NCBI RefSeq assembly: GCF_041261445.1
Contig: NZ_JBGCCU010000006.1
Location: 186,001 to 250,000, forward strand
Length of the DNA: 64,000 bases
Source: Catenulispora sp. EB89
GTDB taxonomy: Bacteria > Actinomycetota > Actinomycetes > Streptomycetales > Catenulisporaceae
Direction: 5' to 3'
The notes below the pieces were generated by a model. The model made no database searches, was not told the DNA's origin, and was given only the letters and a program-made list of their open reading frames with translations. Every line of letters starts with the position of its first letter. Position 1 is the first letter of the stretch. Both the position numbers and the translations under genes were made by a program. This document shows positions 1-64,000 of the stretch, one piece after another.

Positions 1-491
1 TCGACCTCGACTCGTCTGCAAAGACCATGAGCGTGGTGCAGCAGGTCACCGAGGTCGACGGCGTAATCCACACCAGCACTCCGAAATCCGATGCAGGCGA
101 GCGGGACGTCGCCTTGGACGACACCACCGTCGCCGCGATCAAGGCCTGGCGCCGGCACCAAGCCGAACTACGGCTTGCCGCTGGGACAGGCTGGAAGGAC
201 ACCGGGCTCGTCTTCACCACCGCCGACGGCGGCGAACTCACGCCGTCATGGGTGAGCGACCAGTTCCGGCTACTGATCACCGAAGCCGACCTGCCACCGA
301 TCCGACTTCACGACCTCCGACACGGCGCCGCGACCCTGGCACTCGCGGCTGGCATCGACGTCAAAGTAGTCTCCGAGATGCTCGGGCACTCCACCACAAC
401 GATCACCCGCGACACCTACACCAGCGTCTTCGACGAGTTGAAGCACGCCGCCGCCAACGCCATCGCCCAAGCCATCAACACCGCCACATGA
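1..491 (+). CDS. Tyrosine recombinase/phage-type integrase, C-terminal part (cut by window edge)
   Basis: The reading frame is open to base 1, so this is the C-terminal part of a longer integrase; the ATG at 27 is internal. The visible part is the catalytic domain of a tyrosine recombinase. It shows the HDLRHG box (HxxR), then LGHS and the nucleophile region TRDTYTSV, with Tyr about 20 residues after the LGH histidine. The family cuts and rejoins DNA at att sites and integrates phages or conjugative elements. The gene runs toward the 3' end of a tRNA-Arg gene 280 bp away, the usual arrangement at the end of a tRNA-integrated element. The rest of the element must lie left of the window. The active-site residues visible here look intact. 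Confidence 0.93.
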   Translation, partial: DLDSSAKTMSVVQQVTEVDGVIHTSTPKSDAGERDVALDDTTVAAIKAWRRHQAELRLAAGTGWKDTGLVFTTADGGELTPSWVSDQFRLLITEADLPPIRLHDLRHGAATLALAAGIDVKVVSEMLGHSTTTITRDTYTSVFDELKHAAANAIAQAINTAT

Positions 492-517
492 CTTAAACGC
501 CGACGGGCACGAACGAG

Positions 518-557
518 AAACCGGCCGCAGGGACGTATCGTCCCTGCGGCCGGTTTT
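518..557 (+). terminator. Rho-independent terminator after the integrase
   Basis: A perfect inverted repeat has 16-base arms (AAACCGGCCGCAGGGA and its complement) around a 7-base loop and ends in TTTT. It begins 26 bp after the integrase stop. Bases 558-770 after it hold no gene that I can support, only the spacer to the tRNA. Confidence 0.9.
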
Positions 558-770
558 CGTGTTCCACGGCATCTTCGCCGATCCATCGGCTGATCGAGGC
601 CCAGGTGAGCGGCCTGATCAATACCCGACGACGGCGCTTCCGAGCCCACTTTGAGCCCACCCTGGACCATCCCTGGACCATTCACCTGACGGTCCGTCAA
701 GATGTCCAGACCAGTCGAGTAGCGAATCTACAAAACACCAGGTCAACGACATAGTCGAAACGACTCGATC

Positions 771-795
771 TGTGCCCCCGGCAGGATTCGAACCT
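771..795. other. Putative attachment-site core in the 3' end of tRNA-Arg
   Basis: The 3' half of the tRNA (T-arm and acceptor stem) faces the integrase gene. Integrases of this type usually recombine within tRNA 3' ends and leave a direct repeat at the far end of the element. The partner repeat would lie outside this window, so the exact core cannot be defined. This is inferred from gene order only. Confidence 0.35.
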
Positions 796-845
796 GCGAC
801 CATCGGATTAGAAGTCCGGTGCTCTATCCACTGAGCTACGAGGGC
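773..845 (-). tRNA. tRNA-Arg(TCT)
   Basis: The minus strand folds into a full cloverleaf of 73 nt. The acceptor stem GCCCTCG pairs with CGGGGGC (one G-U), the D-arm is GCTC/GAGC, the anticodon loop CTTCTAA has anticodon TCT, and the T-arm carries GGTTCGAATCC. The discriminator base is A. CCA is not fully encoded. It reads AGA codons, which are rare in this GC-rich genome. Its 3' end faces the integrase. Confidence 0.97.
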
Positions 846-946
846 CTGGCGGCGACGCGGGCTCATCTTAGCGGGTCGGGGGTGGGTTCCAGCTTGACGT
901 TTCCGGGTGGTGTGCGGCCCCGCTTGGTGGCGGGGCCGGTGGGTGG

Positions 947-2092
947 TCAGGCTTCGGGGGTGAGGATGGTGTGCAGGTCGCGGCGGGCGGCGGCGAGGAT
1001 CGCTCGGGCCTGGTCGCGGTGGGTGGGGTCGGGGGTGTTCACGGCCGACTGGTAGGCGTTGGTGAGTTTGCGGAGGGCGCGGTCGGCGCCGTTCAGCGCT
1101 TCTTGGGTGGCGCGGAGGTTGGTGCGGCGGGTGCGCTGCTCGGGGGTGAGGTCGCGGGAGTCGCGGGCGGCTCGGCGTGCTTCGTGGCGGGCGGCGCGGT
1201 GCTGGGCGTGGGACTCGGCGTGGTGCTGGTCGCGGTGGGTGGACCGGCGCTCCTCGCGGTACGCGCGGGCTTCGGCGCGGCGCTGGTCACGGCGGGCGGC
1301 GTGGCGCTCCTCGTGGTGGGGGGCGCGGTGCTCGGCGTGGTGGTGGTGGTGGCAGTGGGCGCTGGGGTCGGGGGTGGTGCGGGGGTCGAGGTCGGGGCGG
1401 CGGGTGCCGCGGGGGGTGGAGTCGCGGTCGGCGAAGTCGGGACCGGTGAAGTCGCTGCGGAAGCGGCGGGACGGGCCGAAGTCATCGCGGGTGCGGCGGG
1501 GAGAACCGTACTCACCGCGGGAGCGGTGGCCGGGGCCGAAGTCGGGGCCGGCGAAATCGCTGCGGGAGCGGCGGGACGGGCCGAAGTCACCGCCGGTGCG
1601 GCGAAGAGAGCCGAACTCACTGCGGGAGCGGCGGCCAGGGCCGAAGTCGCGGTCGGCGGAGTCGCCGCGAGAGCGACGAGAAGGGCCGAAGTGACCGCGG
1701 GAGCGGTGGCCGGGGGCGAAGTCGGGGTCGGCGAAGTCGGGGCGGGCGAAGGCTTCGGGGCTGGGGCCGCGGCGGGCGGAGCCGAACTCGCGCGGGTCGA
1801 ACCCGCGGCGGTCGAAGTTGCGGTCGCGGGAGTCGCGGCGGTCACGGCCACGTCGGTCGGAGCCGCGGCGGCCGGAATCGCGCTCGCTGGAGCCGCGCTC
1901 ACGGGGGCCGCGCTCGCCGAAGTCGCGCGGGCCGAAGTGGCCACGGCGCTCCGGGCCGCACTCCATGTGGGAGTCGCGCGGGGCGAACTCCGGGCGGGGG
2001 GCCGCGGTGAGGGCGCGCGGGGCGCGGGGGTGGCGGCGGGGGGTGGGCTCGTTCGGGGAGCCGGGGTTGGGGGTTCTGGTGGGGGTGTTCAT
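947..2092 (-). CDS. Arg/Gly/Phe-repeat and His-rich low-complexity protein
   Basis: A 381-residue protein, almost entirely low complexity. The start is the ATG at 2092, preceded by AAAGAGGA; third positions are nearly all G/C in this frame, which argues against the long overlapping plus-strand frame. Residues 1-60 are Pro/Arg-rich. Then come imperfect repeats built on FGPSRRSRGDF, PDFGPGHRSRG and GSPRRTRDDF. A His cluster (HCHHHHH) and an Arg/His/Glu helix-prone stretch follow, and the last 60 residues look like a predicted helix pair. No enzyme motif is visible. Arg-Gly-Phe repeats with Asp suggest an intrinsically disordered, possibly nucleic-acid-binding or condensate-forming protein. The C-terminal tail and the upstream palindrome recall actinobacterial PadR-family proteins, but no PadR winged helix is present. 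Confidence 0.75.
   Translation of the reverse strand: MNTPTRTPNPGSPNEPTPRRHPRAPRALTAAPRPEFAPRDSHMECGPERRGHFGPRDFGERGPRERGSSERDSGRRGSDRRGRDRRDSRDRNFDRRGFDPREFGSARRGPSPEAFARPDFADPDFAPGHRSRGHFGPSRRSRGDSADRDFGPGRRSRSEFGSLRRTGGDFGPSRRSRSDFAGPDFGPGHRSRGEYGSPRRTRDDFGPSRRFRSDFTGPDFADRDSTPRGTRRPDLDPRTTPDPSAHCHHHHHAEHRAPHHEERHAARRDQRRAEARAYREERRSTHRDQHHAESHAQHRAARHEARRAARDSRDLTPEQRTRRTNLRATQEALNGADRALRKLTNAYQSAVNTPDPTHRDQARAILAAARRDLHTILTPEA
1430..1760 (-). repeat. In-frame imperfect repeats inside the low-complexity gene
   Basis: DNA repeats of about 50-100 bp encode alternating GPSRRSR-x-DF, GPGHRSRG and GS(P/L)RRT modules. They differ mainly by short substitutions, so the tract probably grows and shrinks by slippage or unequal recombination. 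All changes keep the frame. Confidence 0.7.
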
Positions 2093-2171
2093 GGTGTCCT
2101 CTTTCGGGGGTGACGATCGTCTCCGATCTGTCTTTGGCTTGTGTGCGACAGTCTTTGGTTGCTGTCGATAC

Positions 2172-2191
2172 GTTAACGATATATCGCTAAC
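2172..2191. promoter_or_regulatory. 20-bp palindromic operator (GTTA-CGATATATCG-TAAC)
   Basis: An almost perfect palindrome with one mismatched pair, centred on CGATATATCG, lies 80 bp upstream of the ATG of the minus-strand repeat protein and 93 bp upstream of the kinase gene. It is AT-rich in a very GC-rich context. ATATAT-centred palindromes are typical of PadR-family operators; which protein binds here is inference. Confidence 0.6.
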
Positions 2192-2284
2192 TTGCGGAGC
2201 GCAAGTCTGGGGTGGCTTGTGTTCTGATGGTGCTGGTGGGGCGGGTGGTGGGGTCTTTGGGGACTTGGCGAGGAGTGGTTGGTT

Positions 2285-2860
2285 GTGGGGTTGGGTGCGG
2301 GGCTGGGCGGTGGGCCGGATGTCCTCTTGATCGGCGGACGCTCCGGGGTCGGCAAGACGACTGCGGGGTGGGAGGTGTCGGCCCAGCTCAGGGTCGCTGG
2401 CGTGGGGCATGCGCTGGTTGAGGGGGACAACCTGGACCAGATCTTTCCGGCGCCGGCGGGTGATCCGGATCGGAGTGCGATCACCGAGGCGAATCTGGCG
2501 GCGATGTGGCGTAACTACGCCGCGTTGGGGTGCCGGAGGCTCATATATACGAACACCGTGTCCGTCCTTGAGCCCGACCTCATCGACCGCGCGGTGGGTG
2601 GAGGGGCGCGCATCACGTCCGTGCTCCTGACTGCGGATGATGACACGGCGCGGCGGCGGCTCGGGCGGCGCGAGGTCGGGAGTCAGTTGGAGGCGCACGT
2701 TCTGCGGAGCGGCACGATGGCCGCGTATCTGGAGGCTGTCGCGCCGGCGGGGGTTCAGCGGGTCAAGACCGATGGGCGGGCGGCGGTGGACGTCGCGCGG
2801 GACATCATCGATCTGGCCGGGTGGGTGGAGCAGGCGGCCAGCGCCGGGGACTGCGGGTGA
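2285..2860 (+). CDS. Small P-loop NTPase / kinase-like protein
   Basis: A 191-residue protein with a clear Walker A motif near the N-terminus (GGRSGVGKTT, about residues 17-26). Its size and the rest of the sequence fit the AAA_33/gluconate-kinase-like family, which phosphorylates small molecules or nucleotides. Residues about 35-50 (EGDNLDQI) may be the acceptor-side loop, and RRRLGRRE after position 110 may be the Arg-rich lid. GTG at 2285 is preferred because AGGAG lies 9 bp upstream; a TTG at 2279 is possible but would be very close to that site. The substrate cannot be read from the sequence. It faces away from the repeat-protein gene and shares the intergenic region holding the palindrome. 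Confidence 0.85.
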   Translation: MGLGAGLGGGPDVLLIGGRSGVGKTTAGWEVSAQLRVAGVGHALVEGDNLDQIFPAPAGDPDRSAITEANLAAMWRNYAALGCRRLIYTNTVSVLEPDLIDRAVGGGARITSVLLTADDDTARRRLGRREVGSQLEAHVLRSGTMAAYLEAVAPAGVQRVKTDGRAAVDVARDIIDLAGWVEQAASAGDCG

Positions 2861-2883
2861 TCCTGGTATCCTGGGGTCACCGC

Positions 2884-3005
2884 GAAGGGGAGTAGCTCCA
2901 ACGCCGGGACGTCGACATACTGGCCCGCCTGGGCCCGGCCCCCGGGATGCCCGCGAGGGTGTTGAGCAAGACCTTCGGCCCGCAGCGACAGCTGCCGCGC
3001 CGAAG
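2884..3005 (+). promoter_or_regulatory. yybP-ykoY manganese riboswitch with competing hairpin
   Basis: The family's conserved core is visible: GAAGGGGAGTAGCTCC at the 5' side and AGCAAGACCTTC at the 3' side, with GAAGG (2884-2888) pairing with CCTTC (2972-2976) as P1. A second hairpin, CTTCGGC (2973-2979) with GCCGAAG (2999-3005), uses the same CCTTC strand, so the two folds exclude each other. The downstream gene is a GDT1-family metal transporter. yybP-ykoY RNAs sense Mn2+ and control such exporters. Whether the switch acts on translation or termination is not clear; no T-tract follows the second hairpin. Confidence 0.88.
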
Positions 3006-3057
3006 CCTCCCCGAAATCGGGCCTCGGATGCGGCCCGACTTGAAGGACTCACCTCGC

Positions 3058-3651
3058 GTGGATTTGATCATCATCCTGACCGTGTTCGGGATCGTCTTCC
3101 TGGCCGAGTTGCCGGACAAGACCGCTCTTGCCTCCCTGGTGCTCGGGACCCGCTATCGCCCTTCGCAGGTTTTCGTCGGCACGGCCGCGGCGTTCCTGGT
3201 GCACGTCGTGCTCGCCATCGCCGCCGGGAGCCTGCTGACGCTGCTGCCCGGACGGGTGCTGCACGCCGTGGTCGGCGCGTTGTTCCTGATGGGCGCCATC
3301 CTGCTGTTGCGGGGACGCCATGGGGAGGAGGAAGAAGAGGAGCACCTGGAGCTGCGCGGGGACAAGCCCGCGACGTTCCGGCGGGTCGCCGGCATGAGCT
3401 TCGGCGTGATCCTGGTCGCCGAGTTCGGGGACCTGACGCAGATCGTCACCGCCAACCTCGCCGCCAAGTACCACGACCCGATCTCGGTCGGCATCGGAGC
3501 CACGCTCGGACTGTGGGCGGTGGCCGGACTGGCGATCGTCGGCGGGCGCGGGCTGCTGAAGGTGGTGCCGATCACGGTGATCACGCGGATCGCGGCGGCG
3601 ATTATGGGAGTGCTGGCGGCTATCAGCCTGGTCGACGCGATCCGAGGCTGA
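3058..3651 (+). CDS. GDT1/TMEM165 (UPF0016) family manganese/cation transporter
   Basis: A 197-residue membrane protein with six predicted helices in two homologous halves. Each half carries the family signature: ELPDKT at residues 17-22 and EFGDLT at 122-127. These acidic motifs line the cation path in GDT1 proteins, which move Mn2+ or Ca2+ in exchange for protons. A Glu-rich cytoplasmic loop (EEEEEE) sits between the halves. GTG at 3058 is chosen because it begins exactly at the first helix and has AAGGA 10 bp upstream; a longer frame to 2947 would run through the riboswitch. The Mn2+ riboswitch in the leader supports a Mn2+ efflux role. Confidence 0.9.
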   Translation: MDLIIILTVFGIVFLAELPDKTALASLVLGTRYRPSQVFVGTAAAFLVHVVLAIAAGSLLTLLPGRVLHAVVGALFLMGAILLLRGRHGEEEEEEHLELRGDKPATFRRVAGMSFGVILVAEFGDLTQIVTANLAAKYHDPISVGIGATLGLWAVAGLAIVGGRGLLKVVPITVITRIAAAIMGVLAAISLVDAIRG

Positions 3652-3745
3652 GGCGAAGCAAGTCGAGGTAAAGCGAGGCGAGGCGAGGCGAGGCGAGGCA
3701 AGGCGAGGCGAGGCGAGGTAAGGTAAGGCAAAGCAGGGCAGGGCA
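3651..3745. repeat. Pentanucleotide tandem repeat (AGGCG)n
   Basis: About 19 units of a 5-bp repeat, mostly AGGCG with AGGTA, AGGCA and AAGCG variants, fill the space between the convergent transporter and PLP-enzyme genes. The strand is purine-rich. It encodes nothing plausible and may be a slippage tract. Confidence 0.9.
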
Positions 3746-3755
3746 ATCAAAGCAC

Positions 3756-4985
3756 TTATGTACGTGGGTCAGCCGGTGGCTTGGATTTCAGGCCGCTGCC
3801 GCACAGGGGCGCTACCGCTAGAGGTAGGTCGTGCTTGTTGTCGCGACCGTCGGCATCGTCGGCGGTGAGGCCGGCGCTGATCGCGGCCCAGCACGCGGCG
3901 CCGGTCGGCTCCACGTAAAGGCCGGCGCGGGCCAAGGTGGCGTGGGCTGAGCTGACCTGGTCGTCGGTAACCGTAGTGATGGTGCCGCCGGTACTGCGTA
4001 CCGCTTCGAGGATCTGCGCGCCGCGAGCCGGGCGGGCGATGGCGATGCCTTCGGCGACGGTGGGTTCGGGCGTGATCGTCGCGGGCTCGTTCTGGCCGTT
4101 CCGGAAGGCGGCGGCCAGGGGTGCGCAGGGGGCGGCCTGGACGGCGACGATGCGCGGCAAGTGGTCGATCAGGCCGGCGGCGAGCAATTCGCGCGCGCCG
4201 AGGTAGGCGCCGAGGACGAGCGTGCCGTTGCCGAGCGGGAGGACCAGGGTCTCCGGGAGGCGTCCGCCGAGTTGTTCCCAGAGCTCGAAGACGTAGGTCT
4301 TGGTGCCGTGGAAGAAGAAGGGGTTGTGGACGTGGCTGGCGTAGAGGGTGCCGGGGGTGTCGGCGGCCTCGGCGGCTGCGTCGGCGGTGTCCTCGCGGGA
4401 ACCGGGGACCTGGTGGACGGTGGCGCCGTAGGCCCGGAGTTGCGCGACCTTGCCGGGTGACGTCGTGGCCGGGACGTAGACCTCGCAGGCGATGCCGGCC
4501 CGGGCGGCGTACGCGGCGACGGCCGTGCCGGCGTTGCCGCTGCTGTCGGCGACCATGCGATCGACGGCCAGACCGCTCGCGAGCGAGGCGAGGAGAACGG
4601 CGCCGCGGTCCTTGAACGAGCCGGTGGGCATCAGGTAGTCGACCTTGAGCCGCACGTCCGGTCGGCCGGGCGCGGTGACCAGCGGCGTCATGCCCTCGCC
4701 GAGGGTGATGGCGGCGGGCTCGGCGAGCGGGAGGGCTTCGGCGTAGCGCCAGAGGGTGGCCGGGCGGCGGGCCAGGTCGGCCGCGGTCGGGAACGCGGGG
4801 GTGAAGCCGGCCAGGTGGAGGATGCCGTGGCACTTGGCGCAGCGCCAGGCGAGGGAAGGCAGGGGGTGGTGGGTGTCGCAGGCGGCGCAGTGGAGGGTGA
4901 GGTTCGGGCTCCACGACCGGTCCGAACGCACTGCCAGACCGGGAGCTGGCGGCAGGTCCGAAATCGGTGCCTTCGGTTCGGCCAC
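3756..4985 (-). CDS. Threonine synthase-like PLP-dependent enzyme
   Basis: A 409-residue fold-type II PLP enzyme. A zinc-ribbon-like head (C33, C36, C49, C52) precedes the catalytic domain, as in many actinobacterial threonine synthases. The PLP lysine is K125 in GSFKDRG, followed by the substrate loop SSGNAG and a glycine-rich phosphate loop (PLGNGTLVLG). The family converts O-phosphohomoserine to threonine. No other threonine gene is adjacent, so a different beta-replacement or elimination substrate is possible. GTG at 4985 is chosen for the GGAGG five bases upstream; the upstream frame to a TTG at 5024 includes that site. The gene converges on the transporter across the AGGCG repeat. Confidence 0.88.
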   Translation of the reverse strand: MAEPKAPISDLPPAPGLAVRSDRSWSPNLTLHCAACDTHHPLPSLAWRCAKCHGILHLAGFTPAFPTAADLARRPATLWRYAEALPLAEPAAITLGEGMTPLVTAPGRPDVRLKVDYLMPTGSFKDRGAVLLASLASGLAVDRMVADSSGNAGTAVAAYAARAGIACEVYVPATTSPGKVAQLRAYGATVHQVPGSREDTADAAAEAADTPGTLYASHVHNPFFFHGTKTYVFELWEQLGGRLPETLVLPLGNGTLVLGAYLGARELLAAGLIDHLPRIVAVQAAPCAPLAAAFRNGQNEPATITPEPTVAEGIAIARPARGAQILEAVRSTGGTITTVTDDQVSSAHATLARAGLYVEPTGAACWAAISAGLTADDADGRDNKHDLPLAVAPLCGSGLKSKPPADPRT

Positions 4986-5110
4986 TGTCGCCTCCGGGTC
5001 AGGGATGTGATCGCTGCCCGTCAATATCCCATGATCGGCGAGCGAACGCCGCCATGGGCCAGAAACCGCAGGTCAGGAGCGCAGGCAAGGGCGCAGGCCA
5101 GGAGCGCCGG

Positions 5111-7312
5111 TCAGCAGCCGCGCAGCAGCGAGGACTCGTGCCGCCGCAGCAGCCGCAGCACCAGGGCGAGGCAGGCCGCACCGAGGACGACGAGCATCCC
5201 GATGTCCGCGCTCCATTGCAGGACGGAGTGCTGCCAGAGCGGGTCGGTGGTGGTGCGGCCTTGGGGCGGGCCCATGATGGTCGGCAGGTTGATGGTCGCG
5301 GCCTCGGCGGCGACCGCCCAGCGGGAGGGGGACAGCCAGGCCAGTTGTTCCAGGGCCGGGCTGTGGAAGAGGGGGAACAGGGAGCCGCAGAAGACGACTT
5401 CGACGATCGTGATCAGGACCAGGAGGGGCATGGTCTTCTCGGTGGTGCGGACGACCGCGGAGACGACCAAGCCGAGGAGCATCGAGGTGACGCCGAGCAG
5501 GACGGCCGCCAGCATCAGTTCGGGGACCGCGGTGCCGGAGATGAGCAGGCCGTGGGCCGGCAGGCGGCGGGGCAGCAGGCAGACCGCCGACAGGACGATG
5601 GTCTGGGTCGCGGTGATCACGCCCAGAACGATCGCTTTGGACATCACGTACGCCGAGCGCGATAGCCCTGCGGCACGTTCTCGGTCGTAGACGCCGCGTT
5701 CCTTGATCAGCTCGCGGACCGCGTTGGCGGCGCCGGTCAGGCAGGCGCCGACGGCCAGGACCAGGAGCACGGTCGGGGCGTCGGTGTTCTTGTCGCCGCC
5801 GGAGGCCGCGGCCAGGCCGGAGGAGGCCGGGATGGCCAGGCTCAGGACGCCCATGATCATCGGGAGGGCGGCGAGGAGCATCAGGTGGCCGCGGTCGGCG
5901 GAGATCACCGCGAGATAGCGGCGGATGAGGGTGCGGAGCTGTGAGCCCCAGCTCTGGGAGGCGCGGGGCGAGGAGTAGCAGGAGGACGGGGCGACGGCAG
6001 CCTTGGCCGGCGCGGCGGCGGAGGAGTCGGGAGCTGCGGCGGAGGGCGCCGGAGTCGCAGTCGGGGTCGCAGTCAGGGTCGCAGTCGGGGCGGCGCCGGT
6101 CGCGGTGATGGTCGACGCAGCGTCAGAATCCCGGGACTCTCCGGGACCAAAGTCCTCGCTCGAAGACCGCGGTGAAGGAAGCGTCGTCGCGCCAGGCGAC
6201 TCCGCGCAGTACGTGAGGTGGTACTCGGACGAGCGATACGCCCCGGCCCAGTCGTACCCGCGCCGGCACGAGAACGCGAGGAACACGTCCGCCCACGTCT
6301 CGCACTCGAAGAACGCCAGCGCCTCCTGCGGCGGCCCGTAGTACGCCACTCCCCCGCCGGGCGCCATCACCAGCAGCAGGTCGCAGGCCTGGAGCTCGGC
6401 GACCGAGTGCGTGACCACGAGCACCGTGCGGCCCTCGTCGGTCAGGCAGCGCAGCATGCGCATGACGTCGCGGTCCATGCCCGGGTCCAGGCCGGAGGTC
6501 GGCTCGTCGAGGAACAGGACCGAGGGCTTGGTCAGCAGCTCCAGCGCCACGGACACCCGCTTGCGCTGGCCGCCGGACAGGGTGGCGACCTTGTTGCCCT
6601 CGAACTCGGTCAGGCGCAGGTCGGTCAGGACCTCGTCGATGCGGCGCTCGCGCTGCTCGGCGGTGGTGCCCTGGGGGAAGCGGAGGGCGGCGGCGTAGCG
6701 GAGCGCGGCCTTCACCGTGAGCTGGGCGTGCAGGACGTCGTCCTGCGGGACCAGGCCTATTCGGTGGCGGAGCACGGAGTACTCGGCGCACAGTTCGTGG
6801 CCGGCGTAGCGGACCGAGCCGGAGTCGGCGGGACGGGAGCCGGTCAGCGCGCGCAGCAGGGTCGACTTGCCGGAGCCGGAGGGGCCGATGACGGCGACCA
6901 GGGCCTGCTCGGGGACGTCGAAGCCGACGTCGTCGAGCAGGGTCTTCACCACGCCGCGGTGCTTGACGGTGACGGTCAGGCCGCGGGTGGACAGGGCGGC
7001 GGGAGTGCCCGGGGCGACAGGAGCGATCGGGGGGCGCACCGCAACCGGTGCGGGTGTGGGAGCCGGCGCCGCGGCCACCGGAACCGCCGTGGCGGTCTCC
7101 GTAGCCGCGGCCATCGACGCCGCCAAGGCCACCCCGGCGGGCAGCGCCATCGTCGTCCCGACCTCCACCGCTACCTCCGTAGCGGTCAGGGTCAGCGCCG
7201 GAACGGGGGTCACGGCCGTGCTGGTGGTCCTTGCCGCCTCGGGGCGGTCTTCGAGCTCAACCTGCATCTTCCCTGCCTTGCCGGATCGGCTGTCGCCTTC
7301 GCTGTCCGACAT
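5111..7312 (-). CDS. ABCG-type ABC transporter (ATPase and ABC-2 permease fused)
   Basis: A 733-residue half-transporter. After an Ala/Pro/Val-rich N-terminal tail of about 110 residues comes the ATPase, with Walker A GPSGSGKST (K149), signature LSGGQ near 245 and Walker B LFLDEPTSGLDP near 270. A second low-complexity Thr/Ala/Pro linker (about 400-450) leads to an ABC-2 permease domain with about six membrane helices and an Arg-rich C-terminus. The order ATPase-permease is that of ABCG exporters of lipids or drugs. ATG at 7312 is preferred because codons upstream (to 7363) lose the high third-position GC; no clear Shine-Dalgarno is visible. Its place beside dxs and the hopanoid region would fit lipid export, but this is only context. 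Confidence 0.88.
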   Translation of the reverse strand: MSDSEGDSRSGKAGKMQVELEDRPEAARTTSTAVTPVPALTLTATEVAVEVGTTMALPAGVALAASMAAATETATAVPVAAAPAPTPAPVAVRPPIAPVAPGTPAALSTRGLTVTVKHRGVVKTLLDDVGFDVPEQALVAVIGPSGSGKSTLLRALTGSRPADSGSVRYAGHELCAEYSVLRHRIGLVPQDDVLHAQLTVKAALRYAAALRFPQGTTAEQRERRIDEVLTDLRLTEFEGNKVATLSGGQRKRVSVALELLTKPSVLFLDEPTSGLDPGMDRDVMRMLRCLTDEGRTVLVVTHSVAELQACDLLLVMAPGGGVAYYGPPQEALAFFECETWADVFLAFSCRRGYDWAGAYRSSEYHLTYCAESPGATTLPSPRSSSEDFGPGESRDSDAASTITATGAAPTATLTATPTATPAPSAAAPDSSAAAPAKAAVAPSSCYSSPRASQSWGSQLRTLIRRYLAVISADRGHLMLLAALPMIMGVLSLAIPASSGLAAASGGDKNTDAPTVLLVLAVGACLTGAANAVRELIKERGVYDRERAAGLSRSAYVMSKAIVLGVITATQTIVLSAVCLLPRRLPAHGLLISGTAVPELMLAAVLLGVTSMLLGLVVSAVVRTTEKTMPLLVLITIVEVVFCGSLFPLFHSPALEQLAWLSPSRWAVAAEAATINLPTIMGPPQGRTTTDPLWQHSVLQWSADIGMLVVLGAACLALVLRLLRRHESSLLRGC

Positions 7313-7674
7313 AGGTGGACTGCGCGTGGATTCCCAGTGTGTAGCACATGGACGCCGTTTCACGCATCGATCTTGTGATTCTTACTCTTTTGCAAGTCCT
7401 CGGCCGCAATCTGGGCCTCTGCGTAGTTGCGCTGACACTTTCCGCAGCCGTGCAAAGAGGTTTACGCGCCCCCGGTTCGCCCGAACAGGCCAACCCGAGC
7501 AGAATCCCGCCGGCCTCGGGCACAGAGTTCTGACCAGGCACGACACCCGAATCACGGTGATCGCACCAGCCCCGCCGGGCACGCGCGGCGAGCCGTTCGC
7601 GACCACCCTGGTGCGGTGGGAGTCACACAAGTTGTTTCCCGCGCCGCGATGGTAGGCGAGTGTTAGGAGTCCCT
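7313..7674. other. Intergenic region between divergent ABC transporter and dxs
   Basis: This 362-bp gap has no gene I can support. It is AT-richer at 7360-7470 than the surrounding genes, as expected for two divergent promoters. A near-perfect inverted repeat, CTCTTTTGCA (7385-7394) and TGCAAAGAG (7451-7459), is separated by 56 bp and could be paired regulator half-sites. Confidence 0.5.
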
Positions 7675-9699
7675 ATGCGGACGACCGCCAAGTCTTCGTC
7701 GTCGTCTTCGGCACCTCGGCGGCGGAGCGCCGGCCCGGTGTTGGAGCGGGTATTGGGTCCGGAGGACTTGGCGGGGTTGGACTCCGTCGAGCTCGCCGCG
7801 CTGGCCGAGGAGATCCGCGGCTTCTTAATTGAGAAGGTGTGCGCGGTCGGCGGTCACCTCGGGGTGAACCTCGGCGTGGTGGAGCTCACCATCGCGCTGC
7901 ACCGGGCGTTCCGCTCGCCGCACGACGTGCTGCTGTTCGACACGGGGCACCAGAGCTACGTCCACAAGATCCTCACCGGCCGCGCGCCCGGATTCGACAC
8001 CCTGCGCCGGCGCGGCGGCCTGTCCGGCTACCCCTCGCGGACCGAGTCGGCGCACGACTGGATCGAGAACTCGCACGCCTCGACCGCGCTGAGCTACGCC
8101 GACGGCATCGCCAAGGCGTTCCAGCTGCGCGGCGAGCTGGCCGACGGCTCCGGTGACCCGGCCCGGCGGCACGTCGTGCCGGTGATCGGCGACGGCGCGA
8201 TGACCGGCGGGCTGGCCTGGGAGGGGCTGAACAACCTGGCCGGGGCGAGTGACCGGCCGGTGGTGATCGTGCTGAACGACAACGGCCGCGCCTACGCGCC
8301 GACGGTCGGCGGCATCGCGACCCACCTGGGCGGCCTGCGCGCGGAGCAGGGAGAGCACGGAGAGCGCCGAGACCGCGGAGAGCACCGAGACCACGACGAG
8401 GCCGCAGAGCACGCAGAACACGCAGAACACCGCGCCCGGCACCTGTTCGGCGACCTCGGCCTGGCCTACGTCGGCCCGGTCGACGGCCACGACATCACCG
8501 CCACCGAGCAGGCGCTGCGCGAGGCGGCGGCGCTCGGCCGGCCGTCGCTGGTGCACGTGATCACGACCAAGGGCCGCGGCTTCGCCCCCGCGGAGTGCGA
8601 CGAGGCGGACCGCATGCACGCGGTCGGCGTCGTGGACCCGCACACCGGGACGCCGACCAAGGCCCCGAAGAAGAGCTGGACCGAGGTGTTCGGCGAGCAG
8701 ATGGGCGCGATCGGAGCCGAGCGGCCCGACGTCGTGTGCGTCAGCGCGGCGATGGTGCTGCCGGTCGGCCTCGGCGAGTTCGCCGGCCGGTTCCCGGAGC
8801 GGATCTTCGACGTCGGCATCGCCGAGCAGCATGCGGTGTGCTCCTCGGCAGGGCTGGCCGCCGCCGGGCTGCACCCGGTGGTGTGCGTGTACTCGACGTT
8901 CCTGAACCGGGCCTTCGACCAGGTGGTCATGGACGTGGCCCTGCACAAGGCGGGCGTCACGTTCGTCCTGGACCGGGCCGGGGTCACCGGGCCGGACGGG
9001 GCCTCGCACCACGGGATGTGGGACAGCGCGATCCTCGGCGTGGTCCCGGGCCTGCGGCTGGCGGCGCCCCGCGACCCGGCGCGGCTGGCGGAACTGCTGC
9101 GGGAGGCGGTGGCCGTCGACGACGCGCCGACCGTGGTCCGCTTCCCGAAGGCCGAAGCGGGGCCGGATATCGAGGCGCACGCTCGGATGAACGGCGTCGA
9201 CATCCTGTACCGCGCGGCGGGACGGCCGTTGGACGTGCTGATCGTCGCGGCCGGCGTGACCGCGCGAACCTGCCTGGCCGCCGCCGAGGAACTGGACCGG
9301 CTGGGCATCGGGGCGACGGTGGTCGACCCGCGGTGGATCCTGCCGATCAACCCGCATCTGGCACATCTGGCCGACCGGCACCGGCTGGTGGTGACCGTCG
9401 AGGACAGTGTGCGCAGCGGCGGGATGGGGACGGCGTTGGCGCAGGCGTGCGCGGACGCGGAGTCGACGACGCCGGTCCGGGTGATGGGACTCCCGCAGGA
9501 GTTCCTGGCGGCCGGCGGGCGCGAGGAGATTCTGGAGAGCGCGGGGATGGCGGTGCGGGACATCGTCGCGACGGTGGTCGACGGGCTGCGGGCCGGGCCT
9601 CGGGTCGGGCCTCGGATCAGCGTGCCGGACAGCCTGGAGCTGATGGAGATCCCTGAGATTCCACGGGTTCCACAGATTCCCCAGGTTCCGCGCGGTTGA
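7675..9699 (+). CDS. dxs: 1-deoxy-D-xylulose-5-phosphate synthase
   Basis: A 674-residue ThDP-dependent enzyme that condenses pyruvate and glyceraldehyde 3-phosphate into DXP, the first step of the MEP isoprenoid pathway. Visible motifs are DTGHQSYVHK (H92), the ThDP/Mg2+ motif GDGAMTGG (about 172-179), and VGIAEQHAV with the catalytic Glu at about 384. The start is the ATG with AGGAG five bases upstream. Two oddities occur. Where other DXS enzymes have a conserved linker before VGPVDGHD, this one carries a run of Glu/His/Arg repeats (about residues 220-258). The C-terminus ends in an IP/VP-repeat tail. ispG follows 48 bp later, and the hopanoid genes lie nearby, so this copy probably feeds hopanoid synthesis. 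Confidence 0.96.
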   Translation: MRTTAKSSSSSSAPRRRSAGPVLERVLGPEDLAGLDSVELAALAEEIRGFLIEKVCAVGGHLGVNLGVVELTIALHRAFRSPHDVLLFDTGHQSYVHKILTGRAPGFDTLRRRGGLSGYPSRTESAHDWIENSHASTALSYADGIAKAFQLRGELADGSGDPARRHVVPVIGDGAMTGGLAWEGLNNLAGASDRPVVIVLNDNGRAYAPTVGGIATHLGGLRAEQGEHGERRDRGEHRDHDEAAEHAEHAEHRARHLFGDLGLAYVGPVDGHDITATEQALREAAALGRPSLVHVITTKGRGFAPAECDEADRMHAVGVVDPHTGTPTKAPKKSWTEVFGEQMGAIGAERPDVVCVSAAMVLPVGLGEFAGRFPERIFDVGIAEQHAVCSSAGLAAAGLHPVVCVYSTFLNRAFDQVVMDVALHKAGVTFVLDRAGVTGPDGASHHGMWDSAILGVVPGLRLAAPRDPARLAELLREAVAVDDAPTVVRFPKAEAGPDIEAHARMNGVDILYRAAGRPLDVLIVAAGVTARTCLAAAEELDRLGIGATVVDPRWILPINPHLAHLADRHRLVVTVEDSVRSGGMGTALAQACADAESTTPVRVMGLPQEFLAAGGREEILESAGMAVRDIVATVVDGLRAGPRVGPRISVPDSLELMEIPEIPRVPQIPQVPRG

Positions 9700-9747
9700 C
9701 GCCGCTCCGGCCGCCGCTTTTCCGATGTGGAGAACGAGGAGAACACT

Positions 9748-10863
9748 GTGAACGCCATCGACCTCGGACTGCCTGCCTTCCCGAGCGCGGGAACCCGCGA
9801 GCGACGAAGGATCAGTCGGCAGCTCGACGTCGGCGGCGTGCCGGTGGGCGGCGGCGCGCCGGTGTCCGTGCAGTCGATGACCACGACGCTCACCGCCGAC
9901 GTGAACGCCACGCTGCAGCAGATCGCGCAGCTGACGGCGGCCGGCTGCCAGATCGTGCGGGTCGCGGTGCCGTCGCAGGACGACGCCGACGCGCTGCCGG
10001 CGATCGCGAAGAAGTCGCAGATCCCTGTCATCGCCGACATCCACTTCCAGCCGAAGTACGTGTTCGCGGCGATCGACGCCGGCTGCGCGGCGGTCCGCGT
10101 GAATCCGGGCAATATCAAGGCTTTCGACGACAAGGTCGGCGAGATCGCGCGCGCCGCCGAGGATGCCGGGATCCCGATTCGGATCGGAGTGAACGCCGGA
10201 TCCCTGGACAAGCGCCTCTATGAGAAGTACGGCAAGGCGACGCCCGAGGCGCTGGTCGAATCAGCACTCTGGGAATGCTCGCTGTTCGAGGAGCACGGGT
10301 TCCGGGACATCAAGATCTCGGTGAAGCACCACGATCCGTTGGTGATGGTGGCCGCGTACCGGTTGTTGTCGGAGCAGTGCGACTACCCGCTGCACCTCGG
10401 CGTCACCGAGGCCGGGCCGCTGATGCAGGGGACGGTGAAGTCGGCGGTGGCGTTCGGGATCCTGCTGTCGGAGGGGATCGGGGACACGATCCGGGTGTCG
10501 CTGTCCGCGCCGCCGGTCGAAGAGGTCAAGGTCGGTATCAGCATTCTGGAATCGCTGGGGTTGCGGCGGCGGCATCTGGAGATCGTGTCGTGTCCGTCGT
10601 GCGGGCGCGCGCAGGTGGACGTGTACAAGCTGGCCGAGCGGGTGCAGGCGGCGTTCGAGGGGTTCCCGCATCCGATGCGGGTCGCGGTGATGGGGTGCGT
10701 GGTGAACGGGCCCGGGGAGGCGCGCGAGGCGGACATCGGGGTGTCGTCGGGCAACGGCAAGGGCCAGATCTTCGTGCGCGGCGAGGTGGTGCGGACGGTG
10801 CCCGAGGGGCAGATCGTCGAGGCGCTGGTGGAGGAGGCGCTGGCGCTGTCCGAGGGGTCATGA
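9748..10863 (+). CDS. ispG: 4-hydroxy-3-methylbut-2-enyl diphosphate synthase (IspG/GcpE)
   Basis: A 371-residue [4Fe-4S] enzyme that converts MEcPP to HMBPP in the MEP pathway. The cluster ligands are visible as C282 and C285 (SCPSCGR) and C317 ([10 protein letters not shown], with the ligand Glu just after). The N-terminal TIM barrel shows VQSMT and VNPGNI. GTG at 9748 is chosen because GAGGAG lies 6 bp upstream. It is in line with dxs and overlaps the next gene (ATGA), so the three form an operon. In Streptomyces hopanoid clusters a dxs-ispG pair also sits next to shc. Confidence 0.96.
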
Positions 10864-11630
10864 GCGGGGGGCACGCGCACCGGGGGGTCGCGCTCGTGAC
10901 CGGTTCGTCGTCGGGCATCGGCGCGGTGACGGCTGCGGCGTTGGCCGAGCGCGGCTACCGCGTGGTGGTGCACGGCCGCGATGAGCAGGCGACGGCTGCG
11001 GTGGCGATGGCGGTCGACGGCGTGCCGGTGTGCGCGGACCTGGCACGCGAGGGCGAGGCCGAACGACTCGCGGAGCGGGCTCTGCAGGTCGGGGCGGGGC
11101 GGGTCGAGGTGCTGGTGAACAACGCGGGGTTCGGGTGGGAGGGAAGCTTCGGGGCGATGCCGGCGGGGACGGCGGAGCGGCTGCTGGCGGTGAATCTGGC
11201 GGCGCCGATCGCGTTGACGCGTGCGCTGCTGCCGGGGATGCGGGAGCGGGACGCCGGGCGGCTGGTGTTCGTCAGCTCGATCGCGGGGCGGGTCGGCGTG
11301 GGGGGCGAGGCGGTGTACGCGGCGAGCAAGGCGGGGCTCGGCTGTTTCGCGGACAGCTTGCGTGCGGAATTGCGCGGCACGCGGGTCGACGTCGGGGTGG
11401 TCGTGGCGGGGGTGATCGCGACGCCGTTCTTCGAGCGGCGCGGGGCGCCCTACGCGCGGCGGTGGCCGAAGCCGATTCCCGTGGAGACGGCGGCTGATGC
11501 GGTCGTGCGGTGCGTGGAGCGGGGGGCGGCGGAGGTGTTCGTGCCACGGTGGTTGCGGGTGCCGGTGGCGGTGCAGGGCGTGGCGCCGGGGGTCTATCGG
11601 TGGTTGGAAGGCCGGTTCGGGCAGGGGTGA
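10860..11630 (+). CDS. Short-chain dehydrogenase/reductase
   Basis: A 256-residue classical SDR. The NAD(P) motif TGSSSGIG occupies residues 15-22, NNAG follows, and the catalytic Ser is in VSSIAG with Y153 and K157 in YAASK. The ATG overlaps the ispG stop (ATGA), so it is translationally coupled to dxs-ispG. The substrate is unknown; a role in modifying a hopanoid or another isoprenoid is inferred only from the operon. Confidence 0.9.
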
Positions 11631-11671
11631 GCAATGCCCCGCCCGAACCGGTTCGCGCGCCTGCAGGACAC

Positions 11672-12664
<993 letters not shown>

Positions 12665-12676
12665 ACCGTGCTCCTT

Positions 12677-12745
12677 AGTCCAAACCAAACGGTTCGGTTT
12701 GGACTCTATCCGGAACCCGGCCGCCGGCCAAACCGAACGGTTCGG
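12677..12745. promoter_or_regulatory. Two TetR-type operators (CCRAACGGTTCGG) in a divergent promoter
   Basis: Site 1 (12677-12705) is a 29-bp palindrome with core CCAAACGGTTCGG flanked by AGTCC and GGACT arms. Site 2 (12733-12745) is the perfect 13-bp palindrome CCGAACGGTTCGG. Both lie between the aldo/keto reductase start and the TetR start. The shared core indicates one regulator, most likely the adjacent TetR, controlling both genes. Confidence 0.8.
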
Positions 12746-12763
12746 CCCGGCTAGACTTGGCGG

Positions 12764-13399
12764 ATGCCCCCTCAGGCCGGCGCACAGACTGGCGCACAGA
12801 CCGGCGCAGACGCCACCGACCCCGGCGGCGACTCCACCCGCGACCGCATCGTCGCGGCGGCCACGGCCGAGTTCGCGCAGCACGGGATCGCCGGCGCCCG
12901 CATCGAACGGATCGCGAAGGCGGCGAAGACGAGCAAGGAACGCGTCTACGCGCACTTCCGGAGCAAGGAAGCGCTCTACCGGTACGTCGCCGACCGGGAA
13001 CTGGCCGCGGTGGCCGAGGCGGCCCGCATGGACCCGGCCGACCTGCCCGAGTACGCCGGACGGATCCACGACTACTTCGTCCGACACCCCGACCGGCACC
13101 GGCTGATGGACTGGGGCCGGCTGGAGTTCCCCGGAACCCCCGATCTGGACAGCCCCATGCACAAGACCATCCGGTTCAAGGTGGAGCAGCTGCGCCGGGC
13201 CCAGGAGGCCGGGCAGCTGGATCCCGCCTGGGAGCCCCTCGACATCCTGATCTTCGTGCACCAGATCGCCACCGCCTGGGCCGGGCAGCTCGGCCTCGCT
13301 TCGGCGGAGGCCGGGCTGGTGCGCGAACCTTCGCCGGCGGCCCGGCGCGCGGCGATCATCGCCGCGGTGCAGCGCATGTTCCCGGCCGCCGAGGTCTAG
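12764..13399 (+). CDS. TetR-family transcriptional regulator
   Basis: A 211-residue regulator. After a Gln/Thr-rich tail of 24 residues the TetR HTH occupies about 26-72 (TRDRIVAAATAEFAQHG ... RVYAHFRSKEALY). The C-terminal ligand domain has the MDW and RRA segments seen in the TetR_C_33-like group. It is divergent from the aldo/keto reductase, and two palindromes lie in between. Repression of that enzyme and of itself is the likely role. The ligand is unknown. Confidence 0.92.
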   Translation: MPPQAGAQTGAQTGADATDPGGDSTRDRIVAAATAEFAQHGIAGARIERIAKAAKTSKERVYAHFRSKEALYRYVADRELAAVAEAARMDPADLPEYAGRIHDYFVRHPDRHRLMDWGRLEFPGTPDLDSPMHKTIRFKVEQLRRAQEAGQLDPAWEPLDILIFVHQIATAWAGQLGLASAEAGLVREPSPAARRAAIIAAVQRMFPAAEV

Positions 13400-13404
13400 T
13401 TCCG

Positions 13405-13505
13405 GCAGTGCGGTGCGTGTCCGCCGCCACCGGGGCCTGGCATCCTGCGGTGCAATGCGGTGCGGTGCGGCGCGTGCTCGCCGCCGCCGACACCCGGCAT
13501 TTCAC
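13405..13505. repeat. Imperfect tandem duplication between tetR and hpnH
   Basis: Two copies of a unit of roughly 60 bp (TGCGGTGCG...GCCGCCG...CCTGGCAT-like) fill the convergent gap between tetR and hpnH, with a short GCGGT run inside. No gene is visible. Confidence 0.5.
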
Positions 13506-13535
13506 ACGGCGCGCCGCAGCTCCCGGCCGCCGCGC

Positions 13536-14540
13536 CTAACCCTCCCGCAGCGCCCGCACCGACTCGCGCAGTGAGCCGAGCGTGGCGAACACGGCGGTCG
13601 GCTCGTACCCGCAGTGCGCCATGCAGTTCGCGCAGCGCGGGTCGTTGCCGCGGCCGTAGCTGTCCCAGTCGGTCTCCTCCAGCAGCTCCTTGTACGTCGC
13701 CGCGTAGCCGTCCGACATCAGGTAGCAGGGCTTCTGCCAGCCGTACAGCGAGTAGCTCGGGATGGCCCAGGCCGTGCAGGGGAAGTCGGTCTTGCCCTCC
13801 AGGAAGTCCAGGAACAGCGGGCTGTGGTTCAGGCGCCAGCGCTGGCGGTTGCCGTCGGCGAACGCCTTGCGGAACAGCTCGCGGGTCTGCTTCACCGGCA
13901 GGAAGTGCTCCTGGTCCGGGGCCTTCTCGTAGGCGTAGCCGGGGCTGATCATCATCTGGTCGACGCGCAGGTCGTCGTTCAGGTAGTCCAGGATGTCGAT
14001 CACGTCCTGGGGCGAGTCCGTGTCGAAGATGGTCGTGTTCGTCGTCACGCGGAAGCCGCGGCGGCGCAGTTCGCGGACGGCGGCCACGGCCTCGTCGAAG
14101 ACGCCTTCCTTGCAGACCGACTCGTCGTGCCGTTCGCGCAGGCCGTCCAGGTGGACCACCCACGTGAAGTAGCGCGAGGGCTTGAAGCGGTCCAGCTTCT
14201 TCGGGATCAGGAGCGCGTTCGTGCACAGGAACACGTAGCGCTTCATCTTCACCAGTTCGTCGACGAGTTCGCCGATCTGCGGGTGCATCAGCGGCTCGCC
14301 GCCGGCGATGGAGACCATCGGCGCCCCGCATTCGCGCATCGCGGCGAGCGCCTGCTCGATCGGCATGCGCTTCTTCAGCTCCGCCGCGGGGTGCTGGATC
14401 TTGCCGCAGCCGGCGCAGGCCAGGTTGCAGGCGAACAGCGGTTCCAGCTCCACCAGGAGGGGGAACTTCTCGCGGCGGCGCAGTTTGTTGCCCAGGATGT
14501 AGCTTCCGATGCGGACGCTCTGGCGGACCGGCATTCCCAT
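13536..14540 (-). CDS. hpnH: Adenosyl-hopene transferase HpnH (radical SAM)
   Basis: A 334-residue radical SAM protein. The cluster motif C38-x3-C42-x2-C45 is in FACNLACAGCGK, followed by AGGEPL. The C-terminus has a SPASM-like Cys set (CANCMAHCGYEP). HpnH joins the 5'-deoxyadenosyl radical to diploptene, giving adenosylhopane, the first step of the C35 side chain. It lies downstream of hpnG and shc on the same strand, as in Streptomyces. The ATG at 14540 has GGAGGCGCGGAAC before it. Length and motifs are normal for the family. Confidence 0.96.
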   Translation of the reverse strand: MGMPVRQSVRIGSYILGNKLRRREKFPLLVELEPLFACNLACAGCGKIQHPAAELKKRMPIEQALAAMRECGAPMVSIAGGEPLMHPQIGELVDELVKMKRYVFLCTNALLIPKKLDRFKPSRYFTWVVHLDGLRERHDESVCKEGVFDEAVAAVRELRRRGFRVTTNTTIFDTDSPQDVIDILDYLNDDLRVDQMMISPGYAYEKAPDQEHFLPVKQTRELFRKAFADGNRQRWRLNHSPLFLDFLEGKTDFPCTAWAIPSYSLYGWQKPCYLMSDGYAATYKELLEETDWDSYGRGNDPRCANCMAHCGYEPTAVFATLGSLRESVRALREG

Positions 14541-14577
14541 GTTCCGCGCCTCCTTGCTGGTTGTGCGGATGTTCTTC

Positions 14578-15219
14578 TCAGACGTGTTCGAGAGCTGTGG
14601 CCCAGTGCCGCAGCACGGTGCCGATGGCTTGGAGTCTTTTGCGGGCGATCAGGCCCGCGCGGAGGGTCGAGGGACGGACCAGTGGGTGGTCCGGAGTGTC
14701 GACCACGACCCGGATGACGGCGAAGGGCCGGCCGCGGGCGGTCGCGACGAGGGGGAACGACTCCATGTCCACCGTGGTCACGCCCTGTCCGGCCAGCCGG
14801 GTCAGGTCCTCGGAGTTCGCGACGTGGTCGACGGTGGCGATCGGGCCGGTGACGACCGCGGGCGTCTTCCGCCCGGCGGTGATCAGAGCGTGCGCGGTGT
14901 GCGGCTCCGGCGCCTCGTCGAGTTCGGGCTCCAGTATCAGGTGCTGTTCCAGCGCGAACGCGATCGAGTCCGCCCACGGGCACTCGATCACCCGCTCCCC
15001 GCGCCGCACCTCGTCGGCGACGACCACGTCCCCCGGCTTCAGGCAGCCGTCGGTGGCGCCGCCGAACCCCGCGACGGCCAGCACGTCGAAGGCCGGGTCC
15101 CGCTGCGCGAACTCCTCGGCGCGCCGGATGCCCATGCCGACGCGCTCGACCCGCAGGCCGTCGGTCTTCAGGGCCCGGGCTTCGATGCCGAGTGCCGCGC
15201 AGACAAGGAGATCAGTCAT
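14578..15219 (-). CDS. hpnG: Hopanoid-associated nucleosidase/phosphorylase HpnG
   Basis: A 213-residue protein of the nucleoside phosphorylase/MTA-SAH nucleosidase fold, with AVAGFGGAT and a TVDMESF segment (the family's M-E ribose-binding pair). HpnG removes adenine from adenosylhopane to give ribosylhopane. The ATG overlaps the stop of shc (ATGA), and AAGGAG precedes it, so it is coupled to shc. The hpnH gene follows 37 bp downstream. Confidence 0.92.
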   Translation of the reverse strand: MTDLLVCAALGIEARALKTDGLRVERVGMGIRRAEEFAQRDPAFDVLAVAGFGGATDGCLKPGDVVVADEVRRGERVIECPWADSIAFALEQHLILEPELDEAPEPHTAHALITAGRKTPAVVTGPIATVDHVANSEDLTRLAGQGVTTVDMESFPLVATARGRPFAVIRVVVDTPDHPLVRPSTLRAGLIARKRLQAIGTVLRHWATALEHV

Positions 15220-17111
15220 GACAGGGCCTTCACATAGCGGCCCAGCGCGCTGATCGGGAACACCAGCCGGTACAGGTGGTAGTTCAGGTAGAAGTCGCCG
15301 GGGAAGCCGGTGCCGGTGAAGTGGTCCTCGTCCCAGGTCCCGTCCGCGCGCTGCGTGCGAGTCAGGAACCGGACTCCGGCCTCGACCGCCATCCCTCGCT
15401 CCTCCCCCGCCGCCAGCAACGCCAGCAGCGCCCACGCGGTCTGCGACGCGGTCGACACCCCGCGCCCGACCCACCGCTTGTCGCGGTAGGAACGCAGGTC
15501 CTCGCCCCAGCCGCCGTCGTCGTTCTGGTGCTCCTCCAGCCAGCGGACGGCCCGGCGGATCATCTCGTCCTCCGGATCGACGCCAGCTGCGACCAGTGCC
15601 GGGACCACGGCGCCGGTGCCGTAGACGTGGTTGGCGCCCCAGCGCCCGAACCACGACCCGTCGCTCTCCTGCTCCCTGACCAGCCAGTCCAGCGCGCGCC
15701 GCGAGGCGGTCGAGCCGCCGCGTCCCAGCGCCGCGTACGCTTCCAGCGTGTGCGCGGTGACGTCGGCGGTCGGCGGGTCGATGACCGCGCCGAAGTCGCA
15801 GAACGGCAGCTTGAGCGCCAGGGTGCGGGTGTTGTCGGCGTCGAAGGCGCCGTAGCCGCCGTCCTTGCAGGCCATGCCCTCCAGCCATTCGACGCCCCGG
15901 CGGATCGCGGGGGCCGCGTCCGGGTGCGCGACGCGGTTCAGCGCGAGCAGCACCTCGGCGGTGTCATCGGTGTCGGGGTAGCCGTCGTTGTCGAACTCGA
16001 AGGCCCAGCCGCCGGGGGCGACCTTGGGGCGCCGCACCGACCAGTCGCCGGGGTTGGTGATCTCCTCGCCGAGCACCCAGTCGGCGGCCTTGACCAGGGC
16101 CGGGTGGTCCTCGGGCAGGTCGGCGTCGCGCAGCGCGGTCATCGCCAGGACGGTGTCCCACACCGGGGACTGGCACGCCTCCAGGCGGCGTCCGCGCTCG
16201 TCGCGGATGATGAACCCGTTCAGGCCCTCGATGCCCTTGCGCATCACCGGGTGGTCGACGCCGTAGCCGAGCAGGTTCAGCGCCATCAGCGAGTACACCC
16301 ACGGCGGCTGGATCCCGCCCCAGGACCCGTCGGCCTCCTGCCGCGCGATGATCCACTCGGCGGAACGGCGCAGGGCGGCGTCGCGGACGGAGCGCAGCGG
16401 GCGCCGTTCGTAGACGTGCAGCGCGCGGTCCAGCGTGGTGAAGAAGCCGCGCTTGGCCGGGGTGCGGCGGCCGGTCCGCAGCTCGCTGAGGTCGAAGCCG
16501 AGCTCGCGCACCGGACGCAGGGCGTTGACGATGGTCAGCGGCACCACGGTCTGCCGGGCCCAGCAGGCCCAGTCGTAGACGTTCAGCGGGAACCATTTCG
16601 GCAGGTAGATGAGCTCCGGCGGCATGACCGGCAGGTCCGACCACGGCCATTCGCCGAACAGCGCCAGCCAGATCCGGGTGAAGACCCGGCTGGCCTCGAT
16701 GCCGCCGGACTCCAGGATGAAAGTGCGTGCGGCGGCCATGTGCGCGGCATCCTGCGGATCGCCGGCCATCCGCAGCGCGGCGTAGGCCTCGATGGTCGTC
16801 GACAGGTCGGCCGGGCCGTCGAAGAAGTTGGCCCAGGTGCCGTCGGCGCGCTGCTGGGAGCGGATCCAGGCGGCGGCCTCGGCGGTCTCCTCGGCGGTGC
16901 GGATCCCGAGGAACTGGCGCAACAGCAGGTCCTCGGCGTCCATCGTGACGTTCGTCTCGAGTTCGCCCTTCCACCAGCCGGCGGCGTTCTGCAGGCCGAG
17001 CAGGTGGTCGGCGGCGGCCTTGAGCGTCGCGGCGGCCTCGGAGGCTCCGGGGGAACCGGAGGAGTCGGAGGACCCGCTCGCGCTCACGGCCTTGTCGATG
17101 ACGTCTGTCAC
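15216..17111 (-). CDS. shc: Squalene-hopene cyclase
   Basis: A 631-residue cyclase, the usual size. It turns squalene into hopene/hopanol at the membrane. The catalytic acid motif DxDD is DTDD at about 380-383, in YPDTDDTAEV. Repeated QW motifs are visible, such as RRQEADGSWGG, REQESDGSWFGRWG, QNDDGGWGED and RTQRADGTWDED. The GTG start has AGGGA six bases upstream. It lies between the prenyl synthase and hpnG, coupled to the latter. It is the core gene of the hopanoid pathway here. Confidence 0.98.
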   Translation of the reverse strand: MTDVIDKAVSASGSSDSSGSPGASEAAATLKAAADHLLGLQNAAGWWKGELETNVTMDAEDLLLRQFLGIRTAEETAEAAAWIRSQQRADGTWANFFDGPADLSTTIEAYAALRMAGDPQDAAHMAAARTFILESGGIEASRVFTRIWLALFGEWPWSDLPVMPPELIYLPKWFPLNVYDWACWARQTVVPLTIVNALRPVRELGFDLSELRTGRRTPAKRGFFTTLDRALHVYERRPLRSVRDAALRRSAEWIIARQEADGSWGGIQPPWVYSLMALNLLGYGVDHPVMRKGIEGLNGFIIRDERGRRLEACQSPVWDTVLAMTALRDADLPEDHPALVKAADWVLGEEITNPGDWSVRRPKVAPGGWAFEFDNDGYPDTDDTAEVLLALNRVAHPDAAPAIRRGVEWLEGMACKDGGYGAFDADNTRTLALKLPFCDFGAVIDPPTADVTAHTLEAYAALGRGGSTASRRALDWLVREQESDGSWFGRWGANHVYGTGAVVPALVAAGVDPEDEMIRRAVRWLEEHQNDDGGWGEDLRSYRDKRWVGRGVSTASQTAWALLALLAAGEERGMAVEAGVRFLTRTQRADGTWDEDHFTGTGFPGDFYLNYHLYRLVFPISALGRYVKALS

Positions 17112-17123
17112 AGGTATCCCTAC

Positions 17124-18140
17124 CTAGTTGTCCCGATGGGTGACGAAGCGCGCGACGGCGAGGAACTCGTCCCGCACGTCGTCGGGGATGTCGGCGGTGG
17201 CCAGCCGGTCCTGGGCGGCGGCGATCCGGGCGTCGGCGGCGTTCTCGGCCCAGGCCCGGCCTCCGGCCTCCTCGATCAGCGAAGCCGCCTCGACCAGCTG
17301 CGGCTCGGTGAGCGGTTCGGACTGCGTGTACAGCAGCGCCAGCCGCCCGGCGGCCGGGGTGCCGGACCCGAGGGCCGCGGTCACCGGCAGCGACTTCTTG
17401 CGCGAGCGCAGGTCGTTCAGCACCGGCTTGCCGGTCACCTCCGGCTCGCCCCAGATGCCGAGCAGGTCGTCGACGAGCTGGAAGGCCAGGCCCAGGTCCT
17501 CGCCGAACCCGGACAGCGCCAGCGCCAGCCGGTTCGGGGCCTCGGCCAGCACCGCGCCGATCGAGCAGGAGCAGGCGAACAGCGCCGCGGTCTTGTCCAT
17601 CGACATCACGGTGCACTCGTCGAGGGTGACGTCGGTCCGGGTCTCGAAGCCCAGGTCGAGGGCCTGGCCGGCGATCAGCTTGCGGGTGGTGGCGGCTATG
17701 TGGCGGGCGGCGCGGTGCGCGCCGGCGGTGCCGCGGTCCAGCAGCACCTCCTCGGCCAGCGCCAGCAGCGCGTCGCCGGCCAGGATCGCGGCCGGGACGC
17801 CGAAGACGGTCCAGGCGGCCGGGCGGTGCCGGCGCATGCGGTCGTTGTCCATGACGTCGTCGTGCAGCAGCGAGAAGGCGTGCACGAACTCGACCGCGAC
17901 CGCGGCCGGCACCACGCGCGCCATGTCGGCGCCGGCGGCGCGGCCGGACAGCAGCGCCATCGCCGGTCGCAGGGCCTTGCCGCCGGTCGGGCCCTGCGGC
18001 GCCGAGCCGTCGGCCTCGACCCACCCGAAGTGGTAGGCGGCGACCCGGCGCATCCGGGGGTCCAGCCGTTCGACGGCGGCGCGCATCGCCGCCTCCACCA
18101 TTTCGCGGCCGGCGGTCACGGCGTGCGGGACGACTGTCAT
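17124..18140 (-). CDS. Polyprenyl (farnesyl-type) diphosphate synthase
   Basis: A 338-residue E-prenyltransferase. The first Asp-rich motif is DDVMD (about 94-98, followed by ND and RR) and the second is DDLLG at about 224. The residues before the first motif (HAFSLLH) lack bulky aromatics right next to it; chain length cannot be fixed by eye, but FPP is expected because the neighbours make squalene. The ATG overlaps the stop of hpnE (ATGA). It lies just upstream of shc in the same order as in S. coelicolor. Confidence 0.92.
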   Translation of the reverse strand: MTVVPHAVTAGREMVEAAMRAAVERLDPRMRRVAAYHFGWVEADGSAPQGPTGGKALRPAMALLSGRAAGADMARVVPAAVAVEFVHAFSLLHDDVMDNDRMRRHRPAAWTVFGVPAAILAGDALLALAEEVLLDRGTAGAHRAARHIAATTRKLIAGQALDLGFETRTDVTLDECTVMSMDKTAALFACSCSIGAVLAEAPNRLALALSGFGEDLGLAFQLVDDLLGIWGEPEVTGKPVLNDLRSRKKSLPVTAALGSGTPAAGRLALLYTQSEPLTEPQLVEAASLIEEAGGRAWAENAADARIAAAQDRLATADIPDDVRDEFLAVARFVTHRDN

Positions 18141-19471
18141 CGGTCGGTGCCTTTCTGCAGGTGGCGACGGCACAGGGCGGCGGCCGTCAGCCCGCTGCGC
18201 ACCGCGCCCTCCATGGTGTCGGGCCAGCCCGTGGCGGTCCACGCGCCGGCGAGGAAAAGCCCTGGTACGCCGGTCGCGGCCGGCGGGCGCAGGGCCGCGG
18301 AGCCCGGGGCCTGGCGGAACGTCGCGTGCCGCTCCCGGGTGACGAAGAACTCGGTGACCTCCGCGCGCCGGGTGCGCGGCAGCACCTCGGCGAGCGCCGG
18401 CAGGAACGTCTCGCGGATCTGCGCGACCGGCGCGTCGATCCACTGCCCGGCGGCCGAGACGACGCTGCTGACGTACTGGCCGTGGGTTTGGCCGAGTCCG
18501 GCGGCGGCGGTGCGGTCGAAGACCCACTGCACCGGCGAGTCGACGACCGCGGCGAAGGAGGTGTCCATCACCGGCCGGTCGTAGAGCACGTGCACGTCGA
18601 CGATCGGCGAGGACGCCAGCCCGGCCCAGCGCTCCCGGTCCGGGCACGCGGCCTGCGGCACCAGCGCGGCGGCGGCCGGGTGCGGCACCGCGACGATCAC
18701 CGCCTCGGCGTCCACCGGGAAGCCGTCGACGACCAGCCGGGTCCCGGAGACGACCTGCTCGACCTTGGTCTTCAGGTGCACGCCGCGCAGCTTCTTCTCG
18801 GCGGCGCGGCCGTGCAGCTCCCCGAGGGGGATGCGGGGGACGCCGATGTCGGCGGCGGTGGAGCTGCCGAGCAGCGCGGTCTGGATCACCATCGCCGACA
18901 GCCCGAGCGAGGCCTCGTCGACACCGCAGTTCAGGGCGGCGGTGACGAACAGCTCCCACAGGTAGCGGCGGGTGCGGTCGTCCTGGCCGTGCTGGTCGAG
19001 CCAGTCGCCGAGGCTGATCGCGTCCAGGGCCGGGTCGGCGGGGTCCAGTTTGCCCATCGCCAGCGAGGCCGAGGCGGCGCGCAGCCGCTCGGCCGGGGTG
19101 AGCAGGGAGTACTTGGCCAGGGCCGGGAGCAGGTGCAGAGGGCCGGGCAGACCGGTGCGGCGCAGCCGGGCCGCGGGCCGCTCGTCCGGGGTCAGGACCC
19201 GCAGATCGAAGCGGTCCTGGATGTCGATGCCGTCGCCGGTGCCGAGGCGGTCGAGCAGGCCCCGGTAGGCGGTGAAGGCGCGCAGCATGACGTGCTGGCC
19301 GTTGTCGACCGTCAGGTCCGGGCCGCCGTCGGAGCCGGCCCGCTGGAAGGAGTGCGTGGCGCCGCCGAGGCGCGGGCGCGCCTCGTACAGCTCCACGTCG
19401 ATCCCGGCTTCCTGCAGGGCGACGGCCGCCGAGATCCCGGCCAGGCCGCCGCCGACGATCGCGACGCTCAC
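18137..19471 (-). CDS. hpnE: Hydroxysqualene dehydroxylase HpnE (FAD-dependent)
   Basis: A 444-residue flavoprotein of the amine-oxidase/phytoene-desaturase type. The FAD motif GGGLAG is at 7-12, followed by ELYEARPRLGG, and the C-terminal FAD segment is LFLAGAWTATGWPDTMEGAVRSG. HpnE reduces hydroxysqualene to squalene in the HpnCDE route. ATGA overlaps couple it to hpnD upstream and to the prenyl synthase downstream. Confidence 0.95.
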   Translation of the reverse strand: MSVAIVGGGLAGISAAVALQEAGIDVELYEARPRLGGATHSFQRAGSDGGPDLTVDNGQHVMLRAFTAYRGLLDRLGTGDGIDIQDRFDLRVLTPDERPAARLRRTGLPGPLHLLPALAKYSLLTPAERLRAASASLAMGKLDPADPALDAISLGDWLDQHGQDDRTRRYLWELFVTAALNCGVDEASLGLSAMVIQTALLGSSTAADIGVPRIPLGELHGRAAEKKLRGVHLKTKVEQVVSGTRLVVDGFPVDAEAVIVAVPHPAAAALVPQAACPDRERWAGLASSPIVDVHVLYDRPVMDTSFAAVVDSPVQWVFDRTAAAGLGQTHGQYVSSVVSAAGQWIDAPVAQIRETFLPALAEVLPRTRRAEVTEFFVTRERHATFRQAPGSAALRPPAATGVPGLFLAGAWTATGWPDTMEGAVRSGLTAAALCRRHLQKGTDR

Positions 19472-20355
19472 GGGGTGACCCCCGCCAGCGCGCGGGCCGC
19501 GACGACACCCTTCTCCCAGGCCGGGAGCGACATCCGGGAGTTCAGGGCGCTGATCGGCTGCTCGGCGATGCGGATGAGCAGGCGCCGGTAGATGCCGGCC
19601 ATCGCGGCCGTGCAGGCGGCGCTGCGGCGGTCCAGCAGCGGCAGCAGCTTCAGGCCGGCGTCGTACCAGCCGCGGGCGGCCGCGGCCTGGTCGCGGACCA
19701 GGGCGGCGAGGTCGGTGTCGGCGTCGACGAAGCGGCCGTGCTCGTCGATCTTGAGCGTGCAGCCGTGCCGGACCAGTTCGTCGGCCGGCAGGTAGACGCG
19801 GCCCATCAGGCCGTCCTCGCGCACGTCGCGCAGGATGTTGGTGAGCTGGAGCGCGACGCCGAGGGAGTCGGCGTAGCCGGAGGCCTCCTCCTGGCGCGCG
19901 GGGTCGACGCCGTAGACGCCGAGCGAGAGCCGGCCGATGGAGCCGGCGACGCAGCGGCAGTAGAACGTCAGCTCGTCGGGGGTGGCGTAGTCGGTGCCGC
20001 GGACGTCGGCCTCGCAGCCGTCGATGAGCTCGTCGAAGGCGGCCAGCGGGATCGGGTGCTGCTGCGCGGCGTCGGCCAGCGCCACCAGCACCGGGTCCTC
20101 GGGGCGCTCGGTGAGGTGGTGCAGGTCGTCGCGGGCCACCGCCAGCCGCGCCAGGCGCTCGCCGCGGGTCTCCGAGCCGTCGCCGATGTCGTCGACGCGC
20201 CGGGCGAAGGCGTAGACCGCGGACAGGGCCTGGCGTTTGGTGGTGGGCAGCAGGCGGATCCCGTAGGCGAAGTTCCGGGCCCGGGCGCGGACCACCCGTT
20301 CGCAGTATTCGTAGGCCTCCTGCGGCCCGGCATTCAACGGGGTCACTCGGGTCAC
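19468..20355 (-). CDS. hpnD: Presqualene diphosphate synthase HpnD
   Basis: A 295-residue squalene/phytoene synthase-family enzyme that couples two FPP to presqualene diphosphate. The Asp motifs are RRVDDIGDG and NILRDVREDG, followed by GRVYLP. The GTG start overlaps the stop of hpnC (GTGA); a second in-frame GTG three codons later is possible. It is the partner of hpnC and hpnE in the three-enzyme squalene route. Confidence 0.95.
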   Translation of the reverse strand: MTRVTPLNAGPQEAYEYCERVVRARARNFAYGIRLLPTTKRQALSAVYAFARRVDDIGDGSETRGERLARLAVARDDLHHLTERPEDPVLVALADAAQQHPIPLAAFDELIDGCEADVRGTDYATPDELTFYCRCVAGSIGRLSLGVYGVDPARQEEASGYADSLGVALQLTNILRDVREDGLMGRVYLPADELVRHGCTLKIDEHGRFVDADTDLAALVRDQAAAARGWYDAGLKLLPLLDRRSAACTAAMAGIYRRLLIRIAEQPISALNSRMSLPAWEKGVVAARALAGVTP

Positions 20356-21275
20356 TTGGCCACGTCCCTTCCGAGGATCAGCAGAGCTTCGCCGAGCGTC
20401 CGGGCGCGGCTCGGGCGCAGGCGGGCGGCGTGCACGTCGTAGGCGCCGCCGCGCAGCGCCGCCAGGGTGGCGCGGCCGCCGGCCAGGTAGCCGGCGACCG
20501 CGACCCGGGCCCAGCCGTCGAGCTTGCCGATCAGCGGGGCGCCCGCGTCCAGCAGCTCGGCGGCCCGGTCGGCGTTGCGGGCCACCACGCCGCGCAGCCT
20601 GGTCGGGGTGGTCGCGGCGCCCAGGTCGGCGTCGGTGCAGCCGAAGAGCTTGAGGTCGGTGGCCGGCAGGTAGACCCGGCCGTCGGCGAAGTCCTCGGCG
20701 ACGTCCTGGCAGTGCTCGATGACCTGCAGCGCGGTGCAGATGTGGTCGGACAGCGCGAGCCGTTCGGGGGACGCGGCGTCGAAGACGTGCAGCACCAGGT
20801 GCCCGACCGGGTCGGCGGACAGCGCGCAGTACTCGACGAGCTGGTCCCAGGTGGCGTAGCGGTGGATCTCCTGGTCCTGGCGGTTGGCCTGGACCAGCTT
20901 GCGCAGCGGCGCCTCCGGGATGCCGTGCTCGCGCGCCACCAGCCCGATGGCGCGCAGCGCCGGCAGCTCCGGGGCGGTGCCGGCGAAGATCCGGTCGATG
21001 TCCCGGTCCACCAGGTCGAACAGCCGCCCGCGCTCGGCCGGCGGCGCCTCGTCGCCGATGTCGTCGATCAGGCGGGCGTACCGGTAGACGGCGCCGAGCG
21101 CGACCCGGTGCCGGGCCGGGAGGATGCGCAGCGCCACCGGGAAGTTCTCCCGGATGGTCCGCTCGGGCGGCATGGCCGGGTCGCCGGTACCGGGACGCGT
21201 GGCACCAGGACGCGTGGCACCCGCCGCCCGCGGACCGGGGCCGCCAGGGGTGTCGAGCCGGCTGGCCTTCAGCAT
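20352..21275 (-). CDS. hpnC: Hydroxysqualene synthase HpnC
   Basis: A 307-residue squalene/phytoene synthase-family enzyme that turns presqualene diphosphate into hydroxysqualene. Motifs are RLIDDIGDE and EHCQDVAEDFADGRVYLP. ATG at 21275 is chosen because AAGGGA lies 7 bp upstream; an ATG at 21308 has none. A Pro/Gly/Arg-rich tail of about 35 residues precedes the folded part. It is the first gene of the seven-gene hopanoid operon, all linked by overlaps or short gaps. Confidence 0.95.
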   Translation of the reverse strand: MLKASRLDTPGGPGPRAAGATRPGATRPGTGDPAMPPERTIRENFPVALRILPARHRVALGAVYRYARLIDDIGDEAPPAERGRLFDLVDRDIDRIFAGTAPELPALRAIGLVAREHGIPEAPLRKLVQANRQDQEIHRYATWDQLVEYCALSADPVGHLVLHVFDAASPERLALSDHICTALQVIEHCQDVAEDFADGRVYLPATDLKLFGCTDADLGAATTPTRLRGVVARNADRAAELLDAGAPLIGKLDGWARVAVAGYLAGGRATLAALRGGAYDVHAARLRPSRARTLGEALLILGRDVAK

Positions 21276-21489
21276 CAGTGGAATCCCTTCGCCTCTCCAG
21301 CAACGCAATCAGCACTCGGCCCTCCCGTCCCCTTTTCCTGATCCATTCGAGGGTCCTCAACCGCCCGGTAGGCGGAAAGGTGTTGATTCGGGGGTCGTTC
21401 GGGGGTGTTCGGGGATCATTCGGGGGTCCGCGCCGGGGTGTGATCGGCGACCGGGGTGTGATCGGCCCCGGCCCGGGAAAGTCCCCGGC
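21276..21489. promoter_or_regulatory. Divergent promoter region of the hopanoid operon with phased direct repeats
   Basis: The gap holds four copies of TTCGGGG(G)T-like sequence spaced about 10-11 bp between 21386 and 21428. Two exact 16-bp copies of CCGGGGTGTGATCGGC follow at 21433-21448 and 21451-21466, 18 bp apart. Helically phased direct repeats suggest cooperative binding of an activator or repressor. The protein is not identifiable. Confidence 0.6.
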
Positions 21490-22212
21490 ATGCGTTCGGC
21501 GGCTGTCGCGACAACGGGCGCGGCGATCGGCGTGGCCGGGCTGGCCCTGGCGCACATCGGCCCCGCCGCGAGCTGGCTGCCGCCGGTCCGCGACCGGCTG
21601 ATGCCGGGCCTGGCGGCCCGAGGCCGCAGCGACCACGTGGCCCTGACCTTCGACGACGGCCCCGACCCGATCAGCACCCCGCACTTCCTGGACCTGCTGG
21701 ACGAGCTGGAGGTACGCGCGACGTTCTTCGTCCTCGGCTCGCGCGTGGCACGGCACCCGGATGTCGTCGCCGAGACCGCGGCAAGGGGACACGAGGTGGC
21801 GGTCCACGGATGGACGCACGACCCGCAGTGGCTGCCGCGCTTCGGCCGGGACGTGACGGAACTGCGACTGGCCAGGGACGTGGTGGAGCAGGCGAGCGGG
21901 ACCCGGCCGGTATGGTTCCGGCCCCCGTTCGGCGTGCTGACCACGGGACTTTGGCGCGCAGCCCGCCGCGCGGAGCTGCGACCGGTGCTGTGGGGCGCGT
22001 GGGGGAAGGACTGGGAGGAGCAGCGCACGGCCGCCGAGGTGCAGCGCACGGTGCTCGGCACGCTCGGCGGCGGCACGACGGTACTGCTGCACGACACCAC
22101 GCCGGACGGCCGCGGCGAGGCGTGGCGGACGACGCTGGAGGCGGTACCGGGGATCGTGGAGAGCTGCCGGCGCGCGGGGTGGGATGTGGGTGCTTTGGCG
22201 GAGCACTTCTGA
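21490..22212 (+). CDS. Polysaccharide deacetylase-family (NodB) protein
   Basis: A 240-residue carbohydrate esterase 4-type protein. The N-terminus has one hydrophobic segment (about 5-25) that may anchor it. The NodB motifs are TFDDGPD (catalytic and metal Asp) and HEVAVHGWTH (the His-x3-His metal pair), with RPPFG and a late LLHD. The family removes N-acetyl groups from amino sugars using a divalent metal. It is divergent from hpnC and lies beside a sugar operon, so the target may be an envelope or hopanoid-linked amino sugar; this is inference. It is not the YdjC-type HpnK. Confidence 0.9.
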   Translation: MRSAAVATTGAAIGVAGLALAHIGPAASWLPPVRDRLMPGLAARGRSDHVALTFDDGPDPISTPHFLDLLDELEVRATFFVLGSRVARHPDVVAETAARGHEVAVHGWTHDPQWLPRFGRDVTELRLARDVVEQASGTRPVWFRPPFGVLTTGLWRAARRAELRPVLWGAWGKDWEEQRTAAEVQRTVLGTLGGGTTVLLHDTTPDGRGEAWRTTLEAVPGIVESCRRAGWDVGALAEHF

Positions 22213-22678
22213 GAGCGGCTCCGGCGGGATTAACTCTTTTGGAGTAGCCGCGACGCTGAACGACATGCGGCCCGCGCACGCACAGGCAACAGCGCACCGA
22301 GCATCGCTGTCGCGCGGCAGTAACTCTTTCGGAGCAGCGGCGGTGCCCGGGCACATGTGCAGCAGTGCGGCGAGAGCCAGTGCATCGCGAGGCGCGAACT
22401 CCGCCGGAACAGCCGCGCCCCGGTGGCTAGCGGCAACACGCGTGTGCGCGGACCACGGCACGGCGAGAGCCGGTGCATCGCGAGGCACAAACTCCCCCGA
22501 CACAGCGGCACAGCGGCACCGCAGCAGCAAGCGGCAACACACGCGTGCGCGGACAGCAGCGCATCGCGAAGGACTAACTCCTTCGGCGCAGCGGCGGTGC
22601 CCGGGCCCTGCAGCAGCGCGGCGAGCGCCATTGCATCGCGAGGCGCTAACTCCCACAGAGCAACCGCCGCGCCCCGCA
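22213..22678. repeat. Array of about six imperfect repeats (GCATCGCGAGG...AACTCC.TCGG...CAGC)
   Basis: No normal gene is visible. The sequence GCATCGC(GAGGC) recurs at 22301, 22382, 22475, 22561 and 22633, each followed 5-15 bases later by AACTCC/AACTCT and then TCGGxGCAGCGGCG; a leading partial copy starts near 22228. Spacing is 72-93 bp. Sub-blocks such as AGCAGCGGCGGTGCCCGGGC occur in two copies. Read on the minus strand each unit has a GGAG about 9-15 bases before an ATG, but the open frames are short and rich in Cys and Arg. Spacers also resemble each other, unlike CRISPR. Confidence 0.75.
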
Positions 22679-23767
22679 TCAGCTCAGCCCCACGCCGCTC
22701 AGCGCCGCGCCGAAAGCCGCCTCCCACGGCCCGCGCTCGGCGCCGATCGAGGGTGGCGGCGTGGGTCTTTCCAATGCGGCCAGTGCCGCGCGTGCCAGGG
22801 CGCGGGGGGCTGCGCTCGTGACGTCCGCGTGGCCGAGTTCCAGTTCGTGTTGCAGGTTGTCGCGGCCGTGGCCGGGCACCACGTCCAGCAGGAGGAGGCG
22901 GCGGCCGATGGCTCGTGCCTCGCTGCAGGTGTCCCCCGAGCTGGTGACCACGAGGTCCGCCGCCGCCATCAGTGCGGGCACTCGATCGGAGTAGCCGAGT
23001 GCGTGCACGCGAGGCTCCCACCGCTCCACGGCCCGCAGTCGTGCCTCCAGCTCGCGGTTGCGTCCGGCGACCGCCAGCACGTGCACCCCCGCCTCGCCCA
23101 AAGCGGCCGCCGCGGAGGCGACCGGCCCCAGCCCCCAGGCCCCCGACATCAGCAGCACGCATCGCGCGTCGGCCGGGACCCCGAACTCCTTGCGCGCCTC
23201 CTCCTTGGTCGGCGGCGCGTAAAACGCCGGCCGCAGCGGCGCCGGGACCACCGCGATCCTCGCGTCCGGCCGGTAGCGCCGCACGCCGGCTGCCGCAGCC
23301 TCCGACGTCACCAGGAACAGGTCGGTGCTGTCGTGCACCCACAGCCGGTGCGGCGTGACGTCCGTGCAGAACACCATGTGCGGCGGGACGTTGCCGCCCT
23401 CGCGGTGCACGGCGTCGACCGCGCCGGCGGCGGTGGCGAACACCGACACCACCAGGTCCGCCGGCGACCCTTCCAGCAGCTCTCGCACCCGTGGCGCCAG
23501 CCGCGATACCGCCGCCTTCTCGGTGTAGCGGGCCAGGCGGTTGCCCGGGCGCAGTGCCGAGAAGTGGAACGCGTCGTACACCCCGGGTACCGCCAGCAGC
23601 CGGCGGAACACCGCCTCGCCTGCCGCGCCGGAGCGGCGGCCGAGCAGCGCCATCGCGTCCACGGTGGCCGTGGTCCAGCCCCGGTCGTGCAGCGAATCCG
23701 CGCAGGCTGCCGCCATCACGTCGTGTCCCTGGCCCAGGGACCCGCTCAGAAGCAGCGCGTGCGGCAT
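22679..23767 (-). CDS. GT28/MGDG-synthase-like glycosyltransferase
   Basis: A 362-residue GT-B glycosyltransferase. The N-terminal motif LLSGSLGQGHD resembles the GSGHG-type acceptor loop of MurG/MGDG synthases, and the C-terminal half has SSGDTCSEARAIG and PGHGRDN, the nucleotide-sugar site. Such enzymes glycosylate lipid acceptors at the membrane. It is the last gene of a three-gene minus-strand operon (aminotransferase, epimerase, this), 17 bp after the epimerase. Together they could make and attach an amino sugar; the acceptor, possibly hopanoid or diglyceride, is not known. Confidence 0.85.
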   Translation of the reverse strand: MPHALLLSGSLGQGHDVMAAACADSLHDRGWTTATVDAMALLGRRSGAAGEAVFRRLLAVPGVYDAFHFSALRPGNRLARYTEKAAVSRLAPRVRELLEGSPADLVVSVFATAAGAVDAVHREGGNVPPHMVFCTDVTPHRLWVHDSTDLFLVTSEAAAAGVRRYRPDARIAVVPAPLRPAFYAPPTKEEARKEFGVPADARCVLLMSGAWGLGPVASAAAALGEAGVHVLAVAGRNRELEARLRAVERWEPRVHALGYSDRVPALMAAADLVVTSSGDTCSEARAIGRRLLLLDVVPGHGRDNLQHELELGHADVTSAAPRALARAALAALERPTPPPSIGAERGPWEAAFGAALSGVGLS

Positions 23768-23784
23768 GGTCGCGAGCCTCCGCC

Positions 23785-24720
23785 TCAGCCGACGCGATGT
23801 TCTTGGCCGGCCCGCAACCATTCGACGTAGCGCCGCACGCCCTCGGTGAACCCGGTCGTCGGCGACCAGCCCAGCAGCCGCTTGGCCTTGGCGTTGGAGA
23901 TGCGCGTGCCGTCGTAGTCCGCGGCGCGGGCCGGGACCTGCTGCACGGTGATCGGGCCGAGCAGGCCGTCCACGGTGTCGGCGATCTGCCGGACCGAGAT
24001 CGGCGTGGTGCCCTCCAGTGCGATGGTCTCGTCCTCGGCGGTCGGGGACAGTGCGAGCACGTGCGCGGCGGCCAGGTCCCGGACGTAGACGTAGTTGCGG
24101 GTCTGGCGGCCTTCGCCGGCGATGGTGATCGGCTGTCCGGCGAGCGCGGCCTGCACGAACTTCGCCACGACCAGGGCGTCGCGCATGCGCGGGCCGTAGG
24201 GGATGCCGTAGCGCAGGATCGTGAAGTGCTGTCCGTACAGCTCGCGGTAGCTCTGCACCGCCATCTCCGCGGCGAGCTTCGTCGCGACGTACAGGTGCCC
24301 GCTGCGCCGCAGGTCGAACGGCACGTCCTCGGTGAGCTCGGCGTCGCCGCCCTCGCCGTCGGCGTGCGCCGCCCCGTACACCCACACCGTGCTGGCCAGC
24401 ACGAACCGGTTCATCCCGGTGCGCCGCGCGGCCTCCAGCGCGTTGCCGGTGCCCTCGACGTTCAGCCGCAGCGCCCGCACCGGATCGGCGGCGACCTCGT
24501 TGACGTCCGCGGCGGCGGCCAGGTGGAACACCGCCTCGCCGCCGTCCAGCGCGCCGGTGAGCTGCGCCAGGTCCAGGATGTCGGCCTGGCGGTACTCGGC
24601 GGACGGGTTGAGCTTGGTGATCACGTTGTCCACGACCACGACGTCGTGGCCGGCCTCGACCAGCGCGTCCACGACGTGCGAGCCGATGAAACCGCAGCCC
24701 CCGGTGACGACCGTGCGCAT
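23785..24720 (-). CDS. NAD-dependent epimerase/dehydratase (extended SDR)
   Basis: A 311-residue nucleotide-sugar enzyme. The Rossmann motif GGCGFIG is at residues 7-13, and the catalytic pair is Y144/K148 in YVATK with a Thr in STVWVYG. It resembles UDP-glucose 4-epimerases and dTDP-sugar 4-dehydratases; the exact reaction cannot be told. AAGGAG precedes the ATG. It sits 13 bp downstream of the DegT aminotransferase, so a keto sugar made here may be the partner in amino-sugar formation. Confidence 0.9.
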   Translation of the reverse strand: MRTVVTGGCGFIGSHVVDALVEAGHDVVVVDNVITKLNPSAEYRQADILDLAQLTGALDGGEAVFHLAAAADVNEVAADPVRALRLNVEGTGNALEAARRTGMNRFVLASTVWVYGAAHADGEGGDAELTEDVPFDLRRSGHLYVATKLAAEMAVQSYRELYGQHFTILRYGIPYGPRMRDALVVAKFVQAALAGQPITIAGEGRQTRNYVYVRDLAAAHVLALSPTAEDETIALEGTTPISVRQIADTVDGLLGPITVQQVPARAADYDGTRISNAKAKRLLGWSPTTGFTEGVRRYVEWLRAGQEHRVG

Positions 24721-24733
24721 CAGCGGACTCCTT

Positions 24734-25858
24734 TCAGCCGAACATCTCGCGGGACACCGTGGTCACCGCGGTGAGGACCTGGTCGACCTCGTCGTCGCGC
24801 ATGTCGGAGTGCACCGGCAGGCAGACGTGCCGCGCGCAGACGTCCTCGGCGACCGGCAGCGAGCCGTTGGCGTACTTCATCAGCACCGGCTGCTGGTGCA
24901 GCGGCAGGTCGTAGACCTCGCCGGAGAGCCGCACGTCGAACCGGTCGGCGACCTCGGCCTTGAACCGGGCGCGGTCGGCGCCGGCCGGCAGCAGCAGGAT
25001 GTACTTGTAGAAGTTGCTGACGCAGCCGGCCGGTTCGGTGAGCGGCGTGAGCGCGTCGATGCCGGCCAGCGCCTCGGTGTAGCGCGCGGCGACGCCGCGG
25101 CGGTGCTTCACGAACTCGCCCAGGTGCTGGACGTGCACCGCGCCAGCCGCCGCGTTCAGCTCCGAGAGCCGCCACGACGCGCCGTCGCGCACGTGGTGGT
25201 TGGCGGTGAACGCGCCCTTGCCCTGGTCCCGGTAGATCCGGGCCTCGTCGCGCACCTGGGTGTCGGCGGTGAGGATCATGCCGCCCTCGGCGCTGGTGGT
25301 GACCTTGGTCGGATAGAACGAGAAGGCCCCGGCGAGCCCGAAGGTTCCGGCCATCCGGCCGTCCAGGCTGCACCCGTGCGCGTGCGCCGCGTCCTCGACG
25401 AGCGCCACGCCGCGCCGGTCGCACAGCGCGCGGATCGCGTCCACCTCCGGCGTGATCAGCCCGCCGATGTGCACCAGCACCACGGCCTTGGTCGAGGGCG
25501 TGAGCACCGCCTCGACGGTCTCCGGGGTGAGCGCGAAGGTCGAGGCCTCGACGTCGGCGAACACCGGCCGGCCGCCCGCGTGCACGACGGCGGCGGCCGT
25601 GGCGTAGAAGGTGTTCGACGGCAGCACCACGTCGTGGTTGGCGACGCCGACCACCCTCAGCGCGATCTCCAGCGCCGCGGTCCCGGTCGCCACCGCCACC
25701 GCGTGCTGCGCGCGGTGCGCCGCCGCGAAGGCGGTCTCGAAGCGCTCGGTCTGGGGACCGAGCGTCAGGGCGCCGGTGGCCAGGCTCTCGGCGACCGCCG
25801 CGGCGACCGCGGCGCGGTCGTCGGCGTCGAACACGATGCGAGCCGCGGGTACTGTCAC
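24734..25858 (-). CDS. DegT/DnrJ/EryC1-type sugar aminotransferase
   Basis: A 374-residue PLP aminotransferase of nucleotide sugars. The PLP lysine is K185 in SFYPTKVTT, with EDAAHAHG upstream and the usual TGTAALEIAL near residue 55. It transfers an amino group to a keto sugar nucleotide. GTG at 25858 is chosen because GGAGG lies 6 bp upstream; codons before it have low third-position GC. It is the first gene of the operon with the epimerase and glycosyltransferase. Confidence 0.92.
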   Translation of the reverse strand: MTVPAARIVFDADDRAAVAAAVAESLATGALTLGPQTERFETAFAAAHRAQHAVAVATGTAALEIALRVVGVANHDVVLPSNTFYATAAAVVHAGGRPVFADVEASTFALTPETVEAVLTPSTKAVVLVHIGGLITPEVDAIRALCDRRGVALVEDAAHAHGCSLDGRMAGTFGLAGAFSFYPTKVTTSAEGGMILTADTQVRDEARIYRDQGKGAFTANHHVRDGASWRLSELNAAAGAVHVQHLGEFVKHRRGVAARYTEALAGIDALTPLTEPAGCVSNFYKYILLLPAGADRARFKAEVADRFDVRLSGEVYDLPLHQQPVLMKYANGSLPVAEDVCARHVCLPVHSDMRDDEVDQVLTAVTTVSREMFG

Positions 25859-26334
25859 TGCACACCTCCGAAGTACGGATGAAAGCCGCTTTCCCATGAA
25901 AGCTCTCGGGAGTGGTGTCAGCGACCCGAGCGGTCAAATGGGGTAAGTGGGGCTGCGGGGCCGTGGGGCTCGGCGCCGGCTCCGCGCCGCGCCGCGCCGA
26001 GCCGCGGCGGGGCGGGGCGGGGCGGGGCGGCGTCGACGAAGACGCGGGCAACAGCCGCACCTCTTGCATCAATATCGCCCACTTGATCGATTTTTGGCTG
26101 CCTATTGACCACGAGGCACCAAGAATCATGAATTCGCCCCTTGTCATCTCACGCGCGCGGTGCATGAATGAACAACGGTTCCGATCGCTGACTGACCGTC
26201 AGATTCCGCGCGCCAGGCGCGGGACTGGAGCCGGTTCCCGCGTGCGTCGGCGGCTCCCCGACGCGCGGCGCGTCCATCGCGCGGCGGCCGGCGGTCCGGC
26301 CCGCCAATCCACCGCATCCCGGAAGGGAACACTC
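25859..26334. other. Intergenic region with GC-cluster and AT-rich promoter-like stretch
   Basis: This 476-bp gap holds no gene I can support. Bases 25985-26035 are a run of GGCGG-like repeats. Bases 26070-26170 are AT-rich for this genome and contain TTGACC (26104-26109), a possible -35 for the downstream secreted protein, though no good -10 is visible. A small hairpin CTGAC-tgacc-GTCAG-like sequence lies near 26190-26205. Confidence 0.4.
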
Positions 26335-26802
26335 ATGCAGCTCGCCAAACTCCGCATCGGCACGGCCTCCGTCGCCGGCCTGGCCATCGCCGGTGCGCTC
26401 GCCCTGGCACCGGCCGCGAACGCGGTCACCCCGGACAGCGCGACCGTCTCGTTCAACTGCGGCTTCTTCGGCTCGGGCACGGCGACCATCACCGCCGCCC
26501 AGAACGGCACGGCCGCCACCTTCGCCCTCACCACCTCGGCCATCACCAGCCCGGTCGACGTCGCCGCCGACTCGGTCAGCTCCACGCTGACCATGACCGC
26601 CAACGGCAGCGGGACGGAAACGTTCACCGGAAGCTCGAACCCCGCCATCACCGCGGGCCAGCCGATCTCGACCGGTCCGCTGACCGGCGCGGTCAACGCC
26701 GGAGACAGCCTGGAAGGGAAGTCGCTGAACGTCGTCGTCTTCGGGATCTCGGTGACGTGCACGGCCACGTCGGCGCAGAGTCCCGGGCCGTTCCAGTTCT
26801 GA
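26335..26802 (+). CDS. Small secreted protein of unknown function
   Basis: A 155-residue protein with a clear Sec signal peptide: basic start, hydrophobic core and cleavage after APAANA at about residue 30. The mature part is Thr/Ser/Gly/Ala-rich with a beta-strand pattern and two Cys (about C42 and near the C-terminus), which may form a disulfide. I do not recognise a family with certainty. Similar Ala/Thr-rich secreted beta proteins are common in actinomycetes. GGAAGGGA precedes the ATG. The next gene is a sigma factor, but a 148-bp gap separates them. Confidence 0.8.
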   Translation: MQLAKLRIGTASVAGLAIAGALALAPAANAVTPDSATVSFNCGFFGSGTATITAAQNGTAATFALTTSAITSPVDVAADSVSSTLTMTANGSGTETFTGSSNPAITAGQPISTGPLTGAVNAGDSLEGKSLNVVVFGISVTCTATSAQSPGPFQF

Positions 26803-26950
26803 TCGAGCGCCGGTTCTGATCGGATGTCACGGCTGTGCGCGGGACGTGGAGCTCCGCGTCCCGCGCACAGCGGCCACGCCACATCCATCCGACCTTCCTG
26901 CCATAGTTCTGAACCCTTCCCCGCGTCTAGGGAGGTGAAAGGGGGACGGC

Positions 26951-27496
26951 ATGGGAGTCGTTGACCAGCGTGACCGAAACGAAAGCGAGTTCCAGGACTT
27001 CGTCCTGGCCCGCCGCAGAGCACTGATGCACACCGCCTATCTGCTCACCGGGGACGCCGGGCGGGCGGAGGACCTGGTGCAGACCGCACTGGCGAAGGCG
27101 TACGCGGCGTGGCGGCGGGTGCGGGACGTCGAGGACCCGGACGCTTACGTGGCGCGCATCCTGATCAACGCGCACGCCTCCGAGCGGCGGCGCAAGCGGG
27201 TCCGGGAGTGGTTTCCCGGGACCGTGCCGGAGTCCGCGGTGGCCGATCGGGCGGAGGCTGTGGTTGATCGCAGTGCCCTGATGGCCGCGCTGGGCTCGCT
27301 GGCGCCCGGGCAGCGCGCCGTCGTCATCCTGCGGTTCTGGGAGGACCGCAGCGAGAGCGACGTCGCGCACCTGCTCGGCTGCTCGGTCGGCACCGTGCGC
27401 AGCCAGGCCTCGCGGGGCCTGGCGAAGCTGCGCGCGAGCCCGGAGCTGTCCCGCTTGTTCGATCACTCCGAAGTGACGGAAAGGCTGGGACGATGA
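26951..27496 (+). CDS. SigE-family (SigL-like) RNA polymerase sigma factor
   Basis: A 181-residue ECF-type sigma factor of the actinobacterial SigE family. Region 2 is about 15-80 (AYLLTGDAGRAEDLVQTALAKAY) and region 4 about 110-165 (ALGSLAPGQRAVVILRFWEDRSESDVAHLLGCS). It directs core polymerase to alternative promoters. GGGAGGTG lies upstream of the ATG. The next gene overlaps it by ATGA and encodes a membrane protein, so the pair probably works as sigma factor and membrane partner. Confidence 0.93.
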   Translation: MGVVDQRDRNESEFQDFVLARRRALMHTAYLLTGDAGRAEDLVQTALAKAYAAWRRVRDVEDPDAYVARILINAHASERRRKRVREWFPGTVPESAVADRAEAVVDRSALMAALGSLAPGQRAVVILRFWEDRSESDVAHLLGCSVGTVRSQASRGLAKLRASPELSRLFDHSEVTERLGR

Positions 27497-28404
27497 CCAG
27501 GACCACGAACGACCCCGGGGACGCGGCGTTCCCGGACGGCGAGCGGCTGCACGAGGCCTTCGCCGAGGAGATCGACCGGCCGGGGCTGGACGGACCCTCC
27601 TACGACGCGGTGCTGCGCAGCGGCACCGCCCGGCTGCGGCGGCGCCGGGTGACGGTCGGCGCGACGTTCGCGGCGGCCAGCGTGACCGCGGTGGCCACCG
27701 CGGTCATCGCCACCGGCGGCGGCGCGTCGCAGAACGTGAACGCGAGCGCGAACCCCACGAACACCACTCCGGCGGCGGCCGGGACGACGACCGCCCCGAG
27801 CACCTCCGCGCCGAGCACTGCTTCTCCGGCGACCACAAGCAAGGCGGCCCCGACCACCTCGTCCTCGCCGGCCCATCTCCCGGACGCGGTCATCACCTCG
27901 GGCACCCTCGAGGGCCACACCTGGGAGCTCGTCCGCGAGTACAAGGTCGACCCGGGCCCGCCGCCCGGCATCACCAGCGTGCCCGGCGACCCGGCGCCGC
28001 ACCCGAAGCCGCAGTGGTGCACCAGCCTGAACGTCATCGTGGACGGCGTCTGGACCAACGGCGGCGTGGGCGGCGGATCCTGCGTGCCCATCGGGCAGCA
28101 GGAGGGGGCGCCGTCGCTGACGAACCCCGGATTCACTTCCATCGTCATCCTGACCCCGCAGCACGTCCGGCTCGGCGCGGTCGTGGCCGGGAATATCAGT
28201 CCTCTGACCAAGTCCGTGACGGCGCAGTGCGGCGCGAAGTCGTTCACGGGCAAGCCGCTCCAGCCGTCCGGGGACAACGTCGCCTACTACTCCTTCACGC
28301 TCCCGAACGGCTCGGGATGCCAGACCGGGGCCCTGTCGTTCTTCGACTCCTCGGGCTCCCGCGTCGGGTCCATGTCCGGGGTGGCGTTCGAGGGCGGCAA
28401 GTAG
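27493..28404 (+). CDS. Membrane-anchored partner of the sigma factor (putative)
   Basis: A 303-residue protein. The first 48 residues are cytoplasmic and charged, one membrane helix follows (about 52-75, VTVGATFAAASVTAVATAVIATGG), then a Thr/Ser/Ala/Pro linker and an extracytoplasmic domain with four or five Cys (residues about 170-300). It starts within the sigma gene (ATGA). In this family such downstream proteins often act as regulators of the sigma factor, but no known anti-sigma motif is visible, so the role is inferred from coupling and topology. Confidence 0.8.
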   Translation: MTRTTNDPGDAAFPDGERLHEAFAEEIDRPGLDGPSYDAVLRSGTARLRRRRVTVGATFAAASVTAVATAVIATGGGASQNVNASANPTNTTPAAAGTTTAPSTSAPSTASPATTSKAAPTTSSSPAHLPDAVITSGTLEGHTWELVREYKVDPGPPPGITSVPGDPAPHPKPQWCTSLNVIVDGVWTNGGVGGGSCVPIGQQEGAPSLTNPGFTSIVILTPQHVRLGAVVAGNISPLTKSVTAQCGAKSFTGKPLQPSGDNVAYYSFTLPNGSGCQTGALSFFDSSGSRVGSMSGVAFEGGK

Positions 28405-28426
28405 CACGACAGGTCGCAGTCGCACC

Positions 28427-30013
28427 TCAAGCACGAACCTCTCCCGGCAGCGCGCTCGCGGTCCGGGAGGGGTTCTCTGCAGCATTCTCTGCACCGTTTT
28501 CTGCACCATCCCCCTTGCGCGGCGCCCGGATCGCGGCGAACACCGCGCCGACGAGCAGCACCACGATCGCCGTGACGAACGCCGCGTGCGCCGCGTCGAC
28601 GAACGAGCTCTGAGCGCTGCTGAGCAAGTGCTGCCCCTTCGGCCCGTACTGCGCGAGCCGGCCGGAAGCCTGCTTCACGAAGGCGATCGACGACTGCGCA
28701 CCGTCGGCGGCCGGCCGCGGCAGCCCGGTGGTCGCGGCGGCGACGTGCGAACGGTACGTGGCACTCAGGGTGCTGCCGAGCACCGCGATGCCCAGCGCGC
28801 TGCCGAGTTCGCGCGACAGGTCGTTCATCGCCGAGCCGACGCCCTGCTTGGCGGTCGGCAGCGAGGAGACGATCGCGGTCGTCGCGGGCGTCCCGGCCAG
28901 TCCCATGCCGGCGCCGAACAGCGCCAGGCCGACCGCCAGGTGCCAGTACACGAGGTGCGCGCCCAGCGTCGTCATGACCGCCAGCCCCGACGCGCTCAGC
29001 AGCAGCCCCAGCGGCAGCACGCGGTTGGCGCCGAGCCGGGCCGCGACCTTCGGCGCGTTGCGGGCCGTGGGCACCACGAACATCGGCAGCGGGATCAGGC
29101 AGATCGCGGCGCGGAACGGAGACAGGTCCGCGACGTACTGCAGGTACTGCAGGAGGATGAAGAACAGGCCGAAGCTGCCGAAGAACTGGATCGTGATCAC
29201 GCCGGAGCCCGCGCCGAACCCCTTGAGCCGGAACAGCCGCACGTCCAGCAGCGGCTCGTCCCGCCGTAGCTCCCAGCCGACGAACGCGGCCAGCGCCAGC
29301 GCCCCGACCACGAACCCGGTGACGGTCAGCGCGTCGCCCCAGCCCCGGTCCGGGCCCTCGACGATGCCGAGCACGATGCCCACGGCCGCCAGCAGCGAGA
29401 ACAGCCCGCCCAGCGGATCCAGCCGCGGCGCGTCGGCGTCCCGCGAGTTCGGGATGAACAGCAGCGTGCCGATCAGCGCGACGACCGCCAGCACCACATT
29501 GAGCGCGAAGAACGAGTTCCAGGCGAAGAACTCCAGCAGCGCGCCGGAGGCCAGCAGGCCCAGAACGGCCCCGCCGCCGGCCACACCGACCCACACCCCG
29601 ACCGCCCGGCCGCGCTCGGCCGGCGGGAACGAGGTGGTGATGACCGACAGCGTCGTCGGCATCACCGCGGCGGCGCCCAGGCCCATCGCCCCGCGCAGCG
29701 CGATCAGCGTGCTCGGCGAGGAGACGAACAGCGCGCACGCAGCCGCGCCGCCGAAGATCGTCAGCCCGGCGACCAGCGTGCCCTTGCGGCCGTAGCGGTC
29801 TCCGATGGCGCCGGCCGGGAGCAGGAAGCCGACGAAGACCAGCGTGTACGCGTCGACGATCCAGATGATCTGGGTCTGCGAGGCACCGGTGGCGGCGGAC
29901 AGGTCGGGCAGCGCGACGTTCAGACCGCTGACCGCGGACACGACCATCATCAGCGCCAGCGCGACGACGGCCAGCACCAGCGTGCGGCCTCTTTTGGTGA
30001 GCTCGGGGGTCAT
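28427..30013 (-). CDS. MFS transporter, DHA2-type (14-helix drug exporter)
   Basis: A 528-residue membrane protein with about 14 helices. The motif A loop GDRYGRKGTL follows helix 2, and motif C-like GAAAVMPTTLSVI lies in helix 5. DHA2 proteins export drugs and other amphiphiles using the proton gradient. AGGACGTC precedes the ATG. It is divergent from a TetR gene over repeated AGAATTCT boxes, the usual arrangement for a repressed efflux pump. Its 3' end converges on the sigma partner gene. Confidence 0.94.
   Translation of the reverse strand: MTPELTKRGRTLVLAVVALALMMVVSAVSGLNVALPDLSAATGASQTQIIWIVDAYTLVFVGFLLPAGAIGDRYGRKGTLVAGLTIFGGAAACALFVSSPSTLIALRGAMGLGAAAVMPTTLSVITTSFPPAERGRAVGVWVGVAGGGAVLGLLASGALLEFFAWNSFFALNVVLAVVALIGTLLFIPNSRDADAPRLDPLGGLFSLLAAVGIVLGIVEGPDRGWGDALTVTGFVVGALALAAFVGWELRRDEPLLDVRLFRLKGFGAGSGVITIQFFGSFGLFFILLQYLQYVADLSPFRAAICLIPLPMFVVPTARNAPKVAARLGANRVLPLGLLLSASGLAVMTTLGAHLVYWHLAVGLALFGAGMGLAGTPATTAIVSSLPTAKQGVGSAMNDLSRELGSALGIAVLGSTLSATYRSHVAAATTGLPRPAADGAQSSIAFVKQASGRLAQYGPKGQHLLSSAQSSFVDAAHAAFVTAIVVLLVGAVFAAIRAPRKGDGAENGAENAAENPSRTASALPGEVRA
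28435..28475. terminator. Hairpin between convergent genes, inside the MFS 3' end
   Basis: GAACCTCTCCCGG (28435-28447) pairs with CCGGGAGGGGTTC (28463-28475), 13 bp with one G-U. It lies just after the sigma-partner stop and inside the last codons of the MFS gene. It may terminate the plus-strand transcript; no long T-run follows. Confidence 0.5.
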
Positions 30014-30079
30014 GACGTCCTCACAGGGGAAGGCGGAGCCGGGTGGGGCCAGGTGGAGCCGGGACGCACCGGGACAGGT

Positions 30080-30120
30080 ATTCTGTACGTATAGAATTCT
30101 GCACCCACAGAATTCTGCAC
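30080..30120. promoter_or_regulatory. Operator region with repeated AGAATTCTGCAC boxes
   Basis: AGAATTCTGCAC occurs twice (30093-30104 and 30109-30120), each containing the palindrome AGAATTCT, and a third half-site ATTCTGTAC lies at 30080. The region is AT-rich, between the divergent MFS and TetR genes, and spans the likely promoters. The adjacent TetR is the probable binder. Confidence 0.75.
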
Positions 30121-30142
30121 GTCAAGAATTTCGGAGGAACCC

Positions 30143-30772
30143 ATGGTGGAAACGGGTACGGCCGGCGCCAAGCGCGGCCGCCGAACCGACGCCGGCCGGG
30201 CGAAGGAGGCCATCCAGCAGGCCGCCCGGCAGCTGTTCGCCGAGCACGGCTTCGACCGCACCTCGGTCCGCCAGGTGGCACTGGCCGCACAGGTCGACCC
30301 GATGCTGGTGACGCACTACTTCAAGTCGAAGGCGGGCCTGTTCGCCGCTGTCGTGCAGCCGCCGGTCGACCCGCAGGTGGCGATCGACTTCGTCCTCGCC
30401 GAAGGCCCCGACCACGTCGGCGAGCGCCTGGCACGCTTCGTGCTGCGCACGCTGGAGAACCCCGAGAGCCAGAAGTGGATCGTGGCCATGGTCCGCGCCG
30501 CGACGGCCGAACCGGAGGTCGCGGCGGTCGTGCGCGAACGCATGGCGGAGCCGCTGGTGATCCCGCTGGCCACCGCCGCCGGCGGCGACGACCCGGAGTA
30601 CCGCGCGATGCTGGTGATCACGCAGCTGCTCGGCCTGGCGATGGGGCGGTACATCCTGCGGATCGAGCCGTTGGCTTCGCGGCCGGTGGAGGATCTGGCC
30701 GCGGATTTGGCGGAGACTTTTCAGCGGTATCTGACGGGGCCGCTCAGCCAGCCGGGCGCGGGCGAGCCGTAG
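30143..30772 (+). CDS. TetR-family transcriptional regulator (of the MFS pump)
   Basis: A 209-residue regulator with the HTH at about 18-65 (AIQQAARQLFAEHGFDRTSVRQVA ... THYFKSKAGLF). The C-terminal half resembles TetR_C_17-like domains. GGAGG precedes the ATG. It is divergent from the DHA2 exporter and probably represses it and itself through the AGAATTCT boxes. The inducer is unknown. Confidence 0.92.
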   Translation: MVETGTAGAKRGRRTDAGRAKEAIQQAARQLFAEHGFDRTSVRQVALAAQVDPMLVTHYFKSKAGLFAAVVQPPVDPQVAIDFVLAEGPDHVGERLARFVLRTLENPESQKWIVAMVRAATAEPEVAAVVRERMAEPLVIPLATAAGGDDPEYRAMLVITQLLGLAMGRYILRIEPLASRPVEDLAADLAETFQRYLTGPLSQPGAGEP

Positions 30773-30790
30773 CCCCGTACGGCCGTGCTC

Positions 30791-31348
30791 CTATGACCCC
30801 GCCCCCGACGGCCGCGCACCCGCGCGAAGGCCGTCGAGGATGAGCGCGAGCATCCGCGGCGACCGGTCCTCGGGCCCGGATGCGGCACGCCAGAGCGCCC
30901 CGGTGAGCTGGAGGAAGTCGCCGGGGTCCGCGTCCTCGCGGATGCTGCCGTCCCGCTTGCCGGCATCGAGGAACTCCTTGATCGCGGCGATGACGGGTCC
31001 GTAGGTCTGCTCGGTGATCGCCTGGTGCCCGGCGGCGCTGAGCGCGTCGCCGAGCCCGTGCTTCCGGCGCATGGCCGCCACCAGGTCCGTCGTCCAGTGC
31101 CGGAGCGCTTCGACCGGCGGCATCTGCCCGAGCAGGGCCGGGACCGTACCGGTGATGCGGTCGACCTCCTCCTGGTAGACCGCCAGGATCAGCGCCTCGC
31201 GGGTCGGGAAGTTGCGGTACAGCGTGCCCGCGCCGACGCCGGCGCGCTGAGCGATCTGGTTCATCGACGTGTCGCCGTCCGTGGCGATGGACTCGCGGGC
31301 GGCGGCGAGGATGCGCGCGCGGTTCTCGCGAGCGTCTGAACGAACCAC
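30791..31348 (-). CDS. TetR-family transcriptional regulator (of the aldo/keto reductase)
   Basis: A 185-residue regulator with the HTH at about 8-55 (ENRARILAAARESIATDG ... GTLYRNFPTREAL) and a TetR_C_33/SbtR-like C-terminal half. The GTG start has GAGGT five bases upstream. It is divergent from the aldo/keto reductase at 31461 and two GGAGAGxTCTCC palindromes lie between. It converges on the preceding tetR gene with an 18-bp gap. Confidence 0.92.
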   Translation of the reverse strand: MVRSDARENRARILAAARESIATDGDTSMNQIAQRAGVGAGTLYRNFPTREALILAVYQEEVDRITGTVPALLGQMPPVEALRHWTTDLVAAMRRKHGLGDALSAAGHQAITEQTYGPVIAAIKEFLDAGKRDGSIREDADPGDFLQLTGALWRAASGPEDRSPRMLALILDGLRAGARPSGAGS

Positions 31349-31402
31349 TGGACCTCACTTCTCGGACCCTCGGGTCGCCCCGGTCAGCCCTCGGGTTGCT
31401 AA

Positions 31403-31441
31403 GTGGAGAGCTCTCCACTACGGTAAATGGAGAGTTCTCCA
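31403..31441. promoter_or_regulatory. Two GTGGAGAG/CTCTCCAC operators
   Basis: A perfect 16-bp palindrome GTGGAGAGCTCTCCAC is at 31403-31418, and a near copy TGGAGAGTTCTCCA is at 31428-31441. Centres are 24 bp apart, in the divergent promoter of tetR and the aldo/keto reductase. One bound dimer at each site would block both promoters. Confidence 0.85.
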
Positions 31442-31460
31442 CATAGCCTAGAGGTGCATC

Positions 31461-32510
31461 ATGCAGTACATCAAGCTCGGCACGACCGGCCTGGACGTCT
31501 CCCCGATCGCCATCGGCGCGATGAGCTACGGCGAGCCCCACCGCGGGCACCCCGTGTGGTCGAAGGACGAGCAGGAGGCGCGTCCGCTCATCAAGCACGC
31601 GCTCGCGGCGGGGATCAACTTCTTCGACACCGCGAACATGTACTCGAACGGTTCCAGCGAGGAGATCCTCGGCCGCGCGCTCAAGGACTTCGCCGACCGC
31701 GACGAGGTGGTGATCGCCACGAAGCTGCGCCACCCGATGCGGCCCGGCCCGAACGGCCGCGGCCTGTCGCGCAAGGCGGTCATGACCGAGGTGGACCACT
31801 CGCTGCGCCGCCTCGGTACCGACTACATCGACCTGTACCAGATCCATCGCAACGACCACGCGACCCCGTGGGAGGAGACGCTCGAAGCGCTCAGCGACCT
31901 GGTGAAGGCGGGCAAAGTGCGCTACCTCGGCGCGTCGTCGATGGCCGCGTGGGAGTTCGCGAAGGCACTGCACCTGCAGAAGCAGCACGGCTGGGCGCGC
32001 TTCGTGTCCATGCAGGACCACTACAACCTCCTGGCCCGCGAGGAGGAGCGCGAGATGATCCCGCTGTGCCTGGACGAAGGCGTCGGCACGATCGTCTGGT
32101 CGCCGCTGGCCCGCGGCCGCCTCGCCCGCGCCTGGGACGACGGCAGGTCGACCACGCGCTCCGAGACGGACGGCGCCTTCGCGGACCTGCTCTACTCCCC
32201 CGAGCAGGAAGCGTCGAACCGTGCGATCACCGACGCGGTCGGCCAGGTCGCGGACGCGCACGGCGTCAGCCGCGCACAGATCGCCCTGGCCTGGCTGCGC
32301 CGCCAGCCGGTCGTCACGGCTCCGCTGGTCGGCGCCGGCACCATCCAGCAGATCGACGAGGCCGTGGCCTCCTTGGGCGTGGACCTCACCGATGAGGAGG
32401 CACGCGCCCTGCAGGCTCCCTACACGCCGCGGTACGACTGGCAGGGCATCTCGGACGAGGCCGAGATGGAAGCCATCCGCCGGCGCATTCCCGGGATGGC
32501 GCTGTCGTGA
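31461..32510 (+). CDS. Aldo/keto reductase (AKR)
   Basis: A 349-residue NADPH-dependent AKR of the YghZ/Tas-like group. The tetrad is visible as FFDTANMYS (Asp, Tyr), ATKLRHP (Lys) and QIHRND (His). The cofactor segment is PLVGAGTIQQIDE. AGAGGTG precedes the ATG. It is probably induced when the divergent TetR releases the two palindromes, and it ends in a strong hairpin. It is the second TetR-AKR divergent pair in this window; the two AKRs are only distantly alike. Confidence 0.92.
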   Translation: MQYIKLGTTGLDVSPIAIGAMSYGEPHRGHPVWSKDEQEARPLIKHALAAGINFFDTANMYSNGSSEEILGRALKDFADRDEVVIATKLRHPMRPGPNGRGLSRKAVMTEVDHSLRRLGTDYIDLYQIHRNDHATPWEETLEALSDLVKAGKVRYLGASSMAAWEFAKALHLQKQHGWARFVSMQDHYNLLAREEEREMIPLCLDEGVGTIVWSPLARGRLARAWDDGRSTTRSETDGAFADLLYSPEQEASNRAITDAVGQVADAHGVSRAQIALAWLRRQPVVTAPLVGAGTIQQIDEAVASLGVDLTDEEARALQAPYTPRYDWQGISDEAEMEAIRRRIPGMALS

Positions 32511-32522
32511 GGCTGCCGGAAA

Positions 32523-32550
32523 GGGCCCGGTGCCACCTGGCACCGGGCCC
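32523..32550 (+). terminator. Hairpin terminator after the aldo/keto reductase
   Basis: A perfect 12-bp stem GGGCCCGGTGCC/GGCACCGGGCCC has a 4-base loop and begins 13 bp after the stop. It has no T-tract, as is common in actinomycetes. Confidence 0.8.
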
Positions 32551-32617
32551 TCCCGCATCAACCGCGCTATCTCAGTGAGTTGTCAACACTCGGTCAGCAC
32601 CATCAGGTTCACACTGC

Positions 32618-34498
32618 CTACAGCGCGGGGTAGGCGTTCTCCACCTCCTGTTGGAATTCGGCGGCGAACCACTGCCCGGCCGGCACGTCGCCACTGGCCA
32701 GCGAGCCGGTCGAGTAGGTCCCGCCGTTGCCGTCGGTGTTGGTGCCGTTCGGGTCGCAGTGCGGGTCGCCGTGCGGGTGCGTGGCGGTCACGTAGTCGCC
32801 GTCCGACTCACCCGGCGGCTTGATCCACACGAAGGCGATGATGTGGTTGGACGAGCCGTACGGCAGGACCGTCGGCCGGGCCCCGATGCCGGCGCCGGCC
32901 TGGTTGCACCAGTCGCCGCGGAACGGGCGCTGGTCGACCTTGTTGGCCGCGACGTAGGTGTCGACGGTCGTCGGGGAGGAGTTCAGCGCGGTCGGGCGGT
33001 TCGGGCCGCCCCAGCCGTTGCGCGAGGTGTCGATGAGCATCCCGATGTTCGGCGAGAAGCCCTGGCCGACCAGCTGGCTGTACATCGCCTGGTCGTAGTC
33101 GTACTCGTCGAAGTACGGGTTGTACTGGTAGAACTTCGCCGAGTCCAGCGGGTTGCCGCCGACCTGCAGGGTGGAGTTCGGCAGGAACGGCTCGGTGGTC
33201 GGGGTGTAGTTCGCGGTGTCCGAGATGAAACCGTCGATGCTGCTCAGGCCGGCGGTCGTGGCCCGGGCCACCTTCGCGAACTCCTGCGCCGCCGGGCCCA
33301 TGTTGGAGGACCAGCCCAGCCACGCCGAGTGCGCGATGTCCACGTAGTTGTAGACGTTGGAGATCGCGTGCAGCTTGTTCAGCGCGTATTCGACCCCTGA
33401 CTCGTAGAACGGCGTCGCGGTCGCGCACGCGGGCTTGCTCTGGTTGGTGACCGCGTTCGGCAGCGAGTCCGGCTCGATGACCGCCACGATCCGGATGCCG
33501 GCGTACTTCGGGTTCGCCAGGATCGTGGAGATCGGGTCGATGTACTGCGACTCGTACTCCGTCAGGCCGGCCGCGGTCGCCGGGATCTCGCCGTTGGACG
33601 CGATCGCGGCACAGTCCCGGCCCGGCAGGTCGTAGATGACGACCTCGAAGGTGATCGGGGTCCCCGCCTTCTGCTGGCTCAGCGCCTGGTCCAGGTGCCA
33701 CTGCAGGCCGTGGTGCACGCTGCCCGGGTCGCCGGCGATCGCGCCGATGTGGTCCATCCACACCGCGGTCGAGTAGCCGGCCATCTTCGCCTCGGAGGCC
33801 GCCAGCGTCGGGTTCGACGACTGGTCGGCGGCCACCTGGGCGTTGACCTCGCCGGTGTAGTCAGGGCTCAGATACTGCGAGGCGCCGACGAACGGGTTGG
33901 CGACGTGGCCGCCCCCGCCGCCGCCGGTGCTGGGCGTCGTGGACGGCGTCGTGGAGGGGGTGGTCGACGGCGTCGTGGACGGCGTCGTCGAGGGGGTGGT
34001 GGACGGCGTGGTCGACGGGGTCGTCGACGGCGTCGTGGTCGGCGGCGTCGTCCCGCCGCAGGTGATCCCGTTGACCGCGAACGACGTCGGCGCCGCGTTG
34101 GTCCCGGAGTACGTGAAGTTCCCCGCCGGGGTCACGGACCCGCCGGAGGCCACCGCGCCGTTGTAGGAGGCGTTGGCGACGGTGACGTTGCTCCCCGACT
34201 GCGACCAGGTCCCGTTCCAGCCGTTCTGCAGCGTCTGGTTCCCGGCGTAGGAATAGGTGAGCGTCCAGTTCGTCCACGCGGGGCCGTTGTTCGTGATGAC
34301 CACCTGCGCTCCGAAGCCGCTCCCGGAGTCCCACGTCGTCGAGTACACGGCGGTGCACCCGGGCGTCGTCGCGGCGTTCGAACTCGCCGTCGTGAGCGCG
34401 GCGAGCCCGCCCGCGACCCCGAGCGTCACGGTCGCGGCCACGAACGCGCTGGTGAGCCGTCGAGCCTTGCGGTCATTGCGATCATTGCCATGTTCCAT
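32618..34498 (-). CDS. Secreted CBM2-GH6 cellobiohydrolase/endoglucanase
   Basis: A 626-residue secreted cellulase. The signal peptide ends near residue 43. A CBM2 cellulose-binding module covers about 45-148 with conserved Trp (WTNWTLTYSY, NGWNGTWSQSG) and Cys at both ends. A (TPST)n linker follows to about 195, then the GH6 domain. Its signatures are VIYDLPGRDCAA (catalytic-acid region) and VIEPDSLPN, with GWGGPNRP late. GH6 enzymes release cellobiose from the non-reducing end or cut internally. AGAGAGGAGAAG precedes the ATG. The downstream neighbour region holds a LacI regulator and a GH5 cellulase with a nearly identical CBM2. Confidence 0.95.
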   Translation of the reverse strand: MEHGNDRNDRKARRLTSAFVAATVTLGVAGGLAALTTASSNAATTPGCTAVYSTTWDSGSGFGAQVVITNNGPAWTNWTLTYSYAGNQTLQNGWNGTWSQSGSNVTVANASYNGAVASGGSVTPAGNFTYSGTNAAPTSFAVNGITCGGTTPPTTTPSTTPSTTPSTTPSTTPSTTPSTTPSTTPSTTPSTGGGGGGHVANPFVGASQYLSPDYTGEVNAQVAADQSSNPTLAASEAKMAGYSTAVWMDHIGAIAGDPGSVHHGLQWHLDQALSQQKAGTPITFEVVIYDLPGRDCAAIASNGEIPATAAGLTEYESQYIDPISTILANPKYAGIRIVAVIEPDSLPNAVTNQSKPACATATPFYESGVEYALNKLHAISNVYNYVDIAHSAWLGWSSNMGPAAQEFAKVARATTAGLSSIDGFISDTANYTPTTEPFLPNSTLQVGGNPLDSAKFYQYNPYFDEYDYDQAMYSQLVGQGFSPNIGMLIDTSRNGWGGPNRPTALNSSPTTVDTYVAANKVDQRPFRGDWCNQAGAGIGARPTVLPYGSSNHIIAFVWIKPPGESDGDYVTATHPHGDPHCDPNGTNTDGNGGTYSTGSLASGDVPAGQWFAAEFQQEVENAYPAL

Positions 34499-34603
34499 GA
34501 ACTTCTCCTCTCTGTGTGTTGTGTCAGGCCCCGAAGAGCTGTCCGTGGACGCAGGGCGAGATGGCCGTCCCGCGACGCGGGACGGAGGTTCGTGGGGCGC
34601 CGC

Positions 34604-35620
34604 TCAGCCGGAGTCGCGTGTCACCAGCTCGGTGCGGAACACCGTCGCCGGAGGCATGTCGACCTCCCCGATGAGCCGCCTGGTGAGGTGCCGCGCCATC
34701 GCCTCGCCCATGTCCTCCACGGGCTGCCGGACGGTGGTCAGGCGGGGATCGGTGTGCAGGGCCAGCGGGGCGTCGTCGAAGCCGACGACCGCGACGTCGT
34801 CCGGGATCCGCCGGCCGGCCCGCCGCAGGGCGCGCAGGGCGCCCAGGGCCATCAGGTCGGAGGCGGCGAACACCGCGTCGAGGTCGGGGTGGTGCTCCAG
34901 CAGCCGCTGCATCGCGTGCTCGCCGGAGGTCGGGGTGAAGTCGCCGTAGACGATGTTGCCGACGGCGCCGGCCTCGGAGATCGCGTCCCGGTAGCCGGCG
35001 CGGCGGTCGGCGCCCACCGCCATGTCGGGCGGCCCGGCGATGGAGACCACCTTGTGGCGCCCGGAGTTCAGCAGGTGCCGGACGGCCTCGTGCGCGCCCG
35101 AGCGGTTGTCGGCGTCGACGTAGGGCATCTCCCCCGGCGTCATCGGCCGGCCGGCGGCGATCGTCGGCACGCGCATCGCCCGCAGCATCGGGACCAGCGG
35201 GTCCCGGTCGTGGGCGCTGATCAGCAGGACGCCGTCGGCGAGCCCCTTGGACAGGTAGCGCTCGACCGAGCCGTGGTCGGCCGGTCCGCGCACCACCAGC
35301 AGCACCAGCTGGATGTCCCCGGAGCGCAGCGCCTGGCCGGCGCCGAGCAGGATCCGGGAGAAGAACGTGTCCGCGAACAGGCGTACGCCGTCCTCGCAGA
35401 CCACCGCGGCGATCGAGCTGACCTTGAAGCGGCGCGAGGCACGGGCCCGCTGCCGGACGTAGGACAGCCGCGACACGGCGTTGTGCACCTCGGTGCGGGC
35501 GGTGCCGCTGACGCCCGCGGTGCCGTTGAGCACACGCGAGGCGGTGGCCGGGGACACGCCGGCCATCGCGGCCACGTCGGCCAGGGTGGGGCGCGGACCC
35601 GGGGTGGCGGAACGGGTCAT
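34604..35620 (-). CDS. LacI-family transcriptional regulator (CebR-like)
   Basis: A 338-residue regulator with an N-terminal LacI HTH at about 10-55 (TLADVAAMAGVSPATASRVLNG) and a periplasmic-binding-like sugar domain. It lies between two cellulase genes. A perfect palindrome CATGAGAGCGCTCTCATG is upstream of its start and of the GH5 gene. This resembles the TGGGAGCGCTCCCA-type boxes bound by CebR, the cellobiose-responsive repressor of Streptomyces, so a cello-oligosaccharide inducer is likely. ATG at 35620 is chosen because it starts at the conserved HTH; the upstream frame looks non-coding. Confidence 0.92.
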   Translation of the reverse strand: MTRSATPGPRPTLADVAAMAGVSPATASRVLNGTAGVSGTARTEVHNAVSRLSYVRQRARASRRFKVSSIAAVVCEDGVRLFADTFFSRILLGAGQALRSGDIQLVLLVVRGPADHGSVERYLSKGLADGVLLISAHDRDPLVPMLRAMRVPTIAAGRPMTPGEMPYVDADNRSGAHEAVRHLLNSGRHKVVSIAGPPDMAVGADRRAGYRDAISEAGAVGNIVYGDFTPTSGEHAMQRLLEHHPDLDAVFAASDLMALGALRALRRAGRRIPDDVAVVGFDDAPLALHTDPRLTTVRQPVEDMGEAMARHLTRRLIGEVDMPPATVFRTELVTRDSG

Positions 35621-35685
35621 CTCTAAGTTCTCCGACTCGTGGGGGGGCGGGTGAACACCGGATGTCGGACAGCTCACGTCTGGTT

Positions 35686-35703
35686 CATGAGAGCGCTCTC
35701 ATG
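35686..35703. promoter_or_regulatory. LacI/CebR-type operator CATGAGAGCGCTCTCATG
   Basis: A perfect 18-bp palindrome with the central GAGCGCTC typical of LacI-family sites lies 66 bp upstream of the lacI start and 208 bp upstream of the GH5 start. I see no copy in front of the GH6 gene. Confidence 0.88.
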
Positions 35704-35910
35704 CAAAGTCGTCTCAGTGCCCGGAGTTGTCAAGGGCACGGCTGTCGGATCCGCGCGGGGCCCGGTACGACGAGGGTCGATAACGATTTCGTCGTGAAAG
35801 TTTCATCGCGGACCCCGCGCCTTCCTGGGGTTTCGAAAACCCGTCCTTGCGTTGCGGTGGAAAGGCTTCCTACGTTCCGCGGCGATGTGTCAAAGCGATG
35901 GAGGAGGCTT

Positions 35911-37476
35911 ATGTCCCCGCGACTGAGGGCGGCGCTCGGCGCCGTGGCCGGGGTGGCGCTGGCGGCGGGTTCGGCGACCGCCGCGGTGCTCGTGCCCGGA
36001 ACCGCGAGCGCCGCCACGGCGGTCCAGTGTCAGGTCACGTATTCGATCAGCAGCGATTGGGGGACGGGTTTCACCGCGAACGTCACGATCGCGAACGTCG
36101 GCGCCAGCGCGTGGTCGTCCTGGACGCTGGGGTACTCCTACGGGGGGAACCAGACGTTGCAGAACGGCTGGAACGGCACGTGGTCGCAGTCCGGCCACGC
36201 CGTGACGGTCGCCAACGCCTCCTACAACGGCTCGGTGGCGGCCGGCGCGAACACCAGCATCGGCGCCAACTTCACCTACACCGGCAGCAACGCCGCGCCG
36301 ACCGTGTTCAGCGTCGACGGCACCGCGTGCAACGGCGTGGGCTCGCCGTCCTCGACGCCGAGCACCACACCCAGCACGACGCCGAGTACGACCCCCAGTA
36401 CGACGCCGAGCACGACCCCGAGCACGACGCCCAGCACAACCCCGAGCTCCACTCCCCCGTCGTCCGGCGCCCCGGCGCTGCACGTCTCGGGCAACCAGCT
36501 CGTGGACGGCACCGGGAAGGTCTTCGTCCCGCACGGGGTGAACCGCTCGGGCGCGGAGTTCGCGTGCGTCCAGGGCAAGAGCATCTTCGACGGTCCGGTC
36601 GACGACGCCTCGGTGGCCGCGATCGCGTCCTGGAAGGCGAACATCGTCCGGGTGCCGCTGAACGAGGACTGCTGGCTCGGGGAGTCGAACGTGCTGCCGC
36701 AGTACGGCGGCGCGACGTACCAGGCCGCGATCGAGGGCTTCGTCAGCCTGCTGCACCAGCACGGCCTGGCGGTCATCCTCGACCTGCACTGGACCGACGG
36801 CGTCTACACCGGCCAGTCCTCGGCCTGTTCGGTGGCCACCGCGACCTGCCAGAAGCCGATGCCGGACGCGGCCAAAGCCCCGGCGTTCTGGGCCTCGGTG
36901 GCCGGCGCGTTCAAGAACGACCAGTCGACGGTCTTCGACCTCTTCAACGAGCCGTACCCGGACTTCGCCGCCGGCTTCAACTCCGCGGCCGGCTGGTCGT
37001 GCTGGCAGAACGGCGGCACCTGCACCGGCATCACATACCAGGTCGCCGGGATGCAGTCGCTCGTGAACGCGGTGCGGGGCGCCGGGGCGAACAATGTCCT
37101 GATGCTCGGCGGGGTGGCCTACTCGAACGACCTGAGCCAGTGGCTGGCGCACGAGCCGACGGACCCGCTGCACAACCTCGCGGCCTCGTGGCACTCGTAC
37201 AACTTCAACTCGTGCTCGTCCTCGTCGTGCTGGGACTCCCAGGTCGCGCCGGTCATCGCGCAGGTGCCGGTGATCCCCGGGGAGATCGGGGAGAACGACT
37301 GCGGGCACTCCTACATCGACACGCTGATGGCGTGGCTGGACAGCCACCACACCGGGTACTCGGCGTGGACGTGGAACACCTGGGACTGTTCTCAGGGTCC
37401 TTCGTTGATCAGCGCCTACGACGGGACGCCGACGGCTTACGGCGCCGGGTACAAGGCGCACCTGGCCACGTTCTGA
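35911..37476 (+). CDS. Secreted CBM2-GH5 endoglucanase
   Basis: A 521-residue secreted cellulase. The signal peptide ends at about residue 34 (GTASA). CBM2 covers about 37-140, a (TPST)n linker runs to about 185, and the GH5 domain follows. The acid/base is E347 in LFNEPYPD and the nucleophile is E458 in PGEIGEND. GH5 enzymes cut beta-1,4-glucan internally. ATG at 35911 has GGAGGAGG just upstream. The gene faces away from the LacI regulator and its palindrome. The CBM2 is nearly the same as that of the GH6 enzyme, pointing to recent exchange. Confidence 0.95.
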   Translation: MSPRLRAALGAVAGVALAAGSATAAVLVPGTASAATAVQCQVTYSISSDWGTGFTANVTIANVGASAWSSWTLGYSYGGNQTLQNGWNGTWSQSGHAVTVANASYNGSVAAGANTSIGANFTYTGSNAAPTVFSVDGTACNGVGSPSSTPSTTPSTTPSTTPSTTPSTTPSTTPSTTPSSTPPSSGAPALHVSGNQLVDGTGKVFVPHGVNRSGAEFACVQGKSIFDGPVDDASVAAIASWKANIVRVPLNEDCWLGESNVLPQYGGATYQAAIEGFVSLLHQHGLAVILDLHWTDGVYTGQSSACSVATATCQKPMPDAAKAPAFWASVAGAFKNDQSTVFDLFNEPYPDFAAGFNSAAGWSCWQNGGTCTGITYQVAGMQSLVNAVRGAGANNVLMLGGVAYSNDLSQWLAHEPTDPLHNLAASWHSYNFNSCSSSSCWDSQVAPVIAQVPVIPGEIGENDCGHSYIDTLMAWLDSHHTGYSAWTWNTWDCSQGPSLISAYDGTPTAYGAGYKAHLATF

Positions 37477-37511
37477 GCCGCTGCTGAGCCACTGCTGAAC
37501 CGGTCGATCCG

Positions 37512-37566
37512 CGGTCGGCTCAGCGGTCGGCTCAGCGGTCGGCTCAGCGGTCGGCTCAGCGGTCGG
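37512..37566. repeat. 12-bp tandem repeat CGGTCGGCTCAG, 4.6 copies
   Basis: Four perfect 12-bp units plus a partial one begin 35 bp after the GH5 stop, preceded by degenerate CTGCTGAGCC copies. It lies between the convergent GH5 and xylulokinase genes. No stem is evident. Confidence 0.9.
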
Positions 37567-37641
37567 TGACGCGAGCGCTCAATGCCCGGTGCCGCCGACC
37601 CTCACCGGCGGCACCGGGCTGTTCCTCCGCGTCCTCGCCGG

Positions 37642-39024
37642 TCAGGCGGCGCGATCGCGGAACTCGTGGTAGCGCTCCCGGATCTCCGGGAGCGGCTTGC
37701 CGTCGTACGTTTCAGTGCCCTGCGTCACGCGCCGGGGCGGGTCGTCGGAGCCGGCCAGGGCCCAGGCCGCTTGCGCCGCCGCGCCGTCGGCCACGTACTC
37801 GCCCGGGGGCGGCACGGTCACCGGATAGCCGAGGATCGACGGGGCGACGGCCCGGACGGCCTCCGAGCGCGCACCGCCGCCGATGAGCAGGACCCGCCCG
37901 ACCGGGACGCCGAGCTCGGTCAGCGCGTCCAGACCGTCGGCCAGGCCGCAGAGCATGCCCTCCACCGCCGCGCGCGCCAGGTGCGCGGCGGTCGCGTTGG
38001 CCAGCCGCAGGCCGTGGATCGAGCCGGCGGCGTCGGGCAGGTTCGGGGTGCGCTCGCCTTCGAGGTACGGGATCAGCGTGAGGCCGTCGGCCCCGGGCGG
38101 TGCGGACAGCGCCAACCGGGAGAGCTCGTCGAGGTCGACGCCGGCCATCGCCGAGGCGGCGTCCAGGACGCGCGCGGCGTTGAGCGTGCAGACCAGCGGG
38201 AGGTGGCGGCCGGTCGCGTCGGCGAAGCCCGCGACGGTGCCGGTGGCCTCGGCGGTCGCCAGGTCGCTGACCGCGAACACGGTTCCCGAGGTGCCGATCG
38301 ACACGACGACGTCGCCGACGCGCGCGCCGAGGCCGAGCGCCGCGGCGGCGTTGTCGCCGGCGCCGGGGGCCAGCGCGATGTCGCCGTAGTGCCCGACGAC
38401 CTCGCGGACCCCGGCGACGCGCGGCACGGCGACCTCCCGGCCGAGCGCCCTGGCGAGCAGGTCGGGGCGGTACTCGCCGGTGTTCGGCGACCAGTAGCCG
38501 GTGCCGGAGGCGTCGCTGCGGTCGGTGGTCAGCTCACTGATGTCGGTGCTGCCGCGCAGCCGCCAGGTGAGCCAGTCGTGCGGAAGACAGACCGCTGCGA
38601 CGCGCGCCGCGTTCTCGGGCTCGTGCTCGGCGAGCCAGCGGAGCTTGGTCACGGTGAACGAGGCCACCGGGACCGAGCCGACGGCCTGGGCCCAGGCCTC
38701 GGCGCCGAGTTCGCGCACGAGTTCGTCGGCGGCATGCGCGGAGCGGGTGTCGTTCCACAGCAGCGCCGGCCGGATCACCTGGCCGTGCTCGTCGAGGCAC
38801 ACCATGCCATGCTGCTGGCCGCCGACCGCGAGCGCTTCGACGCCGTCCAGGCCGCCGGCCTCCTCGATGGCGGCGTGCAGCGCCTGCCACCACGCCTCGG
38901 GGTCGACCGCGGTGCCTGGCGGGTGCGGAGCGGAGCCCTGGCGCACCAGGGCTCCGCTGTCCACGTCGCGGATCACGACCTTGCACGACTGCGTCGAGGA
39001 GTCGACGCCGGCGACCAGGCTCAC
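37642..39024 (-). CDS. xylB: Xylulokinase
   Basis: A 460-residue FGGY sugar kinase that phosphorylates D-xylulose to xylulose 5-phosphate. Visible are the N-terminal [10 protein letters not shown] phosphate loop, QQHGMV, WNDTRS and the catalytic-Asp motif [11 protein letters not shown], then IGGGARS near the C-terminus. The GTG start has GAGGT upstream. It is 46 bp downstream of xylA on the same strand, giving an isomerase-kinase operon opposite a ROK regulator. Confidence 0.96.
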
Positions 39025-39070
39025 CGGGACCTCACCGCGCCGAGTCCTCGGTGCTCGTTCGCGGGGTGCG

Positions 39071-40240
39071 TCACCGGGCGCCCATCAGGTGCTCGACGGC
39101 GAGCTGGGTCAGGCGGACCGCGCCCAGACCGCGCTCGGCGGCCTCGTCGGGGTCGAACTCCTCGTAGGCGGTGCGGTCGGCGAGCAGGTCGGCGTAGGTC
39201 TCGCCGGCGGCCAGGGTCGGCGTGGCCAGCTCGTCCACGCGGGCCGCCGCGCGCGCCTCGGCGACCTCGGGGTCGGCGCGGAACGCCGCGGCGCGCTCCT
39301 TGAGCAGCAGGTAGGTGCTCATGTTCGCGGCGGCGGACTGCCAGACCCCGGTGATGTCCTCGGTGCGGGCCGGCTTGTAGTCGAAGTGCCGGGGGCCCTC
39401 GTAGCCGCCGGTCTCCAGCAGGTCCACCAGGAAGAAGGCGTTGAGCAGGTCGCCGTGGCCGAAGACCAGGTCCTGGTCGAACTTGATGCCGCGCTGGCCG
39501 TTGAGGTCGATGTGGAAGAGCTTGCCCTGCCACAGCGCCTGCGCGATGCCGTGCGCGAAGTTCAGGCCGGCCATCTGCTCGTGGCCGACCTCGGGGTTCA
39601 GGCCGACCATCTCGTGGTGTTCCAGGGTGCTGATGAAGCCCAGCGCGTGGCCGATCGTGGGCAGCAGGATGTCGCCGCGCGGCTCGTTCGGCTTGGGCTC
39701 CAGGGCGAAGCGGATGCCGTAGCCGCGGTCGATGACGTACTCGGCCAGCAGGTCCAGGCCCTCGCGGTAGCGGTCCAGCGCGGCGCGCACGTCCTTGGCC
39801 GCGTCCGACTCCGAGCCCTCGCGGCCGCCCCAGAAGACGTAGGTGTGGGCGCCGAGCTCGGCCGCCAGGTCCAGGTTGCGCATGACCTTGCGCAGCGCGT
39901 AGCGCCGGACGTCGCGGTCGTTGCTGGTGAACGCGCCGTCCTTGAACACCGGGTGCTTGAACAGGTTGGTGGTGGCCATCGGCACCTTCAGGCCGGTGGC
40001 GTCCAGGGCCTCGCGGAAGCGGGCGATGTGCTTGGCGCGCTCGTCGTCGACGGACCCGAAGGGGATCAGGTCGTCGTCGTGGAAGGTGACGCCGTACGCG
40101 CCGAGCTCGGCCAGCCGGTGCACGGTCTCGACCGGGTCCAGCGCGGGCCGGGTCGGGTCGCCGAACGGGTCCTGGGCCTGCCAGCCGACGGTCCACAGGC
40201 CGAAGGTGAATTTGTCCGCGGGTGACGGTGCGACGGTCAT
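39071..40240 (-). CDS. xylA: Xylose isomerase
   Basis: A 389-residue TIM-barrel isomerase of the short actinobacterial class (D-xylose to D-xylulose; also acts on glucose). Metal and catalytic motifs are [36 protein letters not shown] and HIDLNGQ. AGGAG precedes the ATG. It starts the xylAB operon and is divergent from the ROK regulator, as in Streptomyces. Confidence 0.97.
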
Positions 40241-40314
40241 GGCCGGCTCCTGGCACGATCGAGGGGAATTGTTTAATGGATGAACTTATGGTCCGGCTGT
40301 GGCATTGTCAAGAC
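40241..40314. promoter_or_regulatory. Divergent xylA/xylR promoter with AT-rich operator-like patch
   Basis: A 25-bp AT-rich stretch (40267-40291, around AATTGTTTAATGGATGAACTT) stands out in this GC-rich region. It has partial dyad symmetry (GTTTAA/TGAACT). It is the likely binding site of the ROK regulator and the xylA promoter. Confidence 0.55.
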
Positions 40315-41598
40315 ATGCCCGCGCCCACCAGCCCCGCCGACGCCGCTGATTCCGCCGACTCAGCCGCTGACTCAGCCGCTGCCTCCGCTGCCTCCGACGA
40401 CCGGGATGGCCGCGCCGGCCACGCCGGCCGGACGGCCGCCGAACCGGTTCGCCCGGCCGGCCCCGCCGACCGCGCGATCCCCAACCCGGCGCGCCAGGCC
40501 AGCATCCGCAACGCCAACCTGGCGCTGGTCTACCGCCTGATCCTGGACGCTCCGGCCCCACTGTCCCGCGCCGCGCTGGCGGCGGCCACCGGGGTGACCC
40601 GGGCGACCGCGTCGGCGCTGGCCGACGCGCTGTTGGAGGCCGGGCTGATCGTGGAAGTTTCACCGCCGCCGGCCACCGGCGCGGGCCGGCCGGCCGCCGG
40701 GCTGGTGCCGTCGGCGGACGGACCGGCGGGGCTGGGGCTGGAGATCAACGTCGACTACCTGGCGGCCTGCGTGGTGGACCTGACCGGCGCGGTGCACGCG
40801 ACCGTCATCCGGCACGGCGACCAGCGCGGGCGCGCGGTGGCCGAGGTGCTGGCCGATCTGGCGGGGGCGGCCGGCGAGGCGGCGGCGCAGGCCCGGCTGA
40901 CCGTCGCCGGCGCGGCGCTGGCGGTGCCGGGTCTGGTCGAGGCGCCGCACGGCCGGATCCGGCGGGCGCCGAACCTGGTGTGGCAGGACGTGGAGATCGG
41001 GGCGGCGTTGGGGCGGGCGCTGCCGGACCTGCCGTTCGAGCCGGTGATCGGGAACGAGGCCGACTTCGCGGCGTTGGCCGAGGCTCATGGGGCACCTGAC
41101 GTGGGGGGCTTGCCCCTGACGGATTTTCTCTACGTCTCCGGCGAGATCGGCGTCGGCGCCGGCGTGATCCTGGACCGCGAGCTCTTCCGGGGCGCGCGCG
41201 GCTGGGCCGGCGAGATCGGGCACGTCACGGTCGTGCCCGACGGCGTTCGGTGCCGGTGCGGTGCCCGGGGATGTCTGGAGACCGTCGCCGGCCTGGAGGC
41301 ACTGCGCCGGGACGGACCCGAGGTCGCCGCGTCCGCACTCGGCCGCGCGGCGGCGGCCGCCGTCAACCTGCTCGACCTGCCCGCGGTGGTGCTCGGCGGG
41401 GCGTACGCCCGGCCGGAGTTCGCCGCTTTAGTGCCCGGCGTGGAGAAGGCGCTGGCCGAGCACGTGGTCTCCGCGGCCTGGGCCCCGGTCGCGGTGCGCG
41501 TGTCCCGGCGCGGCACGGCGGCGGCGGTGACCGGCGCGGCGACGGCCGTCATCCGGCGCGTGCACGGCGATCCGGCCGCGTGGATGGCAGCCTGCTGA
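40315..41598 (+). CDS. ROK-family transcriptional regulator (XylR-type)
   Basis: A 427-residue repressor. After a low-complexity Ala/Asp/Ser tail of about 60 residues the winged helix covers about 62-115 (RQASIRNANLALVYRLI ... SRAALAAATGVTRATASAL). The ROK sugar domain follows with the zinc motif CRCGARGCLE. Such proteins sit opposite xylA and release DNA when xylose binds. ATG at 40315 is chosen because codons upstream are AT-rich and non-coding in character. No clear Shine-Dalgarno precedes it, so translation may be leaderless. Confidence 0.92.
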   Translation: MPAPTSPADAADSADSAADSAAASAASDDRDGRAGHAGRTAAEPVRPAGPADRAIPNPARQASIRNANLALVYRLILDAPAPLSRAALAAATGVTRATASALADALLEAGLIVEVSPPPATGAGRPAAGLVPSADGPAGLGLEINVDYLAACVVDLTGAVHATVIRHGDQRGRAVAEVLADLAGAAGEAAAQARLTVAGAALAVPGLVEAPHGRIRRAPNLVWQDVEIGAALGRALPDLPFEPVIGNEADFAALAEAHGAPDVGGLPLTDFLYVSGEIGVGAGVILDRELFRGARGWAGEIGHVTVVPDGVRCRCGARGCLETVAGLEALRRDGPEVAASALGRAAAAAVNLLDLPAVVLGGAYARPEFAALVPGVEKALAEHVVSAAWAPVAVRVSRRGTAAAVTGAATAVIRRVHGDPAAWMAAC

Positions 41599-41623
41599 TC
41601 CGGCGCCGGCGCCTGCTTCTGCC

Positions 41624-42064
41624 TCACCCCTGGCCGACGAGCCGGGCCAGCGCGCGGTCCAGGTCCAGGTGCCGGGGCTCGGAGCCGGCCGGGACGATCG
41701 CGTAGGCGTGGCACAGGAACATCCGCACCGCGACCTGCGGCGTGATGACCAGGGCGGTCGAGGCGCCGCTGCGCAGCTCGATCATCAGGTCGCTGGGTCC
41801 GAACGGCCAGACGTGCACGTCGCCCTCGCCGGTCGGGGTGTGCAGGCCGTCGGTCAGCAGATCGCGGGCGAAGACCCATTCGATGCCGTCGACGACCCGG
41901 CCGTCCCCGCCGTCCCCGTCCCGGTCGGGGTCGACGTCCAGGAACGCCAGCCGGACCGCGAACGGATCGTCGGAACGGAAGCGGAGCACCGCGGGCACTC
42001 CGGCCATCCGCGTGTCGGAGGTCACCACGTGGGTCTTGAGCGGCTGTTCGTGGGTGGCGAGCAT
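41624..42064 (-). CDS. SsgA-like protein (SsgB type), sporulation cell division
   Basis: A 146-residue protein of the SsgA-like (SALP) family, known only from sporulating actinomycetes. Conserved features are DPFAVRLAFLDVD, VEWVFARDLL-like (IEWVFARDLL), TGEGDVHVWP and a C-terminal LDLDRALARL. SsgB recruits FtsZ to future septa in aerial hyphae. AAGGAG lies 9 bp before the ATG. It stands alone, convergent with the ROK gene and divergent from a sigma factor. Which SALP subtype it is cannot be fixed by eye. Confidence 0.9.
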   Translation of the reverse strand: MLATHEQPLKTHVVTSDTRMAGVPAVLRFRSDDPFAVRLAFLDVDPDRDGDGGDGRVVDGIEWVFARDLLTDGLHTPTGEGDVHVWPFGPSDLMIELRSGASTALVITPQVAVRMFLCHAYAIVPAGSEPRHLDLDRALARLVGQG

Positions 42065-42263
42065 CGCTGTCACTCCTTGCTGTCGGCCGGCCTGACAGGC
42101 GTCACCGTCAGGCCGCTGTACTGGCGTTATCACAACAAGGACTTGTGAAGGGAGCCTGACCTTACGCCGTTTTCGCCCGGAATCTCTGTGATCTACGCCA
42201 CACCGGGAGCAAAACGGATCTTCGGTACCATCGGTACGCACAGCGACGACTTGGGGTGCGATC

Positions 42264-44192
42264 GTGACCGAAGCGGCCGTAGACGACCAAAAGCCCGGCG
42301 ACGACGCGGAGCCGGAACCGGGTGCGCCCGGCGCACCGGACGTGCCGGGCGCCGACCTCGCCGCGTACACCCGCGTCTACGAGGAACACAACGCCCGCCT
42401 GACGGCCTACGCCCGCACCCTGACCGGCAACCCCTCCACCGCCGAGGACCTGGTCGCCGAGGCCCACTTCCGCGTCTGGCGCCGCATCGCGGCCGGCCAC
42501 GCGGTGGAGAACGTCCCGGCGTACCTGGCGACGACGATCCGCAACCTCGCGAACACCCTCCACCGCGCCACGACCGAGATCCCGCTGCCGACGGAATCCG
42601 CCGAGGCGGCCGCGGCATTCGGCAGCTCGCACGCGAGCGCTGCTACTACGGAGGACCTGTCGCAGCGGATCGCCCACGTAGACTTCATCACGCGGCTCCT
42701 GAAGGACCTGCCGGAGCGCTGGGTCCAGGCGCTGTGGCTGTCGGAGGTCGAGGACCTCCCGCTGGAGACGGTGGGACGGCACATCGGCGCGAACAGCAAC
42801 GCGACAGCAGTGCTGCTGAACCGCGCGCGGGAAGGGCTGCGCCAGGCATTCCTGCGCGGCTACCCGGGAGCGCCGGCGGCGGAGGCGTGCGCGAAGCACT
42901 GGCAGAAGATGCCGTCGCTGGTACGTGGCGGCCTGTCGGCGCGGCAGACGGACTCACTGCGCGCGCACGCGGAGCAGTGCGACGACTGCCGGGCGCGGAT
43001 GGCCGCGCTGCAGCAGGTGAACCTGCGGCTGCCGGTGCTGCTCGGACCGGCGCTGCTGCTGCTCGGGCTGGGCGGCGGGGCGCGGTGGCTGGTTGCGGTG
43101 GGGGCGGGCGCTGGCGTTGGGGCTGGCGCGGTTGGCGGGGCGGCTGGCGCAAATGCAGGCGGAGCTGCGGCTGGGACGAACGGCGCGATGGCTGGCAGCA
43201 CTGCTACCGGCGCAAAAGCTGCCGGCGCTGCTGGCGCGAAGGCTGCTGGCGGGGCTGGCGGCGCGGTCGGCGCGAAGGGCGCGGTGGCTGGCGGAAAAGC
43301 TGCCGGCGCTGCTGACGCGAAGGCTGCTGGTGTGGTCGGCGGGGCGAAGGCTGGCGGGGCTGGTGGCGCGGTCGGCGCGAAAGGCACGGTGGCTGGCGGC
43401 GCTGCTGCTGGCGGAAAAGCAGCTGGTGCAGTTGGCGGGGCGAAAGCCGGCGGGGCTGCTGGCGCGGTCGGCGCAACGCGCCACCTTCGCCACGTCGGCG
43501 GCAAGCTGCGGCATGGGGTTTCGAGCGGCGCCGGCAAGGCGGCCGTGGTGTCGGCGGGCGTGATGGGTTCGGCGGCGATTGCTGTCGCGGCGGTGGCCTT
43601 GACCGGCGGTGCCGCACATTCGAGCGCCACCCCGCAACCTCCCGTCGACACGCAGCCCGCCAAGTCCACGGCACCCGTGGCCAAGACCACGCCCTCGACT
43701 CCAGCACCTGCCCCGTCGACCGCGCCTCCGCAACAGCCCGTGGCACCGGTCCAATACACGCCTCGCCACGCTGCTCCCAAGACCGTCGTCCCGGCGCCGG
43801 CTCAGACACCAGCTCCGGTGCAAGCTCCCGCCGCTCAGGCCCCTGCGACACCGCAGCCCACGCCGGTCGCAACACAGTCCTCTGCGACACCGCCGCCGAG
43901 CACACCTCCGGTCGCGCCGCCTTCCAGCACGCCCACCACGCCCGCGCCGTCGACACCGCCCCCGACGCCCACACCGACGCCGCCGCCCTCAAGCACGCCC
44001 ACCACGCCCACTACCCCGCCGCCTTCGACCTCGCCGAGCAAGCCGGACCACGACATCGACGTGACCGTCACTGTGAGCCCCCAGCTCCAGGTCACAGTCA
44101 CCGTGCACCTCGACCACGACCCGCACCGCTCCCCCGCTGCCGGCGGCACGGCGGCCGCGCCGCACGATCCGTCCTCGAAATCACCCGGATGA
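42264..44192 (+). CDS. ECF sigma factor fused to a ZAS-like zinc motif and a membrane/Pro-rich extension
   Basis: A 642-residue protein. Sigma region 2 is about 32-95 (YTRVYEEHNARLTAYARTLTGNPSTAEDLVAEA) and region 4 about 130-190. An anti-sigma zinc motif HxxxCxxC follows (H235, C239, C242). Then come a hydrophobic stretch (about 255-275), a 140-residue Ala/Gly/Lys repeat, a second membrane helix (about 425-450) and a Pro/Thr/Ser-rich tail ending in a short beta-like segment. It thus looks like a sigma factor, its anti-sigma domain and a sensor in one chain, as in ECF groups with C-terminal extensions. Release from the membrane would require proteolysis. In the Ala/Gly stretch the third-position GC pattern fits another frame better, which may reflect repeat expansion. 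Confidence 0.82.
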   Translation: MTEAAVDDQKPGDDAEPEPGAPGAPDVPGADLAAYTRVYEEHNARLTAYARTLTGNPSTAEDLVAEAHFRVWRRIAAGHAVENVPAYLATTIRNLANTLHRATTEIPLPTESAEAAAAFGSSHASAATTEDLSQRIAHVDFITRLLKDLPERWVQALWLSEVEDLPLETVGRHIGANSNATAVLLNRAREGLRQAFLRGYPGAPAAEACAKHWQKMPSLVRGGLSARQTDSLRAHAEQCDDCRARMAALQQVNLRLPVLLGPALLLLGLGGGARWLVAVGAGAGVGAGAVGGAAGANAGGAAAGTNGAMAGSTATGAKAAGAAGAKAAGGAGGAVGAKGAVAGGKAAGAADAKAAGVVGGAKAGGAGGAVGAKGTVAGGAAAGGKAAGAVGGAKAGGAAGAVGATRHLRHVGGKLRHGVSSGAGKAAVVSAGVMGSAAIAVAAVALTGGAAHSSATPQPPVDTQPAKSTAPVAKTTPSTPAPAPSTAPPQQPVAPVQYTPRHAAPKTVVPAPAQTPAPVQAPAAQAPATPQPTPVATQSSATPPPSTPPVAPPSSTPTTPAPSTPPPTPTPTPPPSSTPTTPTTPPPSTSPSKPDHDIDVTVTVSPQLQVTVTVHLDHDPHRSPAAGGTAAAPHDPSSKSPG

Positions 44193-44271
44193 CCGCGACC
44201 GACAGGACACGCCGCCGCCTCCGATGAGTTGCTGGGGTGGGGGTCCGGTCGACCGAAGGAGGTCCGAGGCG

Positions 44272-44703
44272 ATGTCCAAGTCCGGCAAGAAGAACGAAGG
44301 GAGCGGTGACCACGTCGCGAAGTCCGACGTGCGCCACCGCTACAAGGTGACGGAGTTCGCCGACTTCACCCGGCGCGAGATGAAGCCCGACGGCTCGGAG
44401 AAGCTCATGCCCCGAGTCGCGGTCCTGACCCCGATGAACGGGGGTAAACAGGTCCGAGCCTACGTCCCGGGCAACCTCGACGAACCGCTGGAAGTCGGCT
44501 CCGTCGTGATGTGCCGCGCCCACGACAAGCCCAACAAGGGCGACGGCCCGCCGGTGAAGTTCCGCATCACCAACGTCGTCGGCGCCGGGGCCGGCGGCGA
44601 AGGCGGCTCGGACACGCTCAGCGCCGCGCAGAACGCGCAGCTCGCAGGCCGTGCGCCGGCCGGGGCCGCGCCGATGGAGCAGCGCGAAGCCGCACGCCAG
44701 TAA
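44272..44703 (+). CDS. Small conserved-type cytoplasmic protein, function unknown
   Basis: A 143-residue hydrophilic protein. AAGGAGG lies 9 bp before the ATG. The core (about 20-110) is a predicted beta-rich domain with RYKVTEFADFTRRE, VAVLTPMNGGKQVRAYVP and KFRITNVVG; the rest is Gly/Ala-rich. I do not recognise the family. It follows the fused sigma factor by 79 bp on the same strand, so cotranscription is possible, and a hairpin lies after it. Confidence 0.75.
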   Translation: MSKSGKKNEGSGDHVAKSDVRHRYKVTEFADFTRREMKPDGSEKLMPRVAVLTPMNGGKQVRAYVPGNLDEPLEVGSVVMCRAHDKPNKGDGPPVKFRITNVVGAGAGGEGGSDTLSAAQNAQLAGRAPAGAAPMEQREAARQ

Positions 44704-44763
44704 CGAAAAGTACGGCGAAGGCCGGTTCTGACAACCAGGCCTGACGGCTGATTCCGCAAGCCG

Positions 44764-44797
44764 ATCCGGGGCGTTCCCAGCAGGGGGCGCCCCGGAT
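44764..44797 (+). terminator. Hairpin terminator after the small hydrophilic protein
   Basis: ATCCGGGGCG (44764-44773) pairs perfectly with CGCCCCGGAT (44788-44797) around a 14-base loop. It lies 60 bp after the stop, before two minus-strand genes. Confidence 0.7.
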
Positions 44798-44825
44798 TCA
44801 CGCCTCGGATTCATGCCTCTGATAT

Positions 44826-45104
44826 TCAGAGGGCTTCCACGTCGGCGGCCTCGTGCTGACCCAGCAACCGAAGCACCAGGAACCCCCCGATGCCGGGCAG
44901 CAGCGCTGCCAGCTTGGCGGCAAGCACAGCGCGATCGTTACGCCACGTCGCAACAACGATGACGAGGTATGCGCAGCCGTGCGTAGGACCGATCAGCGAC
45001 GTCACCGGCTTCGCGTGGAACGTCGCGAGGTTCCCCAGCAGCACGATCAGCGTGACGAGCTCGACGAACGCGGCGATACGGAAGAAGCGAGCAGGCACCG
45101 TCAC
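44826..45104 (-). CDS. DUF3817-type small membrane protein
   Basis: A 92-residue protein with three predicted helices. The pattern RFFRIAAFVELVTLIVLL, KPVTSLIGPTHGCAYL and KLAALLPGIGGFLV matches the DUF3817 family of actinobacterial membrane proteins of unknown function. GTG at 45104 overlaps the stop of the upstream gene (GTGA), so the two are coupled. Confidence 0.88.
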   Translation of the reverse strand: MTVPARFFRIAAFVELVTLIVLLGNLATFHAKPVTSLIGPTHGCAYLVIVVATWRNDRAVLAAKLAALLPGIGGFLVLRLLGQHEAADVEAL

Positions 45105-45571
45105 GCTCCCGTCGTCGAACCGGGACGCACGATCATCAGAACCGTGACAGTCGCCCACAGCAGGTTGAAGACGCCGGTCGCGGCGCCGAGCCGGGCGGCG
45201 ACCTTGGCAACGCCGACGCCAACGCCACCACCGTCAGCACCGTCCAAACCTTCAAGAGCCGCCTGCTGCGCCGGCAGAATCCACAGCGCAAGAACACCGG
45301 CCGCCACAGCCGTCAGGCCGATGGCCGTGATCAGCCACGCGCTCCCCAGAACCCCCATGTTGCTCGCCGTGGCGAACCCGAAGACGGGAACAGCGATACC
45401 GACCCCCGCGTACACACGGCAAACCCGATACAGCAGCCGAGGCCAAGCCGCAGCCTCGGCATCCTCATGAGCCCGTCGCAGAGCCTTGGGAAACATACTC
45501 GCGGCGACGGCCACCGGCCCCACCGCGATGATCGCCGCCAGAACATGCAGCGACAGCAAGAATTTGGTCAC
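45101..45571 (-). CDS. Four-helix membrane protein (DUF2269-like)
   Basis: A 156-residue protein with four predicted helices (LLSLHVLAAIIAVGPV, YAGVGIAVPVFGFA, AWLITAIGLTAVAAGVLALWIL, GVFNLLWATVTVLMIV) and a His in the first helix. It resembles DUF2269 membrane proteins; this is a tentative match. It is coupled to the DUF3817 gene by a 4-bp overlap. It lies divergent from a GlxA-type regulator, which may control the pair. Confidence 0.8.
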   Translation of the reverse strand: MTKFLLSLHVLAAIIAVGPVAVAASMFPKALRRAHEDAEAAAWPRLLYRVCRVYAGVGIAVPVFGFATASNMGVLGSAWLITAIGLTAVAAGVLALWILPAQQAALEGLDGADGGGVGVGVAKVAARLGAATGVFNLLWATVTVLMIVRPGSTTGA

Positions 45572-45733
45572 CTCGCGACGCTATCCAGCCGCCGACCCGA
45601 TCCCCAGTGGCAATAGTGCCAGGTTTCAACGGAAAAACGCCATCGCGATGAAAAGGGTGCTGAGCAGCAACAACTCCCCATAACCAAGCGAGAAACCGCC
45701 ACCGAACCCGCCCCGCCAAGGTATGTTCTCGCC

Positions 45734-46672
45734 ATGCACACCGTCGCCATCATCGCCCTGGACGGCGTGATCCCCTTCGACCTCGCCACCCCGATCGAAG
45801 TCTTCAACCGGGCCCGCCTCCCCGACGGCCGCCCCGGCTACCAGGTCCGCGTCTGCGCCGAGCGTCCCGAGCTCGACGCCGGAAGCTTCGCCCTGCGCGC
45901 GCCCTACGGCCTGGAAGCCCTCCGCGACGCGGACACGATCATCGTCCCCGGTGTCGAGAAGCCGCTCACGCCGCTCCCCGCCGCCGTCCGCGACGCCCTG
46001 CGCTCCGCCGCGGCGAACGGCACGCGCATCGCCTCGATCTGCGTCGGCACCTTCGCCCTGGCCGCGACCGGCCTGCTCGACGGCCTGCGCGCCACCACGC
46101 ACTGGATCGCCGCCGAGCAGCTCGCCGCCGCCCATCCCGCGATCGAGGTCGACGCGCGCGTCCTGTACGTCGACAACGGCCAGTTCCTCACCTCCGCCGG
46201 CGCCGCCGCGGGCCTGGACCTGTGCCTGCACATGATCCGCAAGGACTACGGCTCCGCCGTCGCCGCCCACTGCGCGCGCCTGTCGGTGATGCCGCTGGAG
46301 CGCGAGGGCGGCCAGGCGCAGTTCATCGTCCAGGACCACACCCCGGCCCCGCAGGGCGGAACCCTGGAGCCGCTGCTCACCTGGCTCGACGCCAACCTCG
46401 GCCGCGACCTCGCCCTCCCCGACATCGCCGCCGAGGCCGGCCTGAGCACCCGCACCCTCATCCGCCGCTTCCGCGACCAGACCGGCACCACCCCGCTCCA
46501 GTGGCTGCACCGAGCCCGCATCCGCCGCGCGCAGCACCTGCTGGAGACCACGCAGCACTCGGTGGAGCGGATCGCGGCGCAGGTGGGGTTCGGGTCGGCG
46601 ACGGCTTTCCGGGACCGGTTCAAGCGGACGACGGGGATCAGCCCGAACGCTTACCGGCGGACGTTCAGTTGA
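45734..46672 (+). CDS. GlxA-family regulator (DJ-1/PfpI domain plus AraC HTH)
   Basis: A 312-residue regulator. The class-I amidotransferase-like DJ-1/PfpI domain covers about 1-170, with the elbow Cys in ASICVGTFALAATGLLDG and the following ATTHW. The AraC double HTH covers about 215-310 (PDIAAEAGLSTRTLIRRF ... GFGSATAFRDRFK). Such proteins activate or repress amine, sugar or stress genes in response to unknown ligands. It is divergent from the two small membrane-protein genes. It converges within 6 bp on the next gene. Confidence 0.93.
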   Translation: MHTVAIIALDGVIPFDLATPIEVFNRARLPDGRPGYQVRVCAERPELDAGSFALRAPYGLEALRDADTIIVPGVEKPLTPLPAAVRDALRSAAANGTRIASICVGTFALAATGLLDGLRATTHWIAAEQLAAAHPAIEVDARVLYVDNGQFLTSAGAAAGLDLCLHMIRKDYGSAVAAHCARLSVMPLEREGGQAQFIVQDHTPAPQGGTLEPLLTWLDANLGRDLALPDIAAEAGLSTRTLIRRFRDQTGTTPLQWLHRARIRRAQHLLETTQHSVERIAAQVGFGSATAFRDRFKRTTGISPNAYRRTFS

Positions 46673-46678
46673 GGGGGG

Positions 46679-47614
46679 CTACAGCACCTCGGCCGCAGCC
46701 CACTCGCGGTGAAATATCCGCAGCGCCGACTCGAAGTACTCGTCGTACAGCACGATGCCTCCGCGCTCCTCCTCGTGGCGGATGGAAACGTAGGCGAACA
46801 CCCCGTCGACGATCCCGTCGTCGTTGAAACGCTCCCACAACACGGGCTCGCGGCGTTCGAGCAAGCTGATATCCAGATCATGGATGACGATGCAGACGGG
46901 CAGCTCTGTGCCGACGACGCGGAACTCGACACGTTCGCCGACCATGTCCGACGGAAGGTCCGCCCCGGTGAGCAGGTCACGATAGCCGCGGACGTAGGGT
47001 TCGAACCTGGCGCGAGTCCCGTGGAAGAGGTATTGGTAGGTGCGGCCGGCCAGGATGTTGCTGACGAAGACATCGAAGAAAGTGCCGCGACGGACTTCTC
47101 CCTCGGGGCCGAAGGCGAGGTCGGCGGGCGGCCTGCTGGTAGTCACCCGGGTGCGGTTCGCACACGCCTCGATCGGGAGCGCGTCCGCGTCGCTGAAGAA
47201 CTCCGGCGGACTGGCGGTCCGGGGGTCGTCCAACAACTCACGCGCGACCCGCTCGACCTGCTCGGAAAGCCGACGGTTGACTCGCACAATAAGGTCGCGC
47301 TGGCGCCCCTGGTAGGCATTGGACTCAGCCAGGGCCCGCATGACGTCGGCCCGCAGGTTGCCCGGGTCGGCTGTCGACGGCAGGTGCACTCGTTCGCCGA
47401 ACACCAGGTAGTCCAGGGTGACGTTGAAGAACGCAGCGATACTGACGAGGGCATGGAAGCTAGGGCGAATACGACCAGTCACGTAGTGCGAGACCGTCGT
47501 ACCGCTCACTCCAAGCGCCTTGGCGAGTTTTTTCTGAGTGACAGTCGTCTTCTCGCGGTCCAGCAACGTCCGCAGAATCTCCTCAAACTTTACCTCACGC
47601 TCAGTCACAACCAT
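46679..47614 (-). CDS. XRE-family regulator with large C-terminal domain
   Basis: A 311-residue protein. The HTH covers about 8-70 (VTQKKLAKALGVSGTTVSHYVTGRIRPS ... FFNVTLDYLVFGE). The remaining 240 residues form a separate domain with FFDVFVSNILAGRTYQYLFHGT and VCIVIHDLDISLLERREPVLWE, perhaps a ligand-sensing fold I do not recognise. GGGAGG precedes the ATG. Third codon positions are clearly less GC-rich than in neighbours (for example AAGTTT, ACTCAG, AAAAAA near the start), which suggests recent transfer. It is divergent from the small membrane-protein gene and likely controls the adjacent radical SAM locus. Confidence 0.85.
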   Translation of the reverse strand: MVVTEREVKFEEILRTLLDREKTTVTQKKLAKALGVSGTTVSHYVTGRIRPSFHALVSIAAFFNVTLDYLVFGERVHLPSTADPGNLRADVMRALAESNAYQGRQRDLIVRVNRRLSEQVERVARELLDDPRTASPPEFFSDADALPIEACANRTRVTTSRPPADLAFGPEGEVRRGTFFDVFVSNILAGRTYQYLFHGTRARFEPYVRGYRDLLTGADLPSDMVGERVEFRVVGTELPVCIVIHDLDISLLERREPVLWERFNDDGIVDGVFAYVSIRHEEERGGIVLYDEYFESALRIFHREWAAAEVL

Positions 47615-47880
47615 TTCCGCTGCCTCCCGGCGCCGCTAGAGCCCTGACACTCGGATTGTCGATGATCCTGAATAGTGTGGATCTTATTGCTGAGACGAGC
47701 ACTGGTTACCCGCTTTCTGATACCGGGCAAAACCACTACAGCCGACAGTAAACCTCTGTCGGGCACAAGGCGGAAGAACGTCGCTTGAGACTCTTCGACC
47801 ATCCTGGGAAGAGCAGAGTCTTGATTTCAAATACACCTGGGAGCAGACACGTCGCCGTCACGGCGGGAGAAGGGACATTC
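47615..47880. other. AT-richer divergent promoter region with an interrupted inverted repeat
   Basis: The 266-bp gap is less GC-rich than most of the window. It holds the dyad AGACTCTTC (47788-47796) and GAAGAG-CAG-AGTCT (47808-47821), which could fold in RNA or bind a regulator. Possible promoters for both flanking genes lie here; I cannot set their -10/-35 boxes. Confidence 0.45.
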
Positions 47881-48366
47881 ATGCGAAACCACAACGCGCG
47901 GGAGATCCCATCGGCACCGGGCACTCAGCACGATCCGGTAGTGCGGGGCGCCAACGCGATCGACCGCTACTCACTGGCGCTCCAGCTGATCCAGGTGTAT
48001 CCGATCGTCCTGGCCGGGGTCGCGACCGTGTTGCCGCTCGAATGGCTCCGGATCCTGATCGCCGCGTTCGGCCTGATGGTCTGGACGGCCTTGGCAACCA
48101 TCCGCGAACGGAGCACCGAGTCCGCCAAACGGAACGACGCCGTACCCCTTCGGGCACCGGCGAAACAGGCGCCCACCGCGACGACGGCCGTGGAGACGGT
48201 TCAGGGAATTTGCGTCGACATCCGGCTGCATCCATACAGCGGTTGCGGGCACAAACCTGTGGGACGCAGGTCCGGGCACCGCATGAGCCCGTCCCGCGTA
48301 CACTGTGCTCTTCCCCGCGAAACGCCATCCACATCATCAGAGTTCTGCCAACGATCCGGAGCCTGA
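47881..48366 (+). CDS. Small membrane protein, unknown; C-terminal half doubtful
   Basis: The frame encodes 161 residues with GGGAGAAGGGA before the ATG. Residues about 30-75 form one or two membrane helices (LQLIQVYPIVLAGVATVLPLEWLRILIAAFGLMVW). A short charged stretch follows. From about residue 100 the sequence (CVDIRLHPYSGCGHK and onward) looks like non-coding translation, with poor third-position GC, so the true protein may be shorter through a frameshift or the gene may be decayed. It lies between the XRE regulator and the radical SAM gene, on the latter's strand. Confidence 0.6.
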   Translation: MRNHNAREIPSAPGTQHDPVVRGANAIDRYSLALQLIQVYPIVLAGVATVLPLEWLRILIAAFGLMVWTALATIRERSTESAKRNDAVPLRAPAKQAPTATTAVETVQGICVDIRLHPYSGCGHKPVGRRSGHRMSPSRVHCALPRETPSTSSEFCQRSGA

Positions 48367-48389
48367 GGACCGGCTCCGAACCCCACCCG

Positions 48390-48421
48390 CCTCAGCCTCG
48401 CGCGCAGGTGCGGGGCTGAGG
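48390..48421 (+). promoter_or_regulatory. Hairpin in front of the radical SAM gene
   Basis: CCTCAGCC (48390-48397) pairs with GGCTGAGG (48414-48421), extended by CGC/GCG inside. It lies 20 bp upstream of the Shine-Dalgarno of the radical SAM gene. It may be a terminator for the small membrane protein or an attenuator. Confidence 0.55.
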
Positions 48422-48452
48422 CGTGCTCTGTGCACTGTCACAGGGAGAACGA

Positions 48453-49508
48453 ATGGGCAACCAGGCCCTCATCGATCTGGTGAGCTCGTTCATGAAGATG
48501 GACCGGGCCAAAGTGGAGGCCATCGACCAGCAAGTCGGCGGACTGTTCGTCTCGCACTTCCTCCAACAGCGGATGAGAGAGAGCCTTGACGGTCGCGATT
48601 CGTTGACACGCGAAGCGCTCTCGCAGTTCGTGTTCGCGGGGCTCTACGCGAACGTCGACCCCACCAACGAGCGCTCGCACATCGTCAGCGGCTTCCCCGC
48701 CATCAATCACAGCTATCCGAACTCGGTCACCCTGTCGGTGACCAGAACGTGTCACGTCAAGTGCACCTACTGCTTCCGCGGCGACCTCATCACCCCGACG
48801 CAGACCTACGACGCCGAGGCGACCGCCGCCGGCATCGACTGGATCTCCGCACACGAGAACATCGCGACCGTCGTCGTGACCGGCGGAGACCCCTTCACCC
48901 TCCCGCCCCGCGAACTCGCCGGTGTCGTGCGGTCCCTGGCCGCGATCCCCACGGTCAACGAGATCCGCCTGGACACCAGAGTGCTGACGGTCAAGCCGTC
49001 GTCAGTGACGAACAGCCCAGAAGTCCTCGACGCCATGAGCGCGGCCGACGGCAAAGTCTGGCTCTACAGTCAGATCAACTCCGCCGCCGAGTTCCACCCC
49101 GTCGTGGACCAGGCCGTCGCCGCGGTCCGTCGGACCGGCGTCCCGATCGTCAACCAGGCCGTGATCCTCAAGAACGTCAACCACACCCCCGCCCTCATGC
49201 GGGACATGGTCTACGCCTGCGTCAAGCGGGGCATCCGTACCGACTACCTGTACCTCCTGGACGGCGGAAGCGAGATCGACTCCCCCTTCAACGTCACCGA
49301 TGACGAGATCCGCGCCGTGTTCCGGGAGTTGTGGAGTCCCGCGACCTCGGGGCTGGCCAAGCCGCGTGCCGTCTACGTCGATCCGCTGACCAACACCAAG
49401 GCGCAGCTGCTGGTCGCGCCCTGGGACGGTAACGAGAAATTCCTCGACGACTTCCTCCAGGCCCGCCGCGACAAGTTTGCGCGCGCAGCCGCCTCGACGA
49501 GGCCGTGA
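48453..49508 (+). CDS. KamA-like radical SAM protein of unknown reaction
   Basis: A 351-residue protein. The radical SAM motif is C100-x3-C104-x2-C107 in CHVKCTYCFRGD, followed by VTGGDPFTL, EIRLDTR and YSQINSAAEFHP, which match lysine 2,3-aminomutase (KamA/EpmB) proteins. The PLP-lysine motif GGGGK near the end of true aminomutases is not seen; the matching place reads YVDPLTNTKAQLL. So it is probably not a normal aminomutase. AGGGAGAA precedes the ATG. It forms a small locus with an XRE regulator and a membrane protein, all of lower GC than the surroundings. Confidence 0.85.
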   Translation: MGNQALIDLVSSFMKMDRAKVEAIDQQVGGLFVSHFLQQRMRESLDGRDSLTREALSQFVFAGLYANVDPTNERSHIVSGFPAINHSYPNSVTLSVTRTCHVKCTYCFRGDLITPTQTYDAEATAAGIDWISAHENIATVVVTGGDPFTLPPRELAGVVRSLAAIPTVNEIRLDTRVLTVKPSSVTNSPEVLDAMSAADGKVWLYSQINSAAEFHPVVDQAVAAVRRTGVPIVNQAVILKNVNHTPALMRDMVYACVKRGIRTDYLYLLDGGSEIDSPFNVTDDEIRAVFRELWSPATSGLAKPRAVYVDPLTNTKAQLLVAPWDGNEKFLDDFLQARRDKFARAAASTRP

Positions 49509-49617
49509 CGAGGCCCTGACGAGGCCGTGAACAAAGCCCGTGCCGAAGCCCTGACGAGGCCGCAACGAACCCCATGACCAGCCCCTGACCTCGCCCGACC
49601 TCCCCAAAACCGCACCC

Positions 49618-49645
49618 GACGCCGGCCGCACTCGCGGCCGGCGTC
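49618..49645 (+). terminator. Perfect hairpin after the radical SAM gene
   Basis: GACGCCGGCCGC pairs with GCGGCCGGCGTC over 12 bp with a 4-base loop. The 314-bp gap 49509-49822 otherwise holds several CTGACGAGGCC direct repeats (49500-49560) and a CTAGTGG direct repeat near 49756-49772, just upstream of the sugar-transport operon. No gene is seen in it. Confidence 0.8.
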
Positions 49646-49822
49646 GCCGCGTTCCAGGAGCGCCGCCCGCCGCTCCGCCCGCCCCGCAACCACCCACCCG
49701 CCTCCCGCGCCGCGCGTACAACCCTTATGGCCCTCTCCAACTGGCGCCCCACGCCTAGTGGATCTCTAGTGGGGAAGCAGTAGGCCGCCGAGCCCGGGGG
49801 CCGCGAGAGGAATGAGCGCACC

Positions 49823-50911
49823 ATGCAGCACCTGCGTCCGGCCCGCGCCGCCGGGATATTCTTCGCCGCGGCCGTGCTGGCCGCGACCGCCGCCGGCTGC
49901 GGCAGCGCCAAGAGCAGCAAGTCCAGTTCGTCCAGCGGCAGCGGGGGTGCGACCGGCTCGAACTCGAGCACGCGGATCGGCATCCTGCTGCCGGAGTCGA
50001 AGACGACCCGGTACGAGGCGTTCGACAAGCCGCTGCTGGAGGCCGAGCTGAACGCCAAGATGCCCGGCGTGCAGATCGACTACTACAACGCCGGCCAGGA
50101 CGCCACGGTCCAGCAGACCCAGGTCGACACCGCCCTGACCAAGGGTGACAAGGTCCTCATCCTGGACGCCGTGGACTCCAAGTCCATCCAGGCCTCCGTG
50201 CAGAAGGCGCATGACGCCGGGGTGAAGGTCGTCGCCTACGACCGGCTCGCGCAGGGCCCGGTCGACGCCTACGTCTCCTTCGACAACATGAAGGTCGGCG
50301 AGCTGCAGGGCACCGCCCTGCTGACCGCGCTGGGGTCGGACGCCGCGAGCAAGCAGATCGTCATGATCAACGGCTCCCCCACCGACCCGAACGCCGCGCA
50401 GTTCAAGGCCGGCGCGCAGTCGGTGCTGAACGGCAAGGTGAAGATCGGCAAGGAGTACGACACGCCGAACTGGGACCCGAACACCGCCAACCAGGAGATG
50501 TCCGGCGCGATCACGGCGCTCGGGGCCGCCAGCATCAACGGCGTCTACTCCGCCAACGACGGGATGGCCGCCGGTATCGCCACCGCGCTGAGCGCGAGCG
50601 GCCTGCACGTGCCGCTGACCGGCCAGGACGCCCAGCTCGACGCCATCCAGCGGATCGAGGCCGGCACCCAGACCATGACCATCTACAAGCCGTACAAGCC
50701 GGAAGCCACCACCGCGGCCGACGTGGCCGTGGAGTTCGCGCAGGGCAAGACCCCCGGCACGGACCTGCTGCCGGACAAGCAGACGTCGGGCTCCGGACAG
50801 TCGGTGCCCTCGAAGCTGATCACGCCGACCGTGGTCGACAAGAGCAACGTCTGCACCACCGTCGTCAAGGACGGCCTGTACACCGCCGCGCAGATCGGCA
50901 TCACCTGCTGA
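49823..50911 (+). CDS. xylF: Sugar ABC transporter substrate-binding lipoprotein (xylose type)
   Basis: A 362-residue lipoprotein. The signal peptide ends in a lipobox (AATAAGC, Cys about 27), followed by a Ser/Gly linker and a type I periplasmic-binding fold beginning IGILLPESKTTRYEAFDKP. This start and the NWDPNTANQEM and YSANDGMAAG segments match XylF proteins. It captures D-xylose or a related pentose outside the membrane. ATPase and permease genes follow, and xylA, xylB and a ROK regulator lie 8-10 kb away. A stable hairpin after it may raise its expression relative to the transporter genes. Confidence 0.9.
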   Translation: MQHLRPARAAGIFFAAAVLAATAAGCGSAKSSKSSSSSGSGGATGSNSSTRIGILLPESKTTRYEAFDKPLLEAELNAKMPGVQIDYYNAGQDATVQQTQVDTALTKGDKVLILDAVDSKSIQASVQKAHDAGVKVVAYDRLAQGPVDAYVSFDNMKVGELQGTALLTALGSDAASKQIVMINGSPTDPNAAQFKAGAQSVLNGKVKIGKEYDTPNWDPNTANQEMSGAITALGAASINGVYSANDGMAAGIATALSASGLHVPLTGQDAQLDAIQRIEAGTQTMTIYKPYKPEATTAADVAVEFAQGKTPGTDLLPDKQTSGSGQSVPSKLITPTVVDKSNVCTTVVKDGLYTAAQIGITC

Positions 50912-50949
50912 TCCTGCTGATCCCCCTGATCCCTTCCGGGTCCGCCGGA

Positions 50950-50980
50950 GGGAGGGCGCACTCGCCGGGTGCGCCCTCCC
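50950..50980 (+). terminator. Intercistronic hairpin (xylF-xylG)
   Basis: GGGAGGGCGCAC pairs with GTGCGCCCTCCC over 12 bp with a 7-base loop, 39 bp after the binding-protein stop. Such hairpins often protect the binding-protein mRNA or partly terminate before the transporter genes. Confidence 0.75.
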
Positions 50981-51048
50981 CGAGGCCCGCCTGAGAACAC
51001 AGAGCAGCAGAAGAAGCCGAAGCCCCGAGTCCTCGCGGAGGTACCCCC

Positions 51049-51837
51049 ATGCCCGACACGACCTCGCAACCCGTGCTGGAACTGCGCGGTGTCTCCAAAC
51101 GGTTCGGCGCCGTGCAGGCCCTCACCGGCGTCGATCTGGCGGTGCACGCCGGTGAGGTCGTCGCGTTGGTCGGCGACAACGGCGCCGGCAAGTCCACCCT
51201 GGTGAAGGCCATCGCCGGGGTGAACCAGCCGGACGACGGCGAGATCGTCTGGGAGGGCAGCCCGGTCGGCATCAAGGGCCCGCACGACGCCCAGAAGCTC
51301 GGCATCGCGACCGTCTACCAGGACCTCGCGCTGGCCGACAACCTGGACGTGGTCGGCAACCTGTTCCTGGGCAGCGAGATCCGCAGGGCCGGGATCCTGG
51401 ACGAGATCGCCATGGAGGGCCGCTCCCGGGAACTGCTCCAGACGCTGTCGATCCGCATCCCCAGCGTCCGCATCCCGGTCGCCTCGCTGTCCGGTGGCCA
51501 GCGGCAGACCGTGGCCATCGCGCGCTCGCTGATCGGCGACCCCAAGGTGGTGCTGCTCGACGAACCCACCGCCGCCCTCGGCGTCGAGCAGACGGCGCAG
51601 GTGCTGGACCTGGTCGAGCGGCTGCGCGACCGGAACCTCGGGGTGATCCTGATCAGCCACAACATGGTCGACGTGATGGCCGTCGCCGACACCGTGGCGG
51701 TGCTGCGGCTGGGCCGCAACAACGGGTTCTTCGACGGCCACCACACCAACGAGCAGGAGATCATCTCGGCGATCACCGGCGCCACCGACAACGCCGTCAC
51801 CCGGCGGGCGGCCCGGCACCCGGAGGGACAGGAATGA
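51049..51837 (+). CDS. Sugar ABC transporter ATP-binding protein (single domain)
   Basis: A 262-residue ATPase. Walker A is GDNGAGKST (about 44-52), the signature LSGGQ is near 150 and Walker B is VVLLDEPTAAL, with the switch His in ISHNM. It has one nucleotide-binding domain, not the two fused domains of E. coli XylG. The actinobacterial form works as a dimer. The next gene overlaps by ATGA. It powers the pentose importer. Confidence 0.93.
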   Translation: MPDTTSQPVLELRGVSKRFGAVQALTGVDLAVHAGEVVALVGDNGAGKSTLVKAIAGVNQPDDGEIVWEGSPVGIKGPHDAQKLGIATVYQDLALADNLDVVGNLFLGSEIRRAGILDEIAMEGRSRELLQTLSIRIPSVRIPVASLSGGQRQTVAIARSLIGDPKVVLLDEPTAALGVEQTAQVLDLVERLRDRNLGVILISHNMVDVMAVADTVAVLRLGRNNGFFDGHHTNEQEIISAITGATDNAVTRRAARHPEGQE

Positions 51838-53321
51838 GCCAGGACCCGAACAGCGGCGGCATGCGCGGGGACCGCGAGGACGAGGGCGGTCGGATCCAGC
51901 CGCCGATCCCCACCGGCGCCGGCGACTACAGCGGCGAGGACCGGCCGGCGCCGGCCGGCGGCGGCTCGGTCAGTGACAAGGTCGAGGAGCTGCTGGCCGC
52001 CGGCGCCACCCCGGCCGAGGCCACGGCCCAGGCCGCGAAGGCGACCGGCGAGTCCAAGGACGTGGTCCGGGAGATCGTCGAGACCATGGTCCCGGCGGCC
52101 GGCTCGGCCGCCGACCCGCGGCTGTTGCAGCGCCAGAGCGGCGTGGGCGGCTACTGGAACGAGTTCATGCGCCGGGTGAAGGGCGGTGAGCTGGGCTCGC
52201 TGCCGGTGATCGTGGCCCTGGCGATCATCTGGATCGTGTTCTGGAGCCTGAACAGCACGTTCCTGTCGGCGCAGAACCTGTCGAACCTCTCGCAGCAGAT
52301 CGTCGGCACCGGCATGATCGCCCTCGGCGTGGTGTTCGTGCTGCTGCTCGGCGAGATCGACCTGTCGGTCGGCTCGGTGTCCGGACTGGCCGCGGCGGTG
52401 TTCGCGGTGACGTCGGTGAACCATGGCGTGAACCAGTGGCTGGCGCTGATCCTCGCGCTGGCCACCGGCACGGCCACCGGGTTCGTGCACGGCTTCTTCT
52501 TCGCCCGGATCGGCGTGCCGGCGTTCGTCGTCACCCTGGCGGGCAACCTGGCGTGGAACGGTCTGATGCTGAAGGTGCTGGGCGCCACCGGCACCGTCAA
52601 CCTGCCGAACAACGGCATCGTCTCCAAGCTCTACACCACGATCTACGGCCAGCAGATCGCCGGCTACGGCGCCGCGGCGATCGCGGTCGTGCTCTACGCG
52701 CTGGTCGCGCTCTACGGCCGGCTGCGGCGGCAGCGGGCCGGGGTGCCGGCGCAGCCGATCGGCGAGATCGCGGCGCGGGTGATCCTGCTGGCGATCGTGG
52801 CCTTCGTGGTGGCGTACGTGTTCAACCAGTACAAGGGCCTGCCGCTGGCACCGCTGATCTTCCTGATCTTCATCGTGGTCGGCGACTTCATCCTGCGGCG
52901 CACGGTCTACGGCCGCCGCATCTTCGCCGTCGGCGGCAGCATCGAGGCGGCGCGCCGGGCCGGTATCAGCGTGCCGTTCATCCGGATCACGGTGTTCATG
53001 ATCTGCGGCCTGATGTCGGCGGTCGGCGGCATGTTCCTGGCCGGCCAGATCGAGTCCGCCTCGCAGACCTCCGGCAGCGGCAACCTGCTGATGAACGCGA
53101 TCGCGGCCGCGGTCATCGGCGGCACCAGCCTGTTCGGCGGACGCGGCAAGACCTGGTCGGCACTGCTCGGTGCGCTGGTCATCGGCTCGATCCAGTCCGG
53201 CATGAACATCCAGGGCCTGGCGAACAGCATCCAGTTCATGGTCACCGGCGCGGTGCTGCTGGCCGCGGTGGTCATCGACTCGGTGGCGCGGCGGACGCAG
53301 AAGGCCAGCGGCCGGGTTTAG
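51834..53321 (+). CDS. xylH: Sugar ABC transporter permease (XylH type)
   Basis: A 495-residue permease. About 100 residues of cytoplasmic, Ala/Glu-rich helical extension precede the membrane domain, which has about 10-11 helices. The family segments GEIDLSVGSVSGLAA, GFVHGFFFARIGVPAFVVTLA and AVIGGTSLFGGRGK are present. It starts inside the ATPase gene (ATGA). It forms the membrane channel for the XylF-bound sugar. Its 3' end overlaps the convergent SRPBCC gene by four bases. Confidence 0.93.
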   Translation: MSQDPNSGGMRGDREDEGGRIQPPIPTGAGDYSGEDRPAPAGGGSVSDKVEELLAAGATPAEATAQAAKATGESKDVVREIVETMVPAAGSAADPRLLQRQSGVGGYWNEFMRRVKGGELGSLPVIVALAIIWIVFWSLNSTFLSAQNLSNLSQQIVGTGMIALGVVFVLLLGEIDLSVGSVSGLAAAVFAVTSVNHGVNQWLALILALATGTATGFVHGFFFARIGVPAFVVTLAGNLAWNGLMLKVLGATGTVNLPNNGIVSKLYTTIYGQQIAGYGAAAIAVVLYALVALYGRLRRQRAGVPAQPIGEIAARVILLAIVAFVVAYVFNQYKGLPLAPLIFLIFIVVGDFILRRTVYGRRIFAVGGSIEAARRAGISVPFIRITVFMICGLMSAVGGMFLAGQIESASQTSGSGNLLMNAIAAAVIGGTSLFGGRGKTWSALLGALVIGSIQSGMNIQGLANSIQFMVTGAVLLAAVVIDSVARRTQKASGRV

Positions 53322-53767
53322 CGCTGGGCGGTGCGCTCCAGCTCGGCCAGGACCGGCGGCAGACCGACGGTCAGCATCCGGCGCCGGACGCGTCCGAGCA
53401 GCCGGGCCATGAAGAAGCCGCTGGGCCCGGTGAAGCCGGTGTGGTCGTAGTACAGACGGGTCCCCTCGGCGGTGGCCGACAGGCGGTAGGCGACCTCGGA
53501 CTGGTCGCCGCCGCCGCTGTCGGCCCAGGAGAAGCGCAGCAGCCTGGGGGCGTCCGCCTCCAGCACGACGCAGTCGACGATGCCGTCCCACCCGGGCTTG
53601 GGCTTGGCGACGAACTGGAAGCGCGTCCCGACCACGGTGTCGAACCCGACGGGACGGCCGCCGGCCCCGGTCGCGGTCCAGCGGGGTATCAGCTCCGGAT
53701 CGGTGAGGGCACGCCAGACCTGGTCGGCCGGGTGCGGGTAGTCGTTGACGAGATGGATGGCGCTCAT
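53318..53767 (-). CDS. SRPBCC/AHSA1-like ligand-binding protein
   Basis: A 149-residue START-like protein (HLVNDYPHPADQVWRALTDPELIPRWT at the start, helix with RRRMLTVGLPPVLAELER at the end). The fold holds a hydrophobic pocket; the ligand or reaction is unknown. CGGAGG precedes the ATG. It is divergent from a TetR gene over a long inverted repeat and is probably its target. Confidence 0.9.
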   Translation of the reverse strand: MSAIHLVNDYPHPADQVWRALTDPELIPRWTATGAGGRPVGFDTVVGTRFQFVAKPKPGWDGIVDCVVLEADAPRLLRFSWADSGGGDQSEVAYRLSATAEGTRLYYDHTGFTGPSGFFMARLLGRVRRRMLTVGLPPVLAELERTAQR

Positions 53768-53790
53768 GCGGGCCTCCGGAAGTTGTTTAC

Positions 53791-53833
53791 CGTCACTGAA
53801 AAATTACTGTAACAGAAACTTTTCCGTGACGGC
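53791..53833. promoter_or_regulatory. TetR operator, long inverted repeat CCGTCACxGAAAA
   Basis: CCGTCACTGAAAA (53791-53803) is mirrored by TTTTCCGTGACGG (53821-53833) with one mismatch, and the inner TTACTGTAA is itself a palindrome. It spans the divergent promoters of the SRPBCC and TetR genes. Confidence 0.85.
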
Positions 53834-53848
53834 ACTAGACTGGCCGCC

Positions 53849-54490
53849 ATGAGCCCGACCGAGAGCCTGCGCGAGCGCAAGAAGCGCCAGACCCGGCAGC
53901 TCCTCGCCGACACCGCCACGCAGATGTTCCTGGCCAGAGGCTTCGACGGGGTGCGGGTGAGCGAGATCGCCGAGGCGTGCGGGGTCTCGGAGAAGACGGT
54001 GTTCAACTACTTCCCCACCAAGGAAGCCCTGGTCATGGACCGCCTCGACGGCGCGTCCGACGCGCTCCTGGCGGCGCTGGCCGATCCGGACGTGGCGCCG
54101 GTGCAGGCGGCGGTGGACGTGTTGGGCGACGAGCTGGCGATGATGATGGGGCAGCTGGCCGGACAGAGGAGCTTCCGGGAGGGTGCGGAGCTGTATCGGC
54201 GATTCAGCACACTGCTGTGGTCGACGCCGGCGCTGCGGGCGCATCAGAACGCTGTCACCGAGCGGGTGACCGCCGAGGCGGCGAAGGTGCTGGCCGAGCG
54301 GGACGGGCAGGATCCGGCGGATCCCGAGCCGCAGATCACGGCGGCGGCGCTGCTGGCGCTGTGGCGGGTGCAGTTCCGCAGTCTGGAGCGACGGCTGGAC
54401 GGGGCGGAGTCGGTGGATCAGCTCGCTGCGGCGGTGACCGAGGATGTGCGGCGCGCCGCCGCTGTCTTGGAGCAGGGATTAGCCCGCTAG
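53849..54490 (+). CDS. TetR-family transcriptional regulator
   Basis: A 213-residue regulator with the HTH at about 10-58 (RQTRQLLADTATQMFLARGFDGVRVSEIAEACGVSEKTVFNYFPTKEAL would be the classical helix set). The C-terminal half is Ala/Glu/Arg-rich and unrecognised. It is divergent from the SRPBCC gene with a long inverted repeat between, implying repression of that gene and of itself. No good Shine-Dalgarno precedes the ATG. Confidence 0.9.
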   Translation: MSPTESLRERKKRQTRQLLADTATQMFLARGFDGVRVSEIAEACGVSEKTVFNYFPTKEALVMDRLDGASDALLAALADPDVAPVQAAVDVLGDELAMMMGQLAGQRSFREGAELYRRFSTLLWSTPALRAHQNAVTERVTAEAAKVLAERDGQDPADPEPQITAAALLALWRVQFRSLERRLDGAESVDQLAAAVTEDVRRAAAVLEQGLAR

Positions 54491-54524
54491 GCAGCTGGCT
54501 GCCCCGCCGCCAGCCCCGCGCCGC

Positions 54525-55760
54525 CTACCCAGCCGCCGCGTCAGCCACCTTCGCCCGAGCCCCGGAATCGATCTCGTACGCCAGAATCAGCTCCGCGATG
54601 GCCCGCGGGTTCGACAGCGAGCGCCCCGTCTGCTTCTCCAGCCGCCGCAGGCGGTTGCGCACCGTGTTCGGGTGCACGAACAGGCGCGCGCCGGCCTCGC
54701 CGGCCGAGCCGTCGGCGTCCAACCAGGCGCCGAAGGTGTCCAGGAGCAGTGTGCGGTCCTGGACTGTCAGTTCGTCGAGGCCTGCGAGGATGCCGCGGGC
54801 CACGCGCGTCATGATGTCCGGGGCGCTGCCCGCCACGGCGGACAGGGGGTCGCTGCCGAAGACCACCACGCGGCGGCGGTCGGCGGCGCCGTGCAGGGCG
54901 ATGCGGGCCAGGCGCAGGGCCAGGGAGGTCGAGCGGAGGTCGTCGTAGGGCGGGGAGACGCCGACGCGGGCGCCCTCACCCGCACGCAGGGCCGTCACCA
55001 GGCGGTCGAGTTGGGCGTTCGGGCCCGGGAGGGCCGCCACGCCGATCTCGACGTCGTGCATCAGCCGCCAGGCGGAGTCGATGCCGAGGACGCCGAGGCC
55101 TTGCTCGATGTGCGGCAGTGCGTGCCGCCCTATCTCCGGGACGCGTGCGGCGATCACCACGAACGGTCCGCTGGCCGGCAGCCGGAGGAGTTCGGCGGCC
55201 TCCCACACGTTCGTGTCCGCCAGCCGTCCCTCCAGCAGCGCCTGCACCACCGCCGCGCGGCGCTGTTCCTCGCTGCGGATCTGGCGGCTCAGCTCCTCGC
55301 GGTAGCCGGTGGACATCTCGCGGGTGAAGGCCTCCAGGGACGCTATCAAGATGGTCGCGGCGTCCAGGCAGGCGTCGGCCGACATGCCCATGCCGCGCGC
55401 CGTCTCGACGATCGCCGACCACACCACACGGAAGGCGACCCGGTAGCCGTCCATCACCACGGTCAGCGGGATGCCGTCGGCGGCCCCTATCCGGCCGGTG
55501 GGCCCGGCCGCGCGCAGGTCGGCCTTCTGGCTGCGGGCCATCGGGTCGAACGCCGAGACCACGTGGTCGTGGACTGATTCGCGCAGCAGGTCGCGGCGGA
55601 CCATGCCGGCGTAGACGGGGAACTGCTCGTAGACGCGGGTCACCACCGTGTCGGTGATCTCGTCGGCCCGCTCCAGCATCAGCGCGGCGAGCCTCGTCAG
55701 CTCGGCCATCTTCTGGTCGGCGAGTTCACGCCGCGGACTTCCGATCTCCACACGGCGCAC
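54525..55760 (-). CDS. PucR/CdaR-type transcriptional regulator
   Basis: A 411-residue regulator. The N-terminal half (about 20-165) is an RsbRD-like helical domain, a GGDEF-like middle region follows, and the C-terminal PucR HTH is about 345-400 (LFVHPNTVRNRLRRLEKQTGRSL). Such proteins control catabolic or developmental genes in actinomycetes. The GTG start at 55760 is uncertain, since no clear ribosome site is seen; an ATG at codon 18 is possible. No target is visible beside it. Confidence 0.9.
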   Translation of the reverse strand: MRRVEIGSPRRELADQKMAELTRLAALMLERADEITDTVVTRVYEQFPVYAGMVRRDLLRESVHDHVVSAFDPMARSQKADLRAAGPTGRIGAADGIPLTVVMDGYRVAFRVVWSAIVETARGMGMSADACLDAATILIASLEAFTREMSTGYREELSRQIRSEEQRRAAVVQALLEGRLADTNVWEAAELLRLPASGPFVVIAARVPEIGRHALPHIEQGLGVLGIDSAWRLMHDVEIGVAALPGPNAQLDRLVTALRAGEGARVGVSPPYDDLRSTSLALRLARIALHGAADRRRVVVFGSDPLSAVAGSAPDIMTRVARGILAGLDELTVQDRTLLLDTFGAWLDADGSAGEAGARLFVHPNTVRNRLRRLEKQTGRSLSNPRAIAELILAYEIDSGARAKVADAAAG

Positions 55761-55839
55761 CTTAGTGCTGTAGCGGTCTGGTCACAGGACGAATCGCCGA
55801 TTGATCACTCTTATGTGGGGAGTTATGACCTCTGGCGGC

Positions 55840-57195
55840 CTAGCCGAGCCGATCCGAGTCGGCGGGATCGGACAGCTCTTCAGAGCCCTGCCAAGGGAAC
55901 GGCCAGTCCAGCAGCTCCTCCCGCCGCAACGCGGCCACCGAACTGACAGCGTCCTGATGCATCCCCCGATACGGATCGGCCACCGCCGCCTCCAGCAGCG
56001 GCAGAGCCGATCCCGCCGCCATCGACGCCCGCACCGCCGGATGCATCGCCTCCAGGCTGCCGGCCCGGCCCATCTCCAGCATCCAGGCCGCTTCGGGCCC
56101 TGACATCCGCGCCAGCTGCGCGTAGGCGAACAGCCGGGCCTGGAACGGCAGCTCCGGACCGGCGTCCCGAAGCAGGGCGTGCACCAGGTCCGCCTCGTCG
56201 GCGGAGGCCGTCGCGATCCGCTGGATCCGGCGAACCACGTCGACGTCGCGCCGCAGCCTCTCGCGCGCCTCCGTCAGGACCGCAGAGTCCCGGACCTTCC
56301 GGAACGCGGCGAGCCGCACGGCCGGCGGAGCGCACTCGTGCAGGCTGATCGCCGCGGCGACCCCCGGCTCGGCGTCCGCGACCGCGTCCGTCAACAGTCT
56401 GGTGAGCGTGGCGTTCGGCGTGAGCGGGTTCGAGGCCAGCGCGATCCGCACCCGCGCGCTGGCCTGCCCGGTCAGCGCGTAGTCGACGAACGTCCGCGAC
56501 AGCGGCGCGTGGCTGGCGAGGCGTAACAGCGTCCTGGCATATCGGACGGCCTGCGCCTCACCGACGATGCGGCCGGTGACGCCCATCGGCGCCGCCTCCG
56601 ACGCGATGCGCGCCAGCGTCCCCGGCGGCGCCAGCGCGAGCAGGATGTTCCCGCCCCGCCACAGGTGGTCGTCCATGCCCAGCAGGGTGTGCGGCGGGCA
56701 GCCGTCCTCGTCCTGCGGCTCCTGTCGCAGCAGGCTGTGAAGGCTCCCGGGCCAGTGGTCGACCGCGACGATCGCCTCGACCCACCGCCCGAGACCCCGC
56801 CCGGCGCCCCGCCGGATCCGCCGGGCCAACGCCGGCGCCGTCGCCCCAGGCCCAGCCCCAGCCCCGGACCCCGGATCCAGCAGCACGGTCAACGCGACCG
56901 TCGCCGGACGCACCCGCAGATAGACGTCCTCGACACTGATCGTGCCGACCCGGATCCCGATCAGCACCAGATCCCGCAAGTGCCCGAAGGCGTCCAGCCC
57001 CGGACGCCGCACGCGCGCCAGATCGCGGTCGTAGTCGTCGATGGTGGGACGGGCCCGCAAGGTCGGCGGCGGATCGAGATGCGCCCGCTCCAGCAGTTCC
57101 GGCGCCACCTCGCTCATGGCGAACAGGAGCTCTTCGTCGACTTGCCGCAATGCGTGCCGGAATTCCGCTTCCAGCGCTTCGATGTCGTCGGCCAC
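55840..57195 (-). CDS. Helical-repeat protein, function unknown
   Basis: A 451-residue protein. GTG at 57195 is chosen because GGAGG lies four bases upstream. It is rich in Ala, Leu and Arg, with repeated motifs such as ASNPLTPNATLTRLL and VRLAAFRKVRDSA that resemble variant leucine-rich or HEAT-like helical repeats. These would form a solenoid for protein binding. It has no membrane segment or catalytic motif. It is divergent from the XRE/TPR regulator, with a 91-bp gap, and may be controlled by it. Confidence 0.75.
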   Translation of the reverse strand: MADDIEALEAEFRHALRQVDEELLFAMSEVAPELLERAHLDPPPTLRARPTIDDYDRDLARVRRPGLDAFGHLRDLVLIGIRVGTISVEDVYLRVRPATVALTVLLDPGSGAGAGPGATAPALARRIRRGAGRGLGRWVEAIVAVDHWPGSLHSLLRQEPQDEDGCPPHTLLGMDDHLWRGGNILLALAPPGTLARIASEAAPMGVTGRIVGEAQAVRYARTLLRLASHAPLSRTFVDYALTGQASARVRIALASNPLTPNATLTRLLTDAVADAEPGVAAAISLHECAPPAVRLAAFRKVRDSAVLTEARERLRRDVDVVRRIQRIATASADEADLVHALLRDAGPELPFQARLFAYAQLARMSGPEAAWMLEMGRAGSLEAMHPAVRASMAAGSALPLLEAAVADPYRGMHQDAVSSVAALRREELLDWPFPWQGSEELSDPADSDRLG

Positions 57196-57286
57196 GCGAC
57201 CTCCGTCGGATACGTACAACACGCAACCTGGCAACAAAGCAGTCTCAGACCTCTTTCACAAGCTCAACGATGGCTATGGTGGAAAC

Positions 57287-58525
57287 GTGTCCGAGTTCGG
57301 GATCGAGATGCGCCGCCTGCGCATGCGCCGCGAGAAGTCGCTGGCCGCGCTGGCTGAGAGCGTGCACTACGACAAGGGCTACCTGAGCAAGATCGAGACG
57401 GGGCGGCTGCCGGCCAACCGGAGGCTGGCCACCCTGATCGATGTGGAGCTGGGTGCCGACGGAGACCTGGTCGCGTTGGTGCCCGAAGAGCCGCGGCGTC
57501 GGGGCGGATCCGGCGCCGCGGCCGGTCCGGACGGGGAACCGGACTGGGGACGCGAGCTGGTCGCGTTCGGCGACGCGCTGTCCGTGCCGCTCGCGCTGCG
57601 TTCGTCGGCGGCCCGCGCCGAGGCCGACGAGCTGCGGCTGCTGGCGCACTACCGCGAGGAGTTCGACCGGCACCGCAAGCTCAGCCAGCAGCTGCCGCCG
57701 GAGCTGGTGCTGCGCCGGCTGATCGTCGATTTCAACACCCTGATGGAGTTGGAGCAGACCTCGCCGACGGCCGCGCCGCAGCTGTGCCTGCTGGCCGCCC
57801 GCTACGCCGAGTTCATCGGCTGGATGTGCCAGGAGGCCGGACGCCTGGACCACGCGCTGGCCTGGACCCGCCGCACCGCGGACCTGGCGACCCGCGCCGA
57901 GGCCGAGGACCTGGCCGTGTACACGCTGGTCCGGGAGGCGGAACTGGCGCTGTACGACGGGGATCCGACGACCGCCATGGAGCTGGCCGGCCGGGTCCTG
58001 GAGGACCCCCGGGCCCGGGCCCGCAGCCGCGGCCTGGCCGCACACCGGCAGGCGCAGGCGTTCGCGGTCCGCGGCGACCACGCACGCTGTCTCAGCTCCC
58101 TGGACCACGCCCGCGACCTGCTGCACCCCGAACGCGTCGCGCAGGACGAGCCGGTCGTCGGCTCGGTCACCGTCGGCGGGCTGGACAACGCGATAGCCGG
58201 CTGGTGCCACTACGACCTGGGACGCCCGCAGCGCGCCAGCGAGTTCCTGGCCGACGCGCTGGACCGGACGCCCACCGAGGCGCACCGCTCCCGGGCGCTG
58301 TTCGGAGCCAGGCTGGCGCTCGCCTACGAGGCCGCGGGCGAGCTGGACGAGATGCAGGTCGTGACGCTCCAGGTCCTGGAGGACGTCGGCCTGGTCCGCT
58401 CCGCGGGCGCCAACGCCGAACTGCGCGGCCTGTCCCGGGCGTTGATGCGCCACCACAATGTCCGTGCCTTGCGAGAGTTGCGAAACTGCCTCGACGAAGC
58501 GCTCGTCGACACCCGACGTGCCTGA
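57287..58525 (+). CDS. XRE-family regulator with TPR-like C-terminus
   Basis: A 412-residue protein. The N-terminal HTH is about 1-55 (FGIEMRRLRMRREKSLAALAESVHYDKGYLSKIETGR). The rest is helical, TPR-like (for example EAGRLDHALAWTRRTADLA and LGRPQRASEFLADAL), as in Streptomyces regulators of development that respond to small molecules or peptides. GTG at 57287 is set by the start of the HTH. Its stop overlaps the NUDIX gene start (TGATG), so the two are cotranslated. Confidence 0.88.
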   Translation: MSEFGIEMRRLRMRREKSLAALAESVHYDKGYLSKIETGRLPANRRLATLIDVELGADGDLVALVPEEPRRRGGSGAAAGPDGEPDWGRELVAFGDALSVPLALRSSAARAEADELRLLAHYREEFDRHRKLSQQLPPELVLRRLIVDFNTLMELEQTSPTAAPQLCLLAARYAEFIGWMCQEAGRLDHALAWTRRTADLATRAEAEDLAVYTLVREAELALYDGDPTTAMELAGRVLEDPRARARSRGLAAHRQAQAFAVRGDHARCLSSLDHARDLLHPERVAQDEPVVGSVTVGGLDNAIAGWCHYDLGRPQRASEFLADALDRTPTEAHRSRALFGARLALAYEAAGELDEMQVVTLQVLEDVGLVRSAGANAELRGLSRALMRHHNVRALRELRNCLDEALVDTRRA

Positions 58526-59196
58526 TGAGCACTGACAGCGCGGGCGCGAGCGGAACCGGCGCCGCCGAGGAACGAGAAGTACGAGTCACAAGAGCTGCAG
58601 GACCCGCACAAGCCACGGAAACCGTGGAAACCACCGGGAAAACCGAAACCACCGACTGGCGCCGCCTGGACAGCGTCGTCGTCCTGGCCACGCCCTGGTT
58701 CGACGTCCGCCAGGACGCCGTGATCCGCCCCGACGGCGCGGCCGACGTCTACCACCACGTGGCCACCCCCGGCTCGGTGACCGTGCTGCCGGTCGCGGAC
58801 GACGGCCGGGTCCTGCTGACCCGCCAGTGGATCTACACGCACGGCGGCGTCCAGTGGCGGCTGCCCGCCGGCACCATCGAACCCTACGACGAGCACCCGG
58901 TCGCCGCCGCCCGCCGCGAACTGGCCGAGGAGACCGGCCTGCGCGCCACCCGCTGGTCCGCGATCGGCGCGGTCAACGGCGCCGACAGCCTCACCAACCA
59001 CGTCGACCACGTCTTCGCCGCGCAGGGGCTGACGCAGGGCGAGGCGGCGCGCGAAGGCGGCGAGGCCGACATGGCGCTGTGCTGGCTGAGCTACGAACAG
59101 GCCCTGGAACTGGTGTGGTCCGGGCAGATCCGGCACGCCGGCAGCGCCTACGCGCTGCTCTCGTTCGGACACCTCAGCGAGCGTTTATCGGCTTGA
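58525..59196 (+). CDS. NUDIX hydrolase
   Basis: A 223-residue protein with a variable N-terminal tail of about 45 residues. The NUDIX box follows the pattern Gx5Ex7REUxEExGU in GTIEPYDEHPVAAARRELAEETGL-type sequence (about 120-143). It probably hydrolyses a nucleoside diphosphate linked to another group such as ADP-ribose; the LPAGTIEP lead-in fits ADP-ribose pyrophosphatases. It is coupled to the XRE/TPR regulator. Confidence 0.92.
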   Translation: MSTDSAGASGTGAAEEREVRVTRAAGPAQATETVETTGKTETTDWRRLDSVVVLATPWFDVRQDAVIRPDGAADVYHHVATPGSVTVLPVADDGRVLLTRQWIYTHGGVQWRLPAGTIEPYDEHPVAAARRELAEETGLRATRWSAIGAVNGADSLTNHVDHVFAAQGLTQGEAAREGGEADMALCWLSYEQALELVWSGQIRHAGSAYALLSFGHLSERLSA

Positions 59197-59272
59197 ACGC
59201 CGCTGCGCGGCCGCCGTAACGTGCCCCGGACAGTGACGTGGCAGAACCGCAGCACCGAAATCAGGGACCGAA

Positions 59273-60109
59273 TTGACAGTAGTAACCCGCCTCGCCGACA
59301 TCGCCGACGCGAACCCGCTGGGCCCACGCACCCCTTTCATCGCCGAAGCCGACGGCGTCCAGGTCGCCGAGGGCGACCTCATGGCGAAGTCCTGGATGGG
59401 GGACGAGACCGGCCGCCTGGTCAATCTCCGCTGGCGGCCCGGCCACCGGGACGCCGCGCGGCTCGTGATCGAGGCGGTGATCGCCGCGGCCCGCCCCGGC
59501 GACGTGCTGAACGCCTCGACCAACGTGGCCGTGCACCGGGCCCCGGCCGAGCGCGTCGCGTTGCTGGAGTCCTTCGGCTTCGAGCTGTGGCAGGAGAAGG
59601 AGGGGTTCTGGTGGACCGACGAGGGCCAGGACCTGCCGCTGCCCGAAGGCATCACCGTGCGGCGCCGGGCAGAGGTCGGCACCGACCGGTTCGTCCAGCT
59701 GATCGCCGCGTGCTCGGCCGAGACGCTGGACCGCGTCGACACCGACGCGGCGGTCGCGATGGGTCCGGCGAACTGGGCCAAGGCGTTCCTGGACAGCACG
59801 ACCGAATCGACCTGGCTGGTGGCCGAGGACATCGCGAGCGGCCAGGCCGTGGGCTTCGTCTCCGTCGGCGAGTTCGATCCGGGCGTGGGAACCATCACCT
59901 ACATCGGCGTCGCACCGGGACATCGCGGCCGGGGCCACGTGGACGCGCTGCTCAAGCTGGCCAATCACACGGCGCGGGAGCTCGGCTTCCACGCCATGCT
60001 CTCGGACACCGACACCCTGAACGTCCCGATGCGGCAGGCCTTCCGCCGCAACGGCCACAGCTCGGAGGCGACTGAGTGGCACAAGTGGCTGCACCGGCGA
60101 ACAGTGTGA
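59273..60109 (+). CDS. GNAT-family acetyltransferase
   Basis: A 278-residue protein. The second half is a GNAT domain: ITYIGVAPGHRGRGHVDALLK is the acetyl-CoA loop (V-x-x-x-R/Q-x-x-G-x-G/A). The first half (about 1-130) may be a second, degenerate GNAT-like domain (RPGHRDAARLVIEAVIAAARPGD). The substrate is unknown. The start is a TTG without a strong Shine-Dalgarno, so it is uncertain. It converges on the TIR gene with a 13-bp gap. Confidence 0.85.
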   Translation: MTVVTRLADIADANPLGPRTPFIAEADGVQVAEGDLMAKSWMGDETGRLVNLRWRPGHRDAARLVIEAVIAAARPGDVLNASTNVAVHRAPAERVALLESFGFELWQEKEGFWWTDEGQDLPLPEGITVRRRAEVGTDRFVQLIAACSAETLDRVDTDAAVAMGPANWAKAFLDSTTESTWLVAEDIASGQAVGFVSVGEFDPGVGTITYIGVAPGHRGRGHVDALLKLANHTARELGFHAMLSDTDTLNVPMRQAFRRNGHSSEATEWHKWLHRRTV

Positions 60110-60122
60110 GTGCGAGGGCTGC

Positions 60123-61034
60123 TCAGAACTCGTCAGTGTCCTGATCAGTGTCCGGATCCTCCGCGAGCAGATGCTCGATCGCCTTCTGACACAGCTCCCT
60201 GATCATCTCCGGCGGGATCGCGTAGTCGCGCTCCGGCAGGAACGACACCGGATCGGCCAGCGCGCCATCCGGGCCGAACGGCTCCACGACCACCTCGATG
60301 TCCACGACGTCGCCCTCGGCGAGCGCCAGCGGGGCGTCGGAGTCGGGCGCCGCCGCGAGCGCTTCGCCGCCGAGCTGGTACCGGTAGCTGAAGCGGACGC
60401 CCACCGCGCCGCCGTACTCCGACGCCTCGGTCGGCAGCGCCAGCTGCTCGGCCAGCGCCCCGACCAGCTCCTGTGCGGTGGCACCGGCGTGGATCCTGAC
60501 CTCGTGCGAGACGTTCAGCGACTGGTTGCGCGCGTACAGGTGCAGCAGCGCCGCGTCGGCCGACGCGGGCTCGGCCACCGGCGCCGGCGCGGGCAGCACC
60601 TTCGTCCCGACCGCGCGGTCGCGCGTCCACACCGCCGCCAGCTGGTCCGCGGCCGCCGCGCGCCGTCCGCCGAACGCGTCCAGGTACCGGCGGGGCGCCA
60701 GCACCGGCGGCAGCTCGCTGTCGTCCAGGCGCACGATGAACACGAACGGCCGCGCGCGCCGCTGCTCCAGCACCATCGCCGCGGAGATCTCGCTGTTCAC
60801 CCAGTACCGGTCGCGTGCCGCCGCGGACCACACCAGCACGTAGAAGTCCGACCGCTCCAGCGCGCCGTTGATGCTCATCACCACGTCGTCGCCGGGCAGG
60901 ATGTCCATGATGTCCAGGAACGGGTCGATCCCCCGCTCCAGCAGGTCCTGGTGGAACTTCAGCACCTCGGTGCGGTCGGCCGTCGCGTAGGAGATGAAGA
61001 CGGCGGGACCGCGCCCCTCACGATGATGCGGCAT
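60123..61034 (-). CDS. TIR-domain protein with C-terminal ubiquitin-like region
   Basis: A 303-residue protein. Residues about 10-140 form a TIR domain: VFISYATADRTEV at the start, the BB-loop region DPFLDIMDILPGDD, and WVNSE with the Glu at residue 82 where TIR NADases have their catalytic Glu. Residues about 165-255 look like a beta-grasp/ubiquitin-like fold (HEVRIHAGATAQELVGAL ... LALAEGDVVDIEVVVE), followed by an acidic tail (DPDTDQDTDEF). Bacterial TIR domains cleave NAD+ or signal in immunity. It is the last gene of an operon, 16 bp after a CHAT protease gene. The pairing suggests a conflict system in which the protease or its partner controls this effector. Confidence 0.9.
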   Translation of the reverse strand: MPHHREGRGPAVFISYATADRTEVLKFHQDLLERGIDPFLDIMDILPGDDVVMSINGALERSDFYVLVWSAAARDRYWVNSEISAAMVLEQRRARPFVFIVRLDDSELPPVLAPRRYLDAFGGRRAAAADQLAAVWTRDRAVGTKVLPAPAPVAEPASADAALLHLYARNQSLNVSHEVRIHAGATAQELVGALAEQLALPTEASEYGGAVGVRFSYRYQLGGEALAAAPDSDAPLALAEGDVVDIEVVVEPFGPDGALADPVSFLPERDYAIPPEMIRELCQKAIEHLLAEDPDTDQDTDEF

Positions 61035-61050
61035 GTTGTCTCATTCGGTC

Positions 61051-63684
61051 TCAGGGTGTGCGGAACAGGCGGCGGAAAAGCAGCGCCGGCCGACAAGCCG
61101 ACGCACGCAATATAGGCGCCCTGACCTGATGCCCCGAATCCCCGTACAAAGTCCAGCAGGCCCACCAAGCCGGATGCTCCGGCTCCGGCACGGCCGCGGC
61201 CGGCGCCACCCGCCCGGCGCGGACGTCGAGCTGCGCGCGTTGCAGCGCGACGTCGCGGGGCAGAAATCGCAGGTAGTGCTCGAACCGGTCCAGCAGAGCA
61301 GTGGTGACGGAGACCTCTGCGATCCACCGGGCGGCCACCACCGAGGCGGCGCCGGCGTGCAGTCCGGCCCGGACGAAACCGGTCCGCTCGTCACGTCCCA
61401 CGCGTTGAGCCATCCCCGACTCGCACGCCCCGAGCATCAGCGTCCCGCAGGCCCTCAGATCCGCCTGCTGGAACCGTCCCGGGTGGATCCGGCCGTCCCG
61501 ATCGCTCTTCTTGCCGGCGAACTGAAGCCAGGTCTGGGAGGCGTCCTCGGCGTCGGACTGGCCGTGGCCGAGGATGCGCACGCGCCGGTAGTGGACCCGT
61601 CGGAGCTCTCGTTCGAAATCCTCGGGCGTGGCTTCGAAAGCGTTGACCAGCAACGCCCGACCGCCCCGGTTCCCGACAGACCTCTGGTGGAGCAGCGGAC
61701 GCGCGGACAGGCACGGCAGATCGGACACCGCGAACCGGGAAACGATGGGCACTGATGATGAGCCGGCCTTGATCGGCAACGCGGCCACCGGAATCTCGGA
61801 CAGCACCCCGCCGGCGATCACCACCAACCGTTTGACCCGCCGCGGCACCAGCTCCAGCACCGTCTCGGCACCGATGGCCGCCCCGAGCCGTTCGATCAGC
61901 CGGGACACCTGCGCACGTCCCGCGGCCTGTGCCAGCCGGTACTCGTTGCACTCCTTGCGCAGTGCCTTGACGAGCTTTTCCAACTCGCCCCGGTCGGCCG
62001 GGAGATCGACGTGATGGACCAGGCCGCGTCCGACGATGCCGTGGTGCACACGGTCCGGCCGAGCGTGCATGATCCAGATCGCCTCGTCGCGCGCCGTCGC
62101 GTCGGCGATCCCCCGCAGCCACTCCCACGCCGCGGCCCCGTCGCCGGCCGGCGGCAGCCGTCGCAGCGAGCTCTCCGCGTCCGGGGCGATCCGCCCCAGG
62201 ATCGCCGCACCGCGCGCCGACTCCATCGCCACGATCGCCGACGCGACACCGGTCACCGCCGCGGCGTCGCCCGGCCCGGCCACCGCGAGCTCGGCGGCGA
62301 CCCGGACCCGTTCGTCGTGCTCGGTGGGGATGTCCTCCAGCAGGGTCGACCGCACCTCGTCGCTGACCTGCCGGGCGACGAGGTCCTCCTCCAGCGCGTG
62401 CGCCCGGGCCCAGCGGTCCGACGCCTGATCGGGCTCCTTGCGCAGCTCGAACGCCTCCCCGAGGAGTCGCAGAGCTCGAATGCGCACCTCGAGAAGCTGG
62501 TCGGCGACCGCGTATTCGCAGGCCGCGCCGAGATCCCACACCGCCTCGTCGAGGTCCGACTGCGTCTTCCGGCGCTTGAACACCGCGATCGAGACCTCCC
62601 CGGACGCCACGTGCCAGTGCGCCCGGTCCCGGTCGGAGACGGCCGACGCGCGGACCGCGTTCAGCTCGGTCCGGGCCCGCTCGGCCTGTCCCGCGTCGAG
62701 CAGCCGGAAGCAGCTCAACAGGACCCTGATGAAACGTACCGCCGGCGGTTCGGTCCCCTCCACCGAACCGCCGGCCCTCACCGATGTCTGTGTCATCAAG
62801 GTCTGCGTCACCAAGGTCTGCGTCACCAAAGTCTGTGGCAGTTCCGCACTGAGCGCCTTCAACGCCTTGCCGCGGCGCAGCGCCACCAGCAGGCCGACCA
62901 GCTCTTCCAGCACCGGCAGCCGCAGCGCGTCGTCAAGGTGGTCCGCGGCCAGCAGCGCCACCACGACCTGCAGTGCCTCCTCATACCGGTGCTGGTTCTT
63001 CAGGGCCAGCGCGTGAGCCAGGGCGCGCGGGGCCGACATCGCCTCGGCCTGCGCGTCCTCGGCGAGGATCGCCGCAGAGGCCTGATCGGAACCGCCGCGT
63101 GCCCGGATCAGCCGCAGATCGCGGTCGATGACGGCCACGGCGGCCGAGTCACCGAGGGACTGGAACGCGCCGCGCGCCTCGATCAGAAAGCGGTCGGCCG
63201 TGACGCCGTCTCCCCTGGCGGCCGCGGCCAGGCCTTCCACCCGCCGCAGCCGGGCCTGGTCGGCGAGGTCGAGGCCGGCGCCCGGATCGTTGTCGAGTGC
63301 CTTGCGGATCTCGGCCGCGTCGGAGGCGGCGCTCGCGTGTGCCCCGGACTCGGAGCGCACCTGCGCGCGCTCGATCAGCAGCGGCAGGCGGTGTCTCAGG
63401 ACCCGGACTTCCGGCAGGTAGCGGTCGCACCGGAAGGCCGCGGTGGTCAACGCGCCGATCGCGCGGACGGCGCCGACGTGCTCGGCCGCGAGCACCGCCC
63501 ACAGCCCCGCGTCGTCGGCATGGACCAGCTCCAGGACGTGGCCGTACGCGGCGTCCACCTGCTCCACCAGGCTGGCGGCGGCCCCCACACTCGCGCTCGC
63601 ATCCGCCTGCCGGGCAACCGCGCGCGCCTTCCCCAGGGCTTCGGCAAGCGGCTCCCCGCCGTCGAGGACGTAGCTCTCGCTCAC
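61051..63684 (-). CDS. TPR-CHAT caspase-like protease
   Basis: An 877-residue protein. The N-terminal two thirds are Ala/Leu-rich helices, consistent with TPR-like repeats. A CHAT domain ends the protein; its catalytic dyad is H707 in ILGHGQSD and C754 in LGACESG, with WIAEV and WTLYGD after. CHAT proteins are caspase/separase-like peptidases found in immune and cell-death systems, sometimes with TIR partners. A small 15-bp tandem repeat encodes LVTQT copies in the middle (about residue 290). GTG at 63684 is the start given; no strong ribosome site is seen. The TIR gene follows 16 bp downstream and a further gene lies 40 bp upstream. Confidence 0.9.
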   Translation of the reverse strand: MSESYVLDGGEPLAEALGKARAVARQADASASVGAAASLVEQVDAAYGHVLELVHADDAGLWAVLAAEHVGAVRAIGALTTAAFRCDRYLPEVRVLRHRLPLLIERAQVRSESGAHASAASDAAEIRKALDNDPGAGLDLADQARLRRVEGLAAAARGDGVTADRFLIEARGAFQSLGDSAAVAVIDRDLRLIRARGGSDQASAAILAEDAQAEAMSAPRALAHALALKNQHRYEEALQVVVALLAADHLDDALRLPVLEELVGLLVALRRGKALKALSAELPQTLVTQTLVTQTLMTQTSVRAGGSVEGTEPPAVRFIRVLLSCFRLLDAGQAERARTELNAVRASAVSDRDRAHWHVASGEVSIAVFKRRKTQSDLDEAVWDLGAACEYAVADQLLEVRIRALRLLGEAFELRKEPDQASDRWARAHALEEDLVARQVSDEVRSTLLEDIPTEHDERVRVAAELAVAGPGDAAAVTGVASAIVAMESARGAAILGRIAPDAESSLRRLPPAGDGAAAWEWLRGIADATARDEAIWIMHARPDRVHHGIVGRGLVHHVDLPADRGELEKLVKALRKECNEYRLAQAAGRAQVSRLIERLGAAIGAETVLELVPRRVKRLVVIAGGVLSEIPVAALPIKAGSSSVPIVSRFAVSDLPCLSARPLLHQRSVGNRGGRALLVNAFEATPEDFERELRRVHYRRVRILGHGQSDAEDASQTWLQFAGKKSDRDGRIHPGRFQQADLRACGTLMLGACESGMAQRVGRDERTGFVRAGLHAGAASVVAARWIAEVSVTTALLDRFEHYLRFLPRDVALQRAQLDVRAGRVAPAAAVPEPEHPAWWACWTLYGDSGHQVRAPILRASACRPALLFRRLFRTP

Positions 63685-63724
63685 AATCGACCAGCCCGAT
63701 CAGTCCGTTCGGTCCCTGTCCCGG

Positions 63725-64000
63725 TCAGCACACCGGCTGCCCCGTGCTGACCGGGGTGACGAGCAGGAGCGTGCCGGCGGTCACCGGCGATCCGGCCGGC
63801 GCACCCGCCGAGGCCGACGGCGAGGGAGTCGACGGCGCGCCGCCCCCGGGCGCGATCGCCACCGGCGTCCCGCCGAACGGCGGGCACGACGACTGTCCGA
63901 CGGAGTCGATGAGCCCTGCGGTACTCACCGCCCACCAGGACACGCCCTCGAAGTCCCGGATGTCCGGCTGGGCCGTGGTGCTTTCGGCCCGCGGATCGTG
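63725..64000 (-). CDS. C-terminal end of an upstream operon gene (cut by window edge)
   Basis: The frame is open to base 64000 and ends 40 bp before the CHAT start, so the first gene of the operon begins outside the window. The visible 91 codons end with a Ser/Pro/Gly-rich linker (SPSASAGAPAG) and LLVTPVSTGQPVC. Codons keep high third-position GC, so it looks truly coding. I see no family signature. It may be the sensor, adaptor or protease-activating partner of the TIR-CHAT operon. Confidence 0.6.
   Translation of the reverse strand, partial: HDPRAESTTAQPDIRDFEGVSWWAVSTAGLIDSVGQSSCPPFGGTPVAIAPGGGAPSTPSPSASAGAPAGSPVTAGTLLLVTPVSTGQPVC

Follow-up and report, generated by a model that had tools for sequence, protein, structure and literature searches.

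A KamA-type radical SAM protein with the PLP-column lysine in a probably acquired block of Catenulispora sp. EB89

Genes and elements of the block

In Catenulispora sp. EB89, a block with a regulator and a KamA-like enzyme sits between two conserved genes (Table 1). Below, the window denotes the whole stretch of DNA that was analyzed, 64 kb in length; the genome of the strain measures 11.9 Mb. The block edges are approximate because no alignment can be made of the spacers at the empty sites. The enzyme gene was started at the ATG at 48453 (351 aa) and not at the GTG at 48423, since the ortholog from a third species begins at the equivalent ATG. Neither an integrase or transposase nor a biosynthetic or pathway partner gene for an aminomutase was recognized in the block.

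Table 1. Features of the block and its flanks, in window coordinates.
Feature	Position	Strand	Evidence
Left flank, araC/DJ-1 type regulator	45734..46672	+	Pfam and genus protein search; ortholog in 7/10 genus genomes
Inserted block, ~3.0 kb (edges approximate)	46677..49677	.	blastn against five Catenulispora genomes
XRE-type regulator, 311 aa	46679..47614	-	Pfam HTH_3, E = 9.5e-12
AT-richer divergent spacer, probable promoter/operator	47615..47880	.	GC profile
Small ORF, 161 aa, coding status uncertain	47881..48366	+	Hydrophobic stretches by eye
15-bp stem-loop 5' of the enzyme gene	48389..48422	+	RNA fold, z = -4.95
KamA-family radical SAM protein, 351 aa	48453..49508	+	NCBIfam TIGR03822/TIGR00238, alignments
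13-bp perfect inverted repeat 3' of the enzyme gene, probable terminator	49617..49646	+	Repeat search
Right flank, periplasmic (sugar-)binding protein	49823..50911	+	Pfam and genus protein search; found in 9/10 genus genomes

The XRE-type regulator carries a Cro/C1-type HTH at about residues 20–71 (HTH_3, 45.2 bits against a cut-off of 23). This element is shared with the XRE-family repressors, from which the EB89 protein differs by an orphan tail of about 230 residues (approximately 81–311). The first-pass annotation, made from the sequence alone, had described an unknown domain of 240 residues in the regulator, and the searches agreed with this: the tail had no match in Pfam at E values up to 10, and only chance-level matches in PHROGs (E = 0.13), PDB sequences (best E = 0.14) and plasmids (E = 2). 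Among 396 genomes of the phylum, the tail was present in its own genome only. A copy of the tail also occurs in C. rubra DSM 44948. PADLOC matches covered only the HTH half of the regulator, and phage records gave one partial match (residues 2–112). The structure model, built from two sequences, had a mean pLDDT of 35.6. Relative to C. rubra, the substitutions fell 12/3/62 on the three codon positions, with a dN/dS of 0.057 for residues 36–311. In C. rubra, one base of the HTH-coding part of the gene is deleted, at window position 47518. Because the rest of the gene is strongly constrained, the deletion is compatible with a recent mutation or an error in sequencing.

In the small ORF, two hydrophobic stretches were discerned by eye at about residues 30–75. 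Its substitutions relative to C. rubra (22/17/18 by codon position) were not codon-phased, and the dN/dS was 0.92 overall, 0.47 for residues 20–80 and 1.28 past residue 80. Pfam gave no match, and the extended ORF yielded a weak match to the NCBIfam SepX/GlpR model (19.2 bits against a cut-off of 110). The membrane protein proposed in the first-pass annotation is thus represented by a hydrophobic ORF, but the substitution pattern counts against it. The hydrophobic part may correspond to a genuine small membrane protein; the same need not hold for the remainder.

The bin at 47500–47999 had the lowest GC content (0.572) of the 42–54 kb profile, in agreement with the annotated AT-richer divergent spacer. 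Positions 47657–47699 of the spacer are identical in C. rubra, and a search of it for a sigma-70-type promoter gave no match. The stem-loop region at 48325–48455 was more stable than any of 200 shuffled sequences (z = -4.95), and 126 of the 128 bases aligned with C. rubra over 48325–48452 are identical. By eye, no counterpart of this region was seen in the 166 bp between the tRNA and the start codon in the third species. The 15-bp stem-loop would act as a terminator, an attenuator or a stabilizer. A riboswitch 5' of the enzyme gene was rejected: Rfam gave no match at E values up to 5 over 47580–48500.

Insertion site and distribution

The flanking proteins were searched in ten Catenulispora genomes, including that of EB89. 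The araC-like ortholog was found at 84–100% identity in seven genomes, and the other three contained paralogs only (43–48%). In five genomes, the flanking genes lie on one contig and are 309, 374, 301, 285 and 334 bp apart. The corresponding distance in the window is 3.15 kb, about 3.0 kb more. Homology to these five genomes in blastn stops at 46666–46676 and restarts at 49678–49693, and no remnant of the block genes was alignable in the five empty sites at E values up to 0.001. All five complete Catenulispora sites outside the window are thus empty, and two sites are filled. The second filled site is that of C. rubra, where the araC-like, XRE, small ORF and radical SAM genes follow the order of the window. 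It is visible from one side: the contig ends 88 bp past the enzyme gene, and the binding protein is encoded near the end of another contig.

That the block is foreign to its site is well supported. The first-pass annotation had likewise proposed horizontal acquisition, which is upheld by the empty site in five of five informative relatives and not by the codon third positions on which it had relied. The GC3 values are 0.81 for the XRE gene, 0.77 for the small ORF and 0.89 for the radical SAM gene, as compared with 0.74–0.98 for 14 neighbors. Most neighbors are indeed higher, but three fall below the XRE gene (0.74, 0.79 and 0.80), another has 0.82, and one more has the same value as the radical SAM gene (0.89). 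The statement of the first-pass annotation that all neighbors are richer in GC at this position is therefore incorrect. The synonymous codon score of the radical SAM gene (-0.09) is ordinary for the region. GC3 was therefore discarded as proof of transfer, since resident neighbors are equally low.

The simplest reading is an insertion before the split between the window species and C. rubra, with loss elsewhere as the alternative. The common ancestor of EB89 and C. rubra would have acquired the block of about 3 kb between the two conserved genes. Repeated loss of an ancestral locus would suit the presence of a 73% identical ortholog in a third Catenulispora genome, but that copy lies in another neighborhood and the five empty sites hold no alignable remnant; we consider this course of events improbable. 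Two separate acquisitions, by EB89 and by C. rubra, were also considered and set aside. The dS values to C. rubra are raised for the radical SAM (0.20) and XRE (0.33) genes as compared with the GC3-rich flanks (0.06–0.10), but the low-GC3 neighbor DUF3817 also reaches 0.28, so the dS of the block may simply follow codon bias.

The third copy of the enzyme gene was found in the Catenulispora MAG Bin6.9. It lies between a convergent esterase-like gene and a tRNA-Gly(ccc), the 3' end of the tRNA being 166 bp from the start codon. No match to the XRE protein was obtained in this genome (90% complete) at E values up to 0.001. In one other Catenulispora genome, the similarity to the MAG covers the esterase region, stops at the end of the esterase and does not extend into the radical SAM gene; in another, the contig stops too soon for the comparison. 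The enzyme gene thus occupies different places across species and can do without an upstream XRE gene. The dedicated regulator of the first-pass annotation is accordingly unproven. Of the conserved neighborhood it proposed to look for, the divergent pair occurs in two sister species only, EB89 and C. rubra; in the third species, the tRNA stands upstream of the enzyme gene instead. Integration at the tRNA-Gly was tried as an explanation for the third species and dropped: the 87 bp shared exactly by two MAG contig ends may be an assembly overlap, and we claim no att duplication.

Enzyme matches above 36% identity were obtained in three of 99 genomes, the own one included: EB89, C. rubra and MAG Bin6.9. 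Searches of 396 genomes of the phylum (E limit 1e-16) and 394 of the class (E limit 1e-13) returned the own genome only. A scan of 84,980 species genomes with short peptide patterns, a method that is limited to close relatives and may miss the own genome, recovered the same two loci, in C. rubra and the MAG. A phage or defense origin was rejected, as scans of viral contigs gave 51 and 95 pattern matches, none of which was confirmed. The relatives of the enzyme in phage records were all distant (19 records at ≤30% identity), and PADLOC gave a weak viperin match (E = 0.0059).

Family membership and the PLP-column lysine

The enzyme contains the radical SAM cysteines C100, C104 and C107 (CxxxCxxC) and scored 37.8 bits with PF04055, above the cut-off of 29.5. 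The profile search and the alignment thus confirmed the KamA-type cluster core seen in the first-pass annotation. The best NCBIfam match was TIGR03822 (E = 1.3e-46, 159.2 bits against a cut-off of 396.25). The KamA family model TIGR00238 remained below its cut-off (E = 1.4e-42, 145.9 against 199.2 bits), as did the equivalogs TIGR03820 for lysine 2,3-aminomutase (116.1 against 525.4 bits) and TIGR03821 for EpmB (120.9 against 369.3 bits). On these scores, we treat the enzyme as a divergent KamA relative that the TIGR00238 model does not count as a member. Two further KamA-family proteins, encoded on two other contigs of the same genome, also fall under the TIGR00238 cut-off. The gene is under purifying selection, with dN/dS values of 0.056 relative to C. 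rubra (substitutions 7/2/46 by codon position) and 0.23 relative to the third species.

Among PDB sequences, KamA (2a5h) was the only match at E values up to 0.001. The AlphaFold2 model from three sequences had a mean pLDDT of 55.7, with residues 308–325, which hold K316, under 50. At this low confidence, the geometry around K316 is unusable. With the same low-confidence model, Foldseek returned KamA 2a5h as the best PDB match (E = 2.5e-9), and VIA-align ranked KamA first (Z = 11.1, rmsd 4.2, 222 aligned) and lipoyl synthase second within 1 Z (10.4). The predicted structure supports a radical SAM barrel and lends weak support to KamA in particular.

The first-pass annotation had stated that the enzyme lacks the PLP-lysine motif GGGGK and would therefore carry out a different reaction. 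The glycine run is indeed absent: the orthologs have LTNTK or TSNTK, and the tract of the enzyme reads VDPLTNTK. The lysine itself is present as K316. It was invariant in all nine rows of a MAFFT alignment that included KamA, EpmB, two Rhizobium relatives, arginine 2,3-aminomutase and a Rhodococcus relative. A wider alignment comprised 62 rows, namely the three orthologs and 59 relatives recovered in the searches, with three matches of the 99-genome search left out. All 62 rows had Lys at the K316 column, Gln at Q235, Arg at R109 and the three cysteines. In hhalign, the profile of the orthologs aligned with a reference profile over residues 61–319 (E = 1.6e-41), and YVDPLTNTK was placed on IDAPGGGGK without gaps. 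We take the K316 column to be that of the KamA PLP lysine, Lys337; Arg134 is presumably likewise a residue of KamA. A lysine that could form the PLP aldimine thus lies in the C-terminal part of the barrel, as in the KamA family. At the sequence level, the divergent KamA-type radical SAM protein was shown to keep the PLP-column lysine, which contradicts the argument from cofactor loss by the very observation that the annotation had named as speaking against it.

A PLP-independent KamA relative, as the first-pass annotation had it, would agree with the disappearance of the glycine-rich tract before the lysine. It is improbable given that the lysine and Q235 are kept in 62 of 62 rows, and that EpmB has no GGGG run either. 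GGGGK is absent from both EpmB (GEPSK) and the BlsG row (IGK), and the EpmB motif indicates that the family can do without GGGG. Other grounds, namely D264, Q207, S210 and T315, leave room for a changed substrate or reaction.

Comparison with the known systems shows what is shared and what is altered. The enzyme has in common with KamA/AblA (2a5h) the cysteine triad, R109, Q235, the PLP-column lysine, the radical SAM barrel and an Asp at D270. The two are about 27–30% identical; the enzyme has no KamA C-terminal extension, and GGGG is replaced by LTNT, Tyr by Asp at 264, and His by Gln at 207 and by Ser at 210. With EpmB (YjeK), it shares a similar length, a lysine without GGGG and the absence of the C-terminal multimerization domain, the latter being described for YjeK in PMC2821294. 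The identity to EpmB is 27–30%, the tree branches are separate, and the genome of the enzyme has no EpmA over the cut-off. The short form is also that of the lysine-2,3-aminomutase-like proteins of TIGR03822. A plasmid protein of Rhizobium sp. Q54 that carries this product name is encoded next to EF-P and GenX genes, whereas the EB89 enzyme is not.

Pocket, substrate and proposed function

The radical SAM aminomutases that depend on PLP are a small group, and their substrate range probably depends on few residues. Among the 59 other sequences, 33 alignment columns are conserved to 85% or more, and all three orthologs depart from the majority in 11 of them. D264 replaces a Tyr found in 59 of 59 others and is the only changed position among those conserved in all 59. 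Q207 replaces His (53/59), S210 replaces His (56/59) and T315 replaces Gly (58/59); further departures in all three orthologs are Pro to Thr at 263 and Tyr to Trp at 130. With so many conserved columns altered, D264 included, the activity could be altered as well. Placement on a tree had been suggested in the first-pass annotation. In the resulting tree, the three orthologs form one starred, isolated deep branch (stem 4.5) that has no close neighbor and is not the sister of EpmB, although the long branch makes the exact placement unsure.

Position D270 holds Asp as in the rows labeled KamA, EpmB and BlsG; among the 62 rows, Arg occurs 31 times, Lys five times and Glu once. From KamA Asp293 and the substitutions in glutamate 2,3-aminomutase, we assume that an Asp in this column suits a basic side chain. 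Given this agreement with the lysine and arginine enzymes, a basic amino acid is a plausible substrate. The column of KamA D330, which we take to be the second substrate aspartate, holds V309 in the enzyme, with D310 adjoining (hhalign). This counts against a basic substrate.

We lean towards a short, EpmB-sized KamA-type enzyme that works as KamA does, probably on a basic amino acid, and that belongs to an acquired block, probably under XRE control. The enzyme would most likely be an aminomutase with an altered pocket whose PLP cofactor was not lost. The cysteine triad would hold a [4Fe-4S] cluster that cleaves SAM, and K316 would carry PLP as an aldimine. In the PLP-bound amino acid, which is probably basic, the deoxyadenosyl radical would then drive a 1,2-amino shift, and the product would be a β-amino acid. 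Such a mechanism is shared by the radical aminomutases, as outlined in PMC9105233. Repression of the block, with sensing of some signal through the orphan tail, is the probable role of the divergent XRE protein. The one paper found on both Catenulispora and an aminomutase concerns fold-type I enzymes.

The departures of the three orthologs in the 11 columns, their isolated deep branch and the absence of a recognized aminomutase partner gene in the block could also point to a KamA-fold enzyme that binds PLP and uses a rebuilt pocket for another radical reaction (epimerization, elimination, C–C or C–S chemistry). We judge this possible and less likely, as Y264 alone is changed among the positions conserved in all 59 others, and D270 carries the Asp of the lysine and arginine enzymes. 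An EpmB-like enzyme serving EF-P modification is a far more doubtful proposal. The similar length, the missing KamA C-terminal extension and the non-GGGG lysine motif GEPSK of EpmB speak for it. The EpmB model, however, stays far below its cut-off, and the tree does not pair the enzyme with EpmB as its sister, with the caveat that EpmB itself is a long branch. EpmA/GenX is not found over the cut-off in the own genome, which argues against EF-P modification; the best TIGR00462 match (191.4 against 286.9 bits) is a 507-aa frame that would fit a lysyl-tRNA synthetase.

Beyond the aminomutase reading that we prefer, it is conceivable, if rather speculative, that the orthologs represent a new KamA-fold subfamily. 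Its members would keep the cluster, SAM and PLP machinery and combine it with a pocket rebuilt at D264, Q207, S210 and LTNTK for an undescribed substrate or reaction, as a movable cargo that, in two species, is controlled by the XRE regulator with its uncharacterized sensing domain. On present evidence, the enzyme diverges from a known kind and is not a cofactor-free one. It illustrates that a reading at the motif level, such as the absence of GGGGK, can wrongly suggest the loss of a cofactor. With its cofactor residues kept and otherwise conserved positions changed, the isolated branch is a natural test of the residues that set the reaction.

Leader and regulator gene compared with C. rubra

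The leader 5' of the radical SAM gene (window 48325-48452) contains two stem-loops. It was found to be identical in the sister species C. rubra at 126 of 128 bases, and is more conserved than the downstream coding sequence (94.8%). The C. rubra XRE gene (about 1980-2911 of the extracted locus L042) carries a one-base deletion within the HTH, at window position 47518. Outside this deletion, the gene showed strong purifying selection.

Further KamA-family proteins of the genome

Catenulispora sp. EB89 encodes two more KamA-family proteins, at G000:C7:93336-94154 and G000:C12:87026-88105 (G000, same genome), both of which fell under the TIGR00238 cut-off. Rows of the C7 type were found again in other Catenulispora and have Arg in the alignment column of D270 of the radical SAM protein; the C12 type has Asp in this column.

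tRNA-Gly(ccc) and the insertion edge

A distant partial copy of the 3' part of a tRNA is the usual sign of integration at that tRNA. In two Catenulispora genomes, the 3' part of tRNA-Gly(ccc) was present again as a partial second copy.

tRNA-Gly(ccc) and its partial copy in two extracted loci
Feature	Locus	Positions in locus	Distance apart
tRNA-Gly(ccc) + partial copy	L102 (G004:C1:10194000-10202000)	3213-3284 and 5867-5927	2.6 kb
tRNA-Gly(ccc) + partial copy	L103 (G002:C24:84000-93745)	9570-9641 and 2854-2967	6.7 kb

Short degenerate TGACGAGGCC-like repeats (window 49490-49573) extend from the 3' end of the radical SAM coding region into the downstream spacer, close to where the insertion ends on the right. 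The third radical SAM orthologue, in a Catenulispora MAG (G005), lies directly 3' of tRNA-Gly(ccc).
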